From positions 620,001 to 684,000 of the forward strand of contig NZ_JADKYT010000001.1 of NCBI RefSeq assembly GCF_015354445.1: DNA of 64,000 nt. Direction: 5' to 3'. The number at the start of each line of letters is the position of its first letter. Position 1 is the first letter of the stretch. Source of the DNA: Methylophilus sp. QUAN. GTDB lineage: Bacteria > Pseudomonadota > Gammaproteobacteria > Burkholderiales > Methylophilaceae. The notes beneath the pieces are model-generated. The model ran no database searches, was not told the origin of the DNA, and was given only the letters and a program-made list of their open reading frames with translations. Shown here in pieces: positions 1 through 64,000 of this stretch. Made by a program: the position numbers and the translations under genes.

Positions 1-2
1 TT

Positions 3-338
3 GCCTTGTACACACGTGCGGCAGAATATGCGCGCACCAAGGGTATTATCATTGCTGATACCAAATTTGAATTCGGCGTCGACGAGCATGGTGTGTTGCA
101 TGTGATGGATGAAGCTTTGACGCCGGACTCTTCCCGTTTCTGGCCGGCAGACCTGTACCAAATTGGTAGCAACCCGCCCAGTTATGACAAGCAATATGTG
201 CGTGACTGGCTGGAAAGCTGTGGCTGGAACAAAGTTGCGCCAGGGCCTGAATTACCAGTCGATGTGGCGCAACGTACCTCGGATAAATATATGGAGGCGT
301 TTGCCAAGCTGACCGGGCGTACTTTACAGGTGGATTAA
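3..338 (+). CDS. purC: Phosphoribosylaminoimidazole-succinocarboxamide synthase, 3' end (partial)
   Basis: C-terminal ~111 residues of SAICAR synthase, which joins aspartate to CAIR in purine synthesis using ATP in the cytoplasm. The window cuts the gene: the reading frame is open from base 3 with no start codon belonging to it. The visible part carries the family's well-conserved [12 protein letters not shown] stretch, the '[13 protein letters not shown]' region and the C-terminal helix with '[10 protein letters not shown]', all typical of PurC. A DUF1232 gene follows 6 bp after the stop, so the two may be co-transcribed. Identification is firm; only the upstream portion is unseen. Confidence 0.93.
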
Positions 339-344
339 TCTTTC

Positions 345-641
345 ATGGGTTTGCGTGCGCAACTGGCAACACTGGCCAGCCGCTTTAAGCAAGAGGTGGC
401 CTTTTACCGTGCCTTGCATGCGCACCCGCAAACGCCTTGGCTGGCCAAGGCCTTGTTATGGTTGGCGCTAGGATATTTAGTCTTGCCGTTTGATCTGATT
501 CCGGATTTTATTCCGGTCATCGGCCAGTTGGATGAGTTGGTCATTATTCCATTATTGCTTTACTTGGCACTCAAGTTGACGCCAGTCGCGGTGCGGCAGG
601 CGTGTCGCGATTCTGTGCCGCTTGTGCCGGATCAAAAATAG
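345..641 (+). CDS. DUF1232 (YkvA-like) small membrane protein
   Basis: 98-residue protein with the DUF1232 signature: an amphipathic N-terminus followed by a hydrophobic block (about residues 30-80) containing 'VLPFDLIPDFIPVIGQLDE', the diagnostic D-x-IPDFIP-x-G-x-DE motif of this family. The family has no firmly established biochemical role; members are small inner-membrane proteins. It lies 6 bp downstream of purC and on the same strand, so translation coupling or a shared transcript is likely. The family call is strong, the function unknown. Confidence 0.85.
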   Translation: MGLRAQLATLASRFKQEVAFYRALHAHPQTPWLAKALLWLALGYLVLPFDLIPDFIPVIGQLDELVIIPLLLYLALKLTPVAVRQACRDSVPLVPDQK

Positions 642-647
642 TGCTGT

Positions 648-681
648 TTGACAGCAAATGTTCATATTATTCGCCTATAAT
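648..681 (+). promoter_or_regulatory. Possible ppa promoter elements
   Basis: A perfect TTGACA (648-653) and a perfect TATAAT (676-681) lie upstream of ppa, but 22 bp apart, which is longer than the usual 16-18. Either the TATAAT works with a poorer -35, or an activator is involved. Weak prediction. Confidence 0.3.
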
Positions 682-712
682 GGCGCTTTTTTGTTGAAAT
701 GGGTTTGAGAAG

Positions 713-1261
713 ATGTCTTTGAATTTGGTGCCAAGCGGCAAAGATTTGCCTCACGACTTTAACGTTATTATCGAAATTCCGGCCAACGGCGACCCGGTGA
801 AATACGAAGTAGATAAAGAGAGTGGCGCGCTGTTTGTGGATCGCTTCATGGGTACATCCATGCAATATCCATGTAACTACGGTTATATTCCACACACTCT
901 GGGCGACGATGGAGACCCGGTGGACGTGCTGGTGATCACACCAGTGCCATTATTGCCAGGTGTCGTGGTACGTTGCCGCGCATTGGGTATGCTGAAAATG
1001 ACCGACGAAGCCGGTGGTGATGCCAAAGTGTTGGCCGTGCCTATCGAAAAAGTCTGTGGCCTGTATGCTTACCAGAAAACATTGAGCGATGTGTCACCTT
1101 GGCGTTTGGACATGATTGCCCACTTCTTTGAGCACTACAAAGACCTGGATAAAGGAAAATGGGTGAAAATCGAAGGTTGGGAAGGCATTGAATCTGCGCA
1201 TAAGGAAATCACTGATGGCGTTGTGCGTTACAACGAAGCAGAAGTGAAGCCAGCGTTTTAA
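713..1261 (+). CDS. ppa: Soluble inorganic pyrophosphatase (family I)
   Basis: 182-residue cytosolic family I pyrophosphatase hydrolysing PPi to two phosphates and so pulling biosynthetic reactions forward. The family signature is visible as '[12 protein letters not shown]' (active-site aspartates binding Mg2+) around residues 65-77, with '[15 protein letters not shown]' near the N-terminus and '[12 protein letters not shown]' near the C-terminus. The length is normal for the bacterial enzyme. It ends convergent with hppA, with a shared bidirectional terminator between them, so the two PPi-consuming enzymes, soluble and membrane-bound, sit tail to tail. Confidence 0.96.
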
Positions 1262-1291
1262 TCAGACGTTTTACACTGAAATATGATGCAT

Positions 1292-1321
1292 AAAAAGCCG
1301 GGTAATTTACCCGGCTTTTTG
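1292..1321. terminator. Bidirectional rho-independent terminator between ppa and hppA
   Basis: A-run, AGCCGGGTAA, short loop, TTACCCGGCT, T-run: a symmetric GC-rich hairpin with A/T tracts on both sides, placed between two convergent stop codons. It can serve both strands. Confidence 0.9.
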
Positions 1322-1336
1322 TTTGTGAATGGCTTG

Positions 1337-3367
1337 TTAATGTAATAGCGGGACGATCAGCAGCGCCACAATGTTGATGATCTTGATTAAGGGGTTTACT
1401 GCCGGGCCAGCTGTATCCTTGTAAGGATCGCCGACGGTGTCGCCTGTGACTGCGGCTTTGTGTGCATCTGAGCCCTTGCCGCCGTGATGGCCGTCTTCAA
1501 TGTATTTCTTGGCGTTATCCCAGGCGCCGCCGCCCGTACACATGGAGATCGCCACAAACAGGCCGGTAACAATCGTCCCCATGAGCAAGCCGCCCAATGC
1601 GACCGGGCCCAAGAATAATCCGACCAGGATTGGCACGGCAACCGGCAATAATGATGGCAACATCATTTCCTTGATGGCTGCGCTGGTGAGCATGTCCACT
1701 GCTTTGCCATATTCCGGTTTGGCAGTACCTTCCATAATGCCTTTGATTTCGCGGAACTGGCGGCGCACTTCTTCCACTACGCTGCCCGCGGCGCGGCCAA
1801 CAGCTTCCATCGCCATGGCGGCAAACAGGAATGGAATCAGGCCGCCAATAAACAGGCCGATAATCACTTTCGGGTCACTTAAATCAAAGCTGGCGGTGAT
1901 GCCCGCGCCTTCCAGTTTGTGCGTGTAGTCTGCAAACAGCACCAGTGATGCCAGCCCTGCTGAGCCAATGGCGTAGCCTTTGGTGACCGCTTTGGTTGTG
2001 TTGCCCACGGCATCCAGCGGGTCGGTGACGTCGCGCACGCTACTGGGTAACTCGGCCATCTCAGCGATACCGCCTGCGTTGTCGGTAATCGGGCCATAGG
2101 CATCTAGTGCCACCACAATGCCTGCCATGCTCAACATGGCCATGGCGGCAATCGCCACGCCATAGAGGCCGGCCAGGTGAAAGGCGACGTAGATGGCGAT
2201 ACAGACCGAAATCACCGGCAGCGCGGTCGACTTCATGGACACGCCTATACCGGCAATAATGTTGGTCGCATGGCCGGTGGTCGAGGCTTGCGCTACGTGT
2301 TTGACGGGAGCGTAGTCGGTACCCGTATAGTATTCGGTGATCCACACGAGCGCTGCGGTTAATGCCAGGCCCACTGCACAAGCACCGAATAATGCCTGGC
2401 TGGTGACGGTGACTTCACCATGCGTGTAGCCTTGCGGAAACACATACTGCGTGACAAAGTAAAATGCGATCAGGGAGAGTGTGCCTGCGACGGCCAGGCC
2501 CTTGTACAGTGCTGGCATGACGTTTTTCATGCCAGGCGAGGCCTTGACGAAGAAACAGCCAATAATGGATGCGACGATTGAAACTGCGCCCAGCAATAAG
2601 GGGTAAATCACACCGTTGGCGCCTGCTTCTGCTGCCATCAGGCCGCCGAGCACCATAGTGGCGATCAATGTCACGGCATAGGTTTCAAACAGGTCAGCTG
2701 CCATGCCTGCGCAGTCGCCCACATTGTCGCCAACGTTGTCGGCAATCACGGCAGGATTGCGCGGGTCATCTTCCGGGATGCCTGCTTCGACTTTGCCGAC
2801 CAGGTCAGCACCAACATCGGCGCCTTTGGTGAAAATGCCGCCACCCAGCCGGGCGAAGATGGAAATCAATGAAGAGCCGAATGCCAGGCCAATCAATGGA
2901 TTCAGGTCTGTCGCCTGCTCGGCGCCGAGATAGGCATAAAAGCCAGCCACGCCTAATAGGCCCAGGCCCACCACCAGCATGCCGGTAATCGCCCCACCTT
3001 TAAAGGCCACATCCAGCGCTGCGCCTATGCCATTGGTCGCAGCCTGTGCCGTACGCACATTGGCCTTGACCGAGACATTCATGCCAATAAAGCCACAGGC
3101 ACCGGATAATAGGGCGCCGATAACAAAGCCGATGGCGGTTTGCGCGCCTAAAAATACGCCAATTAAAATGGCCAGTATCACACCTACCAGTGCGATGGTT
3201 TTGTATTGCCTGGATAGATAGGCGGCTGCGCCTTGCTGAATGGCCCCGGCAATTTCCTGCATGCGGGCATTGCCTGCGGGTAAGCCTGAAATCCACTTGC
3301 TCATTACTACGCCATAGAGCACCGCCAACACTGCAGCACTGAGGGCTAACATTAATGCGACTGACAT
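1337..3367 (-). CDS. hppA: Proton-translocating membrane pyrophosphatase, K+-independent type
   Basis: 676-residue integral membrane pump that couples PPi hydrolysis to H+ export, with about 15-16 hydrophobic segments spread over its length. The catalytic loop '[11 protein letters not shown]' is at residues 184-194 and the PPi/Mg-binding '[10 protein letters not shown]' at 210-219. The motif GNTTKA places a lysine at residue 459; in this family Lys at that site (instead of Ala) marks the K+-independent, H+-pumping subclass, an assignment from published mutagenesis of the family. PPi-driven pumps are common in Methylophilaceae-like methylotrophs (inference for this strain). The gene is monocistronic and convergent with ppa. 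Confidence 0.96.
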
Positions 3368-3530
3368 GACTTCTCCTGTTCCTGATGAAACTGCGTTAAA
3401 CGTAATGACTGCTTAAAACCCTGTTACTTAATTTGTAAATAAAATGTAACAGGTTGAGCCATTATTGCACTATTAAAGTGCGCCTACAAGCGCGTTTTCA
3501 GGGCTATTTTGAGGGTGGAAAAAGCGTCAC

Positions 3531-3977
3531 TCAGTCGTCACGTTGCTGGTCAATAAAGTGGCGTAAAGCAGCTTCTAACGCCGGATTATTGGCCTCGTTA
3601 GCATAGGCTTCGAGTGTGTTTAAAGCGCGATTTGAAGGGGCTTTGATGCGTTTATGCTTGCTTTGCGGGCGAGATTTTACTTGCACTTTGACCTTAATTG
3701 CGTTAAGGTTTAAGCCTTTGATTTTCCTGGAATTTTGACAAAAATCCCGGATTTTTTGTAGGAGTTGGGTTTCCATTAACTTGATTCTGCTGGCCGCTGC
3801 GCCTGATTGTACGGCAATCGTCAGTGCACCATCATGTAGCGCCAGTACATGCGAAAACCTGGAGAATTCCGGGGCCACTGCTGACCAGCATTGCTGTAAT
3901 TGCTGCCTATCATCCGCTTCTTGTAATAGCGGCTTGAGATCGTGATGATGCTTGAAAATCTGATTGATTTTGAACAT
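3531..3977 (-). CDS. dciA: DciA-like DUF721 protein
   Basis: About 148 residues with the DUF721 fold: 'LQQCWSAVAPEFSRFSHVLALHDGALTIAVQSGAAASRIKL' in pieces, i.e. a W-x-x-hydrophobic-P motif followed by a 'G-x-L-x-hydrophobic-V' strand and the basic 'K-x-R-P' tail. DciA proteins help load the replicative helicase DnaB in bacteria lacking DnaC. I chose the ATG at 3977 (MFKINQIFKHH) because the family begins about there; an upstream in-frame ATG at 4016 adds 13 unlikely residues. It is divergent from the M23 peptidase and secA, an arrangement seen in many betaproteobacteria. The family is clear; the dciA role is by homology. Confidence 0.8.
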   Translation of the reverse strand: MFKINQIFKHHHDLKPLLQEADDRQQLQQCWSAVAPEFSRFSHVLALHDGALTIAVQSGAAASRIKLMETQLLQKIRDFCQNSRKIKGLNLNAIKVKVQVKSRPQSKHKRIKAPSNRALNTLEAYANEANNPALEAALRHFIDQQRDD

Positions 3978-4085
3978 GGCGGATTGTCCACAGAATGCGT
4001 GAATATTGTACACCACCAGGCCAGAAAGCGTTGAGTAACCCGTTGGGGCATCATCGCTAGCCGGTGAATAGCGAGAGTTCTTAGC

Positions 4086-5018
4086 ATGATTAATATCATT
4101 ATTGTTTCAGAAAAAATGGCCAAGCCAAAAACACTGGGTGTGTTTGAGAGTTTGGGTATGGTGTTGGCGCTGATCCTGGTGCCTGTCGTATTGACCTTAT
4201 TGTTTATCACGCCGCAACAAGTGATCAAGTCGCAAGGCGTTAAAGCCATGTTGCCGCCACACTTGCGTGGCGCCATGTTGTCTACCCAAAGTCACCTCGA
4301 TGCTTATGCCAAGCAAATCGGTGAATTGCAGGCGCGTATTTTGCGCCTGGATGCGCAAAACCAACGTTTGTCCAAATTGGCCGGAGTTAAATCGACTGCG
4401 GAGCCGATTAATGAAAGAACACCGGTGAATGAAGTCCCCGCAAGCGAATCCCCGGTCAGCGAGTCATTAGGTCAGGGTGGCCCGTTGGTGAAGGACTCGC
4501 CGTTAAGCGAAGAGGACTTGAAAGCCACGATTGAGCAGATGTCGGCGGACCTGGATTTCCGGGATGAGTATCAGGGTAAGATTGAAGCGAAATTGTTACA
4601 GAAGAGTGTGCTGCGCGAAATGTTGCCTAACAGCAGCCCGGTCGCAGCGGCTTACAGTTCATCCAGCTATGGCTGGCGGATTGACCCTTTGAATGGTCAC
4701 CGCGCCTTTCATGAAGGTCTGGATTTTCCAGCTTCGGTTGGTATGCCGGTCTATGCGGCGGCGGACGGCATTGTGACCACGGCCGTGCAAACACCCGATT
4801 ACGGCAACTTGCTCAAGATTGATCACGGATCAGGCCTGGAAACACGTTATGCACATAACTCCAGATTGTTGGTGAAATCGGGTGATCGCGTGATGAAAGG
4901 GCAGAAGATTGCCTTGATTGGCAGCACAGGCCGCTCTACTGGTCCGCATTTGCATTACGAAATTCGTCTCAACGGCAACCCGCTGGATCCGCGTGAATAC
5001 CTCAGGGGTCACTCTTAA
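4086..5018 (+). CDS. M23 family murein endopeptidase, membrane-anchored
   Basis: 310 residues (or 300 if translation starts at the ATG at 4116). One transmembrane segment at about residues 20-42 anchors it in the inner membrane, followed by a coiled-coil-prone linker rich in Gln/Leu, a Pro/Ser/Glu-rich low-complexity spacer, and a C-terminal LytM/M23 domain. The zinc and catalytic residues are present: H and D in 'HEGLDFPA', and H-x-H in 'STGPHLHYEIR', with 'GNLLKIDHGSGLETRYAH' between. Intact catalytic residues suggest a real peptidoglycan endopeptidase rather than an EnvC-type activator. It sits just upstream of secA on the same strand. Confidence 0.88.
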   Translation: MINIIIVSEKMAKPKTLGVFESLGMVLALILVPVVLTLLFITPQQVIKSQGVKAMLPPHLRGAMLSTQSHLDAYAKQIGELQARILRLDAQNQRLSKLAGVKSTAEPINERTPVNEVPASESPVSESLGQGGPLVKDSPLSEEDLKATIEQMSADLDFRDEYQGKIEAKLLQKSVLREMLPNSSPVAAAYSSSSYGWRIDPLNGHRAFHEGLDFPASVGMPVYAAADGIVTTAVQTPDYGNLLKIDHGSGLETRYAHNSRLLVKSGDRVMKGQKIALIGSTGRSTGPHLHYEIRLNGNPLDPREYLRGHS

Positions 5019-5072
5019 TCAGTGCATTGGATCCGGTAAATGCATCAGGGAATGATTGCTGACGTGCAATAA

Positions 5073-5104
5073 TTGAGACAACCCCCCTCTATATCTTATA
5101 CAAT
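5073..5104 (+). promoter_or_regulatory. Possible secA promoter
   Basis: TTGAGA (5073-5078) followed by the overlapping -10 candidates TATACA (18-bp spacing) and TACAAT (20-bp spacing), about 50 bp before the secA ATG. Reasonable but unremarkable match; no SecM-like gene is visible upstream. Confidence 0.35.
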
Positions 5105-5153
5105 CTCTGTTTATTTCAATTTAACGCCGCGTATGCGGAAATCGGTGTGACTC

Positions 5154-7886
5154 ATGTTAGCCTCGTTGTTTAAAAAAGTTTTTGGCAGTCGTAATGATCG
5201 ACTGGTCAAACAGTATCAGCAAACCGTCAAACAAATCAATGCGTTAGAGCCCGCGACTCAGGCCTTGAGTGACGAGCAGCTACGGGCAAAAACCGAAGAG
5301 TTTAAACAGCGTTACAGCAATGGCGAGTCCCTGGAAAAATTGTTGCCAGAGGCATTTGCCGTGGTGCGTGAAGGTAGCAAGCGCGCGTTGGGCATGCGCC
5401 ACTTTGACGTTCAGCTGATCGGCGGCATGGTACTGAATGCAGGCAAAATTGCCGAAATGCGTACCGGTGAAGGTAAAACGCTGGTTGCAACCTTGCCGAC
5501 TTACCTGAATGCGTTAACGGGTAAAGGTGTGCACGTGGTCACCGTCAACGACTACCTTGCCAAGCGAGATGCCGAGTGGATGGGGCAGCTCTACAACTTT
5601 TTGGGCTTGAGCGTCGGCATCAACCTGTCGCAAATGCCGCACGATGCCAAGCAACAGGCGTATGCCTCTGACATCACCTACGGTACCAATAACGAATTCG
5701 GCTTTGACTACCTGCGTGACAACATGGTGTTTAGCAAAGAGGAGCGCGTACAGCGTCCTTTGCACTATGCGCTGGTGGATGAAGTCGACTCCATCCTGAT
5801 TGATGAAGCACGTACGCCACTGATTATTTCTGGCCAGGCTGAGCACAGCGTTGATTTATACGGCGCGATTAATGAAGTTGCCAAACAGTTGGTCCGTCAG
5901 CAAGTGGAAGACGGCGAAGGCGATTTCTGGGTCGATGAAAAAGCGCAAAGCGTGACCATGAGTGAAGCGGGTCATGAGCACGCGGAACAATTGCTGGAGC
6001 AAACAGGTTTGCTGACCGCAGGTTCCAGCTTGTATGAGCCAGCCAATATTACCCTGGTACATCATTTGTATGCGTCCCTGCGTGCGCAAAATCTTTACCA
6101 CCGCGACCAGCACTACGTGGTGCGCAATAATGAAATCGTGATTGTGGATGAGTTTTCTGGCCGTATGATGCCTGGCCGCCGCTGGTCCGATGGCTTGCAT
6201 CAGGCGGTGGAAGCCAAAGAAGGCGTGGCGATCCAGAAAGAGAACCAGACACTGGCGTCGATTACATTCCAGAACTACTTCCGTATGTACCAGAAACTGA
6301 GCGGCATGACCGGTACGGCGGATACTGAAGCGTATGAATTTAACCAGATCTACGCACTGGAAACTGTGGTGATTCCTACGCACAGACCCGTGCAGCGACA
6401 AGATGCCATGGACAAGGTCTATCGCACCGGCATGGAAAAATACAAAGCGGTGATTGAAGACATCAAACAATGCCAGGCAAAAGGCCAACCGGTATTGGTC
6501 GGTACGACTTCTATTGAAAACTCTGAGTTGATTTCGCAATTGCTCACGCAAGCAAAGCTGGAACACCAGGTGTTAAACGCCAAACAGCATGAGCGTGAAG
6601 CGACGATTGTTGCCGAAGCAGGCCGTCCTGGCATGATCACGATTGCGACCAATATGGCCGGTCGCGGTACCGACATTGTCTTGGGCGGTAACTCAGAGGG
6701 TGAGATTCATGCGATTCGCAATGACGCCAATTTGAGCGATGCTGACAAAGAAAGCAAAATCGCCCAACTGAAAGCCGAGTGGCAACAGCGCCATGATGCC
6801 GTGCTGGCTGCGGGCGGTTTGCATATTATCGGTACTGAGCGCCACGAATCTCGTCGCGTCGATAACCAGTTACGTGGACGTTCCGGTCGTCAAGGTGACC
6901 CAGGTTCTAGCCGCTTTTACCTGTCACTGGAAGACCAGTTGCTGCGTATTTTCTCTGGCGAGCGTGTGGCGGCGATTATGACCCGCCTCAATATGCCAGA
7001 AGGTGAAGCCATTGAGCATGCCATGGTGACGCGCGCGATTGAAAACGCGCAGCGCAAGGTGGAAGGCCGTAACTTCGATATCCGTAAACAGTTGCTTGAA
7101 TACGATGATGTGTCTAACGACCAGCGCAAGGTGATTTACGAGCAACGTAATGAGTTGCTGGAGTCTGTCGATGTTGGCCAAACCATCCGTGCCATGCGTG
7201 AGGATGTGATTAACAGCCTGTTTAATACCTATGTGCCACCAGGCAGCGTGGAAGAGCAGTGGGAAGTGCCTGCGCTGGAGCAAGCATTACAGGACGAATT
7301 AAGCATGAGCTTGCCAGTCGGTGAGTGGCTGGAAAACAATCCAGACTTGCATGAAGAAACCTTGCGTGAGCGTATTTTGGATGCGGCGAACGAAAGTTAT
7401 GGTTCGAAAGAAGCATTGGCTGGCAACGACAATATGCGCAATTTCGAGCGCGCAGTCATGCTGCAAAGCCTGGATAATCACTGGCGTGAACACTTGGCTG
7501 CGCTGGATCATCTGCGTCAAGGTATCCACTTGCGCTCTTATGCGCAAAAGAACCCCAAGCAGGAATACAAACGTGAAGCGTTTGAGTTGTTTGAGTCTTT
7601 GCTGAATACCGTTAAGAGCGAAGTCACCAAAATCACCATGCAGGTGCAAGTACGCTCCCGCGAAGAGCTGGAAGAGGAAGAGCGCCGTGCCGAGGAAGCC
7701 ATGCGTGCAGCGGATGTGGGTAATTTGCAATATCAGCACACCGATTATGACTCTGCACTAACCAATAGCGGTGATGCGTCACAGCCGCCGCAGGGTTTGC
7801 CAGAAGGCGTACGCGTCGGTCGCAATGATCCTTGTCCATGCGGTTCAGGCAAGCGTTTTAAAAACTGTCACGGCGCATTGAGCTAA
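5154..7886 (+). CDS. secA: Preprotein translocase ATPase SecA
   Basis: 910-residue motor that drives unfolded preproteins through SecYEG. The Walker A GEGKT is at residues 105-109, the DEAD-like '[13 protein letters not shown]' follows at about 205-220, then '[10 protein letters not shown]' and '[20 protein letters not shown]' of the second nucleotide-binding fold, the helical scaffold/wing domain, and a C-terminal zinc-binding tail with Cys894, Cys896, Cys905 and His906 that contacts SecB and phospholipids. The length is typical of proteobacteria. secD, secF and yajC of the same pathway are also in this window, about 20 kb away. Confidence 0.98.
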
Positions 7887-7920
7887 GGTGTATTGAGCAA
7901 GATAGCGAGAGGGATTCAAC

Positions 7921-8106
7921 ATGTCAGACCAGGAAATTCCATCCCCATGTGTCGGGGTGTGTAGCATTGATGACAGTAATGGTTTTTGCCAGGGCTGTTT
8001 TAGAACCATAGAAGAAATCCGCCAGTGGTGGGATCTTGATCGTGCCGGTAAAGCCGAAGTAATCAAATTGGCGAATGCGCGCGAAGCTGCGGTGTTTGGC
8101 GATTAG
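7921..8106 (+). CDS. DUF1289 domain small protein
   Basis: 61 residues with the DUF1289 pattern: 'PSPCVGVC-x-x-D-x-x-x-G-x-C-x-GC-x-R-T-x-x-E-I-x-x-W', four cysteines that look like a metal site. A strong Shine-Dalgarno (GAGAGGGA) lies 6 bp before the ATG. The function of the family is not established. It follows secA by 34 bp on the same strand and is followed by a terminator, so it is probably the last gene of a secA transcript. Confidence 0.85.
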   Translation: MSDQEIPSPCVGVCSIDDSNGFCQGCFRTIEEIRQWWDLDRAGKAEVIKLANAREAAVFGD

Positions 8107-8148
8107 TTGCCAGCCTGATAGTCACCAACCAACCTTCAGTCACAAAGT

Positions 8149-8176
8149 AAAAAGCCGGCGATTGCCGGCTTTTTTA
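8149..8176 (+). terminator. Rho-independent terminator after the DUF1289 gene
   Basis: AAAAAGCCGGC-GATT-GCCGGCTTTTTT; a perfect GC stem with a T-run. It also faces the convergent MarR gene and has an A-run on the other side, so it may act on both strands. Confidence 0.88.
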
Positions 8177-8197
8177 TATTCTGGGTGGAGCAGGTGG

Positions 8198-8665
8198 TTA
8201 CAAGTCAGCCAGCGGCTGGTTGGCTAAGGTATTCGATTGTGCATCCAGTTTACCGATGACCAGCTTGAGCGAGAGGTTCAGGCTTTGTAGGGCCTCTGTA
8301 TCCAGCGTGGCCAGCACTTGCGGCAAAATGCCATCGACAGGTTGTGGTGCTTTTGCTAAAACGGTATGGCCTGCTTCGGTCACAATCAGACCTACTTTAC
8401 GTTGATCCTCGCTGAGGCGCTGTTTTTCAACCAGGTGTTTTTTAACCAGTTTTTCGACCAGCAGGCTACAGGTGGATTGATGAATAGCGAGGTTTTCTGC
8501 CAAGCGTGAGACACCTAATTCTGGATGGCTAGCGATTTCATGTAAGAGCCACAACTGGGAACCTGAGATGCCGCACGAAGCTTCAATTTCTCTAAAATGT
8601 TGTCTGACAGTACCGAAAATAATTCGAAATTGTTTTAAAGCGTCTTTGGCGAGTGAGTTTTGCAT
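8198..8665 (-). CDS. MarR family transcriptional regulator
   Basis: 155-residue winged-helix regulator. The helix-turn-helix reads 'LGVSRLAENLAIHQSTCSLLVEKLVKK' (about residues 50-77), followed by the wing with 'DQRKVGLIVTEAG' where the D-x-R-K dipeptide is the typical MarR wing motif. The ligand and targets are not evident: the gene stands between the end of the RiPP cassette (8845, same strand, 179 bp upstream) and the convergent DUF1289 gene. Regulation of the neighbouring cassette is possible but nothing in the sequence proves it. Confidence 0.85.
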   Translation of the reverse strand: MQNSLAKDALKQFRIIFGTVRQHFREIEASCGISGSQLWLLHEIASHPELGVSRLAENLAIHQSTCSLLVEKLVKKHLVEKQRLSEDQRKVGLIVTEAGHTVLAKAPQPVDGILPQVLATLDTEALQSLNLSLKLVIGKLDAQSNTLANQPLADL

Positions 8666-8844
8666 GATTAATTTAATGTAAATATTTTATATGCTCATTT
8701 TACCAGCTTCCAATAGATAACATGGATTCCCGATGTTTATCGCGATAAAAATTCCCGCTTCTGCCAGTGGTTTTAGACAAAAAAGTCGCTTTTAGTCACA
8801 AAGCTGCGCTTGGTTTGGCAGACCGGTCTGTCTTATTTAAACCG

Positions 8845-9600
8845 TTATTTTGATAGTAAACCGTCGGCAGTCACGGCTTGTTGCTGGTAAAAAGAGAATA
8901 ACGTTTCTAAGCCAAATGCGATGACAGCCTCAGTGGGAAAATGCGGAATTTTTTGCGCTAATTGCAGCAGATGTTGATGTGAGGTGGCGGCTTGTGTTTG
9001 CAGCTGTTGCAAGAGTTGGTAAGTCATGGCATTCAGCTGGATAAAGCGTACCTTGAACTCAGGCGTACGATACACCAGTAAAAAGGTCGGTATGGTCTCA
9101 ACCAAACTGTGCTTTTTGGAAAGTTGGTGTACTGCATAATCATAATGCAGCAATTGGTGCGCCTCACATAACCGCACCACGCGATGTAGCAGCGTAGGTT
9201 CTGTCGTAGCCGCCTCTGCAAACGCAGGTGGTGCGGTGACCTGCTGGCTAAGTACCAGCTCTATCCATTCATAGTGTGCGAGTTGTGCGGTGTAGGCTGG
9301 ATAGTCTGCTGGGGTCTGCGTGCGCAAAAAAGACACAAAACAGCCTGGAATATCTTTAAACAATGGACTGTTAAATGGCTGTGACGCAAAACACTGCCGC
9401 ACCAGTTTGCTAAAACGGCGTGGCCCAAGAATGTCACGTAGCACAGGAAAACAGGCGCTGACGCTGGCCTCAAAGTTGTTGAACACGATTTCACGGTAAA
9501 CACGCATGCGCTTGGCGTCCACCCCTGTCGGTTTGGCATGCAGGGAAGGCTGCCGCAAGTGGGCGGTGAATGCTGCCTGATAGGCTTGAAATGCAAGCAT
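8845..9600 (-). CDS. DUF2063 protein, BufC/HvfC-like partner of the DUF692 enzyme
   Basis: 251 residues. The N-terminal half ('RMRVYREIVFNNFEASVSACFPVLRDILG', in part) matches the DUF2063 'putative DNA-binding' domain that is in fact the substrate-recruiting partner of MNIO enzymes in bufferin and oxazolin biosynthesis; the C-terminal half is less conserved. Its ATG lies at the very end of the DUF692 gene (shared coordinate 9600), which indicates translational coupling. By family knowledge the protein binds the precursor and presents it to the enzyme. It is the last gene of the precursor-enzyme-partner triplet. Confidence 0.85.
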   Translation of the reverse strand: MLAFQAYQAAFTAHLRQPSLHAKPTGVDAKRMRVYREIVFNNFEASVSACFPVLRDILGPRRFSKLVRQCFASQPFNSPLFKDIPGCFVSFLRTQTPADYPAYTAQLAHYEWIELVLSQQVTAPPAFAEAATTEPTLLHRVVRLCEAHQLLHYDYAVHQLSKKHSLVETIPTFLLVYRTPEFKVRFIQLNAMTYQLLQQLQTQAATSHQHLLQLAQKIPHFPTEAVIAFGLETLFSFYQQQAVTADGLLSK

Positions 9601-10478
9601 CAGGCGACCTTGCCTAAGCTTGGTGTGTGGATAGCTTGTGCTTGTTGCTGCAGGGTGGCGATACGGTCAACCTCTTGCATGAGCAGGGGTAACGGCGGAA
9701 TATGGCTGTCACGTTCGAGCAAGGTTGGGAATACGCCCAGCTTGGCATAGGCGTATGTTAACAGCCGCCACACTGGGTCGATAATCGCTTCCCCATGCGT
9801 ATCCACCAGTAAATTAGCTTCTACCTGCAAATGCCCGGCCATATGGCCATAGACAATACGCTGTGCAGGAATCTGGTCCAGGAAAGCGTAGGGGTCAAAG
9901 CCAAAATTGACGCTATTGACGTAGACATTATTGATGTCCAGATGTAAGTCGCAGTCGGCTTCGGCCAATACGGCGTTGATAAAACTGATTTCGTCCATTT
10001 CGGAGAGTGGCGCTGCGACGTAAAACGAAGCGTTTTCTACAGCGATGCGGCGTTGCAGAATATCCTGCGTTTGCCGGATGCGTTGCGCCACATATTTCAC
10101 CGCCTCCTCAGTAAAGGGAATGGGCAGTAAATCGTAAATATAGCCATTGGCAGTATCGCTGCAATAGCTTAAGTGTTCGGTATAGAGTGGAATCTCAAAA
10201 TCAGACAGGAACTGTTTGACCTGTTGCAGAAAGCCGACATTGAGCGGGTCTGGCCCGCCCAGTGACAGGCATAAGCCATGGCAGGCGATCGGGTAGTGCG
10301 CGACCAGCCAGTCCAGTTCGGCGGCATATTTACCACCTGCCTGAATCCAGTTTTCAGGCGCAATTTCCAGAAACTGCAATTGCGCCAGCGGTGGCTGGCC
10401 ATACTGTTGCATCAGCTGGGGCAATAGCTCGCGCTTCAACCCCAGGCCTGCACCACGAATGTCAGTTAACTGTGCCAT
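9600..10478 (-). CDS. DUF692 multinuclear iron enzyme (MNIO), BufB/HvfB-like
   Basis: 292-residue TIM-barrel protein of the MNIO (DUF692) family, which uses a two- or three-iron centre to oxidise peptidyl cysteines into heterocycles in RiPPs. Candidate iron ligands visible in order: His in 'HGLCLSLGG', Glu/His in 'TEHLSY', Glu in 'AVENASF', Asp in 'LDINNVYVN', His in 'HMAGH', Asp/His in 'VDTHGEAI' and Glu in 'LLERDSHIP'. These match the family's conserved set. The gene lies 17 bp after the cysteine-repeat precursor and overlaps the partner, so the substrate is almost certainly that precursor. The exact modification is an inference. Confidence 0.9.
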   Translation of the reverse strand: MAQLTDIRGAGLGLKRELLPQLMQQYGQPPLAQLQFLEIAPENWIQAGGKYAAELDWLVAHYPIACHGLCLSLGGPDPLNVGFLQQVKQFLSDFEIPLYTEHLSYCSDTANGYIYDLLPIPFTEEAVKYVAQRIRQTQDILQRRIAVENASFYVAAPLSEMDEISFINAVLAEADCDLHLDINNVYVNSVNFGFDPYAFLDQIPAQRIVYGHMAGHLQVEANLLVDTHGEAIIDPVWRLLTYAYAKLGVFPTLLERDSHIPPLPLLMQEVDRIATLQQQAQAIHTPSLGKVA

Positions 10479-10495
10479 GGCGATGCTTGCGATGA

Positions 10496-10810
10496 TTACT
10501 TGTTAGCGTGGCAAGAGCCTTCTTTCATTTTTTCGGCCGAGCAACTGCCTTCTTTCATCTTGTCAGCAGAGCAGGAACCCTCTTTGGCTTTATCATGGTG
10601 GCAAGAACCTTCCTTCATTTTTTTCTTCTCGGCACCACATTTACCGCTGCTACATTTGCCTTCTTTGGCTTTGCTGTCTGTGGCATCTGCCACCTGGTAG
10701 CCTTGGCCCAGTGTTTTTAATTCAAACGGATTGTTGCCTGCATGGGCCGCAGCTGCGGCAATGGATAAAGCAACTGCGCCAGTGATTACAGCCATTTTGT
10801 GTGTCGTCAT
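10496..10810 (-). CDS. Exported multi-cysteine RiPP precursor (bufferin/oxazolin, HvfA-like)
   Basis: 104 residues. Residues 1-24 form a Sec signal peptide ending AHA. A ~25-residue linker follows, then a Lys/Glu/Cys-rich tail with Cys53 (EGKC), Cys58 (SGKCG) and four EGSC cysteines at exactly 70, 80, 90 and 100, i.e. a decapeptide repeated four times. EGxC(G) cysteines in such low-complexity proteins are the known targets of MNIO enzymes, which convert them to thiooxazole or oxazolone-thioamide groups; the products bind copper or act in metal stress. Encoded between a zinc-finger anti-sigma factor and the DUF692 enzyme. Precursor role is strongly supported by context; the chemistry is inferred. 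Confidence 0.85.
   Translation of the reverse strand: MTTHKMAVITGAVALSIAAAAAHAGNNPFELKTLGQGYQVADATDSKAKEGKCSSGKCGAEKKKMKEGSCHHDKAKEGSCSADKMKEGSCSAEKMKEGSCHANK
10499..10640 (-). repeat. 30-bp tandem repeat encoding the EGSC decapeptides
   Basis: Near-identical 30-bp units, one per cysteine, form the 3' end of the precursor gene. Variation is mostly at wobble positions and in the three residues after each Cys (HHD, SAD, SAE, HAN). Copy number could change by slippage or recombination. Confidence 0.8.
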
Positions 10811-10847
10811 GTTAGTTCCTTTTTAAAACAGGGTTTAAAAGCGGACA

Positions 10848-11096
10848 TCAGTAAAATTTGTCCAGTTGTTGCGTAATGCGTTCCCGTGCTGCCGCTGATA
10901 AAACATCCTCAGTGCGATCCGTGGCGTGAGTCTGCCAAGATTGCATCGCACCTTGAATCCACTTGAGCTGCGCCGTAAAACGTCGGCAGTAGACGCAAAT
11001 CAGCAAGTGTAACCTCACTGCCCAGCGCTCACGCCAGGTGAGTGGGCGGTCAAGTGATTGCGATACCAGCACGCTGGTTTGTTTGCAATTCAACAT
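10848..11096 (-). CDS. Zinc-finger (zf-HC2-like) anti-sigma factor
   Basis: 82 residues with the H-x3-C-x2-C motif (HLLICVYC) preceded by an N-terminal Cys (residue 4), the pattern of ZAS-type anti-sigma factors. It has no clear transmembrane segment, so it would be a soluble cytoplasmic anti-sigma factor. It begins 26 bp after the stop of the sigma factor and ends 37 bp before the RiPP precursor, all on one strand. The likely role is to hold the neighbouring sigma factor until a metal or redox signal releases it; the signal is inferred. Confidence 0.8.
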   Translation of the reverse strand: MLNCKQTSVLVSQSLDRPLTWRERWAVRLHLLICVYCRRFTAQLKWIQGAMQSWQTHATDRTEDVLSAAARERITQQLDKFY

Positions 11097-11122
11097 CTCT
11101 TTTTCCGTTTCACCTTGATGCG

Positions 11123-11665
11123 TTACCAGTGCATTTCAAGACATTTTCGCAGTCCCATGCGGGCACGGTATAACATTACCCATGCATTGGTCGCGGTGAT
11201 ATTCAATGCCTTACAAATTTCTTCATTATCTAATTCATCGACATCGCGCATGGTGAAAATGGCCGCCAGTTTTTGCGGCAAACGCGCCATGCATTGCTGC
11301 AAAATTTGCAAAAACTGTTTTTGCTGCAAGGCATCATGCGGGATATCCCACGCCTGCGGCTTTTCTGCCCAGTGGCCGGTGTCGTCAAAGAATTCATCCA
11401 TATTGGCATCTTCTTCAGCCAGGAGTTCTGAAGCCGGGATTTCGCGCAGTTGCTTGCGCATGCAGTCAATGATTTTGTGTTTGAGGATGCCGGTGAGCCA
11501 GGTGCGCGGGCTGGATTGTTCGGCAAATGTAGTGCTTTTAATCGCTGCCAGCAGGGTTTCCTGCACCACATCCTCTGCTTGATGCGGGTCGCGCAATCGC
11601 GTCAGCGCAAAGCGATATAAGTAATCGCCATGTTCGTTAAGCCAGTCGTGCGGGTTAGCTGCCAT
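11123..11665 (-). CDS. ECF-type sigma-70 family RNA polymerase sigma factor
   Basis: 180 residues from the ATG at 11665 (MAANPHDWLNEH). The frame extends further upstream, but that would overlap the DUF1841 gene. Region 2 is seen as 'YLYRFALTRLRDPHQAEDVV' followed by 'ETLLAAIKS' and 'RTWLTGILKHKIID'; region 4 as 'LPQKLAAIFTMRDVDELDNE' and 'ALNITATNAWVMLYRARMGL'. There is no region 1.1 or 3, as expected for a group 4 sigma factor. It is cotranscribed with its anti-sigma gene and the precursor-MNIO-partner triplet, which are its probable targets. Confidence 0.87.
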   Translation of the reverse strand: MAANPHDWLNEHGDYLYRFALTRLRDPHQAEDVVQETLLAAIKSTTFAEQSSPRTWLTGILKHKIIDCMRKQLREIPASELLAEEDANMDEFFDDTGHWAEKPQAWDIPHDALQQKQFLQILQQCMARLPQKLAAIFTMRDVDELDNEEICKALNITATNAWVMLYRARMGLRKCLEMHW

Positions 11666-11685
11666 GACGGCTATTGAAGCATAAT

Positions 11686-12135
11686 TCAGGCAGATGGGGC
11701 AATGTTGGCGCGCTGTTCGATCAAGCTCAGGTAATGCGCTGCATCCAGCCCGGTGTGGTTGCGCTGCGCCAGCCAGATGGTTTCGGCCAGGCATTCGAGC
11801 AAGGCGTGTTGTGCTTCATGCTCTTGCTGAAAGCGTGTACACAGTTTGCCGTAGGCTTGGGTAATGCCAATCGGCTGGTTAATGCTGATTTGCTCCTGGA
11901 TGGACAGGTGCAAGCTCATATGCAAAAACGGGTTGGTTTCGCCCATTTCCGGATAATAGGCTTGTTCCAGGTATTGCTCGGGATGGTCGAGGATGGTGTG
12001 GTATTCCGGATGCATATGCATAATGCCCACCGCCATTTTTTCAAGGTCGGTCAATACACTCTGCTGTTTGAACTTGGCCCAGGCGTCAAAGAAAAACTGG
12101 CGTACTTCATCGCGGCTGGGATTAAATAAGGCCAT
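11686..12135 (-). CDS. DUF1841 protein
   Basis: 149-residue soluble protein matching DUF1841, a family found next to nth in betaproteobacteria. Conserved pieces seen: 'FNPSRDEVRQFFFDAW', 'HPEYHTIL' and 'NPFLHMSLHLSIQEQ'. The function is unknown. Its start codon lies 2 bp after the nth stop codon, indicating coupling to nth. The sigma factor gene begins 20 bp after its stop, so the conserved rsxB-nth-DUF1841 run may read into the sigma/RiPP genes. Confidence 0.82.
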   Translation of the reverse strand: MALFNPSRDEVRQFFFDAWAKFKQQSVLTDLEKMAVGIMHMHPEYHTILDHPEQYLEQAYYPEMGETNPFLHMSLHLSIQEQISINQPIGITQAYGKLCTRFQQEHEAQHALLECLAETIWLAQRNHTGLDAAHYLSLIEQRANIAPSA

Positions 12136-12137
12136 GA

Positions 12138-12797
12138 TTAACTCTCTGCCGGTGGCTTCACCGGGTGTATTTGTTTGTCTTGAAATTCACATAAATCGGT
12201 AATGCAGCATTCCCCGCACTTGGGGCTGCGTGCCGTGCAGGTATAGCGGCCATGTAAAATCAATAAATGATGCGCGTCTTTTAAAAATTGCTTGGGGGTG
12301 GTGCTTAAAAAACGTTGTTCGACCTCCAGCACATTTTTGCCGGGCGCCAGTTTTGTGCGGTTACCGACGCGGAACAAATGTGTGTCGACGGCAATGGTGG
12401 GTTGCCCAAAGGCGGTATTGAGAATCACATTGGCGGTTTTACGGCCGACACCGGCCAATGCTTCCAGCGCTGCCCGGGTGTCGGGCACTTCGCCGCCATG
12501 CAGGTCCAGCAGTTGCTGGCAGCATTTGAGCACGTTATTGGCTTTGGCATGATAAAGGCCTATGGTTTTAATATAGCTCTCCAGGCCCTCTAAGCCGAGG
12601 TCCAGAATGGCTTGCGGCGTGTTGGCGACTTTGAACAGTTTGCGGGTGGCGATGTTCACGCCTTTGTCAGTCGCTTGTGCTGACAAAATCACTGCAATCA
12701 GTAATTCAAAGGTCGAGCTGTGTTCCAGTTCTGTGGTCGGGTTAGGAATGGCTTGCGCCAGTCTCTCGAAAATCGCCAGTCTTTTTTGGGCATTCAT
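12138..12797 (-). CDS. nth: Endonuclease III (DNA glycosylase/AP lyase)
   Basis: 219-residue base-excision repair enzyme removing oxidised pyrimidines. The helix-hairpin-helix 'LAGVGRKTANVIL' carries the catalytic Lys, the catalytic Asp is in 'AVDTHLFRV', and the C-terminal [4Fe-4S] cluster motif C-x6-C-x2-C-x5-C is complete ('CTARSPKCGECCITDLC'). Length is standard. It lies between rsxB (29 bp upstream) and DUF1841 (2 bp downstream) in one operon. Confidence 0.97.
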   Translation of the reverse strand: MNAQKRLAIFERLAQAIPNPTTELEHSSTFELLIAVILSAQATDKGVNIATRKLFKVANTPQAILDLGLEGLESYIKTIGLYHAKANNVLKCCQQLLDLHGGEVPDTRAALEALAGVGRKTANVILNTAFGQPTIAVDTHLFRVGNRTKLAPGKNVLEVEQRFLSTTPKQFLKDAHHLLILHGRYTCTARSPKCGECCITDLCEFQDKQIHPVKPPAES

Positions 12798-12826
12798 AAC
12801 AAATAGTTCATTGATTAGAGCAGGGG

Positions 12827-13489
12827 TTAACCCAGTTTTTGCGCTTTCACACGTGCCATCGCGGCGGCAATTGCTGCTTTTTTAAGTGCGTCTGCCGAGG
12901 CGGCGGGTGTGCCGCCTTTCTCTGTCTCCGCGCGGATCGTAGCTGGTTTGTGATAGGTTTGGGCTTTGTTGTGTTTTTCAAGCGCCTGCCGGTTGAGTCG
13001 CTGCTCGTGGCGACGTCGCGCCAGCGCCGCCTCCTCAGTATTCATGGCCATTTCACGGCCAGCCACCGTTTGCATGCTGATGCAATCGACCGGGCAGGGC
13101 GGCAGGCATAACTCACAACCGGTACACTCCTGGCTGATTACCGTGTGCATGCGTTTAGAAGCACCGAGGATCGCATCGACCGGGCAGGCACTGATACAGA
13201 GCGTGCAGCCTATGCAGCTTGCTTCATCAATCACCGCGACTGCCTTGGCTTTGGTCACGCCATGGGCGAGGTTTAACGGCTGGTAGGGGCGTTGCAGTAA
13301 GGTGGCCAATGCGTGTATGCCTGCGTCTCCTCCAGGTGGGCATTGGTTGATATTTGCCTCATCACTGGCGATAGCCGTCGCATAAGGTTTGCAGCCATCG
13401 TAGCCACACTGGCGGCACTGTGTTTGCGGCAGCAGGGCGTCAATCTGCGCAATCAATGTGTCCTGCTTGAGTCGGCTCGTGGTCTGCAT
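12827..13489 (-). CDS. rsxB: RnfB/RsxB-like ferredoxin protein (stand-alone)
   Basis: 220 residues. The N-terminal domain has the RnfB-type cluster motif '[18 protein letters not shown]', and two ferredoxin 4Fe-4S motifs follow ('[16 protein letters not shown]', '[16 protein letters not shown]'). The C-terminus is a basic, Ala-rich tail. Unlike true RnfB it lacks the N-terminal hydrophobic anchor, and no other rnf/rsx genes are nearby; this lone form preceding nth is typical of betaproteobacteria. The electron partner is unknown. Confidence 0.85.
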
Positions 13490-13649
13490 GTTAGCTGCCT
13501 GGCAAAAACGCTATTTCATCCCGGTTGCAAAGGCTGTCATTATAACTGAAAGCAGGTTTGGCGATGGCCTGGCAGGCCGCGTCTGGTGGCTAAGCGGGTT
13601 CTTTGGCGTTCAGGCGCATAATCAGTTAAAATATTCGCTTTATTATTGA

Positions 13650-14540
13650 ATGGCGCTAGGTATGTTTACGGGCAGTTTGGTCGCAATCGTGACCCCGATG
13701 TTTGAAGATGGTCGTTTGGATCTGGACGCGCTCAAAAAGCTGATCGATTTTCATGTCGACGCCGGTACCGATGGCATTGTCATCGTTGGTACCACTGGCG
13801 AATCCCCCACCGTCAATGTTGACGAACATTGTTTGCTGATTAAAACCACAGTTGAGTATGTCGCCAAACGGGTGCCTGTGATTGCCGGCACGGGTGCCAA
13901 CTCAACTGCAGAAGCGATTGAACTGACAGCAAAAGCGAAAAGCCTGGGTGCCGATGCCTGCCTGCTGGTCGCGCCTTATTACAACAAGCCTTCACAAGAA
14001 GGTTTGTACCAGCATTTTAAAGCGGTGGCTGAGGCGGTCGCCATTCCACAAATTTTATACAATGTGCCTGGCCGTACCGGCTGCGATTTAAGCAATGACA
14101 CCGTGGTGCGTTTGGCACAAGTGCCTAATATCGTCGGCATTAAAGATGCTACGGGCGGTATTGAACGCGGCACGGATTTACTGTTGCGTGTGCCAGCCGA
14201 CTTCGCTGTGTATAGCGGCGATGACGCAACCTCGCTGGCGTTAATGTTGCTGGGTGGCAAAGGTGTGATTTCGGTGACGGCCAATGTGGCGCCGCAATTA
14301 ATGCATGACATGTGCGTGCATGCCTTGAATGGTGATATCGCTGCGGCTAAAGCGGCCAATGCCAAATTGTTTGCCCTGCATCAAAAATTGTTTGTAGAGG
14401 CGAATCCGATTCCAGTGAAATGGGTATTACAGCAAATGGGCTTGATTGCGACCGGCATTCGTTTGCCGCTGGTGAATTTGTCCAGCCAATATCATGAAGT
14501 ATTACGCAGTGCCATGAAGCAGGCAGAGATTGCCGCTTGA
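13650..14540 (+). CDS. dapA: 4-hydroxy-tetrahydrodipicolinate synthase
   Basis: 296-residue (beta-alpha)8 aldolase condensing pyruvate with aspartate semialdehyde, the first committed step to diaminopimelate and lysine. The Schiff-base Lys165 is in 'VGIKDATGG', Tyr137 in '[10 protein letters not shown]', and the 'GTTGES' pyruvate-carboxylate motif is at about 47-52. Most homologues begin at [13 protein letters not shown], which is the internal ATG at 13662; neither start has a good ribosome-binding site at correct spacing. It heads a transcript with bamC (30 bp) and an MBL hydrolase (12 bp). Confidence 0.96.
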
Positions 14541-14570
14541 TTGAGCCAAGACTAATTTAGGGTGACATAA

Positions 14571-15836
14571 GTGAAATACATGAATCATGTTTGGTTACAA
14601 CGGGCCGTACTGGTCAGCCTGGTGACGGTGCTGGCGGCTTGCGACTCTATCCCGTTTATTGATAATAGCTCTGATTACAAGGGTGCAGGCCGTTCCAAAC
14701 CGCTGGAAGTGCCGCCTGACCTGACAGCTGTGCGCACCAGCAGCACGTATAACGTGCCTGGCAGCACCAGTTATTCTGCGTATAGCCAAAATCAGGATGC
14801 GCAAGAGCAAAATGGCCCGCAACCCGTGCTGGCCGATATGAAAAACGTGCGTATGGTTAAAGCTGGGCAACAACGCTGGCTGGTGGTGAATGCCCCGGCG
14901 GAAAAAATCTGGCCGGTTGTGCGAGATTTCTGGCTGGATCAAGGCTTTGCAGTCAAAGTGGAAAATCCGGAACTGGGTGTCATTGAAACTGAGTGGTTGC
15001 AATCGGATGCCATCAAGCCAAAAGAGGATAATCGTGGCTATGGCGAGAAATTTGATGCCTGGCTGGATAAATTGTCCGGCTTTGCTGACAGACGTAAATT
15101 CCGCACCCGCCTGGAGCGCGGTGAAAAAGAAGGTACCACTGAAATCTATATGACGCATCGTACAGTGGCTGGTGCGCCGGATGATGGTAAAAACTATGTG
15201 ACTACGCAGTTGGGTGTGATTGACACCGGTTATCGTGCGGATGCCGCTGACAAGAAAAATACTGCGGGTCAGGAGTTTGATGCTGACCTAGATGCTGAAT
15301 TGTTACGCCGCATGATGGTCAAGCTGGGCCTCGATGAGCAGAAAGCGGACCAGGTCATGACACAGGTCGCTTCTGATAAGCGCGCAGATGTGATTAAAGA
15401 GCCTGACCAGAGTGTGACCTTAAAACTCAATGAGCCGTTCGACCGCGCCTGGCGCCGTGTTGGTTTGGCACTGGACCGCATTGGATTTGTCACTGAAGAC
15501 AAAAACCGCTCTGAGGGTATTTTCTACGTGCGTTATGCGGATACAGATGCAGAAGATCCTATTAAACAGAAAAAAGGCTTGCTGGAGCGTCTGAAGTTCT
15601 GGGGCAGTGATGAAGACGAAAAAGCAGCGGCACCGGTTGAAGTCAAACCTGGTGATAAAACCAAGTTCTGGAAAGGCACTTCAGATGGTGACAAATCCAG
15701 CAAGCAATATCGTATCCAGGTGCTGGAAAATGCAGATGACACCACCGATGTGTATGTGTTGACGGTGGATAACAAGCGCAATACGTCAACGACGGCTAAC
15801 CGTATTATTTCCCTGCTGTATGAGCAACTGAAATAA
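14571..15836 (+). CDS. bamC: Outer-membrane assembly lipoprotein BamC (NlpB)
   Basis: 421-residue lipoprotein component of the BAM complex that inserts beta-barrel proteins in the outer membrane. A signal peptide ends in the lipobox LAAC (Cys at about residue 24), followed by the unstructured 'GAGRSKPLEVPPDLTAV' stretch that binds BamD, then two helix-grip domains separated by a charged linker. Starts GTG at 14571 with an ATG three codons later; the latter is equally possible. dapA-bamC is a classic proteobacterial pair. It is longer than E. coli BamC (~344 aa), partly from an acidic/Lys-rich insertion in the second domain. Confidence 0.9.
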   Translation: MKYMNHVWLQRAVLVSLVTVLAACDSIPFIDNSSDYKGAGRSKPLEVPPDLTAVRTSSTYNVPGSTSYSAYSQNQDAQEQNGPQPVLADMKNVRMVKAGQQRWLVVNAPAEKIWPVVRDFWLDQGFAVKVENPELGVIETEWLQSDAIKPKEDNRGYGEKFDAWLDKLSGFADRRKFRTRLERGEKEGTTEIYMTHRTVAGAPDDGKNYVTTQLGVIDTGYRADAADKKNTAGQEFDADLDAELLRRMMVKLGLDEQKADQVMTQVASDKRADVIKEPDQSVTLKLNEPFDRAWRRVGLALDRIGFVTEDKNRSEGIFYVRYADTDAEDPIKQKKGLLERLKFWGSDEDEKAAAPVEVKPGDKTKFWKGTSDGDKSSKQYRIQVLENADDTTDVYVLTVDNKRNTSTTANRIISLLYEQLK

Positions 15837-15848
15837 CTGGGGTCAGGT

Positions 15849-16616
15849 GTGCGATTTGCATCTTTAGGCAGTGGCAGCGCAGGCAATGCCACTGTGGTAG
15901 AAGCCGGGGAAACCCGGCTTTTGCTTGACTGTGGCTTTAGTGTGAAAGAAACCGTGCAGCGCTTGGCGCGCCTGGATCTGCAACCAGAGCAACTCTCAGG
16001 CATCCTGGTCACGCACGAGCATGACGATCATGCGCGTGGGGTGTTTAAACTGGCAGCACGTTACCAGATTCCGGTCTGGCTCACACATGGCACTTATAGC
16101 ATGTGCCAGCGTTACTTGCCCACACAACCCGTGAAGACCAATATCATCGATGCGCATAGCGTATTTGCGTTGCAGGAAATCGAAGTGCAACCTTACCCGG
16201 TGCCGCACGATGCGCGTGAACCGGCACAATTTGTGTTTGGTGATGGCGCCCGGAAATTTGGTGTATTGACCGATGTCGGCAGTGTCACACCGCATATTGT
16301 GATGATGCTACAAGGCTGTGACGGCTTGCTGCTGGAGTGTAATCATGACCTGGAAATGTTGCGCACCGGCCCTTATGCACATTCACTCAAAAAACGCGTA
16401 GGCGGCTGGCTGGGGCATCTGGATAATCAAACCAGTGCACAATTGCTTGCCCAACTGGATAACAGCAAGCTCAAACAGTTGGTCGCCGCGCACCTGAGCG
16501 AGAAAAATAATACGCCTGCGTTGGCACAGCAGGCGTTGAGTGGGGTATTAAATTGCGACCACGACTGGGTGCAAATTGCCAGCCAGCATGAGGGGCTGGA
16601 CTGGCGCTCTTTATAA
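15849..16616 (+). CDS. MBL-fold metallohydrolase (YycJ/WalJ-like)
   Basis: 255-residue metallo-beta-lactamase-fold hydrolase. The metal-binding motif is complete: 'THEHDDHARG' (H-x-H-x-D-H), with later ligands in 'YPVPHDARE' and 'GVLTDVG'. The N-terminus 'MRFASLGSGSAGNATVVEAG' is characteristic of the YycJ/WalJ subgroup, whose proposed role is exonuclease-like processing linked to DNA repair or cell wall control. GTG start with GGGTCAGG just upstream. Third gene after dapA and bamC. It is tightly convergent with the PII gene (7 bp). Confidence 0.85.
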   Translation: MRFASLGSGSAGNATVVEAGETRLLLDCGFSVKETVQRLARLDLQPEQLSGILVTHEHDDHARGVFKLAARYQIPVWLTHGTYSMCQRYLPTQPVKTNIIDAHSVFALQEIEVQPYPVPHDAREPAQFVFGDGARKFGVLTDVGSVTPHIVMMLQGCDGLLLECNHDLEMLRTGPYAHSLKKRVGGWLGHLDNQTSAQLLAQLDNSKLKQLVAAHLSEKNNTPALAQQALSGVLNCDHDWVQIASQHEGLDWRSL

Positions 16617-16623
16617 CATGGAC

Positions 16624-16956
16624 TTAATCCATCACCATGATCTGTTCTGATAAACGGATCATGCGCTCTACCGGCGTCACCCAAACGATGCCATCGCCCA
16701 CATTGCCGGTATGGGCCACTTCAACGATGGTTTGCAAGATCCCTTCTACCAGCTCATCCGGCACCACCATATACAAGTAGACCTTAGGGCTGTAATCGGT
16801 TAGCTCTTCGCGCACCCCCGCACTCGGTTTTTGCAAGTGTGGGCCGCAGCCCTCCATCTTGTTGACCGACATGCCAGGAAAGCCTTTGATATTACGCAGT
16901 GCAGAGCGTATCTTTGCCAATCTCGCTGGTTGTATGACTGCTTTGATTTCTTTCAT
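16624..16956 (-). CDS. Non-canonical PII signalling protein linked to the metal-efflux operon
   Basis: 110 residues with the PII fold: N-terminal 'MKEIKAVIQPARLAKIRSAL', the T-loop region, and 'GDGIVWVTPVERMIRLSEQ' (B/C-loop area). The T-loop is degenerate: the uridylylation tyrosine of GlnB/GlnK is missing and the loop reads 'GCGPHLQKPSAGVREELTDY'. This fits the PII-NG group reported next to CusA-type RND pumps, as here, 38 bp downstream of the cusA-like gene on the same strand. Probably senses a nucleotide or metal rather than nitrogen status; ligand unknown. Confidence 0.82.
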   Translation of the reverse strand: MKEIKAVIQPARLAKIRSALRNIKGFPGMSVNKMEGCGPHLQKPSAGVREELTDYSPKVYLYMVVPDELVEGILQTIVEVAHTGNVGDGIVWVTPVERMIRLSEQIMVMD

Positions 16957-16994
16957 AAAAGTATCCTTTTGAGCATAAACTCACTGGGTCGGCA

Positions 16995-19900
16995 TTATGC
17001 CTCTATCTTGCTTTCTTCAAACTTACGATAGAGGGTAGGCACCACAATCAGGGTGAGCAGGGTAGACGTAATCAAGCCACCAATCACCACAATCGCCAAC
17101 GGTCGCTGTACCTCGGCGCCCGGACCAGTGGCAAACAGGAACGGCACCAAGCCCAGCATGGCCACGGTCGCGGTCATCATCACCGGTCTGAAACGTTGGG
17201 CACAGCCTTTGCGAATGGCTTCGAGCTGGCTCAGACCTTCTTCACGCAAGGTGCGGATATACGAGACCAGCACCACCGCGTTGAGTACGGCAATGCCCCA
17301 TAAGGCAATAAAGCCGACGGAAGCAGGCACGGACAAGTATTCACCGGTGATAAACAAGGCAATCACGCCACCAATCGAGGCAAATGGCAACACCAGGATA
17401 ATCATGGTGGCAAATCGTAAAGACTGGAACAGCAGGAACAGCAAGAAGAAAATCGCGGCAATCGTCACCGGGATAATAATCATCAAGTGACCCATGGCAC
17501 GTTCCATGTTCTGGAACTGGCCACCGTATTCAAGATAATAGCCATCTGGTAATTGCAGTTTTTGTCCTAATACTTGCTGTAGCTCAGCCACAAAACCACC
17601 AAGGTCGCGGTCTTTGACGTTAACACCAATGACGATACGGCGTTTCGCCAGTTCGCGGCTGATTTGCGCCGGGCCATCCTTGATTTCAATGTCGGCCAGA
17701 TCTTCCAGCGCCACGCGTGAGCCGTTGGGCGAGGTCAGCATAATGTTGCGGATGGCTTCTTCATTATTGCGGAAAGATTCCGGATAACGCACAGCGGCCG
17801 AGAAACGACGCTGGCCTTCAAAAATCTCGGTCGCAATCTTGCCGCCAATCGCCGTTTCAATCACGTCGTGCACATCGGACGCGTTGATACCATGGCGGGC
17901 AATCGCCTGACGGTCTATGGTGATATTCAGGTATTGTTGCCCTGACACCTTCTCGACCTTGATTTCCGTTGCACCTGTTACCGTACCGGCCAGCTTAGCG
18001 ATTTCATCCGCTTTCTGCTTGAGCGCATCCAGGTCTTCACCAAAAATCTTCACGGCGACATCCGCACGCACACCGGTCAGTAATTCATCGACACGGTCAG
18101 AGATCGGTTGTGCCATGATGATTTGCACGCCTGGAATATACTTCTCCAGCACTTCGCGCATTTTCTCAGCGATGTCATCCTGCGTCCATCCTGCAGGCCA
18201 CTGATCACGCGGTTTGAGGCTAATGATCGGCGTAGATTCGTTTTGTGCCTGCGCATCGGCCGGGCTTTCACCACGACCCAGGCCGGAGATGGCGGACTTG
18301 ATGCCTGGCACTTGTTCCATGATTAATTTCATCGCTTTGTTTTCCATTTTCATGGATTCTTCCAGCGAGATATTCGGCACACGGTTGATGCCAGGGACGA
18401 TGGAGCCTTCTTTCATTTCCGGAATGAATGAAGTACCCAGGAACGGAAACAGTGCAATGGTGCCGACGAACAGCAGGCCTGACGCCATAATGGTTTTTTT
18501 CTCATTATTGAGCACCCAGTTCAATGCCGATAAATATGGCCGTTTGATGGCTTGTATGAGCTTGGTGTCGTCACCACTGCCGCCTTTCAGCATGTATGAG
18601 CACAGGGCAGGTGTCAGGGTGAGTGACAATACCAGCGACACAAACAGCGCAATGGCAATGGTGTAGGCCAAAGGCGCAAACATTTTGCCTTCCATGCCTT
18701 CCAGCGTCATCAATGGCAAGAACACCAGGATGATGATACCGACGCCAAATAATACCGGCGTCGCCACTTCAGTCGCTGCTTCCAGGGCCACACGAATCCG
18801 GCTTTCATCTTTACGGTGACCCAGGTGGTGAAAGGTGTTTTCCACCACCACCACAGAACCATCAACCATCAGGCCAATAGCGATGGCCAGCCCGCCCAGA
18901 GACATCAGGTTGGCGGAAATGCCGTAGTGGTTCATCACCATGAAAGTAATCAGCGGCGTCAGGATCAGGGTGCCGACCACAATCAGGCTGGAACGCACGT
19001 CGCCCAGGAACAGGAACAGAATCACAATCACCAGGATAATGCCCTCAATCAGCACTTTGGTCACCGTATGCAGCGCGGCATCCACCAGTTCGCTACGATC
19101 GTAGTAGGGCACAATCTGCAAACCGTGTGGCAACATGCCTTTGCTGTTGATTTCCTCGACGCGGGCTTTGATACGGCTGACCACCTCTTTGGCGTTGCCG
19201 CCTCGCATCATGATGACGATGCCGCCGACGGATTCGGTGTCGCCGTTTTTGAGCACGACGCCGACACGGACTTCGTGGCCGATGGTGACTTCTGCGACGT
19301 CGCGGATATAGACCGGAATACCGTTCTCTTCCTTGAGCACCATGTTGCGGATGTCGTCCAGGTTTTGTACCAGGCCCACACCGCGAATCAGGTATTGCTC
19401 TGCATAATGCGGCAAAATACCGCCACCACTGTTGGCGTTATTGCGCGCCAACGCTTCATATACATCTTTGAGTTTGATCGAAAAATGCGTCATGCGGTCC
19501 GGGTTGACCAGCACCTGGTATTGCTTGACGTAGCCGCCTTGCGAGTTGATTTCTGCCACGCCAGGGATGCCGCGCAGCAGGGGGCGAACCACCCAGTCCT
19601 GGATGGCACGACGCTCTGTGAGGTCAGCCTGGGTCAATGCCTTTTTACCGTCATCCGGTTTATCCAGCGTGAATTGATAGACCTCACCCAGGCCGGTAGA
19701 GACCGGTCCCAGGATAGGCGTCACGCCTTGCGGCATGCGCTCCATCACTTCCATCAAGCGTTCCATCACCAGTTGACGGGCAAAATAGACATCAGTGCTG
19801 TCGGTAAAGACCAGCGTGATCAGTGACAAGGCATTTTTATTCACCGAACGCATTTCGGTCAGGCCAGGCAAGCCCGTCATGGCGATTTCCAGCGGCACGG

Positions 19901-20096
19901 TGATAAACCGCTCGACTTCTTCCGGTGATTTGCCGGTGGCCTGCGTGGCAATCATGACCTGGACGTTAGTCACGTCAGGGAAAGCATCGACTGACAGTTT
20001 TTTAACCGCAAACAGGCCAGCCAGAATCAGGCCGACCGCCAACACGAGCACAATCAGGCGCTGCTTAAGCGCGCCTCTAATCAGGGATTCAATCAT
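16995..20096 (-). CDS. CusA/CzcA-family heavy-metal RND efflux pump
   Basis: 1033-residue inner-membrane proton-driven pump of the HME-RND family, with 12 predicted membrane segments and two large periplasmic loops. The family motif in TM4 is 'AIAIGLMVDGSVVVVENTFH' with its conserved acidic residue, and the N-terminus 'SVDAFPDVTNVQVMI' is typical. It starts 3 bp after the adaptor stop. The TM4 motif is not the classic CusA (GAMVDAAIVMIEN) or CzcA (DFGxIVDGAVVIVEN) form, so Cu/Ag versus divalent specificity cannot be assigned from sequence. Confidence 0.92.
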   Translation of the reverse strand: MIESLIRGALKQRLIVLVLAVGLILAGLFAVKKLSVDAFPDVTNVQVMIATQATGKSPEEVERFITVPLEIAMTGLPGLTEMRSVNKNALSLITLVFTDSTDVYFARQLVMERLMEVMERMPQGVTPILGPVSTGLGEVYQFTLDKPDDGKKALTQADLTERRAIQDWVVRPLLRGIPGVAEINSQGGYVKQYQVLVNPDRMTHFSIKLKDVYEALARNNANSGGGILPHYAEQYLIRGVGLVQNLDDIRNMVLKEENGIPVYIRDVAEVTIGHEVRVGVVLKNGDTESVGGIVIMMRGGNAKEVVSRIKARVEEINSKGMLPHGLQIVPYYDRSELVDAALHTVTKVLIEGIILVIVILFLFLGDVRSSLIVVGTLILTPLITFMVMNHYGISANLMSLGGLAIAIGLMVDGSVVVVENTFHHLGHRKDESRIRVALEAATEVATPVLFGVGIIILVFLPLMTLEGMEGKMFAPLAYTIAIALFVSLVLSLTLTPALCSYMLKGGSGDDTKLIQAIKRPYLSALNWVLNNEKKTIMASGLLFVGTIALFPFLGTSFIPEMKEGSIVPGINRVPNISLEESMKMENKAMKLIMEQVPGIKSAISGLGRGESPADAQAQNESTPIISLKPRDQWPAGWTQDDIAEKMREVLEKYIPGVQIIMAQPISDRVDELLTGVRADVAVKIFGEDLDALKQKADEIAKLAGTVTGATEIKVEKVSGQQYLNITIDRQAIARHGINASDVHDVIETAIGGKIATEIFEGQRRFSAAVRYPESFRNNEEAIRNIMLTSPNGSRVALEDLADIEIKDGPAQISRELAKRRIVIGVNVKDRDLGGFVAELQQVLGQKLQLPDGYYLEYGGQFQNMERAMGHLMIIIPVTIAAIFFLLFLLFQSLRFATMIILVLPFASIGGVIALFITGEYLSVPASVGFIALWGIAVLNAVVLVSYIRTLREEGLSQLEAIRKGCAQRFRPVMMTATVAMLGLVPFLFATGPGAEVQRPLAIVVIGGLITSTLLTLIVVPTLYRKFEESKIEA

Positions 20097-20099
20097 GCT

Positions 20100-21251
20100 T
20101 TACTCCATTTCTTTGCGCTTGCGTTCATTGTTGACATGAAACGCGCCATCGAGCACGATTTGATCGCCGGGTTGCAGGCCTTGCAGCACTTCCCTGTTGC
20201 CCTGGTAGGTACGGCCCAGGGTGACTGGCAGCAATTTATATTGCGTTGGTTTTAGGGTTTGCACAAACACATGGTCGGCATTGTTTTCACGCACCACAGC
20301 GGTGGACGGAATCGCAATCACTTTTTCCGGTTTGGCTTCCAGCAAAATGGTAATCAGCATGTCTGGCTTGAGCAGCATTTTTTCATTGCTGATATTGGCG
20401 CGTGCCATCACGGTACGTGTGGCTGGGTTCACAATGTCACCGACAAACGCCAGCGTGCCGGTGAGTTCAGCATCGTCCAAGGCTGGCACTTCAATATCCA
20501 GCGACTGGCCTTCTTTAATGTGCGCAATTTGCTGCTCAGGGATTTCTGCCACTGCCCATACATGCGACAAGTCAGCAATCACAAACAGTTCTTCTGCCGG
20601 TGCCACCACCTGGCCTAGCCTGGCTTTACGCGCAATCACGGTGCCGGTGATTTTAGAGTTGACCTGGCTGGTTGACATGCCACTGTTGTGCAAGCCCAGT
20701 TGGGCAATGCTGGCAGGCGGCATGCCCAGTACCAGTAACTGGTCGCGGGCGGCATTTAATTCGGCATTGGCCGCGTTGAGTTCACCTTCGCGGCGTTGTA
20801 GTTCCGCCAGGCTGATCACATCCGCTTCAAGCAGTTGCTTAGCACGGTCGACGGCTTTGGTTTGCAGTTGCATCTGCTGGCTGGCCTTGATGTAGCTCAG
20901 CTGGTATTGCGCCAGTTCGGTACTTTTGATCACAGCCAATCTCTGGCCAGCTTTCACTTCATCGCCCAGATTAACGTCCAGCGTGCTGATGCGGCCAGTG
21001 ATAGATGCACCTGCCCTGGATTCATATTGTTCATCGACCTGGATACGGCCTGGGATGCGCAGGGTATCAATAAACGCCAATTCTTCTACCGCACCGGTAC
21101 GCACGTTGGCGGCCAGTTCTTTGGTCAATGTGACCAGGCTGGGATCGACGACTTCTTTGGTTTCTGCTGCCGGGGCGGGTTTTTCGGTGCACGCGGTAGA
21201 CATCACTGCCAGCGCGGCAGCGAGCAAAGTTGAAAATAAAACACGAGACAT
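20100..21251 (-). CDS. RND periplasmic adaptor (CusB-like), probable lipoprotein
   Basis: About 383 residues as called from the ATG at 21251, chosen because AAGGGG (21258-21263) is 6 bp upstream of it; in-frame starts at 21257 and 21335 are less likely. The N-terminus has a signal peptide ending 'AVMSTAC', an imperfect lipobox. Then come a barrel-sandwich hybrid with 'GRISTLDVNLGDEVKAGQRL', a long coiled-coil hairpin rich in Leu/Ala/Gln, the second half of the lipoyl domain and a beta-barrel with 'AEIPEQQIAHIKEGQSL'. It bridges the pump and the outer-membrane factor. The Shine-Dalgarno overlaps the stop codon of the upstream cusC-like gene. Confidence 0.9.
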   Translation of the reverse strand: MSRVLFSTLLAAALAVMSTACTEKPAPAAETKEVVDPSLVTLTKELAANVRTGAVEELAFIDTLRIPGRIQVDEQYESRAGASITGRISTLDVNLGDEVKAGQRLAVIKSTELAQYQLSYIKASQQMQLQTKAVDRAKQLLEADVISLAELQRREGELNAANAELNAARDQLLVLGMPPASIAQLGLHNSGMSTSQVNSKITGTVIARKARLGQVVAPAEELFVIADLSHVWAVAEIPEQQIAHIKEGQSLDIEVPALDDAELTGTLAFVGDIVNPATRTVMARANISNEKMLLKPDMLITILLEAKPEKVIAIPSTAVVRENNADHVFVQTLKPTQYKLLPVTLGRTYQGNREVLQGLQPGDQIVLDGAFHVNNERKRKEME

Positions 21252-21261
21252 GACCATCCCC

Positions 21262-22512
21262 TTATGGTTGAACCAAATCCGAACCGATGAAGCGTTCGAT
21301 TTGCAATACACTGAAAAAATAATCGAATTTGGCAATCAGATAGTCACGTCTGACATCACGATTGACGCGTTGTGCATCCAGGTACTCCAGGATGCCGCGT
21401 TCTCCGAATTTATAGGCGGCTTCTGCGCGACTCAGGGTCGCTTCTGATTGTTGCAACAAGCCATTCTCAAAGACTTTGAGCTGGTTGCTGGCAATGACCG
21501 TGCGCTGGTAGGCGCTATCAATCTCTTTGCGTAGCACCTGTTGTTGCAGCTTGATATTGGCATCTGCTTCCTCTATGCCTGCGGCGGCCTGGGCAATCTG
21601 GCCTTCACGGCGGTTCCACACCGGCAATGGCAGCACAACGCCCAACCTGAAGGTGTTCAGGTCAGGGTCTTGGGTAAAGTCAGACTTCAATGTGAGGCCA
21701 GGAAAACGCAAGGCTTGCTCCAGCTTGAGTTTAGCCTCGGCACTGTCTTTGGCGGTAAACAGCTGTTGCAAGTAAGGGTTGTTCTCGGCAGATTTGCGTA
21801 ACTCGGTGATGGCCGGTAAGGTGGAAATCGTCGGTAGCTCAGATTTGACATCGAAGCTATCTGGCATATTGCCTATCATGCCGCGCAAAATTGCCTTGGC
21901 TTCATCAATGCGGGTTTGCGCACTGGCGTAATCCCGTTCAGCTGCCAGTACTTCAGTATCTGCCTTGATCAGCTCATACCTGGCGGCCTCACCCACATCT
22001 ACCTTGCGTTTGATTTTGGTCTGGATTTCTTGCAGGATGCTCAAGTTGGCCCCCAGCATTTGCAAAATCTGCTGGCGCAGTAGCACCGTTAAATAGGCTT
22101 GTTTGATCAGGTTGCGCAAATCAAAACTGGTGGTTTGAATGCCTTTTTCGGCGTAAGTCAGTTGTTGTTCAGCCAGCTCCCGGCGTGAAGTACGGGTGCC
22201 AGGAAAGTCCAGGGGTTGTGAAATGGTGACGCCATAGTTTCTTTCGCTGGCGCCTGGCGTGGGTACGCCACGGTATCTGGCGGGGCCTGCCATCAGTTCC
22301 ATATCGGGATTGTAGAAAGATCTTGCCACGGTGATACCTGCCGCAGCCGCTTCAATTTGTGCTTTGCTCACGGCCATCATCGGGTTTTCGGCGACGGCTT
22401 TGTCCAATAAGGTTTTGAGGTCAAAAGTAGTTTCTGCAAACGCAACGGGAGTGATGCAACAACATAGCCACAATAGCCTGCATGCTTTCCGCCAGCGGGT
22501 CTGACTTAACAT
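21262..22512 (-). CDS. TolC-family outer-membrane factor (CusC/CzcC-like)
   Basis: 416 residues with a signal peptide ending 'PVAFA' and two copies of the outer-membrane efflux domain, seen as long amphipathic helices with 'NPMMAVSKAQIEAAAAG', 'RSFYNPDMELMAG' and the second-repeat 'RFPGLTLKSDFTQDPDLNTF'. It forms the outer-membrane channel of the tripartite pump. First structural gene of the pump operon (C-B-A order), overlapping the ribosome-binding site of the adaptor. No N-terminal lipobox is evident. Confidence 0.9.
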   Translation of the reverse strand: MLSQTRWRKACRLLWLCCCITPVAFAETTFDLKTLLDKAVAENPMMAVSKAQIEAAAAGITVARSFYNPDMELMAGPARYRGVPTPGASERNYGVTISQPLDFPGTRTSRRELAEQQLTYAEKGIQTTSFDLRNLIKQAYLTVLLRQQILQMLGANLSILQEIQTKIKRKVDVGEAARYELIKADTEVLAAERDYASAQTRIDEAKAILRGMIGNMPDSFDVKSELPTISTLPAITELRKSAENNPYLQQLFTAKDSAEAKLKLEQALRFPGLTLKSDFTQDPDLNTFRLGVVLPLPVWNRREGQIAQAAAGIEEADANIKLQQQVLRKEIDSAYQRTVIASNQLKVFENGLLQQSEATLSRAEAAYKFGERGILEYLDAQRVNRDVRRDYLIAKFDYFFSVLQIERFIGSDLVQP

Positions 22513-22618
22513 AACGATCCTTTTTCAGGTGACTGTACATATCATCATGTCACAGCCACCTTAATTAGTAATTAAAATGATGCTCTTTGCCAGCAAGGCA
22601 ACAAGAGATGGAAAGTTT
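22513..22618 (-). promoter_or_regulatory. Leader of the efflux operon with two inverted repeats
   Basis: The 106 bp between the small exported protein and the cusC-like gene contain a perfect 15-bp palindrome TTAATTAGTAATTAA (22561-22575) and a looser GTGAC...GTCAC inverted repeat (about 22530-22555). Either could be an operator for a metal-responsive regulator; no regulator gene is adjacent. Confidence 0.3.
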
Positions 22619-22954
22619 TTAAGCGAGTTGCGGCGGCCGGTCTAGCCAGAAACTGAGTAGCAGATGGTAGGAGGATAAGCGGTGTTCAGGCGCGAGGTAG
22701 GTGGTTTTATGCAGCGGATAACTAAAACCTGGTAGTAGGATTTTGTCGACGTCTACTTCGGCGATTTCCAGCATGTCGACGCAACAATATCCTTCGCCAA
22801 AATCGGCCGATAAGCTGTCATCAATGGCATTGGAAAGGCTGGTTGCGGAAATGCCGGTTTCTAGTAGCGTAGTTGTGACCGCCGGTTCGGCAGCGGTTGT
22901 TTGCAAAGCAAACATCAAACACAACGCATGTAGAAAATAAAATATCTTTTGCAT
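22619..22954 (-). CDS. Small exported protein at the head of the metal-efflux operon (CzcI-like position)
   Basis: About 111 residues from the ATG at 22954 (an upstream ATG at 22978 would spoil the signal peptide). Signal peptide ending 'LQTTAA'. The mature part contains a vicinal Cys pair followed by acidic residues ('FGEGYCCVDMLE') and ends with '...FWLDRPPQLA', resembling the 'RPP' ends of small CzcI-type proteins that precede czcCBA in other betaproteobacteria. The His-rich metal motif of CzcI is absent. A periplasmic metal-sensing or binding role is suggested by location only. Confidence 0.55.
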   Translation of the reverse strand: MQKIFYFLHALCLMFALQTTAAEPAVTTTLLETGISATSLSNAIDDSLSADFGEGYCCVDMLEIAEVDVDKILLPGFSYPLHKTTYLAPEHRLSSYHLLLSFWLDRPPQLA

Positions 22955-23089
22955 TACAAAATCATATCTGTCAGGCAATACATTTACAGCAATAATTATA
23001 CCAGTAATGCGAACACACCTAACATATTGATTTTATGTCACTCGTGGCCAATATAGGCAGATCTGGTAGCGCGTTGAGGATTTTTTTTG

Positions 23090-23142
23090 CACCAAACTGG
23101 TGCAGGAAAGCCACGGTGACATTATAGTAGATGTCACCGTGG
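23090..23142 (-). other. Two strong hairpins downstream of clpA
   Basis: A perfect 12-bp stem with 8-nt loop (CCACGGTGACAT, 23111-23122, with ATGTCACCGTGG, 23131-23142) and a second small stem (TGCACCA/TGGTGCA, about 23092-23108) lie just past the clpA stop. Neither has a T-run on the clpA strand, so they may stabilise the 3' end or bind a protein rather than terminate intrinsically. Confidence 0.5.
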
Positions 23143-23161
23143 TGTCAAAGTTCCAGCCAGA

Positions 23162-25417
23162 CTAGGCTGAAATGGTTTCTTCTTTAAAAATCAGCTTAAT
23201 CTGATCGTTGTCATCAATGTCGATATGGACGTGACCACCATCGTTCAAGCGACCAAACAGCAACTCATCCGCCAGTGCCTTACGAATGGTATCCTGGATC
23301 AATCTGGCCATTGGGCGTGCCCCCATCAGTGGGTCAAACCCTTTTCTGCCCAGGTAGGCTTTGAGTTCGTCACTAAAGGTCACATCGACTTTCTTCTCGT
23401 GCAACTGATCTTCCAACTGCATGAGGAACTTGTCGACCACGCGCAGAATCACGTCCTGGCTGAGTGCACTAAATGAAACCGTGGCATCCAGGCGGTTACG
23501 GAATTCAGGGCTAAACAAACGTTTGAGGTCAGCCGCTTCATCGGTACTGTCTTTGCTGTTGGTAAAGCCTATGCTCGATTTAGACAGGTTTTCCGCACCC
23601 GCATTGGTGGTCATGATAATTGTCACATTACGGAAATCCGCTTTGCGGCCATTATTATCAGTCAAGGTGCCATGATCCATCACTTGCAACAAGATGTTGA
23701 AAATGTCTGGGTGTGCTTTCTCGATTTCGTCCAGCAACAGCACGCAATAAGGTTGTTTAGTCACGGCTTCGGTCAGCAGGCCGCCCTGGTCAAAACCAAC
23801 ATAGCCCGGAGGCGCGCCAATCAGGCGTGAAACCGCATGACGCTCCATATATTCGGACATGTCAAAACGCAGCAGCTCAATGCCGAGCACATAAGCCAAT
23901 TGCTTGGCGACTTCGGTTTTACCAACACCAGTCGGGCCTGCAAAAAGGAAGCTACCAATCGGTTTGCTGCTATTGCCCAGGCCACTACGCGCCATTTTGA
24001 CGGCGGAAGACAGCACTTCAATTGCTTTGTCCTGGCCAAATACCACGGCTTTCAGGTCGCGCTCCAGTGTTTTCAGTGCGTTACGGTCATCACTGGAAAT
24101 GTTTTTGGGCGGAATGCGCGCAATTTTGGCAATGATTTCTTCAATCTCTTTATTGCCAATGATTTTCTTCTGTTTGCTCTTAGGCAGAATGCGTTGCGCA
24201 GCACCAGCTTCATCAATCACGTCAATCGCCTTGTCCGGCAAATGGCGGTCGTTGATGTACTTGGCTGACAGCTCAGCTGCCACCGTTAAGGCACTGGCGC
24301 TGTACTTCACGCTGTGGTGCTCTTCAAACTTGGTTTTCAGGCCTTTCAGAATCTCAATGGTTTCGGCCACGCTAGGTTCTTGTACGTCGATTTTCTGGAA
24401 GCGGCGTGACAAGGCATGGTCTTTTTCAAAGATGCCGCGATATTCTTGATAAGTGGTCGCGCCTATGCATTTGAGTGAGCCATTGGACAAGGCTGGTTTC
24501 AGCAGGTTGCTGGCATCCAGCGTGCCGCCACTGGCTGAACCTGCGCCGATCAGAGTATGGATTTCGTCAATAAACAGAATCGCATCCGGCTTCTCGGCCA
24601 GCTGTTTCATCACGGCTTTCAGGCGTTGCTCAAAGTCACCACGGTATTTGGTGCCGGCCAGCAGGGCGCCCATATCCAGTGAATAGACCGTGGCGTTTTC
24701 CAGCACTTCCGGAATGTCATTGCTGACAATGCGTGAAGCCAAGCCTTCCGCAATCGCGGTTTTACCCACACCAGCTTCGCCTACCAGTAAAGGGTTGTTT
24801 TTGCGGCGGCGGCACAAGGTCTGGATCACACGTTCCAACTCCTGGCTGCGACCGATCAATGGGTCGATTTTGCCAGCAATCACTTGCGCGTTCAGGTTGA
24901 GGGTAAAGCTTTCCAATGCGCCGGTGCTGACGCTTTCGCCTTCAGTTTCCTGCTCAGTGCTGGATGCCTTGGGTTCATTTTCCTGGATTTTAGCCACGCC
25001 ATGCGAAATAAAGTTGACCACATCCAGGCGGGTCACACCTTGCTGATGCAGGAAAAATACTGCATGGGAATCTTTTTCACCATAGATCGCGACCAGCACA
25101 TTGGCACCGGTGACTTCTTTTTTGCCGGAGGATTGTACGTGCAGCATGGCACGCTGAATCACACGTTGAAAGCCCAGGGTAGGTTGTGTGTCAACTTCTT
25201 CAGTCCCGGCTACTGTCGGGGTGTGCTCTTCGATATATTGGGACAGTTCACTACGCAGCGTATCAAACTTGGCCCCGCAGGCACGCAGGACTTCTGCGGC
25301 GGTTGGGTTGTCCAACATAGCCAGTAACAGATGCTCAACCGTAATCAATTCGTGACGCTTTTGTCGCGCGTCCATAAACGCCATGTGCAGGCTAACTTCA
25401 AGTTCTTGAGCAATCAT
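23162..25417 (-). CDS. clpA: ATP-dependent Clp protease ATPase subunit ClpA
   Basis: 751-residue AAA+ unfoldase feeding substrates to ClpP. N-terminal ClpN repeats (about 1-145), then AAA-1 with Walker A 'GEAGVGKTAIAEGLA' and Walker B 'ILFIDEIHTL', and AAA-2 with 'GPTGVGKTEVAKQLA' and 'VLLLDEIEKAH'. No long ClpB-type middle coiled coil is present, which separates it from ClpB. Its adaptor clpS lies upstream on the same strand, separated by about 330 bp, which suggests clpA has its own promoter. Confidence 0.96.
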   Translation of the reverse strand: MIAQELEVSLHMAFMDARQKRHELITVEHLLLAMLDNPTAAEVLRACGAKFDTLRSELSQYIEEHTPTVAGTEEVDTQPTLGFQRVIQRAMLHVQSSGKKEVTGANVLVAIYGEKDSHAVFFLHQQGVTRLDVVNFISHGVAKIQENEPKASSTEQETEGESVSTGALESFTLNLNAQVIAGKIDPLIGRSQELERVIQTLCRRRKNNPLLVGEAGVGKTAIAEGLASRIVSNDIPEVLENATVYSLDMGALLAGTKYRGDFEQRLKAVMKQLAEKPDAILFIDEIHTLIGAGSASGGTLDASNLLKPALSNGSLKCIGATTYQEYRGIFEKDHALSRRFQKIDVQEPSVAETIEILKGLKTKFEEHHSVKYSASALTVAAELSAKYINDRHLPDKAIDVIDEAGAAQRILPKSKQKKIIGNKEIEEIIAKIARIPPKNISSDDRNALKTLERDLKAVVFGQDKAIEVLSSAVKMARSGLGNSSKPIGSFLFAGPTGVGKTEVAKQLAYVLGIELLRFDMSEYMERHAVSRLIGAPPGYVGFDQGGLLTEAVTKQPYCVLLLDEIEKAHPDIFNILLQVMDHGTLTDNNGRKADFRNVTIIMTTNAGAENLSKSSIGFTNSKDSTDEAADLKRLFSPEFRNRLDATVSFSALSQDVILRVVDKFLMQLEDQLHEKKVDVTFSDELKAYLGRKGFDPLMGARPMARLIQDTIRKALADELLFGRLNDGGHVHIDIDDNDQIKLIFKEETISA

Positions 25418-25744
25418 GATGACTTTCCTTAATACACTACACTACAAAAAACGCCTCATTCACAGACGTAACTTCATGCAATACCGGTAAAACCTGTCTG
25501 TTTATTGTTATCGTGCTTTTTTACAAAAAATTCAATGCTCCGCTGCTGCTTTTTGCTCACCTTTATATGAGTCAAGCTCACCAGAATCACCTCATTACCA
25601 TGCTACCACTGTGAAGCGTCACTTGAACCGCAAGTATGTCAGTGTATTTGCCCGATATTCTCAGGATGCTACGACTGGAAATTACCGTGAACCATACGAT
25701 TGGAACCCTTTCCAATCCGCACTTTGCCATATGGCGGTCGCGTT
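25418..25744 (-). other. Intergenic region between clpS and clpA
   Basis: 327 bp without a supported gene. It presumably holds the clpA promoter. On the minus strand a TTGACT occurs at about 25570-25575, but without a convincing -10 at correct spacing. The usual divergent cspD is not present here. Confidence 0.4.
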
Positions 25745-26056
25745 TCAAGCCGCTTCAATCACGCATTGCAACGGGTGTTGTGCTTCGCGGGCAGATTCCA
25801 AGACCTGATGCATTTTGGTTTCCGCAATATCCTGTGGGTAAACGCCACATACGCCGATGCCCTCTGTATGTACTTGGAGCATGATTTGTGTCGCTTGTTC
25901 ACGGGACTTGTTAAAAAAACGTTCAATGACGGCGACGACAAACTCCATGGGGGTGTAGTCGTCGTTGAGCAACAACACCTTATATAACTCTGGAGGCTTG
26001 GGTTTGGCAATCTGGGATTCAAGAGCCAGATCACCTTCACGCTTGGGTCGTACCAT
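25745..26056 (-). CDS. clpS: ATP-dependent Clp protease adaptor ClpS
   Basis: 103-residue adaptor that delivers N-end-rule substrates to ClpAP. The family core is intact: '[17 protein letters not shown]' and '[20 protein letters not shown]', including the Asp residues that bind the substrate alpha-amino group. The flexible N-terminal extension needed for ClpA engagement is present. It stands between the corC-like gene and clpA on the same strand. Confidence 0.96.
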
Positions 26057-26116
26057 AGTTTTGTATACCTGTCTTAGAACCTATTTTGCGCCTTGTATTA
26101 AAAAATTCAAGGGCCT

Positions 26117-26138
26117 GATGCCGGAGAAATCCGGCTTT
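26117..26138 (+). other. Small hairpin downstream of the corC-like gene
   Basis: GCCGGA-GAAA-TCCGGC followed by T5 on the + strand. In this orientation it looks like an intrinsic terminator, but no + strand gene precedes it; on the minus strand the T-run falls before the stem. Possibly a 3'-end stabiliser for the corC-like transcript. Confidence 0.4.
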
Positions 26139-27410
26139 TTAAAGATAAATTTTGACGCGCTTGACGATACGGTCCTGTACGTCGAGGATTTCCAGTTTAT
26201 GTTCACCGATTTTAAAGCTGGTGTCGGGTTCCGGAATGCCTTCAAAGTGCTCAAGAATTAAACCATTCAATGTGCGTGGACCGTCGGTAGGCAAGGAGAG
26301 TTTCAATTTGCGGTTGAGGTCACGCAGCAAACTGCCGCCATCAACCAGCCAGCTGCCGTCTTCATGTTGATGGAAATGGTTGGCGTGCTCGGGTGACTGG
26401 GTCGTAAACTCGCCGACCACTTCTTCCAGAATGTCTTCCAGCGTCAACAAGCCCTTGAACTCACCGTACTCATCGACGACCAGCGCAATGCGTTCATGTC
26501 GCTTCTGAAACTGTTGCAATTGCGTGTAAAGCGGCGTGCCGGACGGAATATAGTAAGGCAGGCTCATGGCAGCCTGTAACAGCGCTTTGGTCGGGGCTTT
26601 GCCAATGTGAAAGTCACGCAACAACGGCAGCACCTTGCGCACATGCAAAATACCGACGATGTCTTCGTGATCGCCTTGGCGCACCGGCAGGCGTGAGTGG
26701 TGGCTGCGTGCTAATTGCTCCATGATCTGGTCTATCGGGTGATCCAGGTCAATAAATTCAACCATGGTGTGCGCGGTCATCGCATCGTCCACAATAATGT
26801 CTTCGAGGTCTAGCAGGTTCAGCAGAATGGTGCGGCTTTGTGAGGGGATATATTGCCCGGCATCGCTGACAATGCTACGTAACTCCTCGGTGGTGACTGA
26901 TTGCGCCTGCTCGTCAAAATTGACGCGTACACCCAATAATTTAAGGAAGGCTTTGACGAATAAATTGACAAACCAGACCACCGGTGTGAATAGCCATATC
27001 AGCGGGTAGAGCAAGTAGCTGGTGGCAAAGCCGAGTTTTTCCGCGTGTGCAGCAGCGATGACTTTAGGGGAGATTTCACTGAAGACTAAGATGGCAAAGG
27101 TGATGGCCAGCGAGCCAAACATCAGGACGTAGTCGCCTTCGCCAAATAGGCGTTCTGAAATCACGACTTCCAAGGTAGAGGAGCCCACGATACAAAAGGT
27201 ATTGCCTAATAGAATGGCGCCCAGTGTTTTGTCCGTTTGTGCAATGAGGCGGCTGGCCAGTTTGGCGCCGCGATGCCCCTCTTTGGCGAGGTGCCGCATC
27301 CGGTAACGGTTGAGCGACATCAGGCTGGTTTCGGCAATGGAGAAAAAGGCTGTCAGCGACAGCAAGAGCAATAGCAGACCGATCTGCCAGCTTAATGGGA
27401 TGTTGTCCAA
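26139..27410 (-). CDS. HlyC/CorC family (CNNM-like) membrane protein
   Basis: 423 residues: an N-terminal DUF21 domain with 3-4 membrane segments ('LSLTAFFSIAETSLMSLN', 'LLGNTFCIVGSSTLE', 'FSEISPKVIAA'), two CBS domains (about 200-330; 'DAMTAHTMVEFIDLD', 'VVDEYGEFKGLLTLEDILEEVVGE') and a C-terminal CorC_HlyC domain. The architecture is that of YfjD/CNNM proteins implicated in Mg2+/Co2+ homeostasis. Ends 82 bp before clpS on the same strand. Transport substrate is not shown by the sequence. Confidence 0.9.
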   Translation of the reverse strand: MDNIPLSWQIGLLLLLLSLTAFFSIAETSLMSLNRYRMRHLAKEGHRGAKLASRLIAQTDKTLGAILLGNTFCIVGSSTLEVVISERLFGEGDYVLMFGSLAITFAILVFSEISPKVIAAAHAEKLGFATSYLLYPLIWLFTPVVWFVNLFVKAFLKLLGVRVNFDEQAQSVTTEELRSIVSDAGQYIPSQSRTILLNLLDLEDIIVDDAMTAHTMVEFIDLDHPIDQIMEQLARSHHSRLPVRQGDHEDIVGILHVRKVLPLLRDFHIGKAPTKALLQAAMSLPYYIPSGTPLYTQLQQFQKRHERIALVVDEYGEFKGLLTLEDILEEVVGEFTTQSPEHANHFHQHEDGSWLVDGGSLLRDLNRKLKLSLPTDGPRTLNGLILEHFEGIPEPDTSFKIGEHKLEILDVQDRIVKRVKIYL

Positions 27411-27423
27411 AAGAGTGGGGTTA

Positions 27424-27458
27424 AAAACAAGAAGCCACTAGTGTACCCACCAGTGGCT
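27424..27458 (-). terminator. Terminator of the yajC-secD-secF transcript
   Basis: On the minus strand AGCCACT, a 12-nt loop and AGTGGCT are followed by TCTTGTTTTT, just beyond secF and before the corC-like gene. Moderate stem. Confidence 0.6.
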
Positions 27459-27508
27459 AAAAATCAAGCATCGCGACGGTTTATCAATGCCGCTTAAAAG
27501 ATAATGAC

Positions 27509-28453
27509 TTAAGGCGCAAGGGCCGCTTCGTCTTCTTTTGGCTTTTTCTCGGTGTCGCCAATCAGGTTGGCGCGGCTCACGCCCAGCCACATGGCAATCG
27601 GGCAAGCGACCAATACTGACGAATAGATACCGAACAAAATACCAATGGTCAGTGCCAGGGAGAAGTTGTGCAAGGTTTCACCACCGAAGAACAGCATGGA
27701 GCAGACCATGGTTTGCGTCATCATGTGGGTGATAATGGTGCGCGACATGGTGCGTGTAATGGCATTGTCGATGACTTGCACGGCAGTCGCTTTACGCATT
27801 TTTTTGAAGTTTTCGCGCACGCGGTCAAATACCACCACGGATTCGTTCACTGAGTAACCCAATACCGCCAGAATCGCCGCTAGTACCGTGAGGTTGAACT
27901 CCCACTGGAAGAAAGCGAAGAAACCTAAAATGATAATGACGTCATGCATGTTGGCGATAATGGCCGCCACCGCAAAGCGCCATTCAAAGCGCAAGGCCAG
28001 GTAACCCATGATACCCGCACACACCAGCAATAAAGCCAAGGCGCCATTTTCATACAACTCTTCACCGACTTGTGAACCGACGGATTCAACGCGGCGTATT
28101 TCTGCACCGGCATCTGCCGCTTTTAATGCGCTGGAGATTTTTTCAGACAATTGTGCAATCGACAGCTCTTTTTTCACTGGCAGGCGGATCAATACATCCT
28201 GGCTGGAACCAAAGTTTTGTACCGTGACGTCTTTGAGGCCAACCCCATCCATGACCTGGCGGATTTGCTCGATATTGGCCGCAGCTGGGTAGTGCACTTC
28301 CATCACGGTGCCGCCGGTAAAGTCGACGCCGTAATTCAAGCCACGATGCAACAGGAAGAAGATCGCCAATACAAAGGTAATCAGCGAGATTGAGGTGGTC
28401 AGACGTCCGTAACTCATGAACGGGATGTCTTTTTTAATTCTGAATAATTCCAT
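27509..28453 (-). CDS. secF: Protein translocase subunit SecF
   Basis: 314-residue inner-membrane subunit which, with SecD, uses the proton gradient to complete export of Sec substrates. Six membrane segments; characteristic 'LNYGVDFTGGTVMEV' near the start of the first periplasmic domain and 'VLGYSVNESVVVFDRVREN' in the conserved TM4 region. Starts 38 bp after secD. Ordinary length and content. Confidence 0.97.
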   Translation of the reverse strand: MELFRIKKDIPFMSYGRLTTSISLITFVLAIFFLLHRGLNYGVDFTGGTVMEVHYPAAANIEQIRQVMDGVGLKDVTVQNFGSSQDVLIRLPVKKELSIAQLSEKISSALKAADAGAEIRRVESVGSQVGEELYENGALALLLVCAGIMGYLALRFEWRFAVAAIIANMHDVIIILGFFAFFQWEFNLTVLAAILAVLGYSVNESVVVFDRVRENFKKMRKATAVQVIDNAITRTMSRTIITHMMTQTMVCSMLFFGGETLHNFSLALTIGILFGIYSSVLVACPIAMWLGVSRANLIGDTEKKPKEDEAALAP

Positions 28454-28491
28454 AATCTATTCTCTTATATGCGTTGTCAGCGTGCGGGTGA

Positions 28492-30321
28492 TTAACCAAT
28501 GCGCAGGTGTTCAATCTTGCGGCGGTAGCCGTACAAGAGATTAACCAGTGCACGGGAGACCAGCACGGCGCTAAACATAGAGGTCATAATGCCCAACACG
28601 TGTACCACAGCAAAACCTTTGATCGGGCCGGTACCAAACATAAACAAGGCTAGGCCAGCAATCAGGGTGGTGACGTTGGAGTCCAGAATGGTATCGAATG
28701 CACGGTCATAACCAGCGTGGATACTGGCTTGAGGTGTGTTGCCATTGCGCAGCTCTTCGCGGATACGCTCGTTAATCAGCACGTTGGCATCAATCGCCAT
28801 GCCCAGTGCCAGCGCAATCGCTGCCAGGCCAGGCAAAGTCAGTGTCGCTTGCAGCATGGACAAGATCGCTACCAGCAACAACAGGTTCACGCCCAGTGCC
28901 ATGACGGACACGCCACCAAACACCATGTAGTAAACAATCATCATCACGGCAATCGCAGCAAAGCCCCACAGCGTAGAATGCACGCCGCGTTTGATGTTTT
29001 CTTCACCCATGCTTGGGCCTACCGTACGCTCTTCGATGATTTCCATCGGCGCTGCCAGCGCACCGGCGCGCAGCAGTAATGAAATATCGGTGGCTTCCTG
29101 TGCATTGGCCATACCAGAGATTTGTACGCGGCCGCCGCCAATTTCTTCGTTAATCACCGGCGCGGTAATGACTTCGGTACTGCCTTTTTCAATCAGCAGA
29201 ATCGCCATACGCTTGCCCACGTTTTCACGGGTCACGTTTTTAAAGATGCCTGCACCACGGCCATCCAGCGTGACGTTAACCACGGAAGAACCGTTTTGGC
29301 CATTGACACCCGGGCCTGCATCGGTGATGCGGTCACCGGTCAGTACCACGCTCTTTTTCACCAGCACCGGGCGGCCTTCACGGTCAGCAAACAACTCGTC
29401 ACCAAACGGCACCTGGCCTGCCTGCGCTTTTTGCAGTGTGGCCATGTCAGACTTTTCTTCATCCACCATGCGGATTTCCAAAGTCGCTGTACGGCCCAGA
29501 ATTTCTTTGGCTTTGGCGGTATCTTGCACGCCAGGTAATTGCACCACAATACGGTCAAGGCCTTGTTGCTGCACGATAGGCTCAGCCACACCCAATTCGT
29601 TAATCCGGTTATGCAGGGTTTGCAGGTTTTGCTTGAGCGCAAATTCCTGGATGCGTTTTTGCGCCATCACGCTCATGCTGGCTGTGAGGTTAAAGTCTTT
29701 GTCGCTGCCTGCAATTTTGTAGGTCAGGTCAGAAAAGTCCTTGGCCAGCAGGTTGCGCGCCTTGGTGGCTTCGGCTTCTGATTCAAATTTAATCACTACC
29801 ACCTGGCCCTGGCGCTCAATACCGTAGTAGTTGATTTTTTCTTTACGCAAAGACATGCGGAAGTCACCCACCGTGCTTTCAGCGGCTTTGTCCAACGCTG
29901 CTTTCATATCCACTTGCAGCAGGAAATGCACGCCGCCACGCAAGTCCAGACCCAAATACATCGGTTTGGCACCGATGCTTTGCAGCCAGTTCGGCGTTTG
30001 TGGCACCAGGTTGAGCGCCACGGTGTAGTCTTTACCCAGGTTGCCAACCAGTTTGTCCTTGGCCAGCAATTGCGTATCCGTGTTGGCAAAACGCACTTTC
30101 ACGCCGCTGGCATCCATAAACAAACCGTCAAACGGAATGTTGGCCAGTTTCAGTGTGTCTTCCACTTTTCGCAGCAGGCTATCGTCTACTTTCAGTGACG
30201 TTTTGGCCGGGCTGATCTGCACCGCTGGTGATTCACCAAAAAAGTTGGGGATCGTGTATAGCAGGCCAATGATAAACACTGTGCCGATCAGCACGAATTT
30301 CCATATTGGATAACGGTTCAT
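28492..30321 (-). CDS. secD: Protein translocase subunit SecD
   Basis: 609-residue partner of SecF with one N-terminal membrane helix, a large periplasmic domain (P1 head and base; 'LGLDLRGGVHFLLQVD' is the hallmark) and five C-terminal helices containing 'GMAIDANVLINERIREELR'. Lies 48 bp after yajC. Order yajC-secD-secF is standard; the upstream tgt, normally adjacent, is displaced by about 1.6 kb (see findings). Confidence 0.97.
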   Translation of the reverse strand: MNRYPIWKFVLIGTVFIIGLLYTIPNFFGESPAVQISPAKTSLKVDDSLLRKVEDTLKLANIPFDGLFMDASGVKVRFANTDTQLLAKDKLVGNLGKDYTVALNLVPQTPNWLQSIGAKPMYLGLDLRGGVHFLLQVDMKAALDKAAESTVGDFRMSLRKEKINYYGIERQGQVVVIKFESEAEATKARNLLAKDFSDLTYKIAGSDKDFNLTASMSVMAQKRIQEFALKQNLQTLHNRINELGVAEPIVQQQGLDRIVVQLPGVQDTAKAKEILGRTATLEIRMVDEEKSDMATLQKAQAGQVPFGDELFADREGRPVLVKKSVVLTGDRITDAGPGVNGQNGSSVVNVTLDGRGAGIFKNVTRENVGKRMAILLIEKGSTEVITAPVINEEIGGGRVQISGMANAQEATDISLLLRAGALAAPMEIIEERTVGPSMGEENIKRGVHSTLWGFAAIAVMMIVYYMVFGGVSVMALGVNLLLLVAILSMLQATLTLPGLAAIALALGMAIDANVLINERIREELRNGNTPQASIHAGYDRAFDTILDSNVTTLIAGLALFMFGTGPIKGFAVVHVLGIMTSMFSAVLVSRALVNLLYGYRRKIEHLRIG

Positions 30322-30369
30322 AAGAAACTCTTGGTCGGAATGAAAGACGCGTGCGTCTTGTGGTTAGGA

Positions 30370-30684
30370 TTAAATGGATTTCAGGGTGCCAGGTGGCAAC
30401 AGTGTTTGTACCGTATGTTTCTGCACATTCACCACCGTGTTCGCAGCGATTTCAATGCTGACAAAGTTTTCACTGACTTTCGTCACCTTGCCGACGATGC
30501 CACCGGTGGTGGCTACTTCATCACCCGCTTTCAAGGTTTCCAGCATGGACTTGTGCTGTTTTGCCTGTTTGACCTGTGGGCGGATCAACATAAAGTAAAA
30601 CAAGACAAAAATCACCACCATGGGCAAAAAGCTCATGATGTCGGTAGCTGGCGCGGCAGCTGCGTAAGCGTTGCTGATAAACAT
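30370..30684 (-). CDS. yajC: Preprotein translocase subunit YajC
   Basis: 104 residues from the ATG at 30684 with TAGGA as ribosome-binding site; the frame is open farther upstream but that part is not YajC-like. One membrane segment ('SFLPMVVIFVLFYFMLIRPQ') followed by a basic/charged cytoplasmic tail with 'LKAGDEVATTGGIVGKV'. Accessory subunit bound to SecDF. First gene of the yajC-secD-secF transcript. Confidence 0.95.
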   Translation of the reverse strand: MFISNAYAAAAPATDIMSFLPMVVIFVLFYFMLIRPQVKQAKQHKSMLETLKAGDEVATTGGIVGKVTKVSENFVSIEIAANTVVNVQKHTVQTLLPPGTLKSI

Positions 30685-30875
30685 ATCTATTCCTAGGTCA
30701 TACTGAAAATAACGCATGATTCTATCATAGAGCCTTCTTAATCTGTCACCGCTCGATTTGCAATGGCAATCGTAAGTACTTGACCTTTGATTGTAAAAGT
30801 ATTTTAATGTTGGTTCGTCTTGGTCATGCGCGTTCAAGGTGAATCTTTATTATTTTTATGATATTGGAGGAGTGT

Positions 30876-31523
30876 ATGCAGCATTATTTTAAGTATATGG
30901 CAGCAGTCTCTTTAGCAATTTCTTGCCAGGTCGCACAAGCGGGGGTCATTGTGCAGGCAACGACGGTCAGCGCTTCAAACGCTGACTTTGGTGGCTCGTA
31001 TGCTTTGGTCAATCAGATCAACCAGTCAGGGTTATCGGCGGGCTATATTGCAGGCGTGACCGACTTTGACAGCTTTGTCGCCGGTACGACGCACGATGGC
31101 CTGTCCGCGTTGAATTCCGGTTTCAGTGTCGGCCCTTTTGGCAGCTTTAGCTATGACTTGGGGGCTGTATACAATATTGATGCCATCGGGTTATGGGCGA
31201 CCGCCAATACTGGCTCGGTATTGCAATTTAATTTATATGCCGATAATGACAATGACTTTAGCAATGGCAACAGTGGTTTGCTGGGTGGCTTTACTGCGGT
31301 AGGTTCGAATTACACTGCCGCAGATCCTGGTCAGGCATTTACTTTCGGTGACGTTTCTACCCGTTATGTGCATATGGAAATCCTGACCACCGATGGCGGT
31401 CCACAGCCTGGTTTGGGTGAGGTGATTTTCCGTACGGCGACCATGGTGCCCGAACCTGAGCCATTAGCCTTGTTTGCGGTTGGAGTGGTACCGGTTTGGT
31501 TGCGCCTGCGCAAAAAGGCCTGA
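30876..31523 (+). CDS. PEP-CTERM sorted exported protein
   Basis: 215 residues from the ATG at 30876, chosen because GGAGGAG is 4-5 bp upstream; an ATG at 30858 overlaps that site. Signal peptide ending 'QVAQA', a Gly/Ser/Asn-rich beta-type domain, and a C-terminal sorting signal: 'VPEPEP', a hydrophobic helix (LALFAVGVVPVWL) and a basic end (RLRKKA). Such proteins are cut by exosortase (EpsH/XrtA) and delivered to the surface or exopolysaccharide. The gene is inserted, on the opposite strand, between yajC and tgt. No exosortase in the window. Confidence 0.8.
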   Translation: MQHYFKYMAAVSLAISCQVAQAGVIVQATTVSASNADFGGSYALVNQINQSGLSAGYIAGVTDFDSFVAGTTHDGLSALNSGFSVGPFGSFSYDLGAVYNIDAIGLWATANTGSVLQFNLYADNDNDFSNGNSGLLGGFTAVGSNYTAADPGQAFTFGDVSTRYVHMEILTTDGGPQPGLGEVIFRTATMVPEPEPLALFAVGVVPVWLRLRKKA

Positions 31524-31557
31524 TGTGTACTTTGGTTGGTGATGTCCGCCAACGTTT

Positions 31558-31592
31558 AAAAGCCAGCACGTGTTGATGTGCTGGCTTTTTTA
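31558..31592 (+). terminator. Terminator of the PEP-CTERM gene
   Basis: AAAAGCCAGCAC-loop-GTGCTGGCTTTTTT, a strong stem with T-run 35 bp after the stop. Confidence 0.9.
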
Positions 31593-31654
31593 TCGTGTGT
31601 TGATGTTGAGGTGGAGTGATTGCAATAAAAGGTTGTTCTATAGTTTGCCCGTTG

Positions 31655-32260
31655 CTTTTCGCCTTCTCGGCGAGTTACTTTTCTTTGCTTGCACAAAGAA
31701 TAAGTAACCAAAAGAAATGCACCCCAGCTTCCGCTTGTATCCTGTGCTACTCGGTTTGCCGGGCGTCCATCGAAACTCGCCCTGACAAGCCACACAAGAC
31801 GTGGCTTGTTGCGGAACTTGGACAGCCGATGGCCGAAAACTCCCGTCAATCCTGCGTTGCTCGGCGCGGCAGATGGGGACCCCGAACACCATGCGACTGC
31901 AACCGTTAGCGACTTGAAGAAACAAGAGTCTGGTTTTTTAACCGTTCAAACTTCTACTATGTGAGTTTGGCGAGATGAATCCCATTCCATCACGCTGAGT
32001 AGCGGAGACAAAAGTAAGAGTAGAGGGAGCGACTGTCCGAATCCCGCTAGGATGAGTTTCGTGACCGGCTTATTTTGTTGATAACTAAGACTGCGCAGCA
32101 GTCTGTTACGGCGTAGGCTAACTCGCGTAGCGATGTTAAGCGTAGCGGCCGTAGCCAACAACGCAAGGGAGCCTTTAGGCCGTGATGGCTGGGTGCCCTC
32201 CTCTTTGGTTACTTTCTGAGGGGCAAGCATCAGAAAGTGACTCGCCGACAAGGCGAAAAG
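31655..32260. repeat. ~606-bp non-coding element with ~60-bp imperfect terminal inverted repeats
   Basis: The left arm (31655-31717) starts CTTTTCGCCTTCTCGGCGAG and the right arm (32199-32260), read on the minus strand, starts CTTTTCGCCTTGTCGGCGAG; the two match over most of ~62 bp, through TTGCTTG and AGTAACCAAA at the inner ends. Inside are further hairpins (ACAAGCCAC/GTGGCTTGT near 31785-31810; AGACTGC/GCAGTCT at 32088-32104). No convincing gene is present on either strand: short frames here have no ribosome-binding sites or family resemblance. The arm sequence resembles a dispersed 'GGCGAGTTACTTTCTTT...AAAGTAACC' repeat of many proteobacterial genomes (recollection). Located between a PEP-CTERM gene and tgt. 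Confidence 0.75.
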
Positions 32261-32328
32261 AGTTTTTAAGTTAATCCACTAGCCCGGCGAGAAGAGCGAT
32301 CTTTTACATTAATGCTAAGTTAAGGAGG

Positions 32329-34465
<2,137 letters not shown>

Positions 34466-34478
34466 GCAGATTGGCTCA

Positions 34479-34509
34479 TAAAAAACGCGCTTCCCGGCGC
34501 GTTTTTTTA
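34479..34509 (+). terminator. Terminator between pssA and leuA
   Basis: AAAAAACGCGC-TTCCCGG-GCGCGTTTTTTT (approximately), a strong intrinsic terminator, so leuA needs its own promoter in the following ~80 bp. Confidence 0.88.
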
Positions 34510-34591
34510 TGGACGCAAGTGCCAACTGGAAGCGATGTGGTCATTTGTAGGACAAGCGAGTAAAATTGACTTGTTAGCATTAGGAAAATTC

Positions 34592-36121
34592 ATGGAACAA
34601 ATTATTATTTTTGATACCACGTTGCGCGACGGTGAACAAAGCCCGGGCGCGGCGATGACCAAAGAAGAAAAAATCCGCATTGCGCGCCAGCTGGAAAAGC
34701 TGGGCGTAGATGTGATTGAAGCCGGGTTTGCTGCGGCCAGCCCAGGTGATTTTGAGGCGATTTCCGAGATCGCCAAAGTGATCAAAACCTCTACCGTGTG
34801 TTCATTGGCACGCGCCAGCGAAAACGACGTGCGCCGTGCCGGTGAAGCGATCAAACATGCAGCCAAAGGCCGTATTCATACCTTTATTGCTACCAGCAAA
34901 ATCCATATGGAAAACAAACTGCGCATGAGCGAAGACCAGGTGGTCGAGCGCGCGGTGCAAGCGGTGAAGTGGGCGCGTGAATATACTGAAGACGTGGAGT
35001 TTTCAGCCGAAGATGCGGTGCGTTCTGAGATTGATTTTCTGGTGCGTGTATTTGAAGCGGTGATTGAGGCTGGTGCCAAAACCATCAATGTGCCAGATAC
35101 TGTGGGTTACAGTATCCCTGAGGTGTGGGGTGAGCGGTTTGCCATTTTGCTCAAACGCGTCAAAGGCGCTGACAAAGTGGTGTGGTCTACCCACTGCCAT
35201 AATGACCTTGGCATGGCCGTGGCCAACTCGCTGTCTGCCGTCATGAACGGTGCACGCCAGGTGGAATGCACAATTAATGGCCTGGGTGAGCGTGCTGGTA
35301 ACGCCAGCCTGGAAGAAATCGTCATGGCGATTAAAACCCGTAACGATATTTTCAACCTAAGCACCCGCATTGATACGACGCAAATCGTGCCTGCTTCCAA
35401 ACTGGTGTCTACCATTACGGGTTATCCAGTGCAGCCGAATAAGGCGATCGTCGGTGCCAACGCGTTTGCGCATGAGTCCGGCATCCACCAGGATGGTGTG
35501 CTCAAGCATCGTGAGACGTATGAAATTATGCGTGCCGAAGATGTGGGCTGGGGTGCCAATAAACTCACTTTGGGCAAGCTGTCTGGCCGCAATGCTTTCC
35601 GCACACGGTTGAAAGAGCTGGGCATAGAGCTGGAAAGTGAAGATGCCTTAAATGCCGCATTTGCACGCTTTAAAGAGCTGGCTGATAAAAAATCTGAGAT
35701 TTTTGACGAAGATTTACACGCGCTGGTGAGTGATGAAGTGGTGCAGGAGCGCGAACTGTTCAAGTTGTCTTACCTGCAAGTGGCATCGCAAACGGGTGAA
35801 ATTCCGCATGCCATTTTAACCTTGAGTGTCGATGGCGCTGAGCAGCGTACAGAAGCAGATGGCGGTGGCCCGGTCGATGCCACCTTTAAGGCGATTGAAA
35901 ATGTGGTGGGCAGTGATGCTGAGCTGTTGCTGTACTCCGTGAATAACATCACCAGCGGCACAGATGCACAGGGTGAGGTGACCGTGCGTTTGTCCAAGGG
36001 TGGCCGTATCGTCAATGGTCAAGGCGCGGATACCGACATTGTGGTGGCTTCGGCCAAAGCCTATTTAAATGGCTTGAACAAGCTGTATGCCAAAGCGGAA
36101 AAATTGAACCCGCAGGTGTAA
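34592..36121 (+). CDS. leuA: 2-isopropylmalate synthase
   Basis: 509 residues from the ATG at 34592 (AGGA ribosome-binding site); the frame extends 19 codons upstream without family similarity. Condenses acetyl-CoA with 2-ketoisovalerate, first step of leucine synthesis. Catalytic TIM barrel opens with '[16 protein letters not shown]', metal-binding His residues in '[13 protein letters not shown]' and '[12 protein letters not shown]'; a C-terminal regulatory LeuA dimer domain (about 390-500) allows leucine feedback. Normal length. No leader peptide or T-box was seen upstream. Confidence 0.97.
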
Positions 36122-36135
36122 GCATGTTCTGAATC

Positions 36136-36174
36136 AACGCTTGCTGCCGTTGGGTGGCAGGCGTTTTCTTTTTG
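36136..36174 (+). terminator. Terminator of leuA
   Basis: AACGCTTGC, a loop of about 12 nt and GCAGGCGTT followed by TTCTTTTT, shortly after the leuA stop. Confidence 0.7.
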
Positions 36175-36214
36175 TATTGAATCTCATTGTGGACGAAAGG
36201 CTGGATAGGTCGTA

Positions 36215-37108
36215 ATGACGCAAAGAAATCATTGGTTGCTGGTGATCGCTGCGTTGACCTGTACCTACTTTATTTGGGGCTCCACTTACCTGGCGATTAA
36301 GTACGCGATTGAGAGTTTTCCGCCGTTTGCCATGGTAGGCATACGATTCACGGTTGCCGGGTCTTTGCTATACCTCATCTTGCGCGCCATGGGGCATGCC
36401 GCGCCTACGCGTGTGCAATGGCGTGGTGCGGCCTGGGTCGGCATGTTGCTGCCGGTGCTGGGTAATGGCACGGTGTCGCATGTGCAGTTGCATGTGTCGT
36501 CTAGCGTCGCCGCGCTGGCGATTGCCACGGCACCAATCTGGATGGCGATTTTCTCCAGTGCGTGGGGGCATAAAATCAGCCGCCGTGAATGGCTGGGCAT
36601 TGCCATTGGCCTGGTCGGCATTTTGTTATTGAATACGCGCGGTAGCCTGCAAGGCGACTGGCTCAGTGCCGGTTTGCTGATGTTTGCAGCGGCCTCATGG
36701 TCGCTGGGCTCAGTCTGGAGCAAGCATATGGCCATGCCGCAAGGCCTGATGGGCGCGGCCAGCCAGATGTTGTGTGGTGGCCTGATCGCCCTGGTATTTA
36801 GTATGGCATTTGGTGAGCATTGGCCTGTGCAGGTCACAGCGCGTTCATGGGCGGCAATTGCTTTCCTCATCGTGCTCGGTTCCATGGTGGCATTTTCGGC
36901 GTATCACTGGCTGCTGCACCATGTGCGGCCCATGGTCGCCAGCAGTAATACCTTTGTTAATCCTATCGTCGCTTTTGTGGTGGGCGTCTGGTTTGCCGAT
37001 GAGCAGATTCACCTGATGGAATATATTGCGCTGGCCGTGATTCTGGTCGGTGTGTTCCTGGTGCTGACTGCGACCAAAGAAGCAGTGCCTGACGAACAAA
37101 TTGTTTAG
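36215..37108 (+). CDS. EamA/DMT superfamily transporter (YedA-like)
   Basis: 297 residues forming ten hydrophobic segments in two EamA halves. 'ALTCTYFIWGSTYLAIKYAI' at the N-terminus and 'LGSMVAFSAYHWLLHHVRP' with 'SNTFVNPIVAFVVGVWFADE' in the second half are typical of the YedA-type drug/metabolite exporters. Substrate cannot be told. Followed after 26 bp by a HAD phosphatase on the same strand. Confidence 0.88.
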   Translation: MTQRNHWLLVIAALTCTYFIWGSTYLAIKYAIESFPPFAMVGIRFTVAGSLLYLILRAMGHAAPTRVQWRGAAWVGMLLPVLGNGTVSHVQLHVSSSVAALAIATAPIWMAIFSSAWGHKISRREWLGIAIGLVGILLLNTRGSLQGDWLSAGLLMFAAASWSLGSVWSKHMAMPQGLMGAASQMLCGGLIALVFSMAFGEHWPVQVTARSWAAIAFLIVLGSMVAFSAYHWLLHHVRPMVASSNTFVNPIVAFVVGVWFADEQIHLMEYIALAVILVGVFLVLTATKEAVPDEQIV

Positions 37109-37134
37109 TTAATCATTAAAGAAACTTAAATTGT

Positions 37135-37803
37135 ATGAAGCAAAACCTGGCGTTATTTGATTTGGACAACACCCTGCTGGCGGGGGATAGTGACTATAAC
37201 TGGAGCGTATTCCTGATTGGCGAAGGCTTGCTTGATGCCGAGCAACACAAGGCGCGCAACGAGCAGTTTTACGAAGATTATAAAAACGGTAACCTGGATA
37301 TTTATGCCTTCCTCAAGTTTCAGTTGCAACCGTTATCGCAGCATCCAAAAGCATTCTTGGATGACTTGCATGCCAAATACATGACCAACGTGATCCGCCC
37401 CATGATGACGCAAAAAGCGCAAGACCTGGTCAACCAGCACAAAGCCAACGGTGATTTGTGTATGGTGATTACGGCGACTAACAGCTTTGTCACCAAGCCG
37501 ATTGCCACCGCTTATGGCATTGAGCACCTGATAGGTACTGACCCGGAAATGGTCGACGGCCAATTTACCGGTGGGGTGAGTGGCACGCCTAGCTTCCAGC
37601 AAGGCAAAGTGACGCGCCTCAATGAATGGCTGGCCGCACGCGGCCAAACACTGGCGGATTTTGACACCAGTTATTTCTATAGCGACTCACACAACGACTT
37701 GCCATTGATGAAGCTGGTGACCAATCCAGTTGCCGTGGATGCAGACCCGACCTTAACCGCCTATGCCAGCGAGCATGGCTGGCCATTAATCAGCTTGCGT
37801 TAA
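37135..37803 (+). CDS. HAD-IB family phosphatase (SerB-like)
   Basis: 222 residues. HAD motif I is 'FDLDNTLLAGDSD' with the nucleophile Asp and the acid/base Asp, motif II Thr in 'MVITATNSFV', motif III Lys in 'QQGKVTRLNEWL', and motif IV in 'YFYSDSHNDLPLM'. A helical C1 cap sits between motifs I and II. This subfamily (HAD-IB-PSPase-like) includes histidinol-phosphate phosphatases in some betaproteobacteria, so a role in histidine synthesis is possible. Convergent with the next gene, 5 bp apart. Confidence 0.88.
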   Translation: MKQNLALFDLDNTLLAGDSDYNWSVFLIGEGLLDAEQHKARNEQFYEDYKNGNLDIYAFLKFQLQPLSQHPKAFLDDLHAKYMTNVIRPMMTQKAQDLVNQHKANGDLCMVITATNSFVTKPIATAYGIEHLIGTDPEMVDGQFTGGVSGTPSFQQGKVTRLNEWLAARGQTLADFDTSYFYSDSHNDLPLMKLVTNPVAVDADPTLTAYASEHGWPLISLR

Positions 37804-37808
37804 TATTT

Positions 37809-38909
37809 CTAAAAGCTGATGGTTAATGCCGTCACGGCCATCAAGTTGTTGTCCACTTGTCGCGCGCTGTTTTTATCAAAAATGGCATCGCGGCTATTTA
37901 ACTGGCGTAATTCGTTGCGCCAAACCATGCGCGGGTTGAGTCGGTAATCCATATTCACTGAATAGCCGGTGGTCTGGCCATGCTCAGTGCCTGTGCTGAT
38001 AATCACGCCGTGTTTGTCCCGGTAGTGCTCCAGCCGTGCGGCAAATTGCAGCCGCTCTGAGTAGCTGTAGCGCAGCACCATATTCGGGCTAAACCAGACG
38101 TTGTAACGATCACTGTCAGGCGCGGCTTGCTCGGCGCCGATATCAAATGCTGTGATCAATCCCCATTGCTCATTGAGCTGCCACTGCACATAAAAATCAT
38201 GAAAATAGCGCATCTGCCTTTGTGCGTCTGACTTGTCATTGCCAATAAACGAGCTGCTATTAATGGTGAGCTTATCGCTGGGTTTATAAGTCAGTTGGTG
38301 GCCGATGGCGGGCGTGGTGTTGCCATCAGGGCGGTGTATGCGTTGCCAGCCGGTGAGCAGCAGGCCGCTGACCAGCCATTTGCCGTCTGGGGTGGTGTAA
38401 CTCAGTTTGGCGCCGGTTTCAAAGTAGGGTGAGTTGTCCGCCATCAGGCTACGCGTCAGCGTCCAGTTATCAATGCCTACGGCGCTTTCAAAGCCGATAT
38501 GTGAGGGCATCACGCCAACATCCAGCCACAAATCATGTTCGCCAGAGAGTTTGAGGCCCATGTTAGCTTCATATATATTGCGTAAGCTATGCGGCTCGGC
38601 GGCGTAGTTGGCGCGCATATAGCTGCCGCTGCCTAGCGCCAAGTTGCCGCGTACGCGTTCGGTTGATAACGCCACTTTCAGCATCGCCAGGTTGATGCTA
38701 GGGTCGTCCGTCACATTGTGGCTGTAGACAAAGTCTGGCCGCCTGTCATTGGCCGGGTGGTTAAAGTCGTGTATCAGGTAGCTTTCAAGGTAAGCGCTGA
38801 GCTGCACCGGGCTATGGCTGGCAGGGGGTTGTACTTCGTCTGCCTGAGCAGTCAAGGCCAGGCAGAATAAAGGCGTAATCGATAAGAGCGAGGGTTTCAT
38901 GCTGAGCAT
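37809..38909 (-). CDS. Outer-membrane beta-barrel protein (BBP2/OmpL-like porin family)
   Basis: 366 residues with a signal peptide ending 'LTAQA', alternating-polarity strands, and a C-terminal Phe ('NLMAVTALTISF') as expected for BAM-inserted barrels. Pieces such as 'YLIHDFNHPANDRRPDFVYS', 'LGSGSYMRANYAAEP' and 'DVGVMPSHIGFESAVGIDNW' match the putative beta-barrel porin-2 (former DUF1597) family. No substrate can be assigned. No convincing partner genes nearby. Confidence 0.8.
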   Translation of the reverse strand: MLSMKPSLLSITPLFCLALTAQADEVQPPASHSPVQLSAYLESYLIHDFNHPANDRRPDFVYSHNVTDDPSINLAMLKVALSTERVRGNLALGSGSYMRANYAAEPHSLRNIYEANMGLKLSGEHDLWLDVGVMPSHIGFESAVGIDNWTLTRSLMADNSPYFETGAKLSYTTPDGKWLVSGLLLTGWQRIHRPDGNTTPAIGHQLTYKPSDKLTINSSSFIGNDKSDAQRQMRYFHDFYVQWQLNEQWGLITAFDIGAEQAAPDSDRYNVWFSPNMVLRYSYSERLQFAARLEHYRDKHGVIISTGTEHGQTTGYSVNMDYRLNPRMVWRNELRQLNSRDAIFDKNSARQVDNNLMAVTALTISF

Positions 38910-38950
38910 CCAAACAACAAGGTGTCAGCAGAATAAAGTGCCACACCTAT

Positions 38951-38989
38951 CAATCACATAAACATAGCGCAATGTGTTGTATGTGATTG
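38951..38989. other. Inverted repeat between the porin-like and cytochrome c assembly-type genes
   Basis: CAATCACATA and TATGTGATTG form perfect 10-bp arms 19 nt apart, about 40 bp upstream of the porin-like gene. No T-run follows, so an operator for the porin gene is as likely as a terminator for the gene upstream of it. Confidence 0.45.
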
Positions 38990-39033
38990 TGCCGGACAGC
39001 AAGGGGAAAGTCGGTTAATTCGCGTGGCTGCTG

Positions 39034-39867
39034 TTAACGGCCCAGCACCACGTGCAGCACAAAGCGGCTGCCAATATAGGCTAGCAGCAATAAAGCAAAG
39101 CCGAGCAAGGTCCAGCGGGTGGCCACTTTGCCACGCCAGCCATATTTAAAGCGGCCAAACAGTAGCCAGGCGTAAATCAGCCATGAGGCAATGGAGAAGA
39201 TGGTTTTATGGTTGAACTGCAATGGCTTGCCAAAAATCTCTTCACTAAACAGCATGCCGCTAATCAGCGTAATGGTCAGCAACACAAAGCCAACATGCAA
39301 CACTTTAAATAGCAAGGCATCCAGCACCATCAGCGGCGGGAAATCAGGCAGGGCCAGCCAGCTGTTCTTTTTGTGCAGCGCACGCTCGGCCATGCGCATC
39401 AGGCACGCGTGCAAGGCAGCAAAGGTAAACAGGCTATACGCCACCATGGCAATTAAAATGTGCAGGTTAAACAGGGTGAAGCCGTGCGTGTCTACATAAT
39501 AGTCTTTCACTGCAAACCCTGGCATCAGCACAAATAAGGCCGCAGGCGGCAACACAAACGCTTGTAGGCTGCGTAGCGAGTGTTTTAAATCGGCCAGCCA
39601 GTAGATGAGCACAGTCAGCCATAAAATAGCCGAGAGCGCGTAATACACGCCAAGGTTCAGTGAGCCGATGGCAAAAATATCGCGATACAACAACCCGCCA
39701 TGCATCACCAAACCCAACGCCACCATGGCGCTGTGTAACTGAAACGGGAAGGCATGTTCGTTGATTGCTTTGTCCTGTTTGGCGATGCGCCAGTAATCCA
39801 GCGCCACGGCCATATAAACAAAAGCCACAATCAGATAAGGAAGCAGGTGTTGAGTCATGCCTGGCAT
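39034..39867 (-). CDS. Cytochrome c assembly (CcsA/YpjD-like) membrane protein
   Basis: 277 residues with eight hydrophobic segments and the conserved 'LHILIAMVAYSLFTFAALHA' (His-x-hydrophobic-Ala-Tyr) of the CcmC/CcsA-like YpjD family. It lacks the full tryptophan-rich WWD haem-handling motif, as usual for YpjD. Divergent from ffh, a conserved proteobacterial arrangement. Start may be the ATG at 39867 or the one three codons inside (39858). Confidence 0.83.
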   Translation of the reverse strand: MPGMTQHLLPYLIVAFVYMAVALDYWRIAKQDKAINEHAFPFQLHSAMVALGLVMHGGLLYRDIFAIGSLNLGVYYALSAILWLTVLIYWLADLKHSLRSLQAFVLPPAALFVLMPGFAVKDYYVDTHGFTLFNLHILIAMVAYSLFTFAALHACLMRMAERALHKKNSWLALPDFPPLMVLDALLFKVLHVGFVLLTITLISGMLFSEEIFGKPLQFNHKTIFSIASWLIYAWLLFGRFKYGWRGKVATRWTLLGFALLLLAYIGSRFVLHVVLGR

Positions 39868-40008
39868 TATGGCAAAACTCTCTGCATTCGACCAGCGTGC
39901 TAACGGTTAGCCGCATCACGTTAGCCAATAGTTTATTTTTGGCTTGGGCTGGCATGAGGTAAAATCGTACGCATTGCATATTCATGAATTGTGAAAGAAA
40001 GGCATTCC

Positions 40009-41370
40009 ATGCTGGAAAACCTGACCGGCCGCTTACAGGGCGTGATTAAAAACCTGCGCGGCCAAGCACGTCTGACCGAAGAAAATATTGCCGATGCCAT
40101 GCGCGAAGTACGGATGGCTTTGCTGGAGGCTGATGTTGCGCTGCCAGTTGTTAAAGACTTTATCGCGCGCGTGAAAGAGCGCGCCAATGGCCGTGATGTA
40201 TTGCAGAGCTTAACGCCCGGCCAGGCCGTCATTGAAGTCGTGAACGAAGAGCTCACTGCGCTCATGGGCAAGGCCAACGAAGGCCTCAACCTGGCGGCCG
40301 TGCCGCCGGTGGTGATTTTGATGGCAGGTTTGCAAGGCGCGGGTAAAACCACCACCTCAGGCAAGCTGGCCAAATTGCTCAAAGAGCAAAAGAAAAAAGT
40401 ATTGCTCGCCAGTGCTGACGTTTACCGTCCGGCGGCCATCACACAGCTACAAACCTTGGCCAAGCAATTGGAGATTGACTGCTTTGACAGCAATCCGCAG
40501 CAAAAGCCGTTAGACATCGCCGCCCAAGTCATGGAGCAAGCCAGAAAGAGTTACTACGATGTAGTCATCTTTGATACGGCTGGTCGTTTAGCCATTGATG
40601 AAGCCATGATGGCCGAAATCAAAGACCTGCACGCCTACCTCAAGCCGACCGAAACTTTATTCGTGGTCGACGCCATGCAAGGCCAGGATGCCGTCAACAC
40701 CGCCAAAGCGTTTGGCGAGACCTTGTCACTCACTGGCGTCATCGTCACCAAGCTGGACGGTGATGCGCGTGGCGGTGCGGCACTCTCCGTACGCCACGTC
40801 ACTGGCAAGCCAATCAAGTTTATCGGTGTCAGCGAAAAAGTCGATGGCCTGGAACCTTTCCATCCCGACCGCATGGCTGGCCGTATTCTCGGCATGGGCG
40901 ATGTATTAAGCCTGATTGAAGAAGCGCATAAAAAGGTCGATATGGCCGAAGCGCAAAAAGTCGCCGATAAGATTAAGTCTGGCGCCAAGTTCGACCTCGA
41001 AGACTTTAAAGCGCAAATGATGCAAATGCAAAAGATGGGCGGCATGGCCTCACTCATGGACAAAATGCCTGCGCAAATCTCTGGCATGGCGCAAAAGATC
41101 AATACTGACGACGTCGATAAATCGCTGCGCCGCCTCGAAGGCATTATTAATAGCATGACGCCCGAAGAGCGCCGCAAGCCTGAGCTGATTAAAGCCACGC
41201 GTAAAAAACGCATTGCCGCCGGTAGTGGTGTGCAGGTGCAAGAAGTGAACCGCCTGCTCAACCAGTTTGAAGAAACTCAAAAGATGATGAAGATGTTCAG
41301 CAAAGGCGGCATGGCAAAAATGATGCGCGGGATGGGCAGCATGATGGGCGGTAAATTCCCCGGAATGTAA
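40009..41370 (+). CDS. ffh: Signal recognition particle protein Ffh
   Basis: 453 residues from the ATG at 40009 with GAAAGG 6 bp upstream (the in-frame GTG at 39991 is less likely). Binds 4.5S RNA and hydrophobic nascent chains, targeting them to FtsY. NG domain with 'GLQGAGKTTTSGKLA' (G1), 'DTAGRL' (G3) and 'TKLDGDARGG' (G4), then the Met-rich M domain ('MMQMQKMGGMASLMDKM', tail 'GMAKMMRGMGSMMGG'). Ordinary length. Confidence 0.98.
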   Translation: MLENLTGRLQGVIKNLRGQARLTEENIADAMREVRMALLEADVALPVVKDFIARVKERANGRDVLQSLTPGQAVIEVVNEELTALMGKANEGLNLAAVPPVVILMAGLQGAGKTTTSGKLAKLLKEQKKKVLLASADVYRPAAITQLQTLAKQLEIDCFDSNPQQKPLDIAAQVMEQARKSYYDVVIFDTAGRLAIDEAMMAEIKDLHAYLKPTETLFVVDAMQGQDAVNTAKAFGETLSLTGVIVTKLDGDARGGAALSVRHVTGKPIKFIGVSEKVDGLEPFHPDRMAGRILGMGDVLSLIEEAHKKVDMAEAQKVADKIKSGAKFDLEDFKAQMMQMQKMGGMASLMDKMPAQISGMAQKINTDDVDKSLRRLEGIINSMTPEERRKPELIKATRKKRIAAGSGVQVQEVNRLLNQFEETQKMMKMFSKGGMAKMMRGMGSMMGGKFPGM

Positions 41371-41430
41371 AGCGAAAATTGGGGATGAATAAAAAAATAA
41401 ACTTTTTATACAAAAAAAGCAAAAACAGCA

Positions 41431-41459
41431 TTGACCAAATTTAATTCATCCCCCATAAT
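41431..41459 (+). promoter_or_regulatory. Promoter of tRNA-Lys
   Basis: TTGACC (41431-41436), 17 bp, CATAAT (41454-41459), followed by a GC-rich discriminator CGCG typical of growth-rate-controlled stable RNA promoters. The mature tRNA starts about 45 bp after the predicted start point. Confidence 0.7.
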
Positions 41460-41508
41460 CGCGTTCTTTCAAATTTGACGCAAAACAAGCGGCAGACAAG
41501 AAACAGAT

Positions 41509-41584
41509 GGGGTGTTAGCTCAGCTGGTAGAGCAGCGGACTTTTAATCCGTTTGTCGTGGGTTCGATCCCCGCACACCCTACCA
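41509..41584 (+). tRNA. tRNA-Lys (TTT anticodon)
   Basis: 76-nt cloverleaf with acceptor GGGGTGT/ACACCCT (one G-U at the end), D-loop AGCTGGTAGA, anticodon loop CTTTTAA with TTT at 41542-41544, T-loop GGTTCGATCCC and an encoded CCA. Preceded by a good promoter and followed by an intrinsic terminator, so it is a single-gene transcript. Confidence 0.97.
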
Positions 41585-41590
41585 AAATAC

Positions 41591-41624
41591 AAAAGACGGC
41601 TCGCAGAAATGTGAGCCGTTTTTA
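41591..41624 (+). terminator. Terminator of tRNA-Lys
   Basis: ACGGCTC-GCAGAAATGT-GAGCCGT followed by TTTTTATTTT, directly after the tRNA. Confidence 0.88.
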
Positions 41625-41912
41625 TTTTCTCAATGCCGAACGGCAACTCAGAATTTCAGATTTCAGTTTTTCGCTATTTCGAGCAAAGGTAGTTTTGTAG
41701 TTTCTTAGAATTTCGGCGTTTCAGGATTTTTTGCCGATTGACCAGTCAGCTTTTCCCCCGAGACTCACACACTTACAGCACTCAGTACTGCACATAGCCC
41801 TCCATAGCCAAACAATCAGGGGCTGACCGATGCGGCGGGTGATCCCAGTGGGGAAAGTTGGCCGTTATGCTGGCTTGACGTGGCAATTGGGATTTGCCCA
41901 AGCGGAAGCAAG
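41625..41912. other. Gene-free left flank of the HNH/DUF4145 module
   Basis: About 290 bp without a gene between the tRNA-Lys terminator and the HNH nuclease stop. It contains copies of 'TTTCAG/AATTTC' and the left direct repeat (41820-41879). The tRNA 3' end is not duplicated here or at the right side of the module, and no integrase is present. Confidence 0.5.
41820..41879 (+). repeat. Degenerate direct repeat, left copy
   Basis: Begins GGGCTGACCGATGCGGC and ends TTGGCCGTTATGCTGGCTT; about three quarters of positions match the copy at 44181-44239. The two copies bracket the HNH and DUF4145 genes. Confidence 0.6.
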
Positions 41913-43196
41913 TTAAATTGGGTCATTTGCTCGAATTATTTTTTTACCCATAAATTCCTGATAATGATTCAAGACTGATTGGTCAAATTGGATTTCCCCA
42001 CTCTCGGTGATAACCATTAATCGATTATCGTAAAGTGCATGAAGATCTTTTCTTAGCAGATATCCATCGTTGGAGGTATTGTGGCCTAGTCTCCAGTCTC
42101 TATCTTTTTTATGTGCTGCATCAAGAGCCTTTACTACATCGCACCCGCTCACAACACATTTACCATTACATGCTAAAAATACTCTTCGTCTAAAAGCTGC
42201 CTGGTCTGGTCGCGCTTCTACAGTGACGAATCTTGCAGCTTTGATTTCAATTTCATTTGTCTCTGCCTCATTGTTCGAAGGCTCGTCAAAATTTTCTCTC
42301 CAATAGCTGTAAAGAGCCTTCCTTTCTGATTCATCATCAGAAACACCAAACTCTTTCGCAAAACCTGAAGAACACAACCCTGTTTCTTTACTAACGATCA
42401 ATGCAGTAATTATCGGTTCATTCATTTCTGCAGCTTGATGACCTAAGAAATCCATTGCGTGTTTTAATGAAAAACGATCAACACCAAAAACTTCTCTCAT
42501 TTGACTGTAGGTCACCACGCTTTGTTGTTTGGCAATGTTAATTAACCAATTTCTCATTGACGGTAGTTTTTCTTTATAAGAAATTTTGTCTTTTTTGTTT
42601 GTTTGAGATTCCTTCTTTTTTATCAAAGCAACAATTTGTGCTTTAACCTTAGTACCTACATTTCCGGCAGGTTTTAAACCGGTGATCCAGGTTTTATTCA
42701 TTTCATCTAGGACAGCAGATATATTTTGCATGCGATATTCAATCGACTTCACAGAGCGGCCTAATTTTTCAGCCACGCGCTTGTAAAAAGACAGCTTGGA
42801 ATATGGTAGATGCGCTGCTTCCAGATTAATCATTTCTATGTATGCGTCTAAGGCTGTACTTAGTTCATATTTACTCCAACTAAATAAATTTTCTTCCTTA
42901 TCAATTTTTGAAAGAAAAGGTTTTCCATCAATGCTTGGATTGAATAATCTAAACCTACTCCTATCTATTTGGTATAAAACATCTTCGTCTGACTTTGGAT
43001 TGTGATGCAGTCGGCTTGGTGCATTGATACTGAAGCGAACGAGATGAGCAGAAATAGTACCTGCTTTGATCTTCGGGTATCTAATCTTGAACCAGGCTAA
43101 TGCTTCTTCTCTGTCAAATGAATCTCCAAGAGTGGGAGCGAGTTCAGCAATCATCTCTTTGATTAATACCCTAACAGGCTTCTCGTAGATAGCCAT
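41913..43196 (-). CDS. HNH endonuclease with N-terminal DNA-recognition-like domains
   Basis: 427 residues. The C-terminal HNH_2-type nuclease (about 330-420) has a structural Cys pair, 'LDAAHKKDRDW', 'HNTSNDGYLLRKDLHALYDN' (catalytic His, Asn, His). Upstream are a middle domain with 'ELSTALDAYIEMINLEAAH' and 'SIEYRMQNISAVLDEMNKTW' that recurs in HNH proteins of restriction/defence context, and an N-terminal winged-helix-like domain ('AWFKIRYPKIKAGTISAHLV'). Visibly AT-richer than its neighbours, suggesting transfer. Divergent from a DUF4145 gene (107 bp). Probably a restriction or defence nuclease; no methylase is nearby. Confidence 0.8.
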   Translation of the reverse strand: MAIYEKPVRVLIKEMIAELAPTLGDSFDREEALAWFKIRYPKIKAGTISAHLVRFSINAPSRLHHNPKSDEDVLYQIDRSRFRLFNPSIDGKPFLSKIDKEENLFSWSKYELSTALDAYIEMINLEAAHLPYSKLSFYKRVAEKLGRSVKSIEYRMQNISAVLDEMNKTWITGLKPAGNVGTKVKAQIVALIKKKESQTNKKDKISYKEKLPSMRNWLINIAKQQSVVTYSQMREVFGVDRFSLKHAMDFLGHQAAEMNEPIITALIVSKETGLCSSGFAKEFGVSDDESERKALYSYWRENFDEPSNNEAETNEIEIKAARFVTVEARPDQAAFRRRVFLACNGKCVVSGCDVVKALDAAHKKDRDWRLGHNTSNDGYLLRKDLHALYDNRLMVITESGEIQFDQSVLNHYQEFMGKKIIRANDPI

Positions 43197-43303
43197 ATGT
43201 GTGCTTTCTTATTTTGATACTTCGATTCAGGTATGTAATACTTTGAATATCATGAGCATAAAGGTTTTCGGTTTCATATTACTAAATATAAGCGTAGTTT
43301 CTT

Positions 43304-44005
43304 ATGGCTAATACAGTACAGAAAACATTTATTGTCGACTGCAATGTTTGTAAAGCAAAAGTTGCGGCGATTGAAAAAGGATTTATTGAGGGAAACACAT
43401 TCGACGATGAAGCTGGTGAACCCTATGGTCAGAGGGTGTTTCTTGGGACTTGCCCGAGTTGCACAACCATACTAGTGGGAGAATCTAATCAGATTCACTT
43501 TGAAGGTTTCAATGCCTACGAAGATTCATGGAGCGATATAGCCCGCGTATATCCTCAGCCGCCCAAATCATTTTCGAGTTGGCGCATTCCTCGTGTCGTT
43601 ACTGACTCTTTAAATGAAGCAGACCGTTCCCTCCAAGCAGGCGCCAATATTGCTGCATGCATGATGCTAGGACGTGCATTAGAAGCTCTGTGCCGTGACA
43701 TTTTAAAGCCTGCAGATAACGAGCTTTCACCTTCTAAAAAGCCATCAAAAAAGCTTATGCTTGGGGAAGGTATTAAAAGACTGCGTGATGATAAGGTTAT
43801 TGATGAGAGGCTCTATGACTGGAGCCAACAATTACAAGCATTCCGAAACCTGGCCGCACATCCAGAAGATATTAGCATTTCAAGAGAGGATGCTTCCGAC
43901 CTACAGATTTTTGTAAATGCAATTGTTGAATACGTCTATGATTTGGCTGATAGATATGATGAATTTAAAACCCGTGCAGAAAAGCGCGGGAAACAAAAAA
44001 AATAA
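43304..44005 (+). CDS. DUF4145 protein with N-terminal zinc ribbon
   Basis: 233 residues. Two Cys pairs (C-x2-C at about residues 13-16, 'CNVCK'; and 'CPSC' at about 49-52) form a probable zinc ribbon. The C-terminal half is DUF4145: 'SLQAGANIAACMMLGRALEA', 'IKRLRDDKVIDERLYDWSQQ' and 'FRNLAAHPEDISISREDASD' (the conserved R-N-x-x-A-H-P). DUF4145 often occurs in or beside restriction systems, but no enzymatic activity is established. The C-terminus is Lys/Arg-rich. Shares the 107-bp divergent promoter region with the HNH nuclease; same AT-rich composition. Confidence 0.8.
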   Translation: MANTVQKTFIVDCNVCKAKVAAIEKGFIEGNTFDDEAGEPYGQRVFLGTCPSCTTILVGESNQIHFEGFNAYEDSWSDIARVYPQPPKSFSSWRIPRVVTDSLNEADRSLQAGANIAACMMLGRALEALCRDILKPADNELSPSKKPSKKLMLGEGIKRLRDDKVIDERLYDWSQQLQAFRNLAAHPEDISISREDASDLQIFVNAIVEYVYDLADRYDEFKTRAEKRGKQKK

Positions 44006-44374
44006 TAGATTTGATCTCGGTAAGTGCCGTTAAGGTGAGCGCAAGCTACTTAGCTTTTCAGTTTCTCAGCATTACGCATTTTTTTGCGGTTTCAGGTTGT
44101 CCATGCCCGAGCCGTTCCCGCTCGCAACCTCGAACCATGCCCATAGCGCAGCTCGCCTTTAGCCACAGACGAGCAATTAGCGGCTGGCTGATGCGGCAGT
44201 AATCCCGACTGAGATCATTGGCTGTTATGTTGGCTTGGCATGTATAAATACAACAGAATTTGGACTAAACTTTGATCTGATAAGCATCTGTCGGTGAGAA
44301 CTATGTCGATTTAATCCATACTAGGAACAGTTTGAAATCTTCTTTAATTAGCCTTAAATATTCAGGAACGAGTT
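44006..44374. other. Gene-free right flank of the HNH/DUF4145 module
   Basis: About 370 bp without a supported gene. A 'TCAGTTTCTCAGCATT...TTTCAGG' stretch near 44055-44095 loosely resembles 41695-41725, so the repeat pair may extend beyond its best core. The right direct repeat is at 44181-44239; the remainder is AT-rich and presumably holds the promoter of the next gene. Confidence 0.45.
44181..44239 (+). repeat. Degenerate direct repeat, right copy
   Basis: Begins CGGCTGGCTGATGCGGC and ends TTGGCTGTTATGTTGGCTT; pairs with 41820-41879 in the same orientation, with one 1-bp gap. Confidence 0.6.
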
Positions 44375-44851
44375 ATGTATTGTGAAAGAATTCCCAGACT
44401 TTTAAGTCTATTGCTCTTTTTTTGTTCTATGAGTGCAATAGCAGTCGAGCCTTCAATTAGAACTTCCACTGATCTCTACTGTGAAAGCATGGCAATGGCT
44501 CTTTACGAGTCTCTAATGGATTACAAACCACCTAAATCGCCTGAAGTTGCAAAGCGTTTAGATAACTCTCAAGCTGAGACTTTGTCTGCCTGTAAAGCTA
44601 TGCCTACAATTGGTGCTGCGGAAAAGAGAATTAAAGACATGACACCTCAAGAAATGTCTTTAATCTCATGCATTGGAATTGCTGAAGGCATTTTTGTTGC
44701 GAAAGCAGACTCCACTGAGAATCATGTCAGTTATTCTGAGTTGATGTCCAATCGTAAATTGATAGCTAAGGCATGTTCGACAAACAAAAAGCGTTTTTTG
44801 AGTGATCTGAAGAGCTATGGTCCCAAATATGTTTTGAAGAGTGCATATTGA
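44375..44851 (+). CDS. Hypothetical exported protein
   Basis: 158 residues not recognised. A signal peptide (hydrophobic 'LLSLLLFFCSMSAIA') is followed by a largely helical mature part with four Cys (residues in 'LYCESMAMA', 'LSACKAMP', 'LISCIGIAE', 'AKACSTNK') that could make two disulphides in the periplasm. Base composition is AT-rich like the preceding nuclease pair, so it may belong to the same acquired stretch. No partner gene adjoins it. Confidence 0.6.
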   Translation: MYCERIPRLLSLLLFFCSMSAIAVEPSIRTSTDLYCESMAMALYESLMDYKPPKSPEVAKRLDNSQAETLSACKAMPTIGAAEKRIKDMTPQEMSLISCIGIAEGIFVAKADSTENHVSYSELMSNRKLIAKACSTNKKRFLSDLKSYGPKYVLKSAY

Positions 44852-45014
44852 TTACATTTTAATTCTTCACAAACGAATCTGAATAACTCCCACAAGGTCG
44901 AAGCTGTAGGCGGATTATTATGTTGACTTAGTGTAGGAGTCTAATTTGATGCAGACGGAAGTAACTTAAGCGGTAGAACAGGATTCGATTGTTCGATGGG
45001 TGGTTCAGCGTGAT

Positions 45015-45046
45015 AGACTCAAGGTTAACGCCTTGGGTCTTTTTTA
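45015..45046 (+). terminator. Strong + strand terminator with no close upstream gene
   Basis: AGACTCAAGG-TTAACG-CCTTGGGTCT followed by T6. The only + strand gene upstream ends 165 bp earlier, so this ends either a long 3' UTR or a small RNA. Confidence 0.8.
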
Positions 45047-45078
45047 TTTTGTGGTGAGTGCTTGCAGTGTTATCTGGG

Positions 45079-45291
45079 TTATTTCTGGCCCGAGCGCTCT
45101 TTTTCATATTCTTCATATGTTTTGGTGTTCAGCCGTTCAAAGCATGCTTCAACTTCGCCAGGGGGCTGGCTGCGGCAGTTGTTTCTGGCGCCTTCTTTCA
45201 CTCCCTCGTACTAGGCCTTATTGGTGCACGCAGTCATGGTGACGCTTAAAACAATCAGTGCGGTCAGTATTAAAGAGGGCATTGTTTTCAT
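45079..45291 (-). pseudogene. Small lipoprotein reading frame interrupted by an in-frame TAG
   Basis: From the ATG at 45291 the minus strand reads MKTMPSLILTALIVLSVT-MTACTNKA, then TAG (45211-45213), then in the same frame YEGVKEGARNNCRSQPPGEV, EACFERLNTKTYEEYEKERS, GQK and TAA (45079-45081). The first part is a lipoprotein signal peptide with lipobox MTAC; the second is a charged two-Cys domain of the kind seen in small proteobacterial lipoproteins. The continuity of sense on both sides implies one ~70-residue gene broken by a single nonsense change (or a sequencing error). TAG is an ordinary stop elsewhere in this window. Confidence 0.65.
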
Positions 45292-45613
45292 GTTGGGTGG
45301 CTTTCAGCGTTGGTTTTCTATGATCGATCTCAAGGTCTGACGCATGCTTTAGTGTGCATCAAGTATAACAATCAAAGAGGCGTATCGGCATGATAGAGGC
45401 AGCACTCATTTTGCATGATGAATCGCTGCAATATGATGAGCATGCTGGCTTAAAATGTGACTGTTTTTTGAGGGAAATCGATTGCTGGCGAGCATTGGCG
45501 CGGCTGCTTACAAACTCTTTCACTTGTTTGAATGTCTGAACATCCTCCTGCTTTTTGCAGAGGTATTATTGAGGTAATCATTCATTCGATAATATTCTCA
45601 GGAAAGAAGGTTT
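45292..45613. other. Intergenic region upstream of a PEP-CTERM gene
   Basis: About 320 bp without a supported gene. Contains several partial repeats of GCATGAT/ATGATGA around 45388-45445 and a GAGGTAATCATTCATTCGATAATATT stretch (not a clean promoter) before the Shine-Dalgarno AGGAAAGAAGG. Confidence 0.4.
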
Positions 45614-46222
45614 ATGATGACACTATTGAGGGCGTGGTTTGTTTCGGTATTGATGCTGGTGTCAGTGAGTGCGCAAGCAACGGTTGAAAATTACGGGACG
45701 CTTTACGCAGGCACTTACCAGCCAGCAAGTGATTTTGCTTCTTTGTCAGTCAGTGGTGCGGGCAATGTGTATACGTTCACGCTGACGACCTTTGATTTAA
45801 ATGCGCTGTTTACCACGAATGCGTTTATTGGGTCTATGGTGGTAAATACAACCCCAGATGTGAGAGCGAATGCTGTGACTATTTCTGCCGTGACCGGTGG
45901 CGGCGTGACGCAAGTGGGCAAGAGTAATGGTGGCGGCCCAGGTGGTGATTGGGACTTCAGGTTTACGCTTGGTCAGGGTGCAGGTGATCGCTTATTGGCT
46001 AATGAGACCATTACCTGGACGGCGACATTTTCTTCAGCGGTCAGCATTAAGGATGTTGCCTTGCATGTGCAAGGGTTGACCAAGGCGCAAGGTGACAGTG
46101 CCTGGTATACCAACTCGGTGCCGGTAACGACACCGGTGCCGGAACCTGCTGCATGGGCATTGTTACTGGCTGGCTTTGGAGTGCTGCTGGCGATGCAGAG
46201 GCGCAAGGCGGTTAACATCTAA
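45614..46222 (+). CDS. PEP-CTERM sorted exported protein
   Basis: 202 residues: signal peptide ending 'VSAQA', a beta-rich, Thr/Gly/Asn-rich domain, and the C-terminal 'VPEPAAWALLLAGFGVLLAM' followed by QRRKAVNI, a textbook PEP-CTERM signal. Start at the first of two adjacent ATGs, with AGGAAAGAAGG 3-8 bp upstream. No enzyme domain visible. Precedes the c-di-GMP gene cluster. Confidence 0.82.
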   Translation: MMTLLRAWFVSVLMLVSVSAQATVENYGTLYAGTYQPASDFASLSVSGAGNVYTFTLTTFDLNALFTTNAFIGSMVVNTTPDVRANAVTISAVTGGGVTQVGKSNGGGPGGDWDFRFTLGQGAGDRLLANETITWTATFSSAVSIKDVALHVQGLTKAQGDSAWYTNSVPVTTPVPEPAAWALLLAGFGVLLAMQRRKAVNI

Positions 46223-46266
46223 TTGCGGGTTGGTTTAGCCTGCTTTGTGGCAGGCAACAGCGTGTG

Positions 46267-46302
46267 AAAAGGCTTATGAGTGATCATGGGCCTTTTTCTT
46301 TT
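46267..46302 (+). terminator. Terminator after the PEP-CTERM gene
   Basis: AAAAGGC, 16-nt loop with internal pairing, GCCTTTTT, then CTTTT. Confidence 0.7.
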
Positions 46303-46454
46303 GGGCGACGGCCTGGCGGGTGTTAGCGTTGTGATTGTAATGAATTGCAAACCCATGACTGGTAACTGGTTATTTTTAAAGGCTTGTATTAGCATGGTTC
46401 AACACAGTGTATGTAAAGCTGTCTGTAAGAATAAAAAGAAGAGGTCATCAGTTA

Positions 46455-47600
46455 ATGAGTTTACAGACTCGAATTGACGAGGCGTTATTTAACAGGCTGT
46501 TATCGGGAGCGCGCATTCCTTTAATCGGGAGTGCGTTCGGCGGTTTGTTGATTGCGTTTTCGCAATGGGGTTCTGAAAAAGGTCATTTGTTCTTGTTATG
46601 GTGCAGCGTGGTCTATGCCGTCATTGTGTTGCGCGTGTGGCTACTCAAGCGCTGCCAGCACCGGCTGGCCAAGCATGGATTCAATTATCCCCTGGCTTAT
46701 CGTTACTGCCTGACCCTGGCGCTGTCAGGGCTGGCGTGGGGCGCGCTGGGGTTGCTGGTTAAAGACGCACCGCCCATGACGGTGATTATTGTGATCACGG
46801 CCATTCAGGCGATGGTAATGGGTGGTGTGGTGACCATGGCGTCGTGTATCCCGGCCTTTTTCGCTTTTAGTTTGCCCGCGATGTTGCCAACGGTGCTGGT
46901 CTTCTCGTTTAGCGAAAACCTGTCCAGCTTGATTATGGCAGTGTTTAGTGTGATTTTTTACCTGCTGATGATAGGCATTGCCTATCGTTTTAACCAGTCA
47001 TTGCGGCAGGCGGCCCGTATCAGTTTTGAAAACGAGGACCTGATCGGCTCCTTGAAAGACGCTTATCACAAAATTTCTGCCCAGAACCTGGAGCTGAACC
47101 ATGTGGCGCACCATGATGCGCTCACGGGCTTGCCTAACCGCAAGCTGCTGTCTTTGCGTTTGCAGCAGGCGATAGAGCTGGGACGTGTGAAGCGAACCGG
47201 CACGGCGCTGTTATATCTGGATCTTGATGGCTTTAAAGCCGTGAATGACCAACTGGGGCATGAAGCGGGCGATCTGGCCTTGATTGAAGTGGCGCAGCGC
47301 TTGAGCAAGGTGATTCGTGGCAGTGATACATTGGCGCGCGTGGGCGGTGACGAGTTTGTGATCGTGCTGTCTGATTTACCTGAGCAGGGCAAGTCTTCGG
47401 TGGAAATGGTTGGCCAGAAATGCCTGATGGTGTTTGAACGCGATTTCCAGATTCAGGGCGCCGTTTGCCGCCTGGGGACATCGATCGGTTTAACCGTATG
47501 CAAAGATGGCGAAGCCATAGAACAACTGCTGTCTGCGGCCGACAAGGCCATGTACCAGGCAAAGTTACTCGGTTGCGGGCAAATGTCCTGGGCGGTTTAG
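46455..47600 (+). CDS. Membrane-bound diguanylate cyclase (GGDEF)
   Basis: 381 residues from the ATG at 46455 (GAAGAGG upstream; the frame is open earlier but not protein-like). Five to six membrane segments occupy about residues 20-190, then a short coiled linker and a GGDEF domain: 'HHDALTGLPNRKLLSLRL', 'LYLDLDGFKAVNDQLGHEAG' and 'RVGGDEFVIVLSD'. The inhibitory I-site R-x-x-D (RGSD) sits five residues before GGDEF, so product inhibition is expected. Makes c-di-GMP. First of three c-di-GMP genes in a row. Confidence 0.92.
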   Translation: MSLQTRIDEALFNRLLSGARIPLIGSAFGGLLIAFSQWGSEKGHLFLLWCSVVYAVIVLRVWLLKRCQHRLAKHGFNYPLAYRYCLTLALSGLAWGALGLLVKDAPPMTVIIVITAIQAMVMGGVVTMASCIPAFFAFSLPAMLPTVLVFSFSENLSSLIMAVFSVIFYLLMIGIAYRFNQSLRQAARISFENEDLIGSLKDAYHKISAQNLELNHVAHHDALTGLPNRKLLSLRLQQAIELGRVKRTGTALLYLDLDGFKAVNDQLGHEAGDLALIEVAQRLSKVIRGSDTLARVGGDEFVIVLSDLPEQGKSSVEMVGQKCLMVFERDFQIQGAVCRLGTSIGLTVCKDGEAIEQLLSAADKAMYQAKLLGCGQMSWAV

Positions 47601-47720
47601 CAAGCGCCAATTAAGTAGCGTGATTGGCCTGCTGAAGTGACGCGAGTGCAGATTTTCAATTGCGTAAATTAGCTTTTGCGATAAGAATTCACACTTTGAT
47701 GATTGTCATGAGAGTTGACC

Positions 47721-48536
47721 ATGCGGCCGCAGTATAAGATTGTAATGGTATATGTGTTGGTAGGCGCTGCCTGGATCTTTTTTTCTGATAAGGTCGTTGC
47801 GCAACTGTTTACTGATCCGCGTGACCTGACGATGATGCAGGATATCAAAGGCTGGCTGTTTATCATGGTCACCGCCATGTTATTGTTTTTCCTGGTCAAG
47901 CGTGCGCTCGAAGATGCCGAAAGAGACCAGCAAAAACTGATTCACAGTTATGACCAGACCATACGTGGCTGGGTACAGGTGCTCGATTTGCGGCACAAAG
48001 AAACCAAGGATCACACTTATCGTGTGGCGGCCATGACCGTGGCGCTGGCCAGCAAAATGGGCGTGACCGACGAAGCATCGCTCAAGCTGATTGAGCGCAG
48101 TGCGATTCTGCACGATATTGGCAAGATTGGTATTCCTGATGCGGTGTTAATCAAGCCTGGCCAGCTGGATGAAGACGAAATGCGGCTGATGCGCACGCAT
48201 CCGCAGATTGCGCGCGACTTGTTGGCCAACATTGATTTTCTGCGTAATTGTATGGATATTCCTTATGGTCATCATGAGCGCTGGGATGGGCATGGTTACC
48301 CTTTAGGCTTGAAAGGCGAGGAGATTCCGTTTGCTGCGCGTATTTTCTCGATTGTGGATGTGTGGGATGCTTTGATGCATCCCAGGGTGTACAAGCAGGC
48401 CTGGCCAGAAGATAAAGTGCTGGATTATATTCGCAGCGAATCCAGTATCCGTTTTGATCCGGCCGCAGTCGATGCGTTTTTTACCCATTATGAGGTCATC
48501 AAGGGCGCCGCCAGCGCGTCTTATAGTGAGGAATAG
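47721..48536 (+). CDS. Membrane-anchored HD-GYP phosphodiesterase
   Basis: 271 residues from the ATG at 47721 (an in-frame TTG at 47715 is less likely). Two membrane segments (about 7-22 and 47-63) in the 'YVLVGAAWIFFSD' N-terminal domain often found on GGDEF proteins, then an HD-GYP domain: 'SAILHDIGKIGIPD', 'RTHPQIARDLL', 'HHERWDGHGYP' and 'IFSIVDVWDAL'. All metal ligands and the GYP motif are intact, so c-di-GMP hydrolysis is likely. Lies between the cyclase and the GGDEF-EAL gene. Confidence 0.9.
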   Translation: MRPQYKIVMVYVLVGAAWIFFSDKVVAQLFTDPRDLTMMQDIKGWLFIMVTAMLLFFLVKRALEDAERDQQKLIHSYDQTIRGWVQVLDLRHKETKDHTYRVAAMTVALASKMGVTDEASLKLIERSAILHDIGKIGIPDAVLIKPGQLDEDEMRLMRTHPQIARDLLANIDFLRNCMDIPYGHHERWDGHGYPLGLKGEEIPFAARIFSIVDVWDALMHPRVYKQAWPEDKVLDYIRSESSIRFDPAAVDAFFTHYEVIKGAASASYSEE

Positions 48537-48681
48537 CTGGGGCGCAGTCGCTTGAGTGAGGGGGAGGTTACCTGCTAAATGTCCACATCGGGCAATTTGC
48601 CGGGCATTTATACAGGTATTTGGGGATTTGATTTGAGTCACATCCCTTACAGTAGTGGACGGGGGCTTAGGCTAAACATCC

Positions 48682-51312
48682 ATGTCTGCACAACAATTCA
48701 CATCTGCAGGGCGGGGCAAGCTAATCAGACGTTTGTGGCTGATGGTCTTGTTTTCGCTGTTAATTTGCCTCGCGTTTACGCAGGCCAGCCTTACTGCGCT
48801 CACCCTTCCGTCAGCCACCCATAAACTGGTTGTATTGTTACTTTCTTTAGGCGTGGCCTTATGGGGGGTATTAACCATCCTCATCTGGCAGCAACAACGC
48901 ACTGCTCTGGCGATGCAAGCCGCAGACCTGCAAACCTTTAACCGCGTGCTGGCCGATGCTTATGCCGGTGATACGTTTAGCCCAGTCATGTTTGCACCGA
49001 CCGACTCTGCCAGTGTGGAAGAAGGCTGGCAGCAATTACGTACACAGCTCACGCAACTGGATAGCGATGGCGCCTCGGTTAAACATCATCATCAACAGTT
49101 AAATCAGCTCTATCTCGCCTTGAGTCAATGTAACCAGGCGATTGTGCAGAGCCAGGATAAACACCGCCTGTTTGAACAGATTTGCCAGATTATTGTGAAT
49201 TTGGGTCATGCCAATATGGCCTGGATTGGGGAGCTGGATAGAGGTAGCAAGCAGATCGTGGTGTCCAGTGCCTTTGGCTCGGGTATTAATTATCTGGACG
49301 AAGTGCTGATCTCGGCGGACCCTGCTGCCGCGAGTGGCAGAGGGCCTTGTGGTTTAAGCATGCTGTCCGATCACCCATACTGGGTGCATGATTTCCAGAC
49401 CAATCCGATCAGCGCCGTATGGCATGACAAGGCCACCGAGTTTGCCTGGAAAGCTGCGGCATTTTTGCCATTGCATACTGAAGGCAAAGTTATCGGCTGC
49501 CTGTCATTGTATGCCGAGCACGAGCAGGCATTTGAACCGGATATCCAGCGCTTGCTGCAAGGCATGGTGGCGAATATTGATTTCGCCCTCGACCGTTTTG
49601 AGGTGCAGGCGCAGAACAGCCTGTTTCAAACCAATTTGCTGATGAGCGAGCAGCGTGCGCAACTGGTGCTGGAAAACGCACTGGATGCCATTGTGAATAT
49701 AGACCTGCAAGGCGCGATTGTGGAGTGGAACCGGGCTGCCGCGCAGATGTTTGGTTATACGCGGGCGGAGGTGCTTGGGCGCATGCTGGAAGATGTCATT
49801 GTGCCGCCTGCCTATCGTGAGGCACATCATCAGGGCATGCGGCGTTTGCAGCAATCGGGGCAGTCGCGATTATTAGGTAAATTAATTGAAATTACCGCAT
49901 TGCGACGTGATGGCAGCGAGTTTCCGGTCGAGTTGACCATCGTTGAAATCAAGCGCGACCATGAACATTATTACAGCGCGTTTATTCGTGACATCACCAC
50001 CCGTAAAGAAGCAGAAGAGCGCATACGCTTTCTGGCCAATTATGATGCCTTAACAGGTCTGCCCAACCGCAATCTGCTCAATGAGCGTGTGATTGTGGAG
50101 ATTGAAAAAGCCTGGGATCAGGACGGTCAGTTCGCACTGATGTTTCTGGATCTGGATCACTTTAAGGATGTGAATGATAGTTTGGGGCACCGCTACGGCG
50201 ATAACCTGTTGGTCGCATTAACGCATCGATTCCAAAGCCTGGTGCGGCCGCAAGACACTATTTGCCGCCTGGGTGGCGATGAGTTTGTATTTCTGCTGGC
50301 CGAGGCTGATCATGCCATTGCCAAAGAGGTTGTCGAGCGCTTGCTGAAAGCGGTGGAGCAGCCGTTTGTGATCGACCAGTACGAGTTGACCATTACCGCA
50401 TCGGTTGGGGTTGCCATCTATCCGGATGACGGTCTCGATATGGAAAGCCTGCAACGCAATGCCGATGTCGCCATGTATCGTACTAAAAAAGAAAGCCGCA
50501 ATAGCTACCGGTTTTTTAGCAACCACATGCAAGTGCAAACTGCGCGTAATCTGCAATTGGTCAACGCCTTGCGTCAGGCTATTGCGCTGGGACAACTGGC
50601 GGTATATTACCAGCCGCAAGTCGCACTCGATTCTGGCCGCTTGATTGGCGTAGAGGCTTTGCTGCGCTGGAAGCATCCGCAGCTAGGGTTTATTTCACCA
50701 GCTGAATTTATTCCACTGGCCGAGTCCAGCGGCTTGATTATCTCCATCGGCAGCTGGGTGCTGGAGCAGGCCACACAGCAAATCCACGCCTGGCAGTTGG
50801 CGGGCATTAGAGACATTTCTGTCTCGGTCAACTTGTCCAGTATTCAGTTCCGCGATCCCAAACTGCCTGCGTTGGTGAAGAGTGTGCTTGAACGTTACCA
50901 GGTGTCACCGCAATGCCTGGAGTTGGAGCTGACCGAAGGCGTGGCACTGGAAAACCCGGAAGGGGCGGTGGCTATGATGGATGCACTGAGCGGCTTGGGC
51001 GTGCGTTTGTCGATAGATGATTTCGGCACTGGCTATTCTTCACTCAGCTACCTGAAAAAATTTAAAGTCTATAAACTCAAGGTCGACCAGAGCTTTGTCC
51101 GCGACATTACCACCGACGATGAGGACAAGGCGATCGTCATCGCGATTATCCAGCTGGCGCGCAGCCTGGGTATGAAAACCATTGCCGAGGGCGTGGAGAC
51201 GCCGGAGCAGAAAGCCTTCTTGCAAGCGCAAGGCTGTGATGAGATGCAGGGCTATTTGCTGAGCAAACCCATGAGCAGTGACGACGCCACGACTTTCCTG
51301 CTGTCTTATTAA
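48682..51312 (+). CDS. GAF-PAS-GGDEF-EAL c-di-GMP turnover protein
   Basis: 876 residues: two N-terminal membrane helices (about 17-70), a GAF domain (about 155-310), a PAS domain ('ALDAIVNIDLQGAIVEWNRA', about 325-450), GGDEF (about 455-610) and EAL (about 625-870). The cyclase site RLGGDEF and I-site RPQD are intact. In EAL, 'GVEALLRW', 'LELTEG', 'IDDFGTGYSSLSYL', the Lys in 'KLKVDQSF' and 'AEGVETPEQ' are all present, so both activities could be functional, with GAF/PAS choosing the direction. Third gene of the c-di-GMP cluster. Confidence 0.93.
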   Translation: MSAQQFTSAGRGKLIRRLWLMVLFSLLICLAFTQASLTALTLPSATHKLVVLLLSLGVALWGVLTILIWQQQRTALAMQAADLQTFNRVLADAYAGDTFSPVMFAPTDSASVEEGWQQLRTQLTQLDSDGASVKHHHQQLNQLYLALSQCNQAIVQSQDKHRLFEQICQIIVNLGHANMAWIGELDRGSKQIVVSSAFGSGINYLDEVLISADPAAASGRGPCGLSMLSDHPYWVHDFQTNPISAVWHDKATEFAWKAAAFLPLHTEGKVIGCLSLYAEHEQAFEPDIQRLLQGMVANIDFALDRFEVQAQNSLFQTNLLMSEQRAQLVLENALDAIVNIDLQGAIVEWNRAAAQMFGYTRAEVLGRMLEDVIVPPAYREAHHQGMRRLQQSGQSRLLGKLIEITALRRDGSEFPVELTIVEIKRDHEHYYSAFIRDITTRKEAEERIRFLANYDALTGLPNRNLLNERVIVEIEKAWDQDGQFALMFLDLDHFKDVNDSLGHRYGDNLLVALTHRFQSLVRPQDTICRLGGDEFVFLLAEADHAIAKEVVERLLKAVEQPFVIDQYELTITASVGVAIYPDDGLDMESLQRNADVAMYRTKKESRNSYRFFSNHMQVQTARNLQLVNALRQAIALGQLAVYYQPQVALDSGRLIGVEALLRWKHPQLGFISPAEFIPLAESSGLIISIGSWVLEQATQQIHAWQLAGIRDISVSVNLSSIQFRDPKLPALVKSVLERYQVSPQCLELELTEGVALENPEGAVAMMDALSGLGVRLSIDDFGTGYSSLSYLKKFKVYKLKVDQSFVRDITTDDEDKAIVIAIIQLARSLGMKTIAEGVETPEQKAFLQAQGCDEMQGYLLSKPMSSDDATTFLLSY

Positions 51313-51488
51313 TACCTGAGCCATATCCCCCGCCCATGTGTTTGATCGAGGCTGTACGCAGTTTGCGTGGCGGGCATCTCCCCGTTTTTGCATGTTTAAT
51401 GTTGCGTTTATATATTAATTAAATTTAAATATTGTTAAAATAACTCACGAAAAGATCTTGATAAATCATTAAAGTGAGGAGTTGCACC

Positions 51489-52763
51489 ATGAGTACCATC
51501 ATGAGTAATAAGAAGGGTAGTCGCCGTATTGTTGTATCCCAGATGAAGAAAGTCAGCCTGGCTATTTTGCTGGTGGGTTTGTCCACGCAGTTACAGGCGA
51601 TTGAGCTGTTAAGCGGGTTTGGTGGAGAGGCCGGTTTCGGTGAGTTGGCCATGTTGCCGAATGATGATGACTCAAGCAATGCCTTGAACCTGCCATTTGG
51701 GATTAACTTTTTTGGCCAGGATTTCAGCCGTTTTTTTATTAATAACAATGGCAACATCAGCTTCTTAAGCCCCTTGGAGAGTTATACGCCGATCGCATTC
51801 CCGGTTGCCAGCCAGCCAATGATTGCACCCTATTGGGCAGATGTGGATACGCGTGCTGGTCAGGCACCTGATCCCGTAGGCAGTAATCGTGTCTATGTGG
51901 CTTCGCCAACTGCCGATTCGGTAGTGGTGACCTGGCATAACGTTGGCTATTTTCCTGCCCAGAATGACAAACAGAACAATTTTCAATTAGTGCTGCAGAA
52001 AACGCCAGGGACGATGAATGGTAGTTTTAGTGCCGAGTTTCGTTATGACCGTTTGCAATGGACGACAGGTAGCGCCAGTGGCGGCGTCAATGGCTTGGGC
52101 GGCACGCCTGCACAAGCTGGCTATGATGCAGGCAATAATGTGAACTACGAAGTATTACCAGGCTCTTTCTCGAACGAGGTGCTGAACCTGGTCAATTTGA
52201 GCAATGTGTCTACCGCGACCCCTGGTTTATGGCGCTTCTCGTTTAATAACGGCGCCTTGCCAGGGCAAACCGCTGAAAATGCGTTTCTCCCGGTGGTTGT
52301 GGATGGCACTTATCAGTTTGAGTTTAACGTACAGTTGAATCAGCGCGTGTTTGTTGACCCGCTAGTGGCGGTTGGCTATGACTACGAAGTGTCGGGCGGC
52401 AATCAGTTTACGTCTGTATTGTTGCCGTTGCTGGCCGCTGATACGGATGGCTATGCCATTTATGCCTTAGGCGACATGACCCCTGGTGGTTTGTTGGGGA
52501 CCGTGGCTGGCGGCACAGTGTTTCATTTTGCGACGCCTTTGTCAGGCTTTACGGTGGCCGGTATTGATACTGCGGCGATGCTGGATCCGGCTAACACGAC
52601 AGCTTTTGTCACCGGCCTGACCTTTTTGAATGCAGGTGTTGTGCAGATGTCGCAAACACCGATCACGACATTGGTAGCACAAGTGCCTGAGCCATCTTCT
52701 TATGCCATGTTGTTATGCGGCCTGGCGGGCCTGCTGGCCATGCGCAGAAAAATGCGCGCTTAA
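51489..52763 (+). CDS. PEP-CTERM protein with NIDO-like extracellular domain
   Basis: 424 residues from the ATG at 51489 (GAGGAG 8 bp upstream); a further ATG at 51543 gives a cleaner signal peptide, 'MKKVSLAILLVG...LQA'. The N-terminal domain has 'LNLPFGINFFGQDFSRFFIN', 'NNGNISFLSP', 'MIAPYWADVDTRA' and 'VVTWHNVGYF', which match the nidogen (NIDO) extracellular adhesion fold. The C-terminus is 'VPEPSSYAMLLCGLAGLLAM' followed by RRKMRA, a PEP-CTERM signal. Probably a matrix or surface adhesin, fitting its position behind the c-di-GMP genes. Confidence 0.85.
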   Translation: MSTIMSNKKGSRRIVVSQMKKVSLAILLVGLSTQLQAIELLSGFGGEAGFGELAMLPNDDDSSNALNLPFGINFFGQDFSRFFINNNGNISFLSPLESYTPIAFPVASQPMIAPYWADVDTRAGQAPDPVGSNRVYVASPTADSVVVTWHNVGYFPAQNDKQNNFQLVLQKTPGTMNGSFSAEFRYDRLQWTTGSASGGVNGLGGTPAQAGYDAGNNVNYEVLPGSFSNEVLNLVNLSNVSTATPGLWRFSFNNGALPGQTAENAFLPVVVDGTYQFEFNVQLNQRVFVDPLVAVGYDYEVSGGNQFTSVLLPLLAADTDGYAIYALGDMTPGGLLGTVAGGTVFHFATPLSGFTVAGIDTAAMLDPANTTAFVTGLTFLNAGVVQMSQTPITTLVAQVPEPSSYAMLLCGLAGLLAMRRKMRA

Positions 52764-52783
52764 CGTTTGTTTGCCTGGCTTCT

Positions 52784-52811
52784 GAAACCCTGCTTTTGCA
52801 GGGTTTTTTAT
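52784..52811 (+). terminator. Terminator of the NIDO-like gene
   Basis: AAACCCTGC-TTTT-GCAGGGTTTTTT, strong stem and T-run. Confidence 0.92.
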
Positions 52812-52872
52812 TGATAGATGGCTGAAAAAAGGGGCTGCTTTCAAACCTCTATAGCTTGTGATGTAATTTCAC

Positions 52873-52901
52873 TTGACTATGTAAATGATAATTATTATCA
52901 T
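52873..52901 (+). promoter_or_regulatory. Promoter of the small-protein operon
   Basis: TTGACT (52873-52878), exactly 17 bp, TATCAT (52896-52901). The -10 lies inside the Fur box, so a bound repressor would block it. Confidence 0.75.
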
Positions 52902-52903
52902 TT
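52883..52903. promoter_or_regulatory. Fur box (perfect 21-bp palindrome)
   Basis: AAATGATAAT-T-ATTATCATTT: a perfect inverted repeat closely matching the Fur consensus (GATAATGATAATCATTATC family). It overlaps the -10 region of the promoter ahead of three small genes. Iron-dependent repression is the expected behaviour. Confidence 0.85.
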
Positions 52904-52928
52904 GAAGACAGTTTAGCCAAGGAGAGTC

Positions 52929-53141
52929 ATGATGAAACGTCATACGGTGGTTGGAAAAACCATGCTGGCTGGAAAAACCGCCTGCAAAGTGCTTTATCAC
53001 CAGTCTTCAGACACGGTGGAGCTTGAGGTCGGTGGTACCACACTTAAATTTGAGGCCGACAGCTTTATCGTCATCAACGAAATGCTACGCAAGGCAGCGG
53101 CCCGGATTGTGATGCAGACTGAAATCGAAATGAGTATTTGA
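52929..53141 (+). CDS. Small protein of unknown function, first gene of the Fur-box operon
   Basis: 70 residues, not recognised as a named family. AAGGAG just upstream supports this ATG or the next (52932). The sequence is a basic N-terminus, then 'KTMLAGKTACKVLYHQSSDT' and 'VELEVGGTTLKFEADSFIVI' with a helical end, i.e. a short beta-beta-alpha fold by pattern. No signal peptide and no membrane segment; likely cytoplasmic. The third gene of the cluster is a clear paralogue. Control by the Fur box 26 bp upstream suggests a role under iron limitation. Confidence 0.7.
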   Translation: MMKRHTVVGKTMLAGKTACKVLYHQSSDTVELEVGGTTLKFEADSFIVINEMLRKAAARIVMQTEIEMSI

Positions 53142-53148
53142 AAGAGAG

Positions 53149-53424
53149 ATGGCCATGAATGCGATGAATATCCACGCGATGCGTTACGACCCCAGTTTGC
53201 CTGATGCTGAATCAGTGATGGCGTCACTGTTGTATGTGGCGACCTTGTATATCAAAAAGCCAACCTATGACCTGGCGAAGCAGGCCTTGCGCCTGGCCGA
53301 AACACTGACTGCGCCGGAGTATGCAGATTCAGACCTGATTTGTAGTGTATCGCGCCGCATGTGTGTGCAATGGACTTTGCTGGTCAATGAGCATGAGCAG
53401 GCTGAAACGCCACTGGCAATATAA
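53149..53424 (+). CDS. Small helical protein of unknown function, second gene of the Fur-box operon
   Basis: About 91 residues; probably starts at the ATG at 53155, six bases after the purine-rich AAAGAGAG, rather than 53149. Mostly helical by pattern ('SVMASLLYVATLYIKKPTYD', 'LAKQALRLAETLTAPEYADS', then two Cys in 'LICSVSRRMCVQW'). No motif recognised. Lies 7 bp after the first gene and 20 bp before the third, so all three should be one transcript. Confidence 0.65.
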   Translation: MAMNAMNIHAMRYDPSLPDAESVMASLLYVATLYIKKPTYDLAKQALRLAETLTAPEYADSDLICSVSRRMCVQWTLLVNEHEQAETPLAI

Positions 53425-53450
53425 AAAACAACCGTGTTTAGGGGTTGAGT

Positions 53451-53693
53451 ATGAGTGAGGAAAGTATGTGTAAGAAAATTCTGTTGTCCGGCCAGGCCGG
53501 TTTTCGTGTGCATTATTGTGAAACACACCGCACGATAGAGCTTGAGATTGGTGCCATGAGTTTGCGGCTGGATGAAGACGCGCTGGAAGTGATGAGTGAT
53601 GCTTTGGATGAGTCTGTCAGCAAGTTGCAGGCTTTGCATGCGACCAAAGGGTCTTTTCAGGCATTTATGCGGCAATTGAATATGCCGGATTAA
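53451..53693 (+). CDS. Small protein of unknown function, third gene of the Fur-box operon (paralogue of the first)
   Basis: 80 residues from the ATG at 53451 (AGGGG upstream), or 75 from the ATG at 53466 (GAGGA upstream). The core 'KILLSGQAGFRVHYCETHRT' followed by 'IELEIGAMSLRLDEDALEVM' aligns with the first gene's product across ~45 residues (shared L-x-G, V-x-Y, T-[VI]-ELE-[VI]-G, L-[KR], D). It carries an extra C-terminal helix ('SFQAFMRQLNMPD'). Function unknown. Confidence 0.68.
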   Translation: MSEESMCKKILLSGQAGFRVHYCETHRTIELEIGAMSLRLDEDALEVMSDALDESVSKLQALHATKGSFQAFMRQLNMPD

Positions 53694-53707
53694 GGCCCAA
53701 GCACAAA

Positions 53708-53731
53708 GGCTGTGATGTGTGCATCACAGCC
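53708..53731. other. Perfect hairpin between the small-protein operon and ppk2
   Basis: GGCTGTGATG-TGTG-CATCACAGCC, 10-bp stem, between two convergent stops. It lacks a T-run on either strand but probably ends or protects both transcripts. Confidence 0.6.
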
Positions 53732-53742
53732 GGTTGCTAGTC

Positions 53743-54717
53743 TCAATATTTGGCAGGAACGAACATTTCTTTGGGGACGGGCTCGCGGATGTAGTCGGCG
53801 TTGTAGACGCGCTTGGGCAGGACGACAGGCGCGTGTTCCACCTCCCCATATTCGATCTGGCTTAACAGATGGCTAATGCAGTTCAGGCGCGCCTTCTTTT
53901 TGTCGACGGCTTCTATGACCCACCACGGCGCTTCGGGGATATGCGTACGTTCCAGCATGACTTCCTTGGCTTTGGTGTATTGCTCCCACAAGCGGCGGGA
54001 TTCCAGGTCCATGGGGCTCAGTTTCCATTGCTTGAGCGGATCGTGGATGCGCGTCATAAAGCGCAAATGCTGCTCGTCGTCGGTGATTGAGAACCAGTAT
54101 TTAATTAAAATAATGCCGGAGCGCACCAGCATCTTTTCAAACTCGGGCACTGAGCGGAAAAACTCTTCGTACTCATCGTCGTTACAAAAGCCCATGACTT
54201 TCTCGACACCGGCACGGTTGTACCAGCTACGGTCAAACAGCACGATTTCACCGCCTGCTGGCAGGTGCGAAATATAGCGCTGGAAATACCACTGCGAACG
54301 CTCTCGCTCGCTGGGGGCTGGTAATGCCGCCACCCGGCAAACGCGCGGGTTCAGGCGTTGTGTGACGCGCTTAATGACGCCTCCTTTACCAGCGGCATCA
54401 CGCCCTTCAAACAGCACCACGACTTTCAATTTGTTGCGCACGACCCAGTCTTGCAGTTTGACCAGTTCGCCTTGCAACCGGAACAGTTCTTTGAAATAGG
54501 TTTGGCGATCAGACAGGGTGGACTTGCTGTGCGTAGACGGTTGGCCATCCATATTGGTCGCGGCCGCAAATTCGGCCAGGATCTGGTCCATACGTTCGTC
54601 GTCCAGTTCCATTTCCAGCTCTTCATCAAAACTATCCAGCATTTCATTGTTGAATCGTTCGTCCATAGACAAGCGTTCATCAACAGCTTCAATCTCGGCA
54701 GATTTTTCAGTCGTCAT
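53743..54717 (-). CDS. ppk2: Polyphosphate kinase 2 (PPK2 family)
   Basis: 324 residues: an acidic N-terminal extension (about 1-60), then the P-loop kinase PPK2 core with Walker A 'EGRDAAGKGGVIKRV', 'LPAPSERERSQWYFQRYI', Walker B 'EIVLFDRSWYNRAGVE' and the lid region 'DDEQHLRFMTRIHDPLKQWK'. PPK2 class I enzymes use polyphosphate to phosphorylate ADP or GDP. Divergent from the phosphate transporter, with a Pho-box-like repeat in front of each, suggesting shared phosphate control. Confidence 0.93.
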   Translation of the reverse strand: MTTEKSAEIEAVDERLSMDERFNNEMLDSFDEELEMELDDERMDQILAEFAAATNMDGQPSTHSKSTLSDRQTYFKELFRLQGELVKLQDWVVRNKLKVVVLFEGRDAAGKGGVIKRVTQRLNPRVCRVAALPAPSERERSQWYFQRYISHLPAGGEIVLFDRSWYNRAGVEKVMGFCNDDEYEEFFRSVPEFEKMLVRSGIILIKYWFSITDDEQHLRFMTRIHDPLKQWKLSPMDLESRRLWEQYTKAKEVMLERTHIPEAPWWVIEAVDKKKARLNCISHLLSQIEYGEVEHAPVVLPKRVYNADYIREPVPKEMFVPAKY

Positions 54718-54763
54718 GGGCGTTCCGATCAGGATAGGCAGACCTCTAATGTAGATTTAAAGC

Positions 54764-54781
54764 ATGACAGTTTGATGACTA
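54764..54781 (-). promoter_or_regulatory. Pho-box-like repeat facing ppk2
   Basis: On the minus strand TAGTCAT-CAAA-CTGTCAT: two 7-mers with 11-bp spacing; the second is a perfect half-site and the first matches 5 of 7. It lies 47 bp upstream of the ppk2 ATG. Confidence 0.55.
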
Positions 54782-54803
54782 TTGCGCACACGACCATGGT
54801 TTT

Positions 54804-54821
54804 TTGTCATCAATATGACAT
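54804..54821 (+). promoter_or_regulatory. Pho-box-like repeat facing the phosphate transporter
   Basis: TTGTCAT-CAAT-ATGACAT: 6 of 7 and 5 of 7 matches to the CTGTCAT half-site with the standard 4-bp gap, 50 bp upstream of the transporter ATG. It is also palindromic (TGTCAT/ATGACA), so another regulator is possible. Confidence 0.5.
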
Positions 54822-54870
54822 ATTTCAAACCAATACTTTGGGTTCTCAATAGAACACCCGGAGAATATTG

Positions 54871-56493
54871 ATGGAAACTTCAGCGGCTAGTCATTCGACG
54901 CTGTTACAGAGTGCGTCTAAACCTAATCTTGATAAGAAGTCTGGTGTGCTGACCATTGCGGTATTCGTCGGTTTGCTGCTCATGGGCCTGGTCTATACCG
55001 GCTTTAGCCTGATGCATGATGTGACGGATACCGGCGCACAAACGACCACCTGGTTACCATTTATTTTGCTGGGTGTGGCGCTGGTGATTGCGCTCGCCTT
55101 TGAGTTTGTGAATGGCTTTCATGATACGGCGAATGCCGTTGCGACCGTTATTTACACACATTCTTTGCCAGCAAACTTCGCGGTAATCTGGTCAGGCACG
55201 TTTAACTTCCTGGGCGTGTTAGTGTCTAGCGGCGCGGTGGCTTTCGGCATTATTTCCTTATTGCCAGTGGAGCTCATTTTGCAAGTGGGTTCTGGCGCAG
55301 GGTTTGCCATGGTATTTGCCTTGCTGATCGCCGCCATTTTGTGGAATTTAGGCACCTGGCTGCTAGGTTTGCCAGCCTCTTCCTCACACACTTTGATTGG
55401 CTCGATTATCGGTGTGGGTGTTGCCAATGCGCTGATGCATGGCCGTGATGGCACCAGCGGTGTTGATTGGGCGCAAGCGACAAAAATTGGTTACTCCTTG
55501 TTACTTTCACCTTTGATTGGTTTTTTCTTCGCGGCATTGCTATTGCTGGCGCTCAAAGCCTTGGTCAAAAGCAAAGAGCTGTACCATGAACCCAAAGGCA
55601 ATAAACCACCGCCATTGTGGATACGCGGGTTGCTGATTCTGACCTGTACCGGCGTGTCGTTTGCGCATGGCTCCAATGATGGCCAAAAAGGCATGGGCCT
55701 CATTATGCTGATTCTGGTGGGGACGGTGCCTATGGCCTACGCCTTAAACCGAGCCATGCCAGTGGACCAAATGACGCAGTTTGTTGCAGTGGCGCAAGTC
55801 ACCCAGCAATCACTGGAACACAACACCCGTTTAGCGCCGCCTGCCAGTGACGAAGCCGCACGTCATGTGCTGACTGAGTATGTGCGCACCAAGGCCGTGA
55901 CGCCTGACGTGGTGCCTGCCTTGGCTGCCATGACCGGCAGCATAGGCGAGCAAGTGAAGTCACATGGGACCTTTGCTGAAGTGCCTGCTGAGCAGGTGGG
56001 CAACGTGCGTAACGATATGTACCTGGTGTCTGAGGCCATCCGCTTTCTGGACAAGGATGAGGGCGTCAAGTTTGATGCGGATACCAAAGCCAATGTCACT
56101 GCGTTTAAAAAGGAAATTGATGGCGCAACCAAGTTTATTCCATTATGGGTAAAAGTAGCGGTCGCGATTGCGCTTGGCCTGGGCACCATGGTGGGCTGGA
56201 AACGTATTGTGGTAACGGTTGGTGAGAAGATTGGTAAAACGCACCTGACTTATGGCCAGGGTGCCTCGGCCGAGCTGGTGGCCATGACCATGATAGGTGC
56301 CGCGGATATGTATGGGTTACCGGTTTCGACCACCCATGTGTTGTCATCTGGGGTGGCGGGGACCATGGCCGCAAACAAGTCTGGTCTGCAAATGTCCACC
56401 ATCCGCAATCTGCTGATGGCCTGGGTGCTGACTTTGCCTATGGCAATGGTGTTATCAGGCAGTTTGTACTGGCTGTTCACCCATTTGTTTTAA
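54871..56493 (+). CDS. PitA-type inorganic phosphate transporter
   Basis: 540 residues from the ATG at 54871 (GGAG 7 bp upstream). Two PHO4 halves carry the family signatures 'NGFHDTANAVATVIYT' and 'SFAHGSNDGQKGMGLIMLIL', with 10-12 hydrophobic segments and a large soluble loop (about 300-415). The second-half 'ADMYGLPVSTTHVLSSGVAG' is also typical. Imports phosphate (as metal phosphate) with protons. Shares a divergent promoter region with ppk2. Confidence 0.93.
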   Translation: METSAASHSTLLQSASKPNLDKKSGVLTIAVFVGLLLMGLVYTGFSLMHDVTDTGAQTTTWLPFILLGVALVIALAFEFVNGFHDTANAVATVIYTHSLPANFAVIWSGTFNFLGVLVSSGAVAFGIISLLPVELILQVGSGAGFAMVFALLIAAILWNLGTWLLGLPASSSHTLIGSIIGVGVANALMHGRDGTSGVDWAQATKIGYSLLLSPLIGFFFAALLLLALKALVKSKELYHEPKGNKPPPLWIRGLLILTCTGVSFAHGSNDGQKGMGLIMLILVGTVPMAYALNRAMPVDQMTQFVAVAQVTQQSLEHNTRLAPPASDEAARHVLTEYVRTKAVTPDVVPALAAMTGSIGEQVKSHGTFAEVPAEQVGNVRNDMYLVSEAIRFLDKDEGVKFDADTKANVTAFKKEIDGATKFIPLWVKVAVAIALGLGTMVGWKRIVVTVGEKIGKTHLTYGQGASAELVAMTMIGAADMYGLPVSTTHVLSSGVAGTMAANKSGLQMSTIRNLLMAWVLTLPMAMVLSGSLYWLFTHLF

Positions 56494-56519
56494 AGTGCTT
56501 AGATTTTTAAAGTGCTTAG
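56487..56519 (+). repeat. Short tandem repeat at the transporter stop codon
   Basis: TTTTAAAGTGCTTAG occurs twice in a row, one base apart; the stop codon lies in the first copy. Looks like a recent duplication. Confidence 0.7.
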
Positions 56520-56536
56520 GTTGAGATCAGGGGCAT

Positions 56537-56573
56537 GACAAAAGAAATGTGCAAACGCTACATTTCTTTTGTC
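56537..56573 (+). terminator. Hairpin after the phosphate transporter
   Basis: GACAAAAGAAATGT and ACATTTCTTTTGTC, perfect 14-bp arms with a 9-nt loop. AT-rich, with weak T content downstream; a plausible terminator or processing site. Confidence 0.6.
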
Positions 56574-56643
56574 TGGCAAAGGCTGGAAGGTTAGTGGTGA
56601 TGGTTATGCTGGTGACTGCTGCTGAGCTGAGCAGGACTAAGGG

Positions 56644-57081
56644 CTAGTCCGGGATTTTAGACGTTACATTCTTGGTCAGGGTATTCAGCGTTTGATTCAG
56701 CGTGTCAAACGCATTGTTGTTGAGCCCGGTGTCACAGGCCACACGTTTTTGAACATCTGACAGTTTGCTGCGCAAGGCCTGGCCTTCTTCGGTCAGGCTG
56801 ACAATCACCACGCGCTCATCATCTTTCTGGCGTGTGCGTTTGGTCAGTTTTTTCACTTCCAGGCGTTTGACTACCGGTGTAATGGTGGCTGGTTCCAGCA
56901 TCAGTTTTTCGGCGATTTGTTTAATGGACAGCTGTTTGTATTGCCATAGTGCAACCAATACCAGATATTGCGGATAAGTCAGGTTCAGTTTGTCCAGATC
57001 GGGCTTGTAAGAGCGCAACAAGGCATGGGTTGCCGAGTAGAGCGAAAAGCACAATTGGTTTTCCAGATAGAGGTTAGGCAT
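56644..57081 (-). CDS. OhrR-like MarR family regulator
   Basis: 145 residues. The N-terminus 'LENQLCFSLYSATHALLRSY' with a conserved Cys at residue 11, followed by 'LDKLNLTYPQYLVLVALWQY', is the signature of OhrR, which senses organic hydroperoxides through that Cys; a second Cys ('RVACDTGL') could be the disulphide partner. Winged helix with 'DDERVVIVSLTEEG'. The usual target ohr is not adjacent; the neighbours are the phosphate transporter and an exonuclease gene. Family call is good, target unknown. Confidence 0.82.
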   Translation of the reverse strand: MPNLYLENQLCFSLYSATHALLRSYKPDLDKLNLTYPQYLVLVALWQYKQLSIKQIAEKLMLEPATITPVVKRLEVKKLTKRTRQKDDERVVIVSLTEEGQALRSKLSDVQKRVACDTGLNNNAFDTLNQTLNTLTKNVTSKIPD

Positions 57082-57361
57082 GAGCTTAAAAAATTATATT
57101 GTCATTAATAGGAATCATTAATCATTACAGCATCAATCGCGGTGAGTGTCTATAGCTGTTTTGTAGGAGAAACACTGGTTTTATATAAGATATGAGACAT
57201 TCAGCGATAAAAGTGGTTGTTTATAGCCGATCGTAAGGTGAAAGGCCCGGCTGGGAAGCGGGGAATAGCCATTTGTTGGCATGGCCGAGAATAGATGAAA
57301 ATGCGCTAAAATGAGCAGGATTTCCCGCCTGATAGCTGTGCAGTAGAAAGCCTTTTGCGTC
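57082..57361. other. Divergent intergenic region between the OhrR-like gene and the exonuclease fusion
   Basis: About 280 bp. An AT-rich imperfect repeat near the regulator start (TTGTCATTAATAGGAATCATTAATCATTAC) may be an operator. No other structure or gene seen. Confidence 0.4.
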
Positions 57362-58753
57362 ATGTTGCCATCCGTTACTTTTCTTGACCTCGAAACCACC
57401 GGGGCTACCCCTTTACGTGACCGTATCACCGAAATTGCGCTGGTACGCTTTGATCATGGCGTGGAAACCCTGCGCTGGCAAACCTTGGTCAACCCGCAAC
57501 AGCCCATCCCGCCATTTATTCAATCATTGACCGGTATTAACGATAGCATGGTGGCCGATGCACCTCTGTTTGCTGAGGTGGCAGATAAGCTGTTAGCGTT
57601 TCTGGAAGGCTCGGTGCTGGCTGCGCATAATGTGCGTTTTGATCATGGCTTTTTAAAAACTGAATTCAAGCGGCTGGGCATCACGTTGCGGCAACCGGTG
57701 CTGTGTACAGTCAAGCTCTCGCGCCTGTTATACCCGCAGCATTACAGTCATGGCATAGATGCGATTGTCGCGCGTCACCAGATCACCGGCCTGGCACGTC
57801 ATCGCGCCATGGGGGACGTTGAAGCGATACTGATCATGCTCAATGATGCCAGGCGAGACTTGGGCGCAGAGGTCGTGCAAGCCGCGGCGCTCAAACTCAT
57901 GGCGGCACCCACCTTGCCGCCGCATATTGATGCCAGCCTGGTTGGCGAGTTGCCCGAGGCGCCAGGCGTTTACCTGTTTTATGGCGAGAACGACTTACCT
58001 TTATATATAGGTAAAAGCGTGAATGTGCGCGCCCGCGTGCTATCGCATTTCAGTAGTGACCACGCCTCCAGTAAAGAGATGCGCATGACACAGGAAATGA
58101 AACGCTTTGAATGGATACCCGCCGCAGGCGAATTTAGCGCCTTGTTGCTGGAGTCACGGCTGGTGAAAGAGCGCATGCCGATTTATAACCGGCAATTGCG
58201 GCGCGAGCGTCAGTTGTGCAGCTGGCAGTTAGTGGCTGGTGCACAACCGATAGTCAGGCTGGTGAATGAGGATGAGATTGACCCCAGCCAAATGGCCCGT
58301 TTGTTCGGTACGTTTAGGAGCAAGCGGCAGGCGGTTGAGACCTTGCGTAAAATTGCCGACCTCAGCCATTTATGTGCCAAAACCCTGGGTCTGGAAACCG
58401 GGCGTGACGGGCCGTGTGTTGCTTACCAGCTCAAACGCTGTAAAGGCGTGTGTTGCGGGCAGGAGACGGCAGAGATGCACGCCTTGCGTGTGCAGCAGGC
58501 ACTGATGGCGCATCAACTCAAAGCCTGGCCGTATCGCGGCAAGATCGGTATTGAAGAATATAACCTTGAAAATGACCTGCGCCAGATTCATGTGTTTGAG
58601 CACTGGGTGTATGTGGGCGTGGCGGTGGATGACGAGAGTTTGCTGGCTTTACGCGAGCAAAACACAGCGCTTAAGTTTGATCTTGATAGTTATAAGCTGC
58701 TGTTGAAAATGCTGTCGCAGAAAAAGACCCGTGTACTGGATCTGGCTGGTTAG
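57362..58753 (+). CDS. DEDDh 3'-5' exonuclease fused to a GIY-YIG (Cho/UvrC-like) endonuclease
   Basis: 463 residues. The N-terminal ~180 are a DnaQ-like exonuclease: 'TFLDLETTGATPLRDRITEI' (D-x-E), 'VLAAHNVRFDHGFLKTEF' and the C-terminal 'HRAMGDVEAI' (H-x4-D). A GIY-YIG domain follows (about 205-285: 'PGVYLFYGENDLPLYIGKSV', 'NVRARVLSHFS', 'LLESRLVKERMPIYNRQLRR'), as in UvrC and Cho, then a ~180-residue C-terminal region with a C-x6-C-x3-CC cysteine cluster. Both catalytic sets look intact. Probably DNA repair incision plus resection. Confidence 0.88.
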   Translation: MLPSVTFLDLETTGATPLRDRITEIALVRFDHGVETLRWQTLVNPQQPIPPFIQSLTGINDSMVADAPLFAEVADKLLAFLEGSVLAAHNVRFDHGFLKTEFKRLGITLRQPVLCTVKLSRLLYPQHYSHGIDAIVARHQITGLARHRAMGDVEAILIMLNDARRDLGAEVVQAAALKLMAAPTLPPHIDASLVGELPEAPGVYLFYGENDLPLYIGKSVNVRARVLSHFSSDHASSKEMRMTQEMKRFEWIPAAGEFSALLLESRLVKERMPIYNRQLRRERQLCSWQLVAGAQPIVRLVNEDEIDPSQMARLFGTFRSKRQAVETLRKIADLSHLCAKTLGLETGRDGPCVAYQLKRCKGVCCGQETAEMHALRVQQALMAHQLKAWPYRGKIGIEEYNLENDLRQIHVFEHWVYVGVAVDDESLLALREQNTALKFDLDSYKLLLKMLSQKKTRVLDLAG

Positions 58754-58799
58754 GAAGGCGTTCACCAGCCGAGTACACGGGTAAGGGGTAGGGTAAGTA

Positions 58800-60209
58800 T
58801 CAGGGCAGGTAGAAGGTGCTATTAGTAGATACTTGCTCGCCATTCGAGAGCGCTGTTACCTCAATCTGGATACGATGGCTGCCTTGCAGATCGCTCGCAG
58901 GCACTGACAAACTCAATGGCACTAATATTTCCTCAGTCGGGGCTGCTGTGAGTGTCTGCTCACTTTCCACGCGCAAGCCGTCTATGCCGCTGGCACGTAC
59001 CTGATAACGCTGATTGTGTTCGGTCGCATTGGTCAGGTGCAACTGGTAAGGGTTTTCAATGCCATGGCCGGTTTCGCGGTACATGATATTGCGGTCACGC
59101 ATGATATCGACTTTGAAATCCGGTTTATGCAACAGCCCGTAGCCTAACCAGGCAGTCATCAATACAAACAATCCGCTATAAATCAACACGCGTGGGCGCA
59201 ATAAATGCTGCCGCAGTTTGTGTTGCCCGCTCAGGCCCGCCGCCGAAAAGCGGATCAGGTCGCGTGGGTATTGCATTTTGTCCATGACGTCATTGCAAGC
59301 GTCGATACATAGGCCGCAACTGATGCACTCATATTGCAAACCATTGCGGATATCAATGCCGACCGGACATACTTGTACGCAGATATTGCAGTCTATACAC
59401 GACCCTAATCCATCAGCCTGGTAGTCCTGGTTTTTACTGCGGCCACCACGTGGTTCGCCGCGCGCACTGTCATAGGCCACAATCAAGGTGTGATTATCAA
59501 ACATCGCGCTTTGAAAACGCGCATAGGGGCACATGTGCTTGCACACTTGTTCGCGCAAAAAACCGGCATTGCCATAGGTGGCCAGTCCGTAAAATCCTAG
59601 CCAGAAACAGGACCAGCCGCCCATTTGCCATTGCACCATATCGCTGAATAATTCGCGTATCGGTGTGAAATAGCCGACAAAGGTAAAGCCAGTGACCAGG
59701 GAGAAAGCCAGCCAGGCGGAGTGCTTGCTCACTTTAATGCCGGTTTTTCGCATCCCCCAGGGTTGGCTATCCAGTTTTTGCCTGGCCATGCGGTCACCTT
59801 CTATCGTGCGCTCCATCCACAAAAAAATCTCGGTATATACCGACTGTGGGCAGGAGAAGCCGCACCAGAGGCGGCCCGCCACTGCAGTAAATAAAAACAG
59901 GCCCAGAGCGCTGATGATCAGTAGCAGTGCCAGATAAAACAAATCCTGCGGAAAAATCACCAGGCCAAACAGGTAAAAGCGGTGCGTGTCGATGTCCAGC
60001 AGCAATGCCTGGCGGCCGCCGTATTGCAGCCAGGGCATGCCGTAAAACACTAATTGTGTCAGCCAGATCATCAGCCAGCGCCAATTTTTAAAATAGCCGC
60101 TGACTGAGCGTGGATACACCTTAGGTGTTTTCTGGTAAAGCGAAATAGTCTGCCCGGCGACAGGGGCTGCCACAATCGGGATCACAGGTTTACTGCGTGA
60201 AGATGTCAT
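58800..60209 (-). CDS. ccoG: Cytochrome c oxidase accessory protein CcoG (FixG/RdxA)
   Basis: 469 residues: five membrane segments, a NapH-type 'GRLWCGFSCPQSVYTEIFLW' motif, 'EQVCKHMCPYARFQ', and two [4Fe-4S] motifs ('CIDCNICVQVCPVGIDI', 'CISCGLCIDAC'), then a C-terminal Ig-like periplasmic domain. It helps copper delivery and assembly of cbb3 oxidase. No ccoNOPQ genes adjoin it, so it is orphaned from the oxidase operon within this window. Ends 46 bp after the convergent exonuclease gene. Confidence 0.93.
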   Translation of the reverse strand: MTSSRSKPVIPIVAAPVAGQTISLYQKTPKVYPRSVSGYFKNWRWLMIWLTQLVFYGMPWLQYGGRQALLLDIDTHRFYLFGLVIFPQDLFYLALLLIISALGLFLFTAVAGRLWCGFSCPQSVYTEIFLWMERTIEGDRMARQKLDSQPWGMRKTGIKVSKHSAWLAFSLVTGFTFVGYFTPIRELFSDMVQWQMGGWSCFWLGFYGLATYGNAGFLREQVCKHMCPYARFQSAMFDNHTLIVAYDSARGEPRGGRSKNQDYQADGLGSCIDCNICVQVCPVGIDIRNGLQYECISCGLCIDACNDVMDKMQYPRDLIRFSAAGLSGQHKLRQHLLRPRVLIYSGLFVLMTAWLGYGLLHKPDFKVDIMRDRNIMYRETGHGIENPYQLHLTNATEHNQRYQVRASGIDGLRVESEQTLTAAPTEEILVPLSLSVPASDLQGSHRIQIEVTALSNGEQVSTNSTFYLP

Positions 60210-60310
60210 ACAAGCACTCGGTATTAATAAGACGAATGCAGTGTAAAAGAGAAGGTGGATTTAAAACAGATTCAGTTTTTTGTTAAAAAACCATATCAGA
60301 TTTGCAATAT

Positions 60311-61720
60311 TCACGCCTGCTTGATCAATCGTCCCAGGCGTTCAATGGCCTGCAAATGCACGTGATTGACGGTATGCCCGTAATTGAGCCGGATATAACT
60401 GGCGTATTGCTGTTGTGACGAAAACATATGGCCGGGAGCGAGACTGATATTTTCGGCAATTGCTTGTTGAAACAGCTGCAAACTATCGCGTTGATCTGGC
60501 AGCTGTAGCCATAAGAAATAGCCGCCTTGCGGCAAGGTAAAGCGTACTTGTGGCGGCAGGTGCTGGTGGATGGCTTGCGAGAATTGCAGTTGCTGCAACA
60601 TGAGCTGGTGCCGTAGCTGGCGCAAGTGTTTGTCATAGCCGCCTTTGGCCAGGTAGCTCGCTAATGCCAGTTGTGCTGGTATTGAGGTGGCCAGGGTGGT
60701 GGATATTTTTAAGCGGGTGATTTTTTCGGCAAAGCGCCCGGCGGATACCCAGCCGACGCGGTATCCCGGTGCCAGCGCTTTGGAAAAAGAGCTGCAATGC
60801 ATCACCCAGCCTTCTTTATCCCAGGTGTTGGCAGGTAGCGGACGCTGTTTGCCAAAATATAATTCGCGGTACACATCATCTTCTATCATGGGCAATTGAT
60901 AGCGTGTGATCAACTCGACCAAGGCCTGCTTTTTTTGCTCCGGCATCAGGCTGCCGGTCGGGTTCTGGAAGTTGGTCATCAGCCAGCAAGCTTTGGGTTG
61001 GTGCTGGATAATGGCGCGCTCCAATGCCGCCAGGTCTATGCCTTGCTCGGGGTGGCTGGGCACCTCAATCGCGCGCAAACCCATGCGCTCAATTGCCTGT
61101 AAAGCCGCATAAAAACTGGGCGATTCGATAATGACGCTATCGCCAGGCTGGGTCACGGCGGCCAGGCAGAGGTTGAGCGCCTCCAGTGCGCCATTGGTAA
61201 TCACAATATCGCTGAGGTCAGTTGGCTTGCCATCCAGTTGGTAGCGTAAGGCAATCTGGCGCCGGAGTGCGATATCGCCCTGGCCAATATCGCTGACCGT
61301 ATCTTGCGGCTGCATACGGCGCACGGTGCTGGCCATATGATCTGCCAGTTTTGACAGCGGAAATAACAACGGGCTGGGAAAGGCTGAGCCGAACGGAATC
61401 TGCTGCGGGTCTTTGATGCGCTCGAGCAGGTTGAATACCAAGTCGCTGACTTGCAGCGTGGTCGGTGTGCCTTCGTCACTGGCGGTGTGCGGTAACAGGC
61501 GTTCGCTACGCAGCGGCCCGGCGACGTAATAGCCGGAGCGCGGGCGCGTCACAATCAGGCCGCGTGCTTCTAATAGATAATAAGCCTGAAATACGGTAGA
61601 CGCATTGACCTGCTTGCTGGTCTGTATCTGGCGGATGGAAGGCAGTTTATCGCCGCGTTTGAGCAGGCCTTGCTGAATCGCGCTGGCGATTTCTTCGGCG
61701 ATGATTTCGTATTTTTTCAC
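60311..61720 (-). CDS. MocR/PdxR-like GntR regulator with aminotransferase domain
   Basis: 469 residues: N-terminal GntR winged helix ('LLKRGDKLPSIRQIQTSKQV', 'NASTVFQAYYLLEARGLI') joined to a class I aminotransferase fold with the PLP lysine in 'HCSSFSKALAPGYRVGW' and 'MTNFQNPTGSLMPEQKK'. MocR proteins use PLP as an effector rather than as a cofactor for catalysis in most characterised cases. The regulated target is not evident; the divergent gene 115 bp away is an unknown small protein and the downstream neighbour is ccoG. Confidence 0.9.
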   Translation of the reverse strand: MKKYEIIAEEIASAIQQGLLKRGDKLPSIRQIQTSKQVNASTVFQAYYLLEARGLIVTRPRSGYYVAGPLRSERLLPHTASDEGTPTTLQVSDLVFNLLERIKDPQQIPFGSAFPSPLLFPLSKLADHMASTVRRMQPQDTVSDIGQGDIALRRQIALRYQLDGKPTDLSDIVITNGALEALNLCLAAVTQPGDSVIIESPSFYAALQAIERMGLRAIEVPSHPEQGIDLAALERAIIQHQPKACWLMTNFQNPTGSLMPEQKKQALVELITRYQLPMIEDDVYRELYFGKQRPLPANTWDKEGWVMHCSSFSKALAPGYRVGWVSAGRFAEKITRLKISTTLATSIPAQLALASYLAKGGYDKHLRQLRHQLMLQQLQFSQAIHQHLPPQVRFTLPQGGYFLWLQLPDQRDSLQLFQQAIAENISLAPGHMFSSQQQYASYIRLNYGHTVNHVHLQAIERLGRLIKQA

Positions 61721-61835
61721 AACTGGTCCTGCCGCCGTTAAGTCTCTAATCTGATATGGTTAATTTAATCGAAACTGTGGCTGTTCGGCAATGCCTGGCA
61801 GCGATAAGCTGCGACTTTTGTTAAAAAGGCGAGTG

Positions 61836-62180
61836 ATGCAAGTCTCAGAATTGCTGGCGTCAGCAGTGAAAAGCGTGACGCAACAGAATAAAAAACACTA
61901 TGCATTGACCCTGCATGACGGCCAGGCCTTGCAACTGCGGGTCACGGACATGTTTAACGTACACTTGTTGCAGCAGGATCATCCACTTGCCTGCGTACAC
62001 TTTCAACCGTTAAGCTCATTGAATAATATTGAAATGCAGCCAATGTACCGCGTGGTTTCGTTACGCACGGCTGCGGGCGAGGATACGCAGCTGTCTGCCG
62101 AATTGCTGGAGTGTGTATTTGCGGTCTATCGGTATTACACCAATGGCAGTATCCGTCCCTGGCGATACGCTGTAAAATAG
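61836..62180 (+). CDS. Hypothetical cytoplasmic protein
   Basis: 114 residues from the ATG at 61836 (AAGG 7 bp upstream; a frame from 61791 is possible). No signal peptide or membrane segment. Pattern: a helix ('VSELLASAVKSVTQQN'), then several strands ('HYALTLHDGQALQLRV', 'PLACVHFQPLSS') and a C-terminal 'ECVFAVYRYYTNGSIRPWRY'. Not recognised. Divergent from the MocR gene and 135 bp upstream of rplU, so it could be a MocR target. Confidence 0.6.
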   Translation: MQVSELLASAVKSVTQQNKKHYALTLHDGQALQLRVTDMFNVHLLQQDHPLACVHFQPLSSLNNIEMQPMYRVVSLRTAAGEDTQLSAELLECVFAVYRYYTNGSIRPWRYAVK

Positions 62181-62250
62181 CGCTTTTGGCGGCAAAAAAG
62201 GCAGTCAAACCGGCGGTCCGGCTGGACATGAAAAACATGCGCAAATATAT

Positions 62251-62278
62251 TTGCATTCTGCAATAAATTGCGTATAAT
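62251..62278 (+). promoter_or_regulatory. Promoter of rplU-rpmA
   Basis: TTGCAT (62251-62256), 16 bp, perfect TATAAT (62273-62278), then a GC-containing discriminator. The 5' leader to the rplU ATG would be about 30 nt. Confidence 0.7.
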
Positions 62279-62315
62279 TGCGGGTTCTTTAAAAGGCGAC
62301 GTTTAAGGCATCATT

Positions 62316-62630
62316 ATGTACGCAGTGATTAAAACAGGTGGCAAACAGTACAAAGTAGCCGCTGGTGACAAATTAAAAGTAGAAAAATTGGTTGGTGATG
62401 TTGGTTCTACTGTTGTAATCGACAAAGTGTTGTTGATTGCTAACGGCGAGTCAACCACGATTGGTGCACCTTTGGTTGCTGGTGCTAAAGTCAGTGCTAC
62501 CGTGGTATCGCACGGCCGTGGTGACAAGGTGATGATTTTCAAAATGCGTCGTCGTAAGCACTACCGCAAGACTCAAGGTCATCGTCAGAGCTACACAGAA
62601 ATTCAAATCGACACTATTTCAGCAAAATAA
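62316..62630 (+). CDS. rplU: 50S ribosomal protein L21
   Basis: 104-residue large-subunit protein. '[20 protein letters not shown]' at the N-terminus and '[20 protein letters not shown]' near the C-terminus are unmistakable; it binds 23S rRNA with L20. Followed by rpmA after 47 bp. Normal length. Confidence 0.99.
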
Positions 62631-62677
62631 GCACGTTCTGCTTGAGTAGAGCAGATTGCTAGAATAAGGAATCAAAC

Positions 62678-62935
62678 ATGGCACACAAAAAAGCAGGCGG
62701 TAGTTCACGTAACGGTCGCGACTCACAAGCCAAGCGCCTGGGCGTTAAAGCTTTCGGTGAAACAGTAGTTAACGCTGGCAGCATCATCGTTCGCCAACGT
62801 GGTACTAGAATGCACGCTGGCGAAAACGTCGGTATGGGCAAAGACCACACACTGTATGCATTGGTAGAAGGCAAAGTTAAATTTGCAATCAAAGGCGCGT
62901 TGAAGCGTCATACCGTGAGCATCGAAGCGGTTTAA
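62678..62935 (+). CDS. rpmA: 50S ribosomal protein L27
   Basis: 85 residues, starting [20 protein letters not shown], the N-terminal tail that reaches the peptidyl-transferase centre; no cleavable extension of the Firmicute type. Second gene of the rplU-rpmA transcript and followed by a terminator. Confidence 0.99.
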
Positions 62936-62949
62936 TCAAAGTTTTATGT

Positions 62950-62981
62950 AAAAAGCCCTGTCGCTTGACGGGGCTTTTTAC
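62950..62981 (+). terminator. Terminator after rpmA
   Basis: AAAAAGCCCTGTC-GCTT-GACGGGGCTTTTTA, strong stem (one G-T pair) and T-run; obgE therefore likely has its own promoter. Confidence 0.9.
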
Positions 62982-63018
62982 TTTATAGTTCGCAGATTAC
63001 TGTTGATACTTACAGTAA

Positions 63019-64000
<982 letters not shown>

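What the first reader, a model, noticed from the sequence alone, without database searches (positions are those of the whole stretch)
52873..53693. Fur-controlled operon of three uncharacterised small proteins, two of them paralogues
A perfect 21-bp palindrome AAATGATAATTATTATCATTT overlaps the -10 of a TTGACT-N17-TATCAT promoter directly ahead of three tightly spaced genes for 70-, ~91- and ~80-residue proteins that I cannot place in any family. The first and third share a core (L-x-G, V-x-Y, T-V/I-ELE-V/I-G, L-K/R), so the unit looks like duplicate-middle-duplicate. The proteins have no signal peptide or membrane segment, so they are not ordinary siderophore-uptake parts. A new iron-limitation response module is possible.
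Basis: partly seen in the sequence, partly recalled or inferred. Interest (0 to 1): 0.75.

Follow-up and report, generated by a model that had tools for sequence, protein, structure and literature searches.

The report
Iron-starvation small-protein operon in Methylophilus
Three small uncharacterised genes sit behind an iron-repressor site, and relatives show that they are a relocated set of companions of a heme and iron uptake operon rather than a stand-alone new system.

Summary
A 21-bp inverted repeat (52883-52903) overlaps the -10 of a sigma-70-type promoter ahead of three genes under purifying selection: A (70 aa), B (89-91 aa), C (80 aa). A and C are paralogues (profile-profile probability 98.7%). 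The repeat is this genome's Fur box: 10 places carry it with at most 3 mismatches, none in the reversed control, and 7 of the other 9 adjoin iron genes.

Relatives reveal the context. In other Methylophilaceae, A, B and C lie in various combinations inside a Fur-boxed operon with an S4 ribosomal-protein paralogue, HemP, TonB, ExbB and ExbD. This genome keeps such an operon elsewhere, with a second B but no A or C. B-C pairs recur in three genomes outside the family, by Fur-like boxes, once with HemP.

C is a predicted beta4-alpha protein; 9 of 10 relatives outside the family carry four cysteines, the window copy Cys-x-x-His. It is distantly like Pfam DUF6686, below cut-off. B is a predicted three-helix bundle. 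Best explanation: iron-starvation-induced cytoplasmic accessory proteins of HemP/TonB-dependent uptake, C binding metal or heme, B its partner, A a version without the motif. Regulon membership is well supported; the mechanism is inferred.

The parts
52784..52807 (+). terminator-like hairpin closing the upstream PEP-CTERM/nidogen-like gene, so that the operon starts on its own
   Evidence: pattern match only
52873..52901 (+). sigma-70-type promoter TTGACT-N17-TATCAT
   Evidence: not above chance on its own
52883..52903 (.). Fur box (21-bp inverted repeat) overlapping the -10
52919..52926 (+). ribosome-binding site AAGGAGAG of gene A
   Evidence: read from the sequence
52929..53141 (+). gene A, 70 aa, paralogue of C without the Cys-x-x-Cys/His motif
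53149..53424 (+). gene B, 91 aa (or 89 aa from 53155), predicted three-helix bundle; second copy of the family at G000:C3:304365-304661
53451..53693 (+). gene C, 80 aa, predicted beta4-alpha fold with Cys23-x-x-His26 between strands 2 and 3

Best explanation
A, B and C are small cytoplasmic accessory proteins of the Fur-controlled HemP/TonB/ExbB/ExbD heme- and iron-uptake regulon. When iron is plentiful, Fur-Fe(II) sits on 52883-52903 and blocks the promoter; in iron starvation it leaves and the three proteins are made together (inferred from the site, not measured). C (beta4-alpha, Cys/His motif in the turn between strands 2 and 3, four cysteines in relatives outside the family) most likely binds a metal ion (Fe or Zn) or heme; B (acidic three-helix bundle) is most likely its obligate partner, because the two are neighbours wherever both are found outside the family; A, the paralogue without the motif and with a more basic charge, most likely pairs with C or B as a modulator. 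I think that together they report or buffer newly imported iron or heme and tune HemP/TonB-dependent uptake. In Methylophilus the A-B-C set has been separated from the TonB operon, which retains a second B.
For: Fur box: perfect here; 10 distinct places in the genome within 3 mismatches, 0 for the reversed control; 7 of the other 9 adjoin iron genes, namely Bfd, ECF sigma/FecR, three TonB-dependent receptors, HemS with a PNPOx-fold protein, and the B-S4-HemP-TonB operon. A Fur gene is present, E 7e-47. Conservation: 56 of 65 operon starts (62 in the family, 3 outside) carry the box within 3 mismatches, against 31 of 1500 random windows of the same loci. Linkage: A-B-S4-HemP-C-HemP-TonB-ExbB-ExbD in G109, B-S4-HemP-C-TonB-ExbB-ExbD in G176; names by Pfam. 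Co-occurrence over 187 family genomes: 47 of the 48 with B have hemP; of 73 with A/C, 55 have hemP (not corrected for kinship). Outside the family: B next to C in G214, G305 and G432, with Fur-like boxes of 4, 3 and 1 mismatches, HemP in G214. Metal motif: Cys-x-x-Cys 25 or Cys-x-x-His 13 of 38 C proteins in the family, four-Cys pattern in 14 of 38, and in 9 of 10 outside; A has no such motif, 0 of 20. Folds.
Against: No expression, binding or phenotype data. The four-Cys site is incomplete in most family members (14 of 38 have it) and reduced to Cys-x-x-His in the window copy, so metal binding may have been lost there. A/C occur without hemP in 18 of 73 genomes, e.g. G055 and G057, which have S4-C-TonB-ExbB-ExbD and no recognisable Fur box in the stretch tested (7-10 mismatches for L078, L084, L085). 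Outside the family 12 of 27 hits show no box within 5 mismatches, and the background there is 300 of 2000. That A, B and C touch each other, or bind metal, is inference from gene order and residues.
Confidence: 0.4

Rival explanations
1. A and C are nucleic-acid-binding regulators of PC4/PUR-like (beta4-alpha, dimeric) architecture that act on transcription or mRNA of uptake genes, together with HemP (a post-transcriptional activator of receptor genes in Chromobacterium) and the S4 paralogue (S4 is an RNA-binding protein).
Confidence: 0.2
2. The set is an iron-sparing or metal-allocation device (chaperone or insertase adaptor for a metalloenzyme) that is needed when iron is short, and only co-regulated with uptake.
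For: Cytoplasmic small proteins with a Cys/His motif and a helical partner; the outside-family C genes of G188 and G432 lie by porin and FMN_bind-type genes, not by TonB. The first Foldseek row for C is a methane-monooxygenase inhibitory subunit, but at E 0.44 it is meaningless as a match.
Against: Strong linkage with HemP/TonB in the family; no metalloenzyme gene is a constant neighbour.
Confidence: 0.2
3. The three genes are remnants or selfish hitchhikers of the uptake operon with no function of their own (or a toxin-antitoxin-like pair).
For: Patchy distribution: B in 48 and A/C in 73 of 187 family genomes.
Against: dN/dS 0.02-0.10; Fur box kept in 56 of 65 operon starts; independent B-C pairs outside the family. 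The only toxin-antitoxin lead is a chance-level Pfam TacA1 score for C (E 0.19).
Confidence: 0.05
4. The operon answers to another metal regulator with a similar palindrome (e.g. Zur or a second Fur-family protein).
For: A second FUR-family gene exists in the genome, E 4.9e-9; Cys/His motifs would suit zinc.
Against: The same 21-mer stands before Bfd, TonB-dependent receptors, FecI/FecR and heme-degradation genes, which are iron targets.
Confidence: 0.05

Closest known systems
HemP/HmuP-TonB-ExbB-ExbD type Fur-regulated heme/iron-uptake operons (HemP, Pfam PF10636)
   Same: Same Fur control, and in relatives the same operon as A, B and C
   Different: The characterised operons I saw described (S. 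maltophilia hemP-hemA-smlt0796-smlt0797, C. violaceum chuPRSTUV; passages) are not said to hold A, B or C; the window operon has neither HemP nor TonB
Pfam PF20391, DUF6686
   Same: 10 of 41 members of the A/C alignment match it, best E 8.8e-5, over the Cys motif and beta part
   Different: The two scores printed are below the curated cut-off (17.5 and 19.9 against 23.9 bits); the window proteins give no match; no function is known
PC4/Sub1 and PUR-repeat single-strand nucleic-acid-binding proteins
   Different: No sequence similarity found; acidic charge; Z in the range of chance arrangements
S. maltophilia Smlt0796/Smlt0797 (unknown proteins of the Fur-controlled hemP operon)
   Same: Small unknowns in a Fur-controlled hemP operon; single deletions had no hemin-uptake phenotype (PMC9241770, passages)
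   Different: Smlt0797 has a predicted signal peptide there; their sequences were not compared here

Membership tests
Fur regulon | Fur box overlapping the promoter, matching the boxes of known iron genes of the same genome | tested here: met
Fur regulon | box conserved upstream of the homologous operons | tested here: met
   56 of 65 operon starts within 3 mismatches, background 31 of 1500
Fur regulon | iron-dependent repression and Fur binding | not testable with these tools
   needs RNA-seq/RT-qPCR and EMSA or ChIP
HemP-TonB-ExbBD operon | homologues of A, B, C in one operon with HemP, TonB, ExbB, ExbD | tested here: met
   for relatives; not for the window locus, whose operon holds only A, B, C
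HemP/HmuP (PF10636) | window proteins match the hemP model | tested here: not met
   no match for A, B or C at E up to 1
DUF6686 (PF20391) | score over the curated cut-off of 23.9 bits | tested here: not met
   window A and C: no match; outside relatives 17.5 and 19.9 bits; 0 of 274 class genomes over the cut-off. The bits of the best member were not printed
PC4/PUR-like nucleic-acid-binding proteins | shared fold | tested here: inconclusive
PC4/PUR-like nucleic-acid-binding proteins | binding of single-stranded DNA or RNA | not testable with these tools
   needs binding assays
Cys4/CxxC metal- or heme-binding small proteins | conserved ligand residues | tested here: inconclusive
   CxxC or CxxH in 38 of 38 family C proteins, four-Cys pattern in 14 of 38 and in 9 of 10 outside; metal not shown; A lacks the motif in 20 of 20

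The most novel reading that the evidence does not exclude
A, B and C form a previously undescribed iron- or heme-responsive sensor-adaptor in the cytoplasm: the metal-occupied state of C (Cys4 in outside relatives, Cys-x-x-His here), held by the helical partner B and modulated by the motif-less paralogue A, controls HemP- and S4-paralogue-dependent expression of uptake genes, so that Fur repression is followed by a second, protein-level or RNA-level checkpoint.
Probability: 0.15. Interest if true: 0.75.

Novelty: new variant of a known kind. Interest (0 to 1): 0.45.

Why it matters
It assigns three families without annotation to an iron-starvation regulon, gives them named neighbours (HemP, TonB, ExbB, ExbD, an S4 paralogue) and shows that B-C pairs recur in genomes outside the Methylophilaceae. 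That makes their role testable in Methylophilus laboratory strains by simple deletions. If C proves to be a metal or heme binder tied to HemP, it would add a layer between Fur and TonB-dependent uptake.

Tried and rejected

Literature: no paper in the held library has the term DUF6686. Searches for HemP with S4 and ExbB, for Methylophilus or Methylotenera with Fur or iron terms, for S4 with Fur box or paralogue terms, for hemP with tonB/exbB or Methylophil- and for Methylobacillus flagellatus or hemin-uptake terms showed nothing in the titles and abstract starts listed that describes this operon. Only passages of PMC9241770, PMC11002078 and PMC9131926 were read; the rest were listings.

Rows dropped before counts: one C fragment of 29 aa (38 of 39 kept); starts with fewer than 150 bases upstream or with an upstream stretch already seen. 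In that call a HemP gene after an A or C gene was counted as a start of its own, and the random windows came from the same loci and so include some true boxes. In one search all 27 outside-family hits were used, weak ones included; B and C hits of one genome can share a box. One search used protein A alone as query, so genomes with only a divergent C may be missed. The 17 A-B-C genomes are those seen in fetched loci.

Full report
What is there. The 21-mer AAATGATAATTATTATCATTT stands at 52883-52903 and has no chance match in 100 shuffles. It covers the -10 hexamer of TTGACT-N17-TATCAT; that promoter by itself is not more than chance. Behind it follow A (70 aa), B (91 aa, or 89 from 53155) and C (80 aa), 7-13 and 26 bases apart. 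All three are real genes: dN/dS is 0.02-0.10 in 11 of 14 comparisons within the genus, the other 3 being saturated. A and C are paralogues: E 1.1e-4 within the genome, probability 98.7% profile against profile. The window belongs to the genus Methylophilus: the A protein of Methylophilus sp. 14 is identical, that of M. methylotrophus DSM 46235 is 94% identical.

It is a Fur box. The own genome has 10 distinct places with the 21-mer at up to 3 mismatches, and none for the pattern read backwards. Seven of the other nine stand next to iron genes by Pfam: bacterioferritin-associated ferredoxin, an ECF sigma factor with FecR, three TonB-dependent receptors, HemS with a PNPOx-fold protein, and the B-S4-HemP-TonB operon. 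The other two adjoin a PEP-CTERM protein (L112) and a protein without a Pfam match (L114). A Fur gene is present. Over fetched loci, 56 of 65 operon starts that begin with A, B, C, S4 or HemP have the box within 3 mismatches, against 31 of 1500 random windows from the same loci. Three of the 65 are from outside the family; none of those three is among the 56.

The genes belong to the HemP/TonB operon. A search of the own genome with B finds a second copy at G000:C3 in a run B-S4-HemP-TonB-ExbB-ExbD behind a box AAATGAGAAACATTATCATTT. In G176 the run is B-S4-HemP-C-TonB-ExbB-ExbD; in G109 it is A-B-S4-HemP-C-HemP-TonB-ExbB-ExbD, with a box before A and another before the second HemP; other genomes have A-C-HemP-TonB. 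The simplest reading is that A, B and C are old members of this operon and that in Methylophilus the set A-B-C moved out, leaving one B behind. Separate A-B-C triplets were seen in 17 of 187 family genomes, 16 of them among the 22 of the own genus. Across the 187 genomes, 47 of 48 with B have hemP; of 73 with A/C, 55 have hemP and 18 do not; 7 have hemP but neither A/C nor B. These counts are not corrected for kinship.

Beyond the family. A profile of C finds 5 of the 368 other class genomes sampled and one of B finds 14, some of them weakly (E up to 0.009). B and C are neighbours in G214, G305 and G432. In G214 a Fur-like box (4 mismatches) and HemP precede a truncated TonB-receptor gene, B and C. 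In G305 a box (3 mismatches) precedes B-C, and a second one (5 mismatches) a further B. In G432 a box (1 mismatch) precedes B-C. Of 27 outside hits, 15 have a box within 5 mismatches in the 450 bases upstream, against 300 of 2000 random windows; 12 have none.

What the proteins look like. C: predicted beta-beta-beta-beta-alpha, mean pLDDT 87.5. In the family 38 of 38 C proteins have Cys-x-x-Cys (25) or Cys-x-x-His (13) at the turn after strand 2; the four-Cys pattern C-x9/10-C-x4-C-x2-C is in 14 of 38 and in 9 of 10 outside relatives. A has no such pair in 20 of 20, but keeps the second cysteine in 20 of 20. C proteins end in His in 23 of 38 and B proteins in Gln or His in 22 of 31; the window copies do not. 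B: predicted three-helix bundle, mean pLDDT 84.9. No fold match is significant. The only family lead is DUF6686: 10 of 41 A/C members match at E up to 0.1, best 8.8e-5, but the scores printed are under the cut-off and the window proteins do not match.

Verdict. G055 is Methylobacillus flagellatus KT and G158 Methylotenera versatilis 301 to judge from contig length; this is recalled and comes from no call.

Noticed in passing
L072 4678-5295 (own genome C3, about 303680-304294): A second ribosomal protein S4 without cysteines, in a Fur-boxed operon with HemP and TonB; 44% identical to the main S4 at C1:520120. An iron-regulated S4 paralogue is odd and recurs in most of the TonB-type loci of the family that were fetched.
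   Followed up: partly
C and B proteins of relatives: C proteins end in His in 23 of 38 (14 as Val-His), B proteins in Gln or His in 22 of 31; a similar ending shows in outside relatives. The window copies lack it. Possible recognition tail or metal ligand.
   Followed up: partly
L098 4200-5376 (G305): Fur-like box, B, C, then a second Fur-like box and another B: a B-C-B arrangement outside the family.
   Followed up: yes
L100 (G188) and L101 (G432): C genes next to outer-membrane porin-like and FMN_bind-type genes instead of TonB genes; FMN_bind was tested by Pfam in G188 only, the porins were named by eye.
   Followed up: no
L097 4666-5240 (G214): HemP and a truncated TonB-receptor gene directly upstream of B-C; only the first part of the receptor is present.
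   Followed up: no
L081 7405-7569 (G109): A second hemP gene with its own Fur box in front of TonB, in the same operon region as the first.
   Followed up: no
window 48682-52763 and 53743-56493: Neighbours unrelated to iron: a GAF/PAS/GGDEF/EAL protein, a nidogen-like PEP-CTERM protein and a polyphosphate kinase 2 by Pfam; the gene after that looks like a phosphate permease by eye.
   Followed up: no
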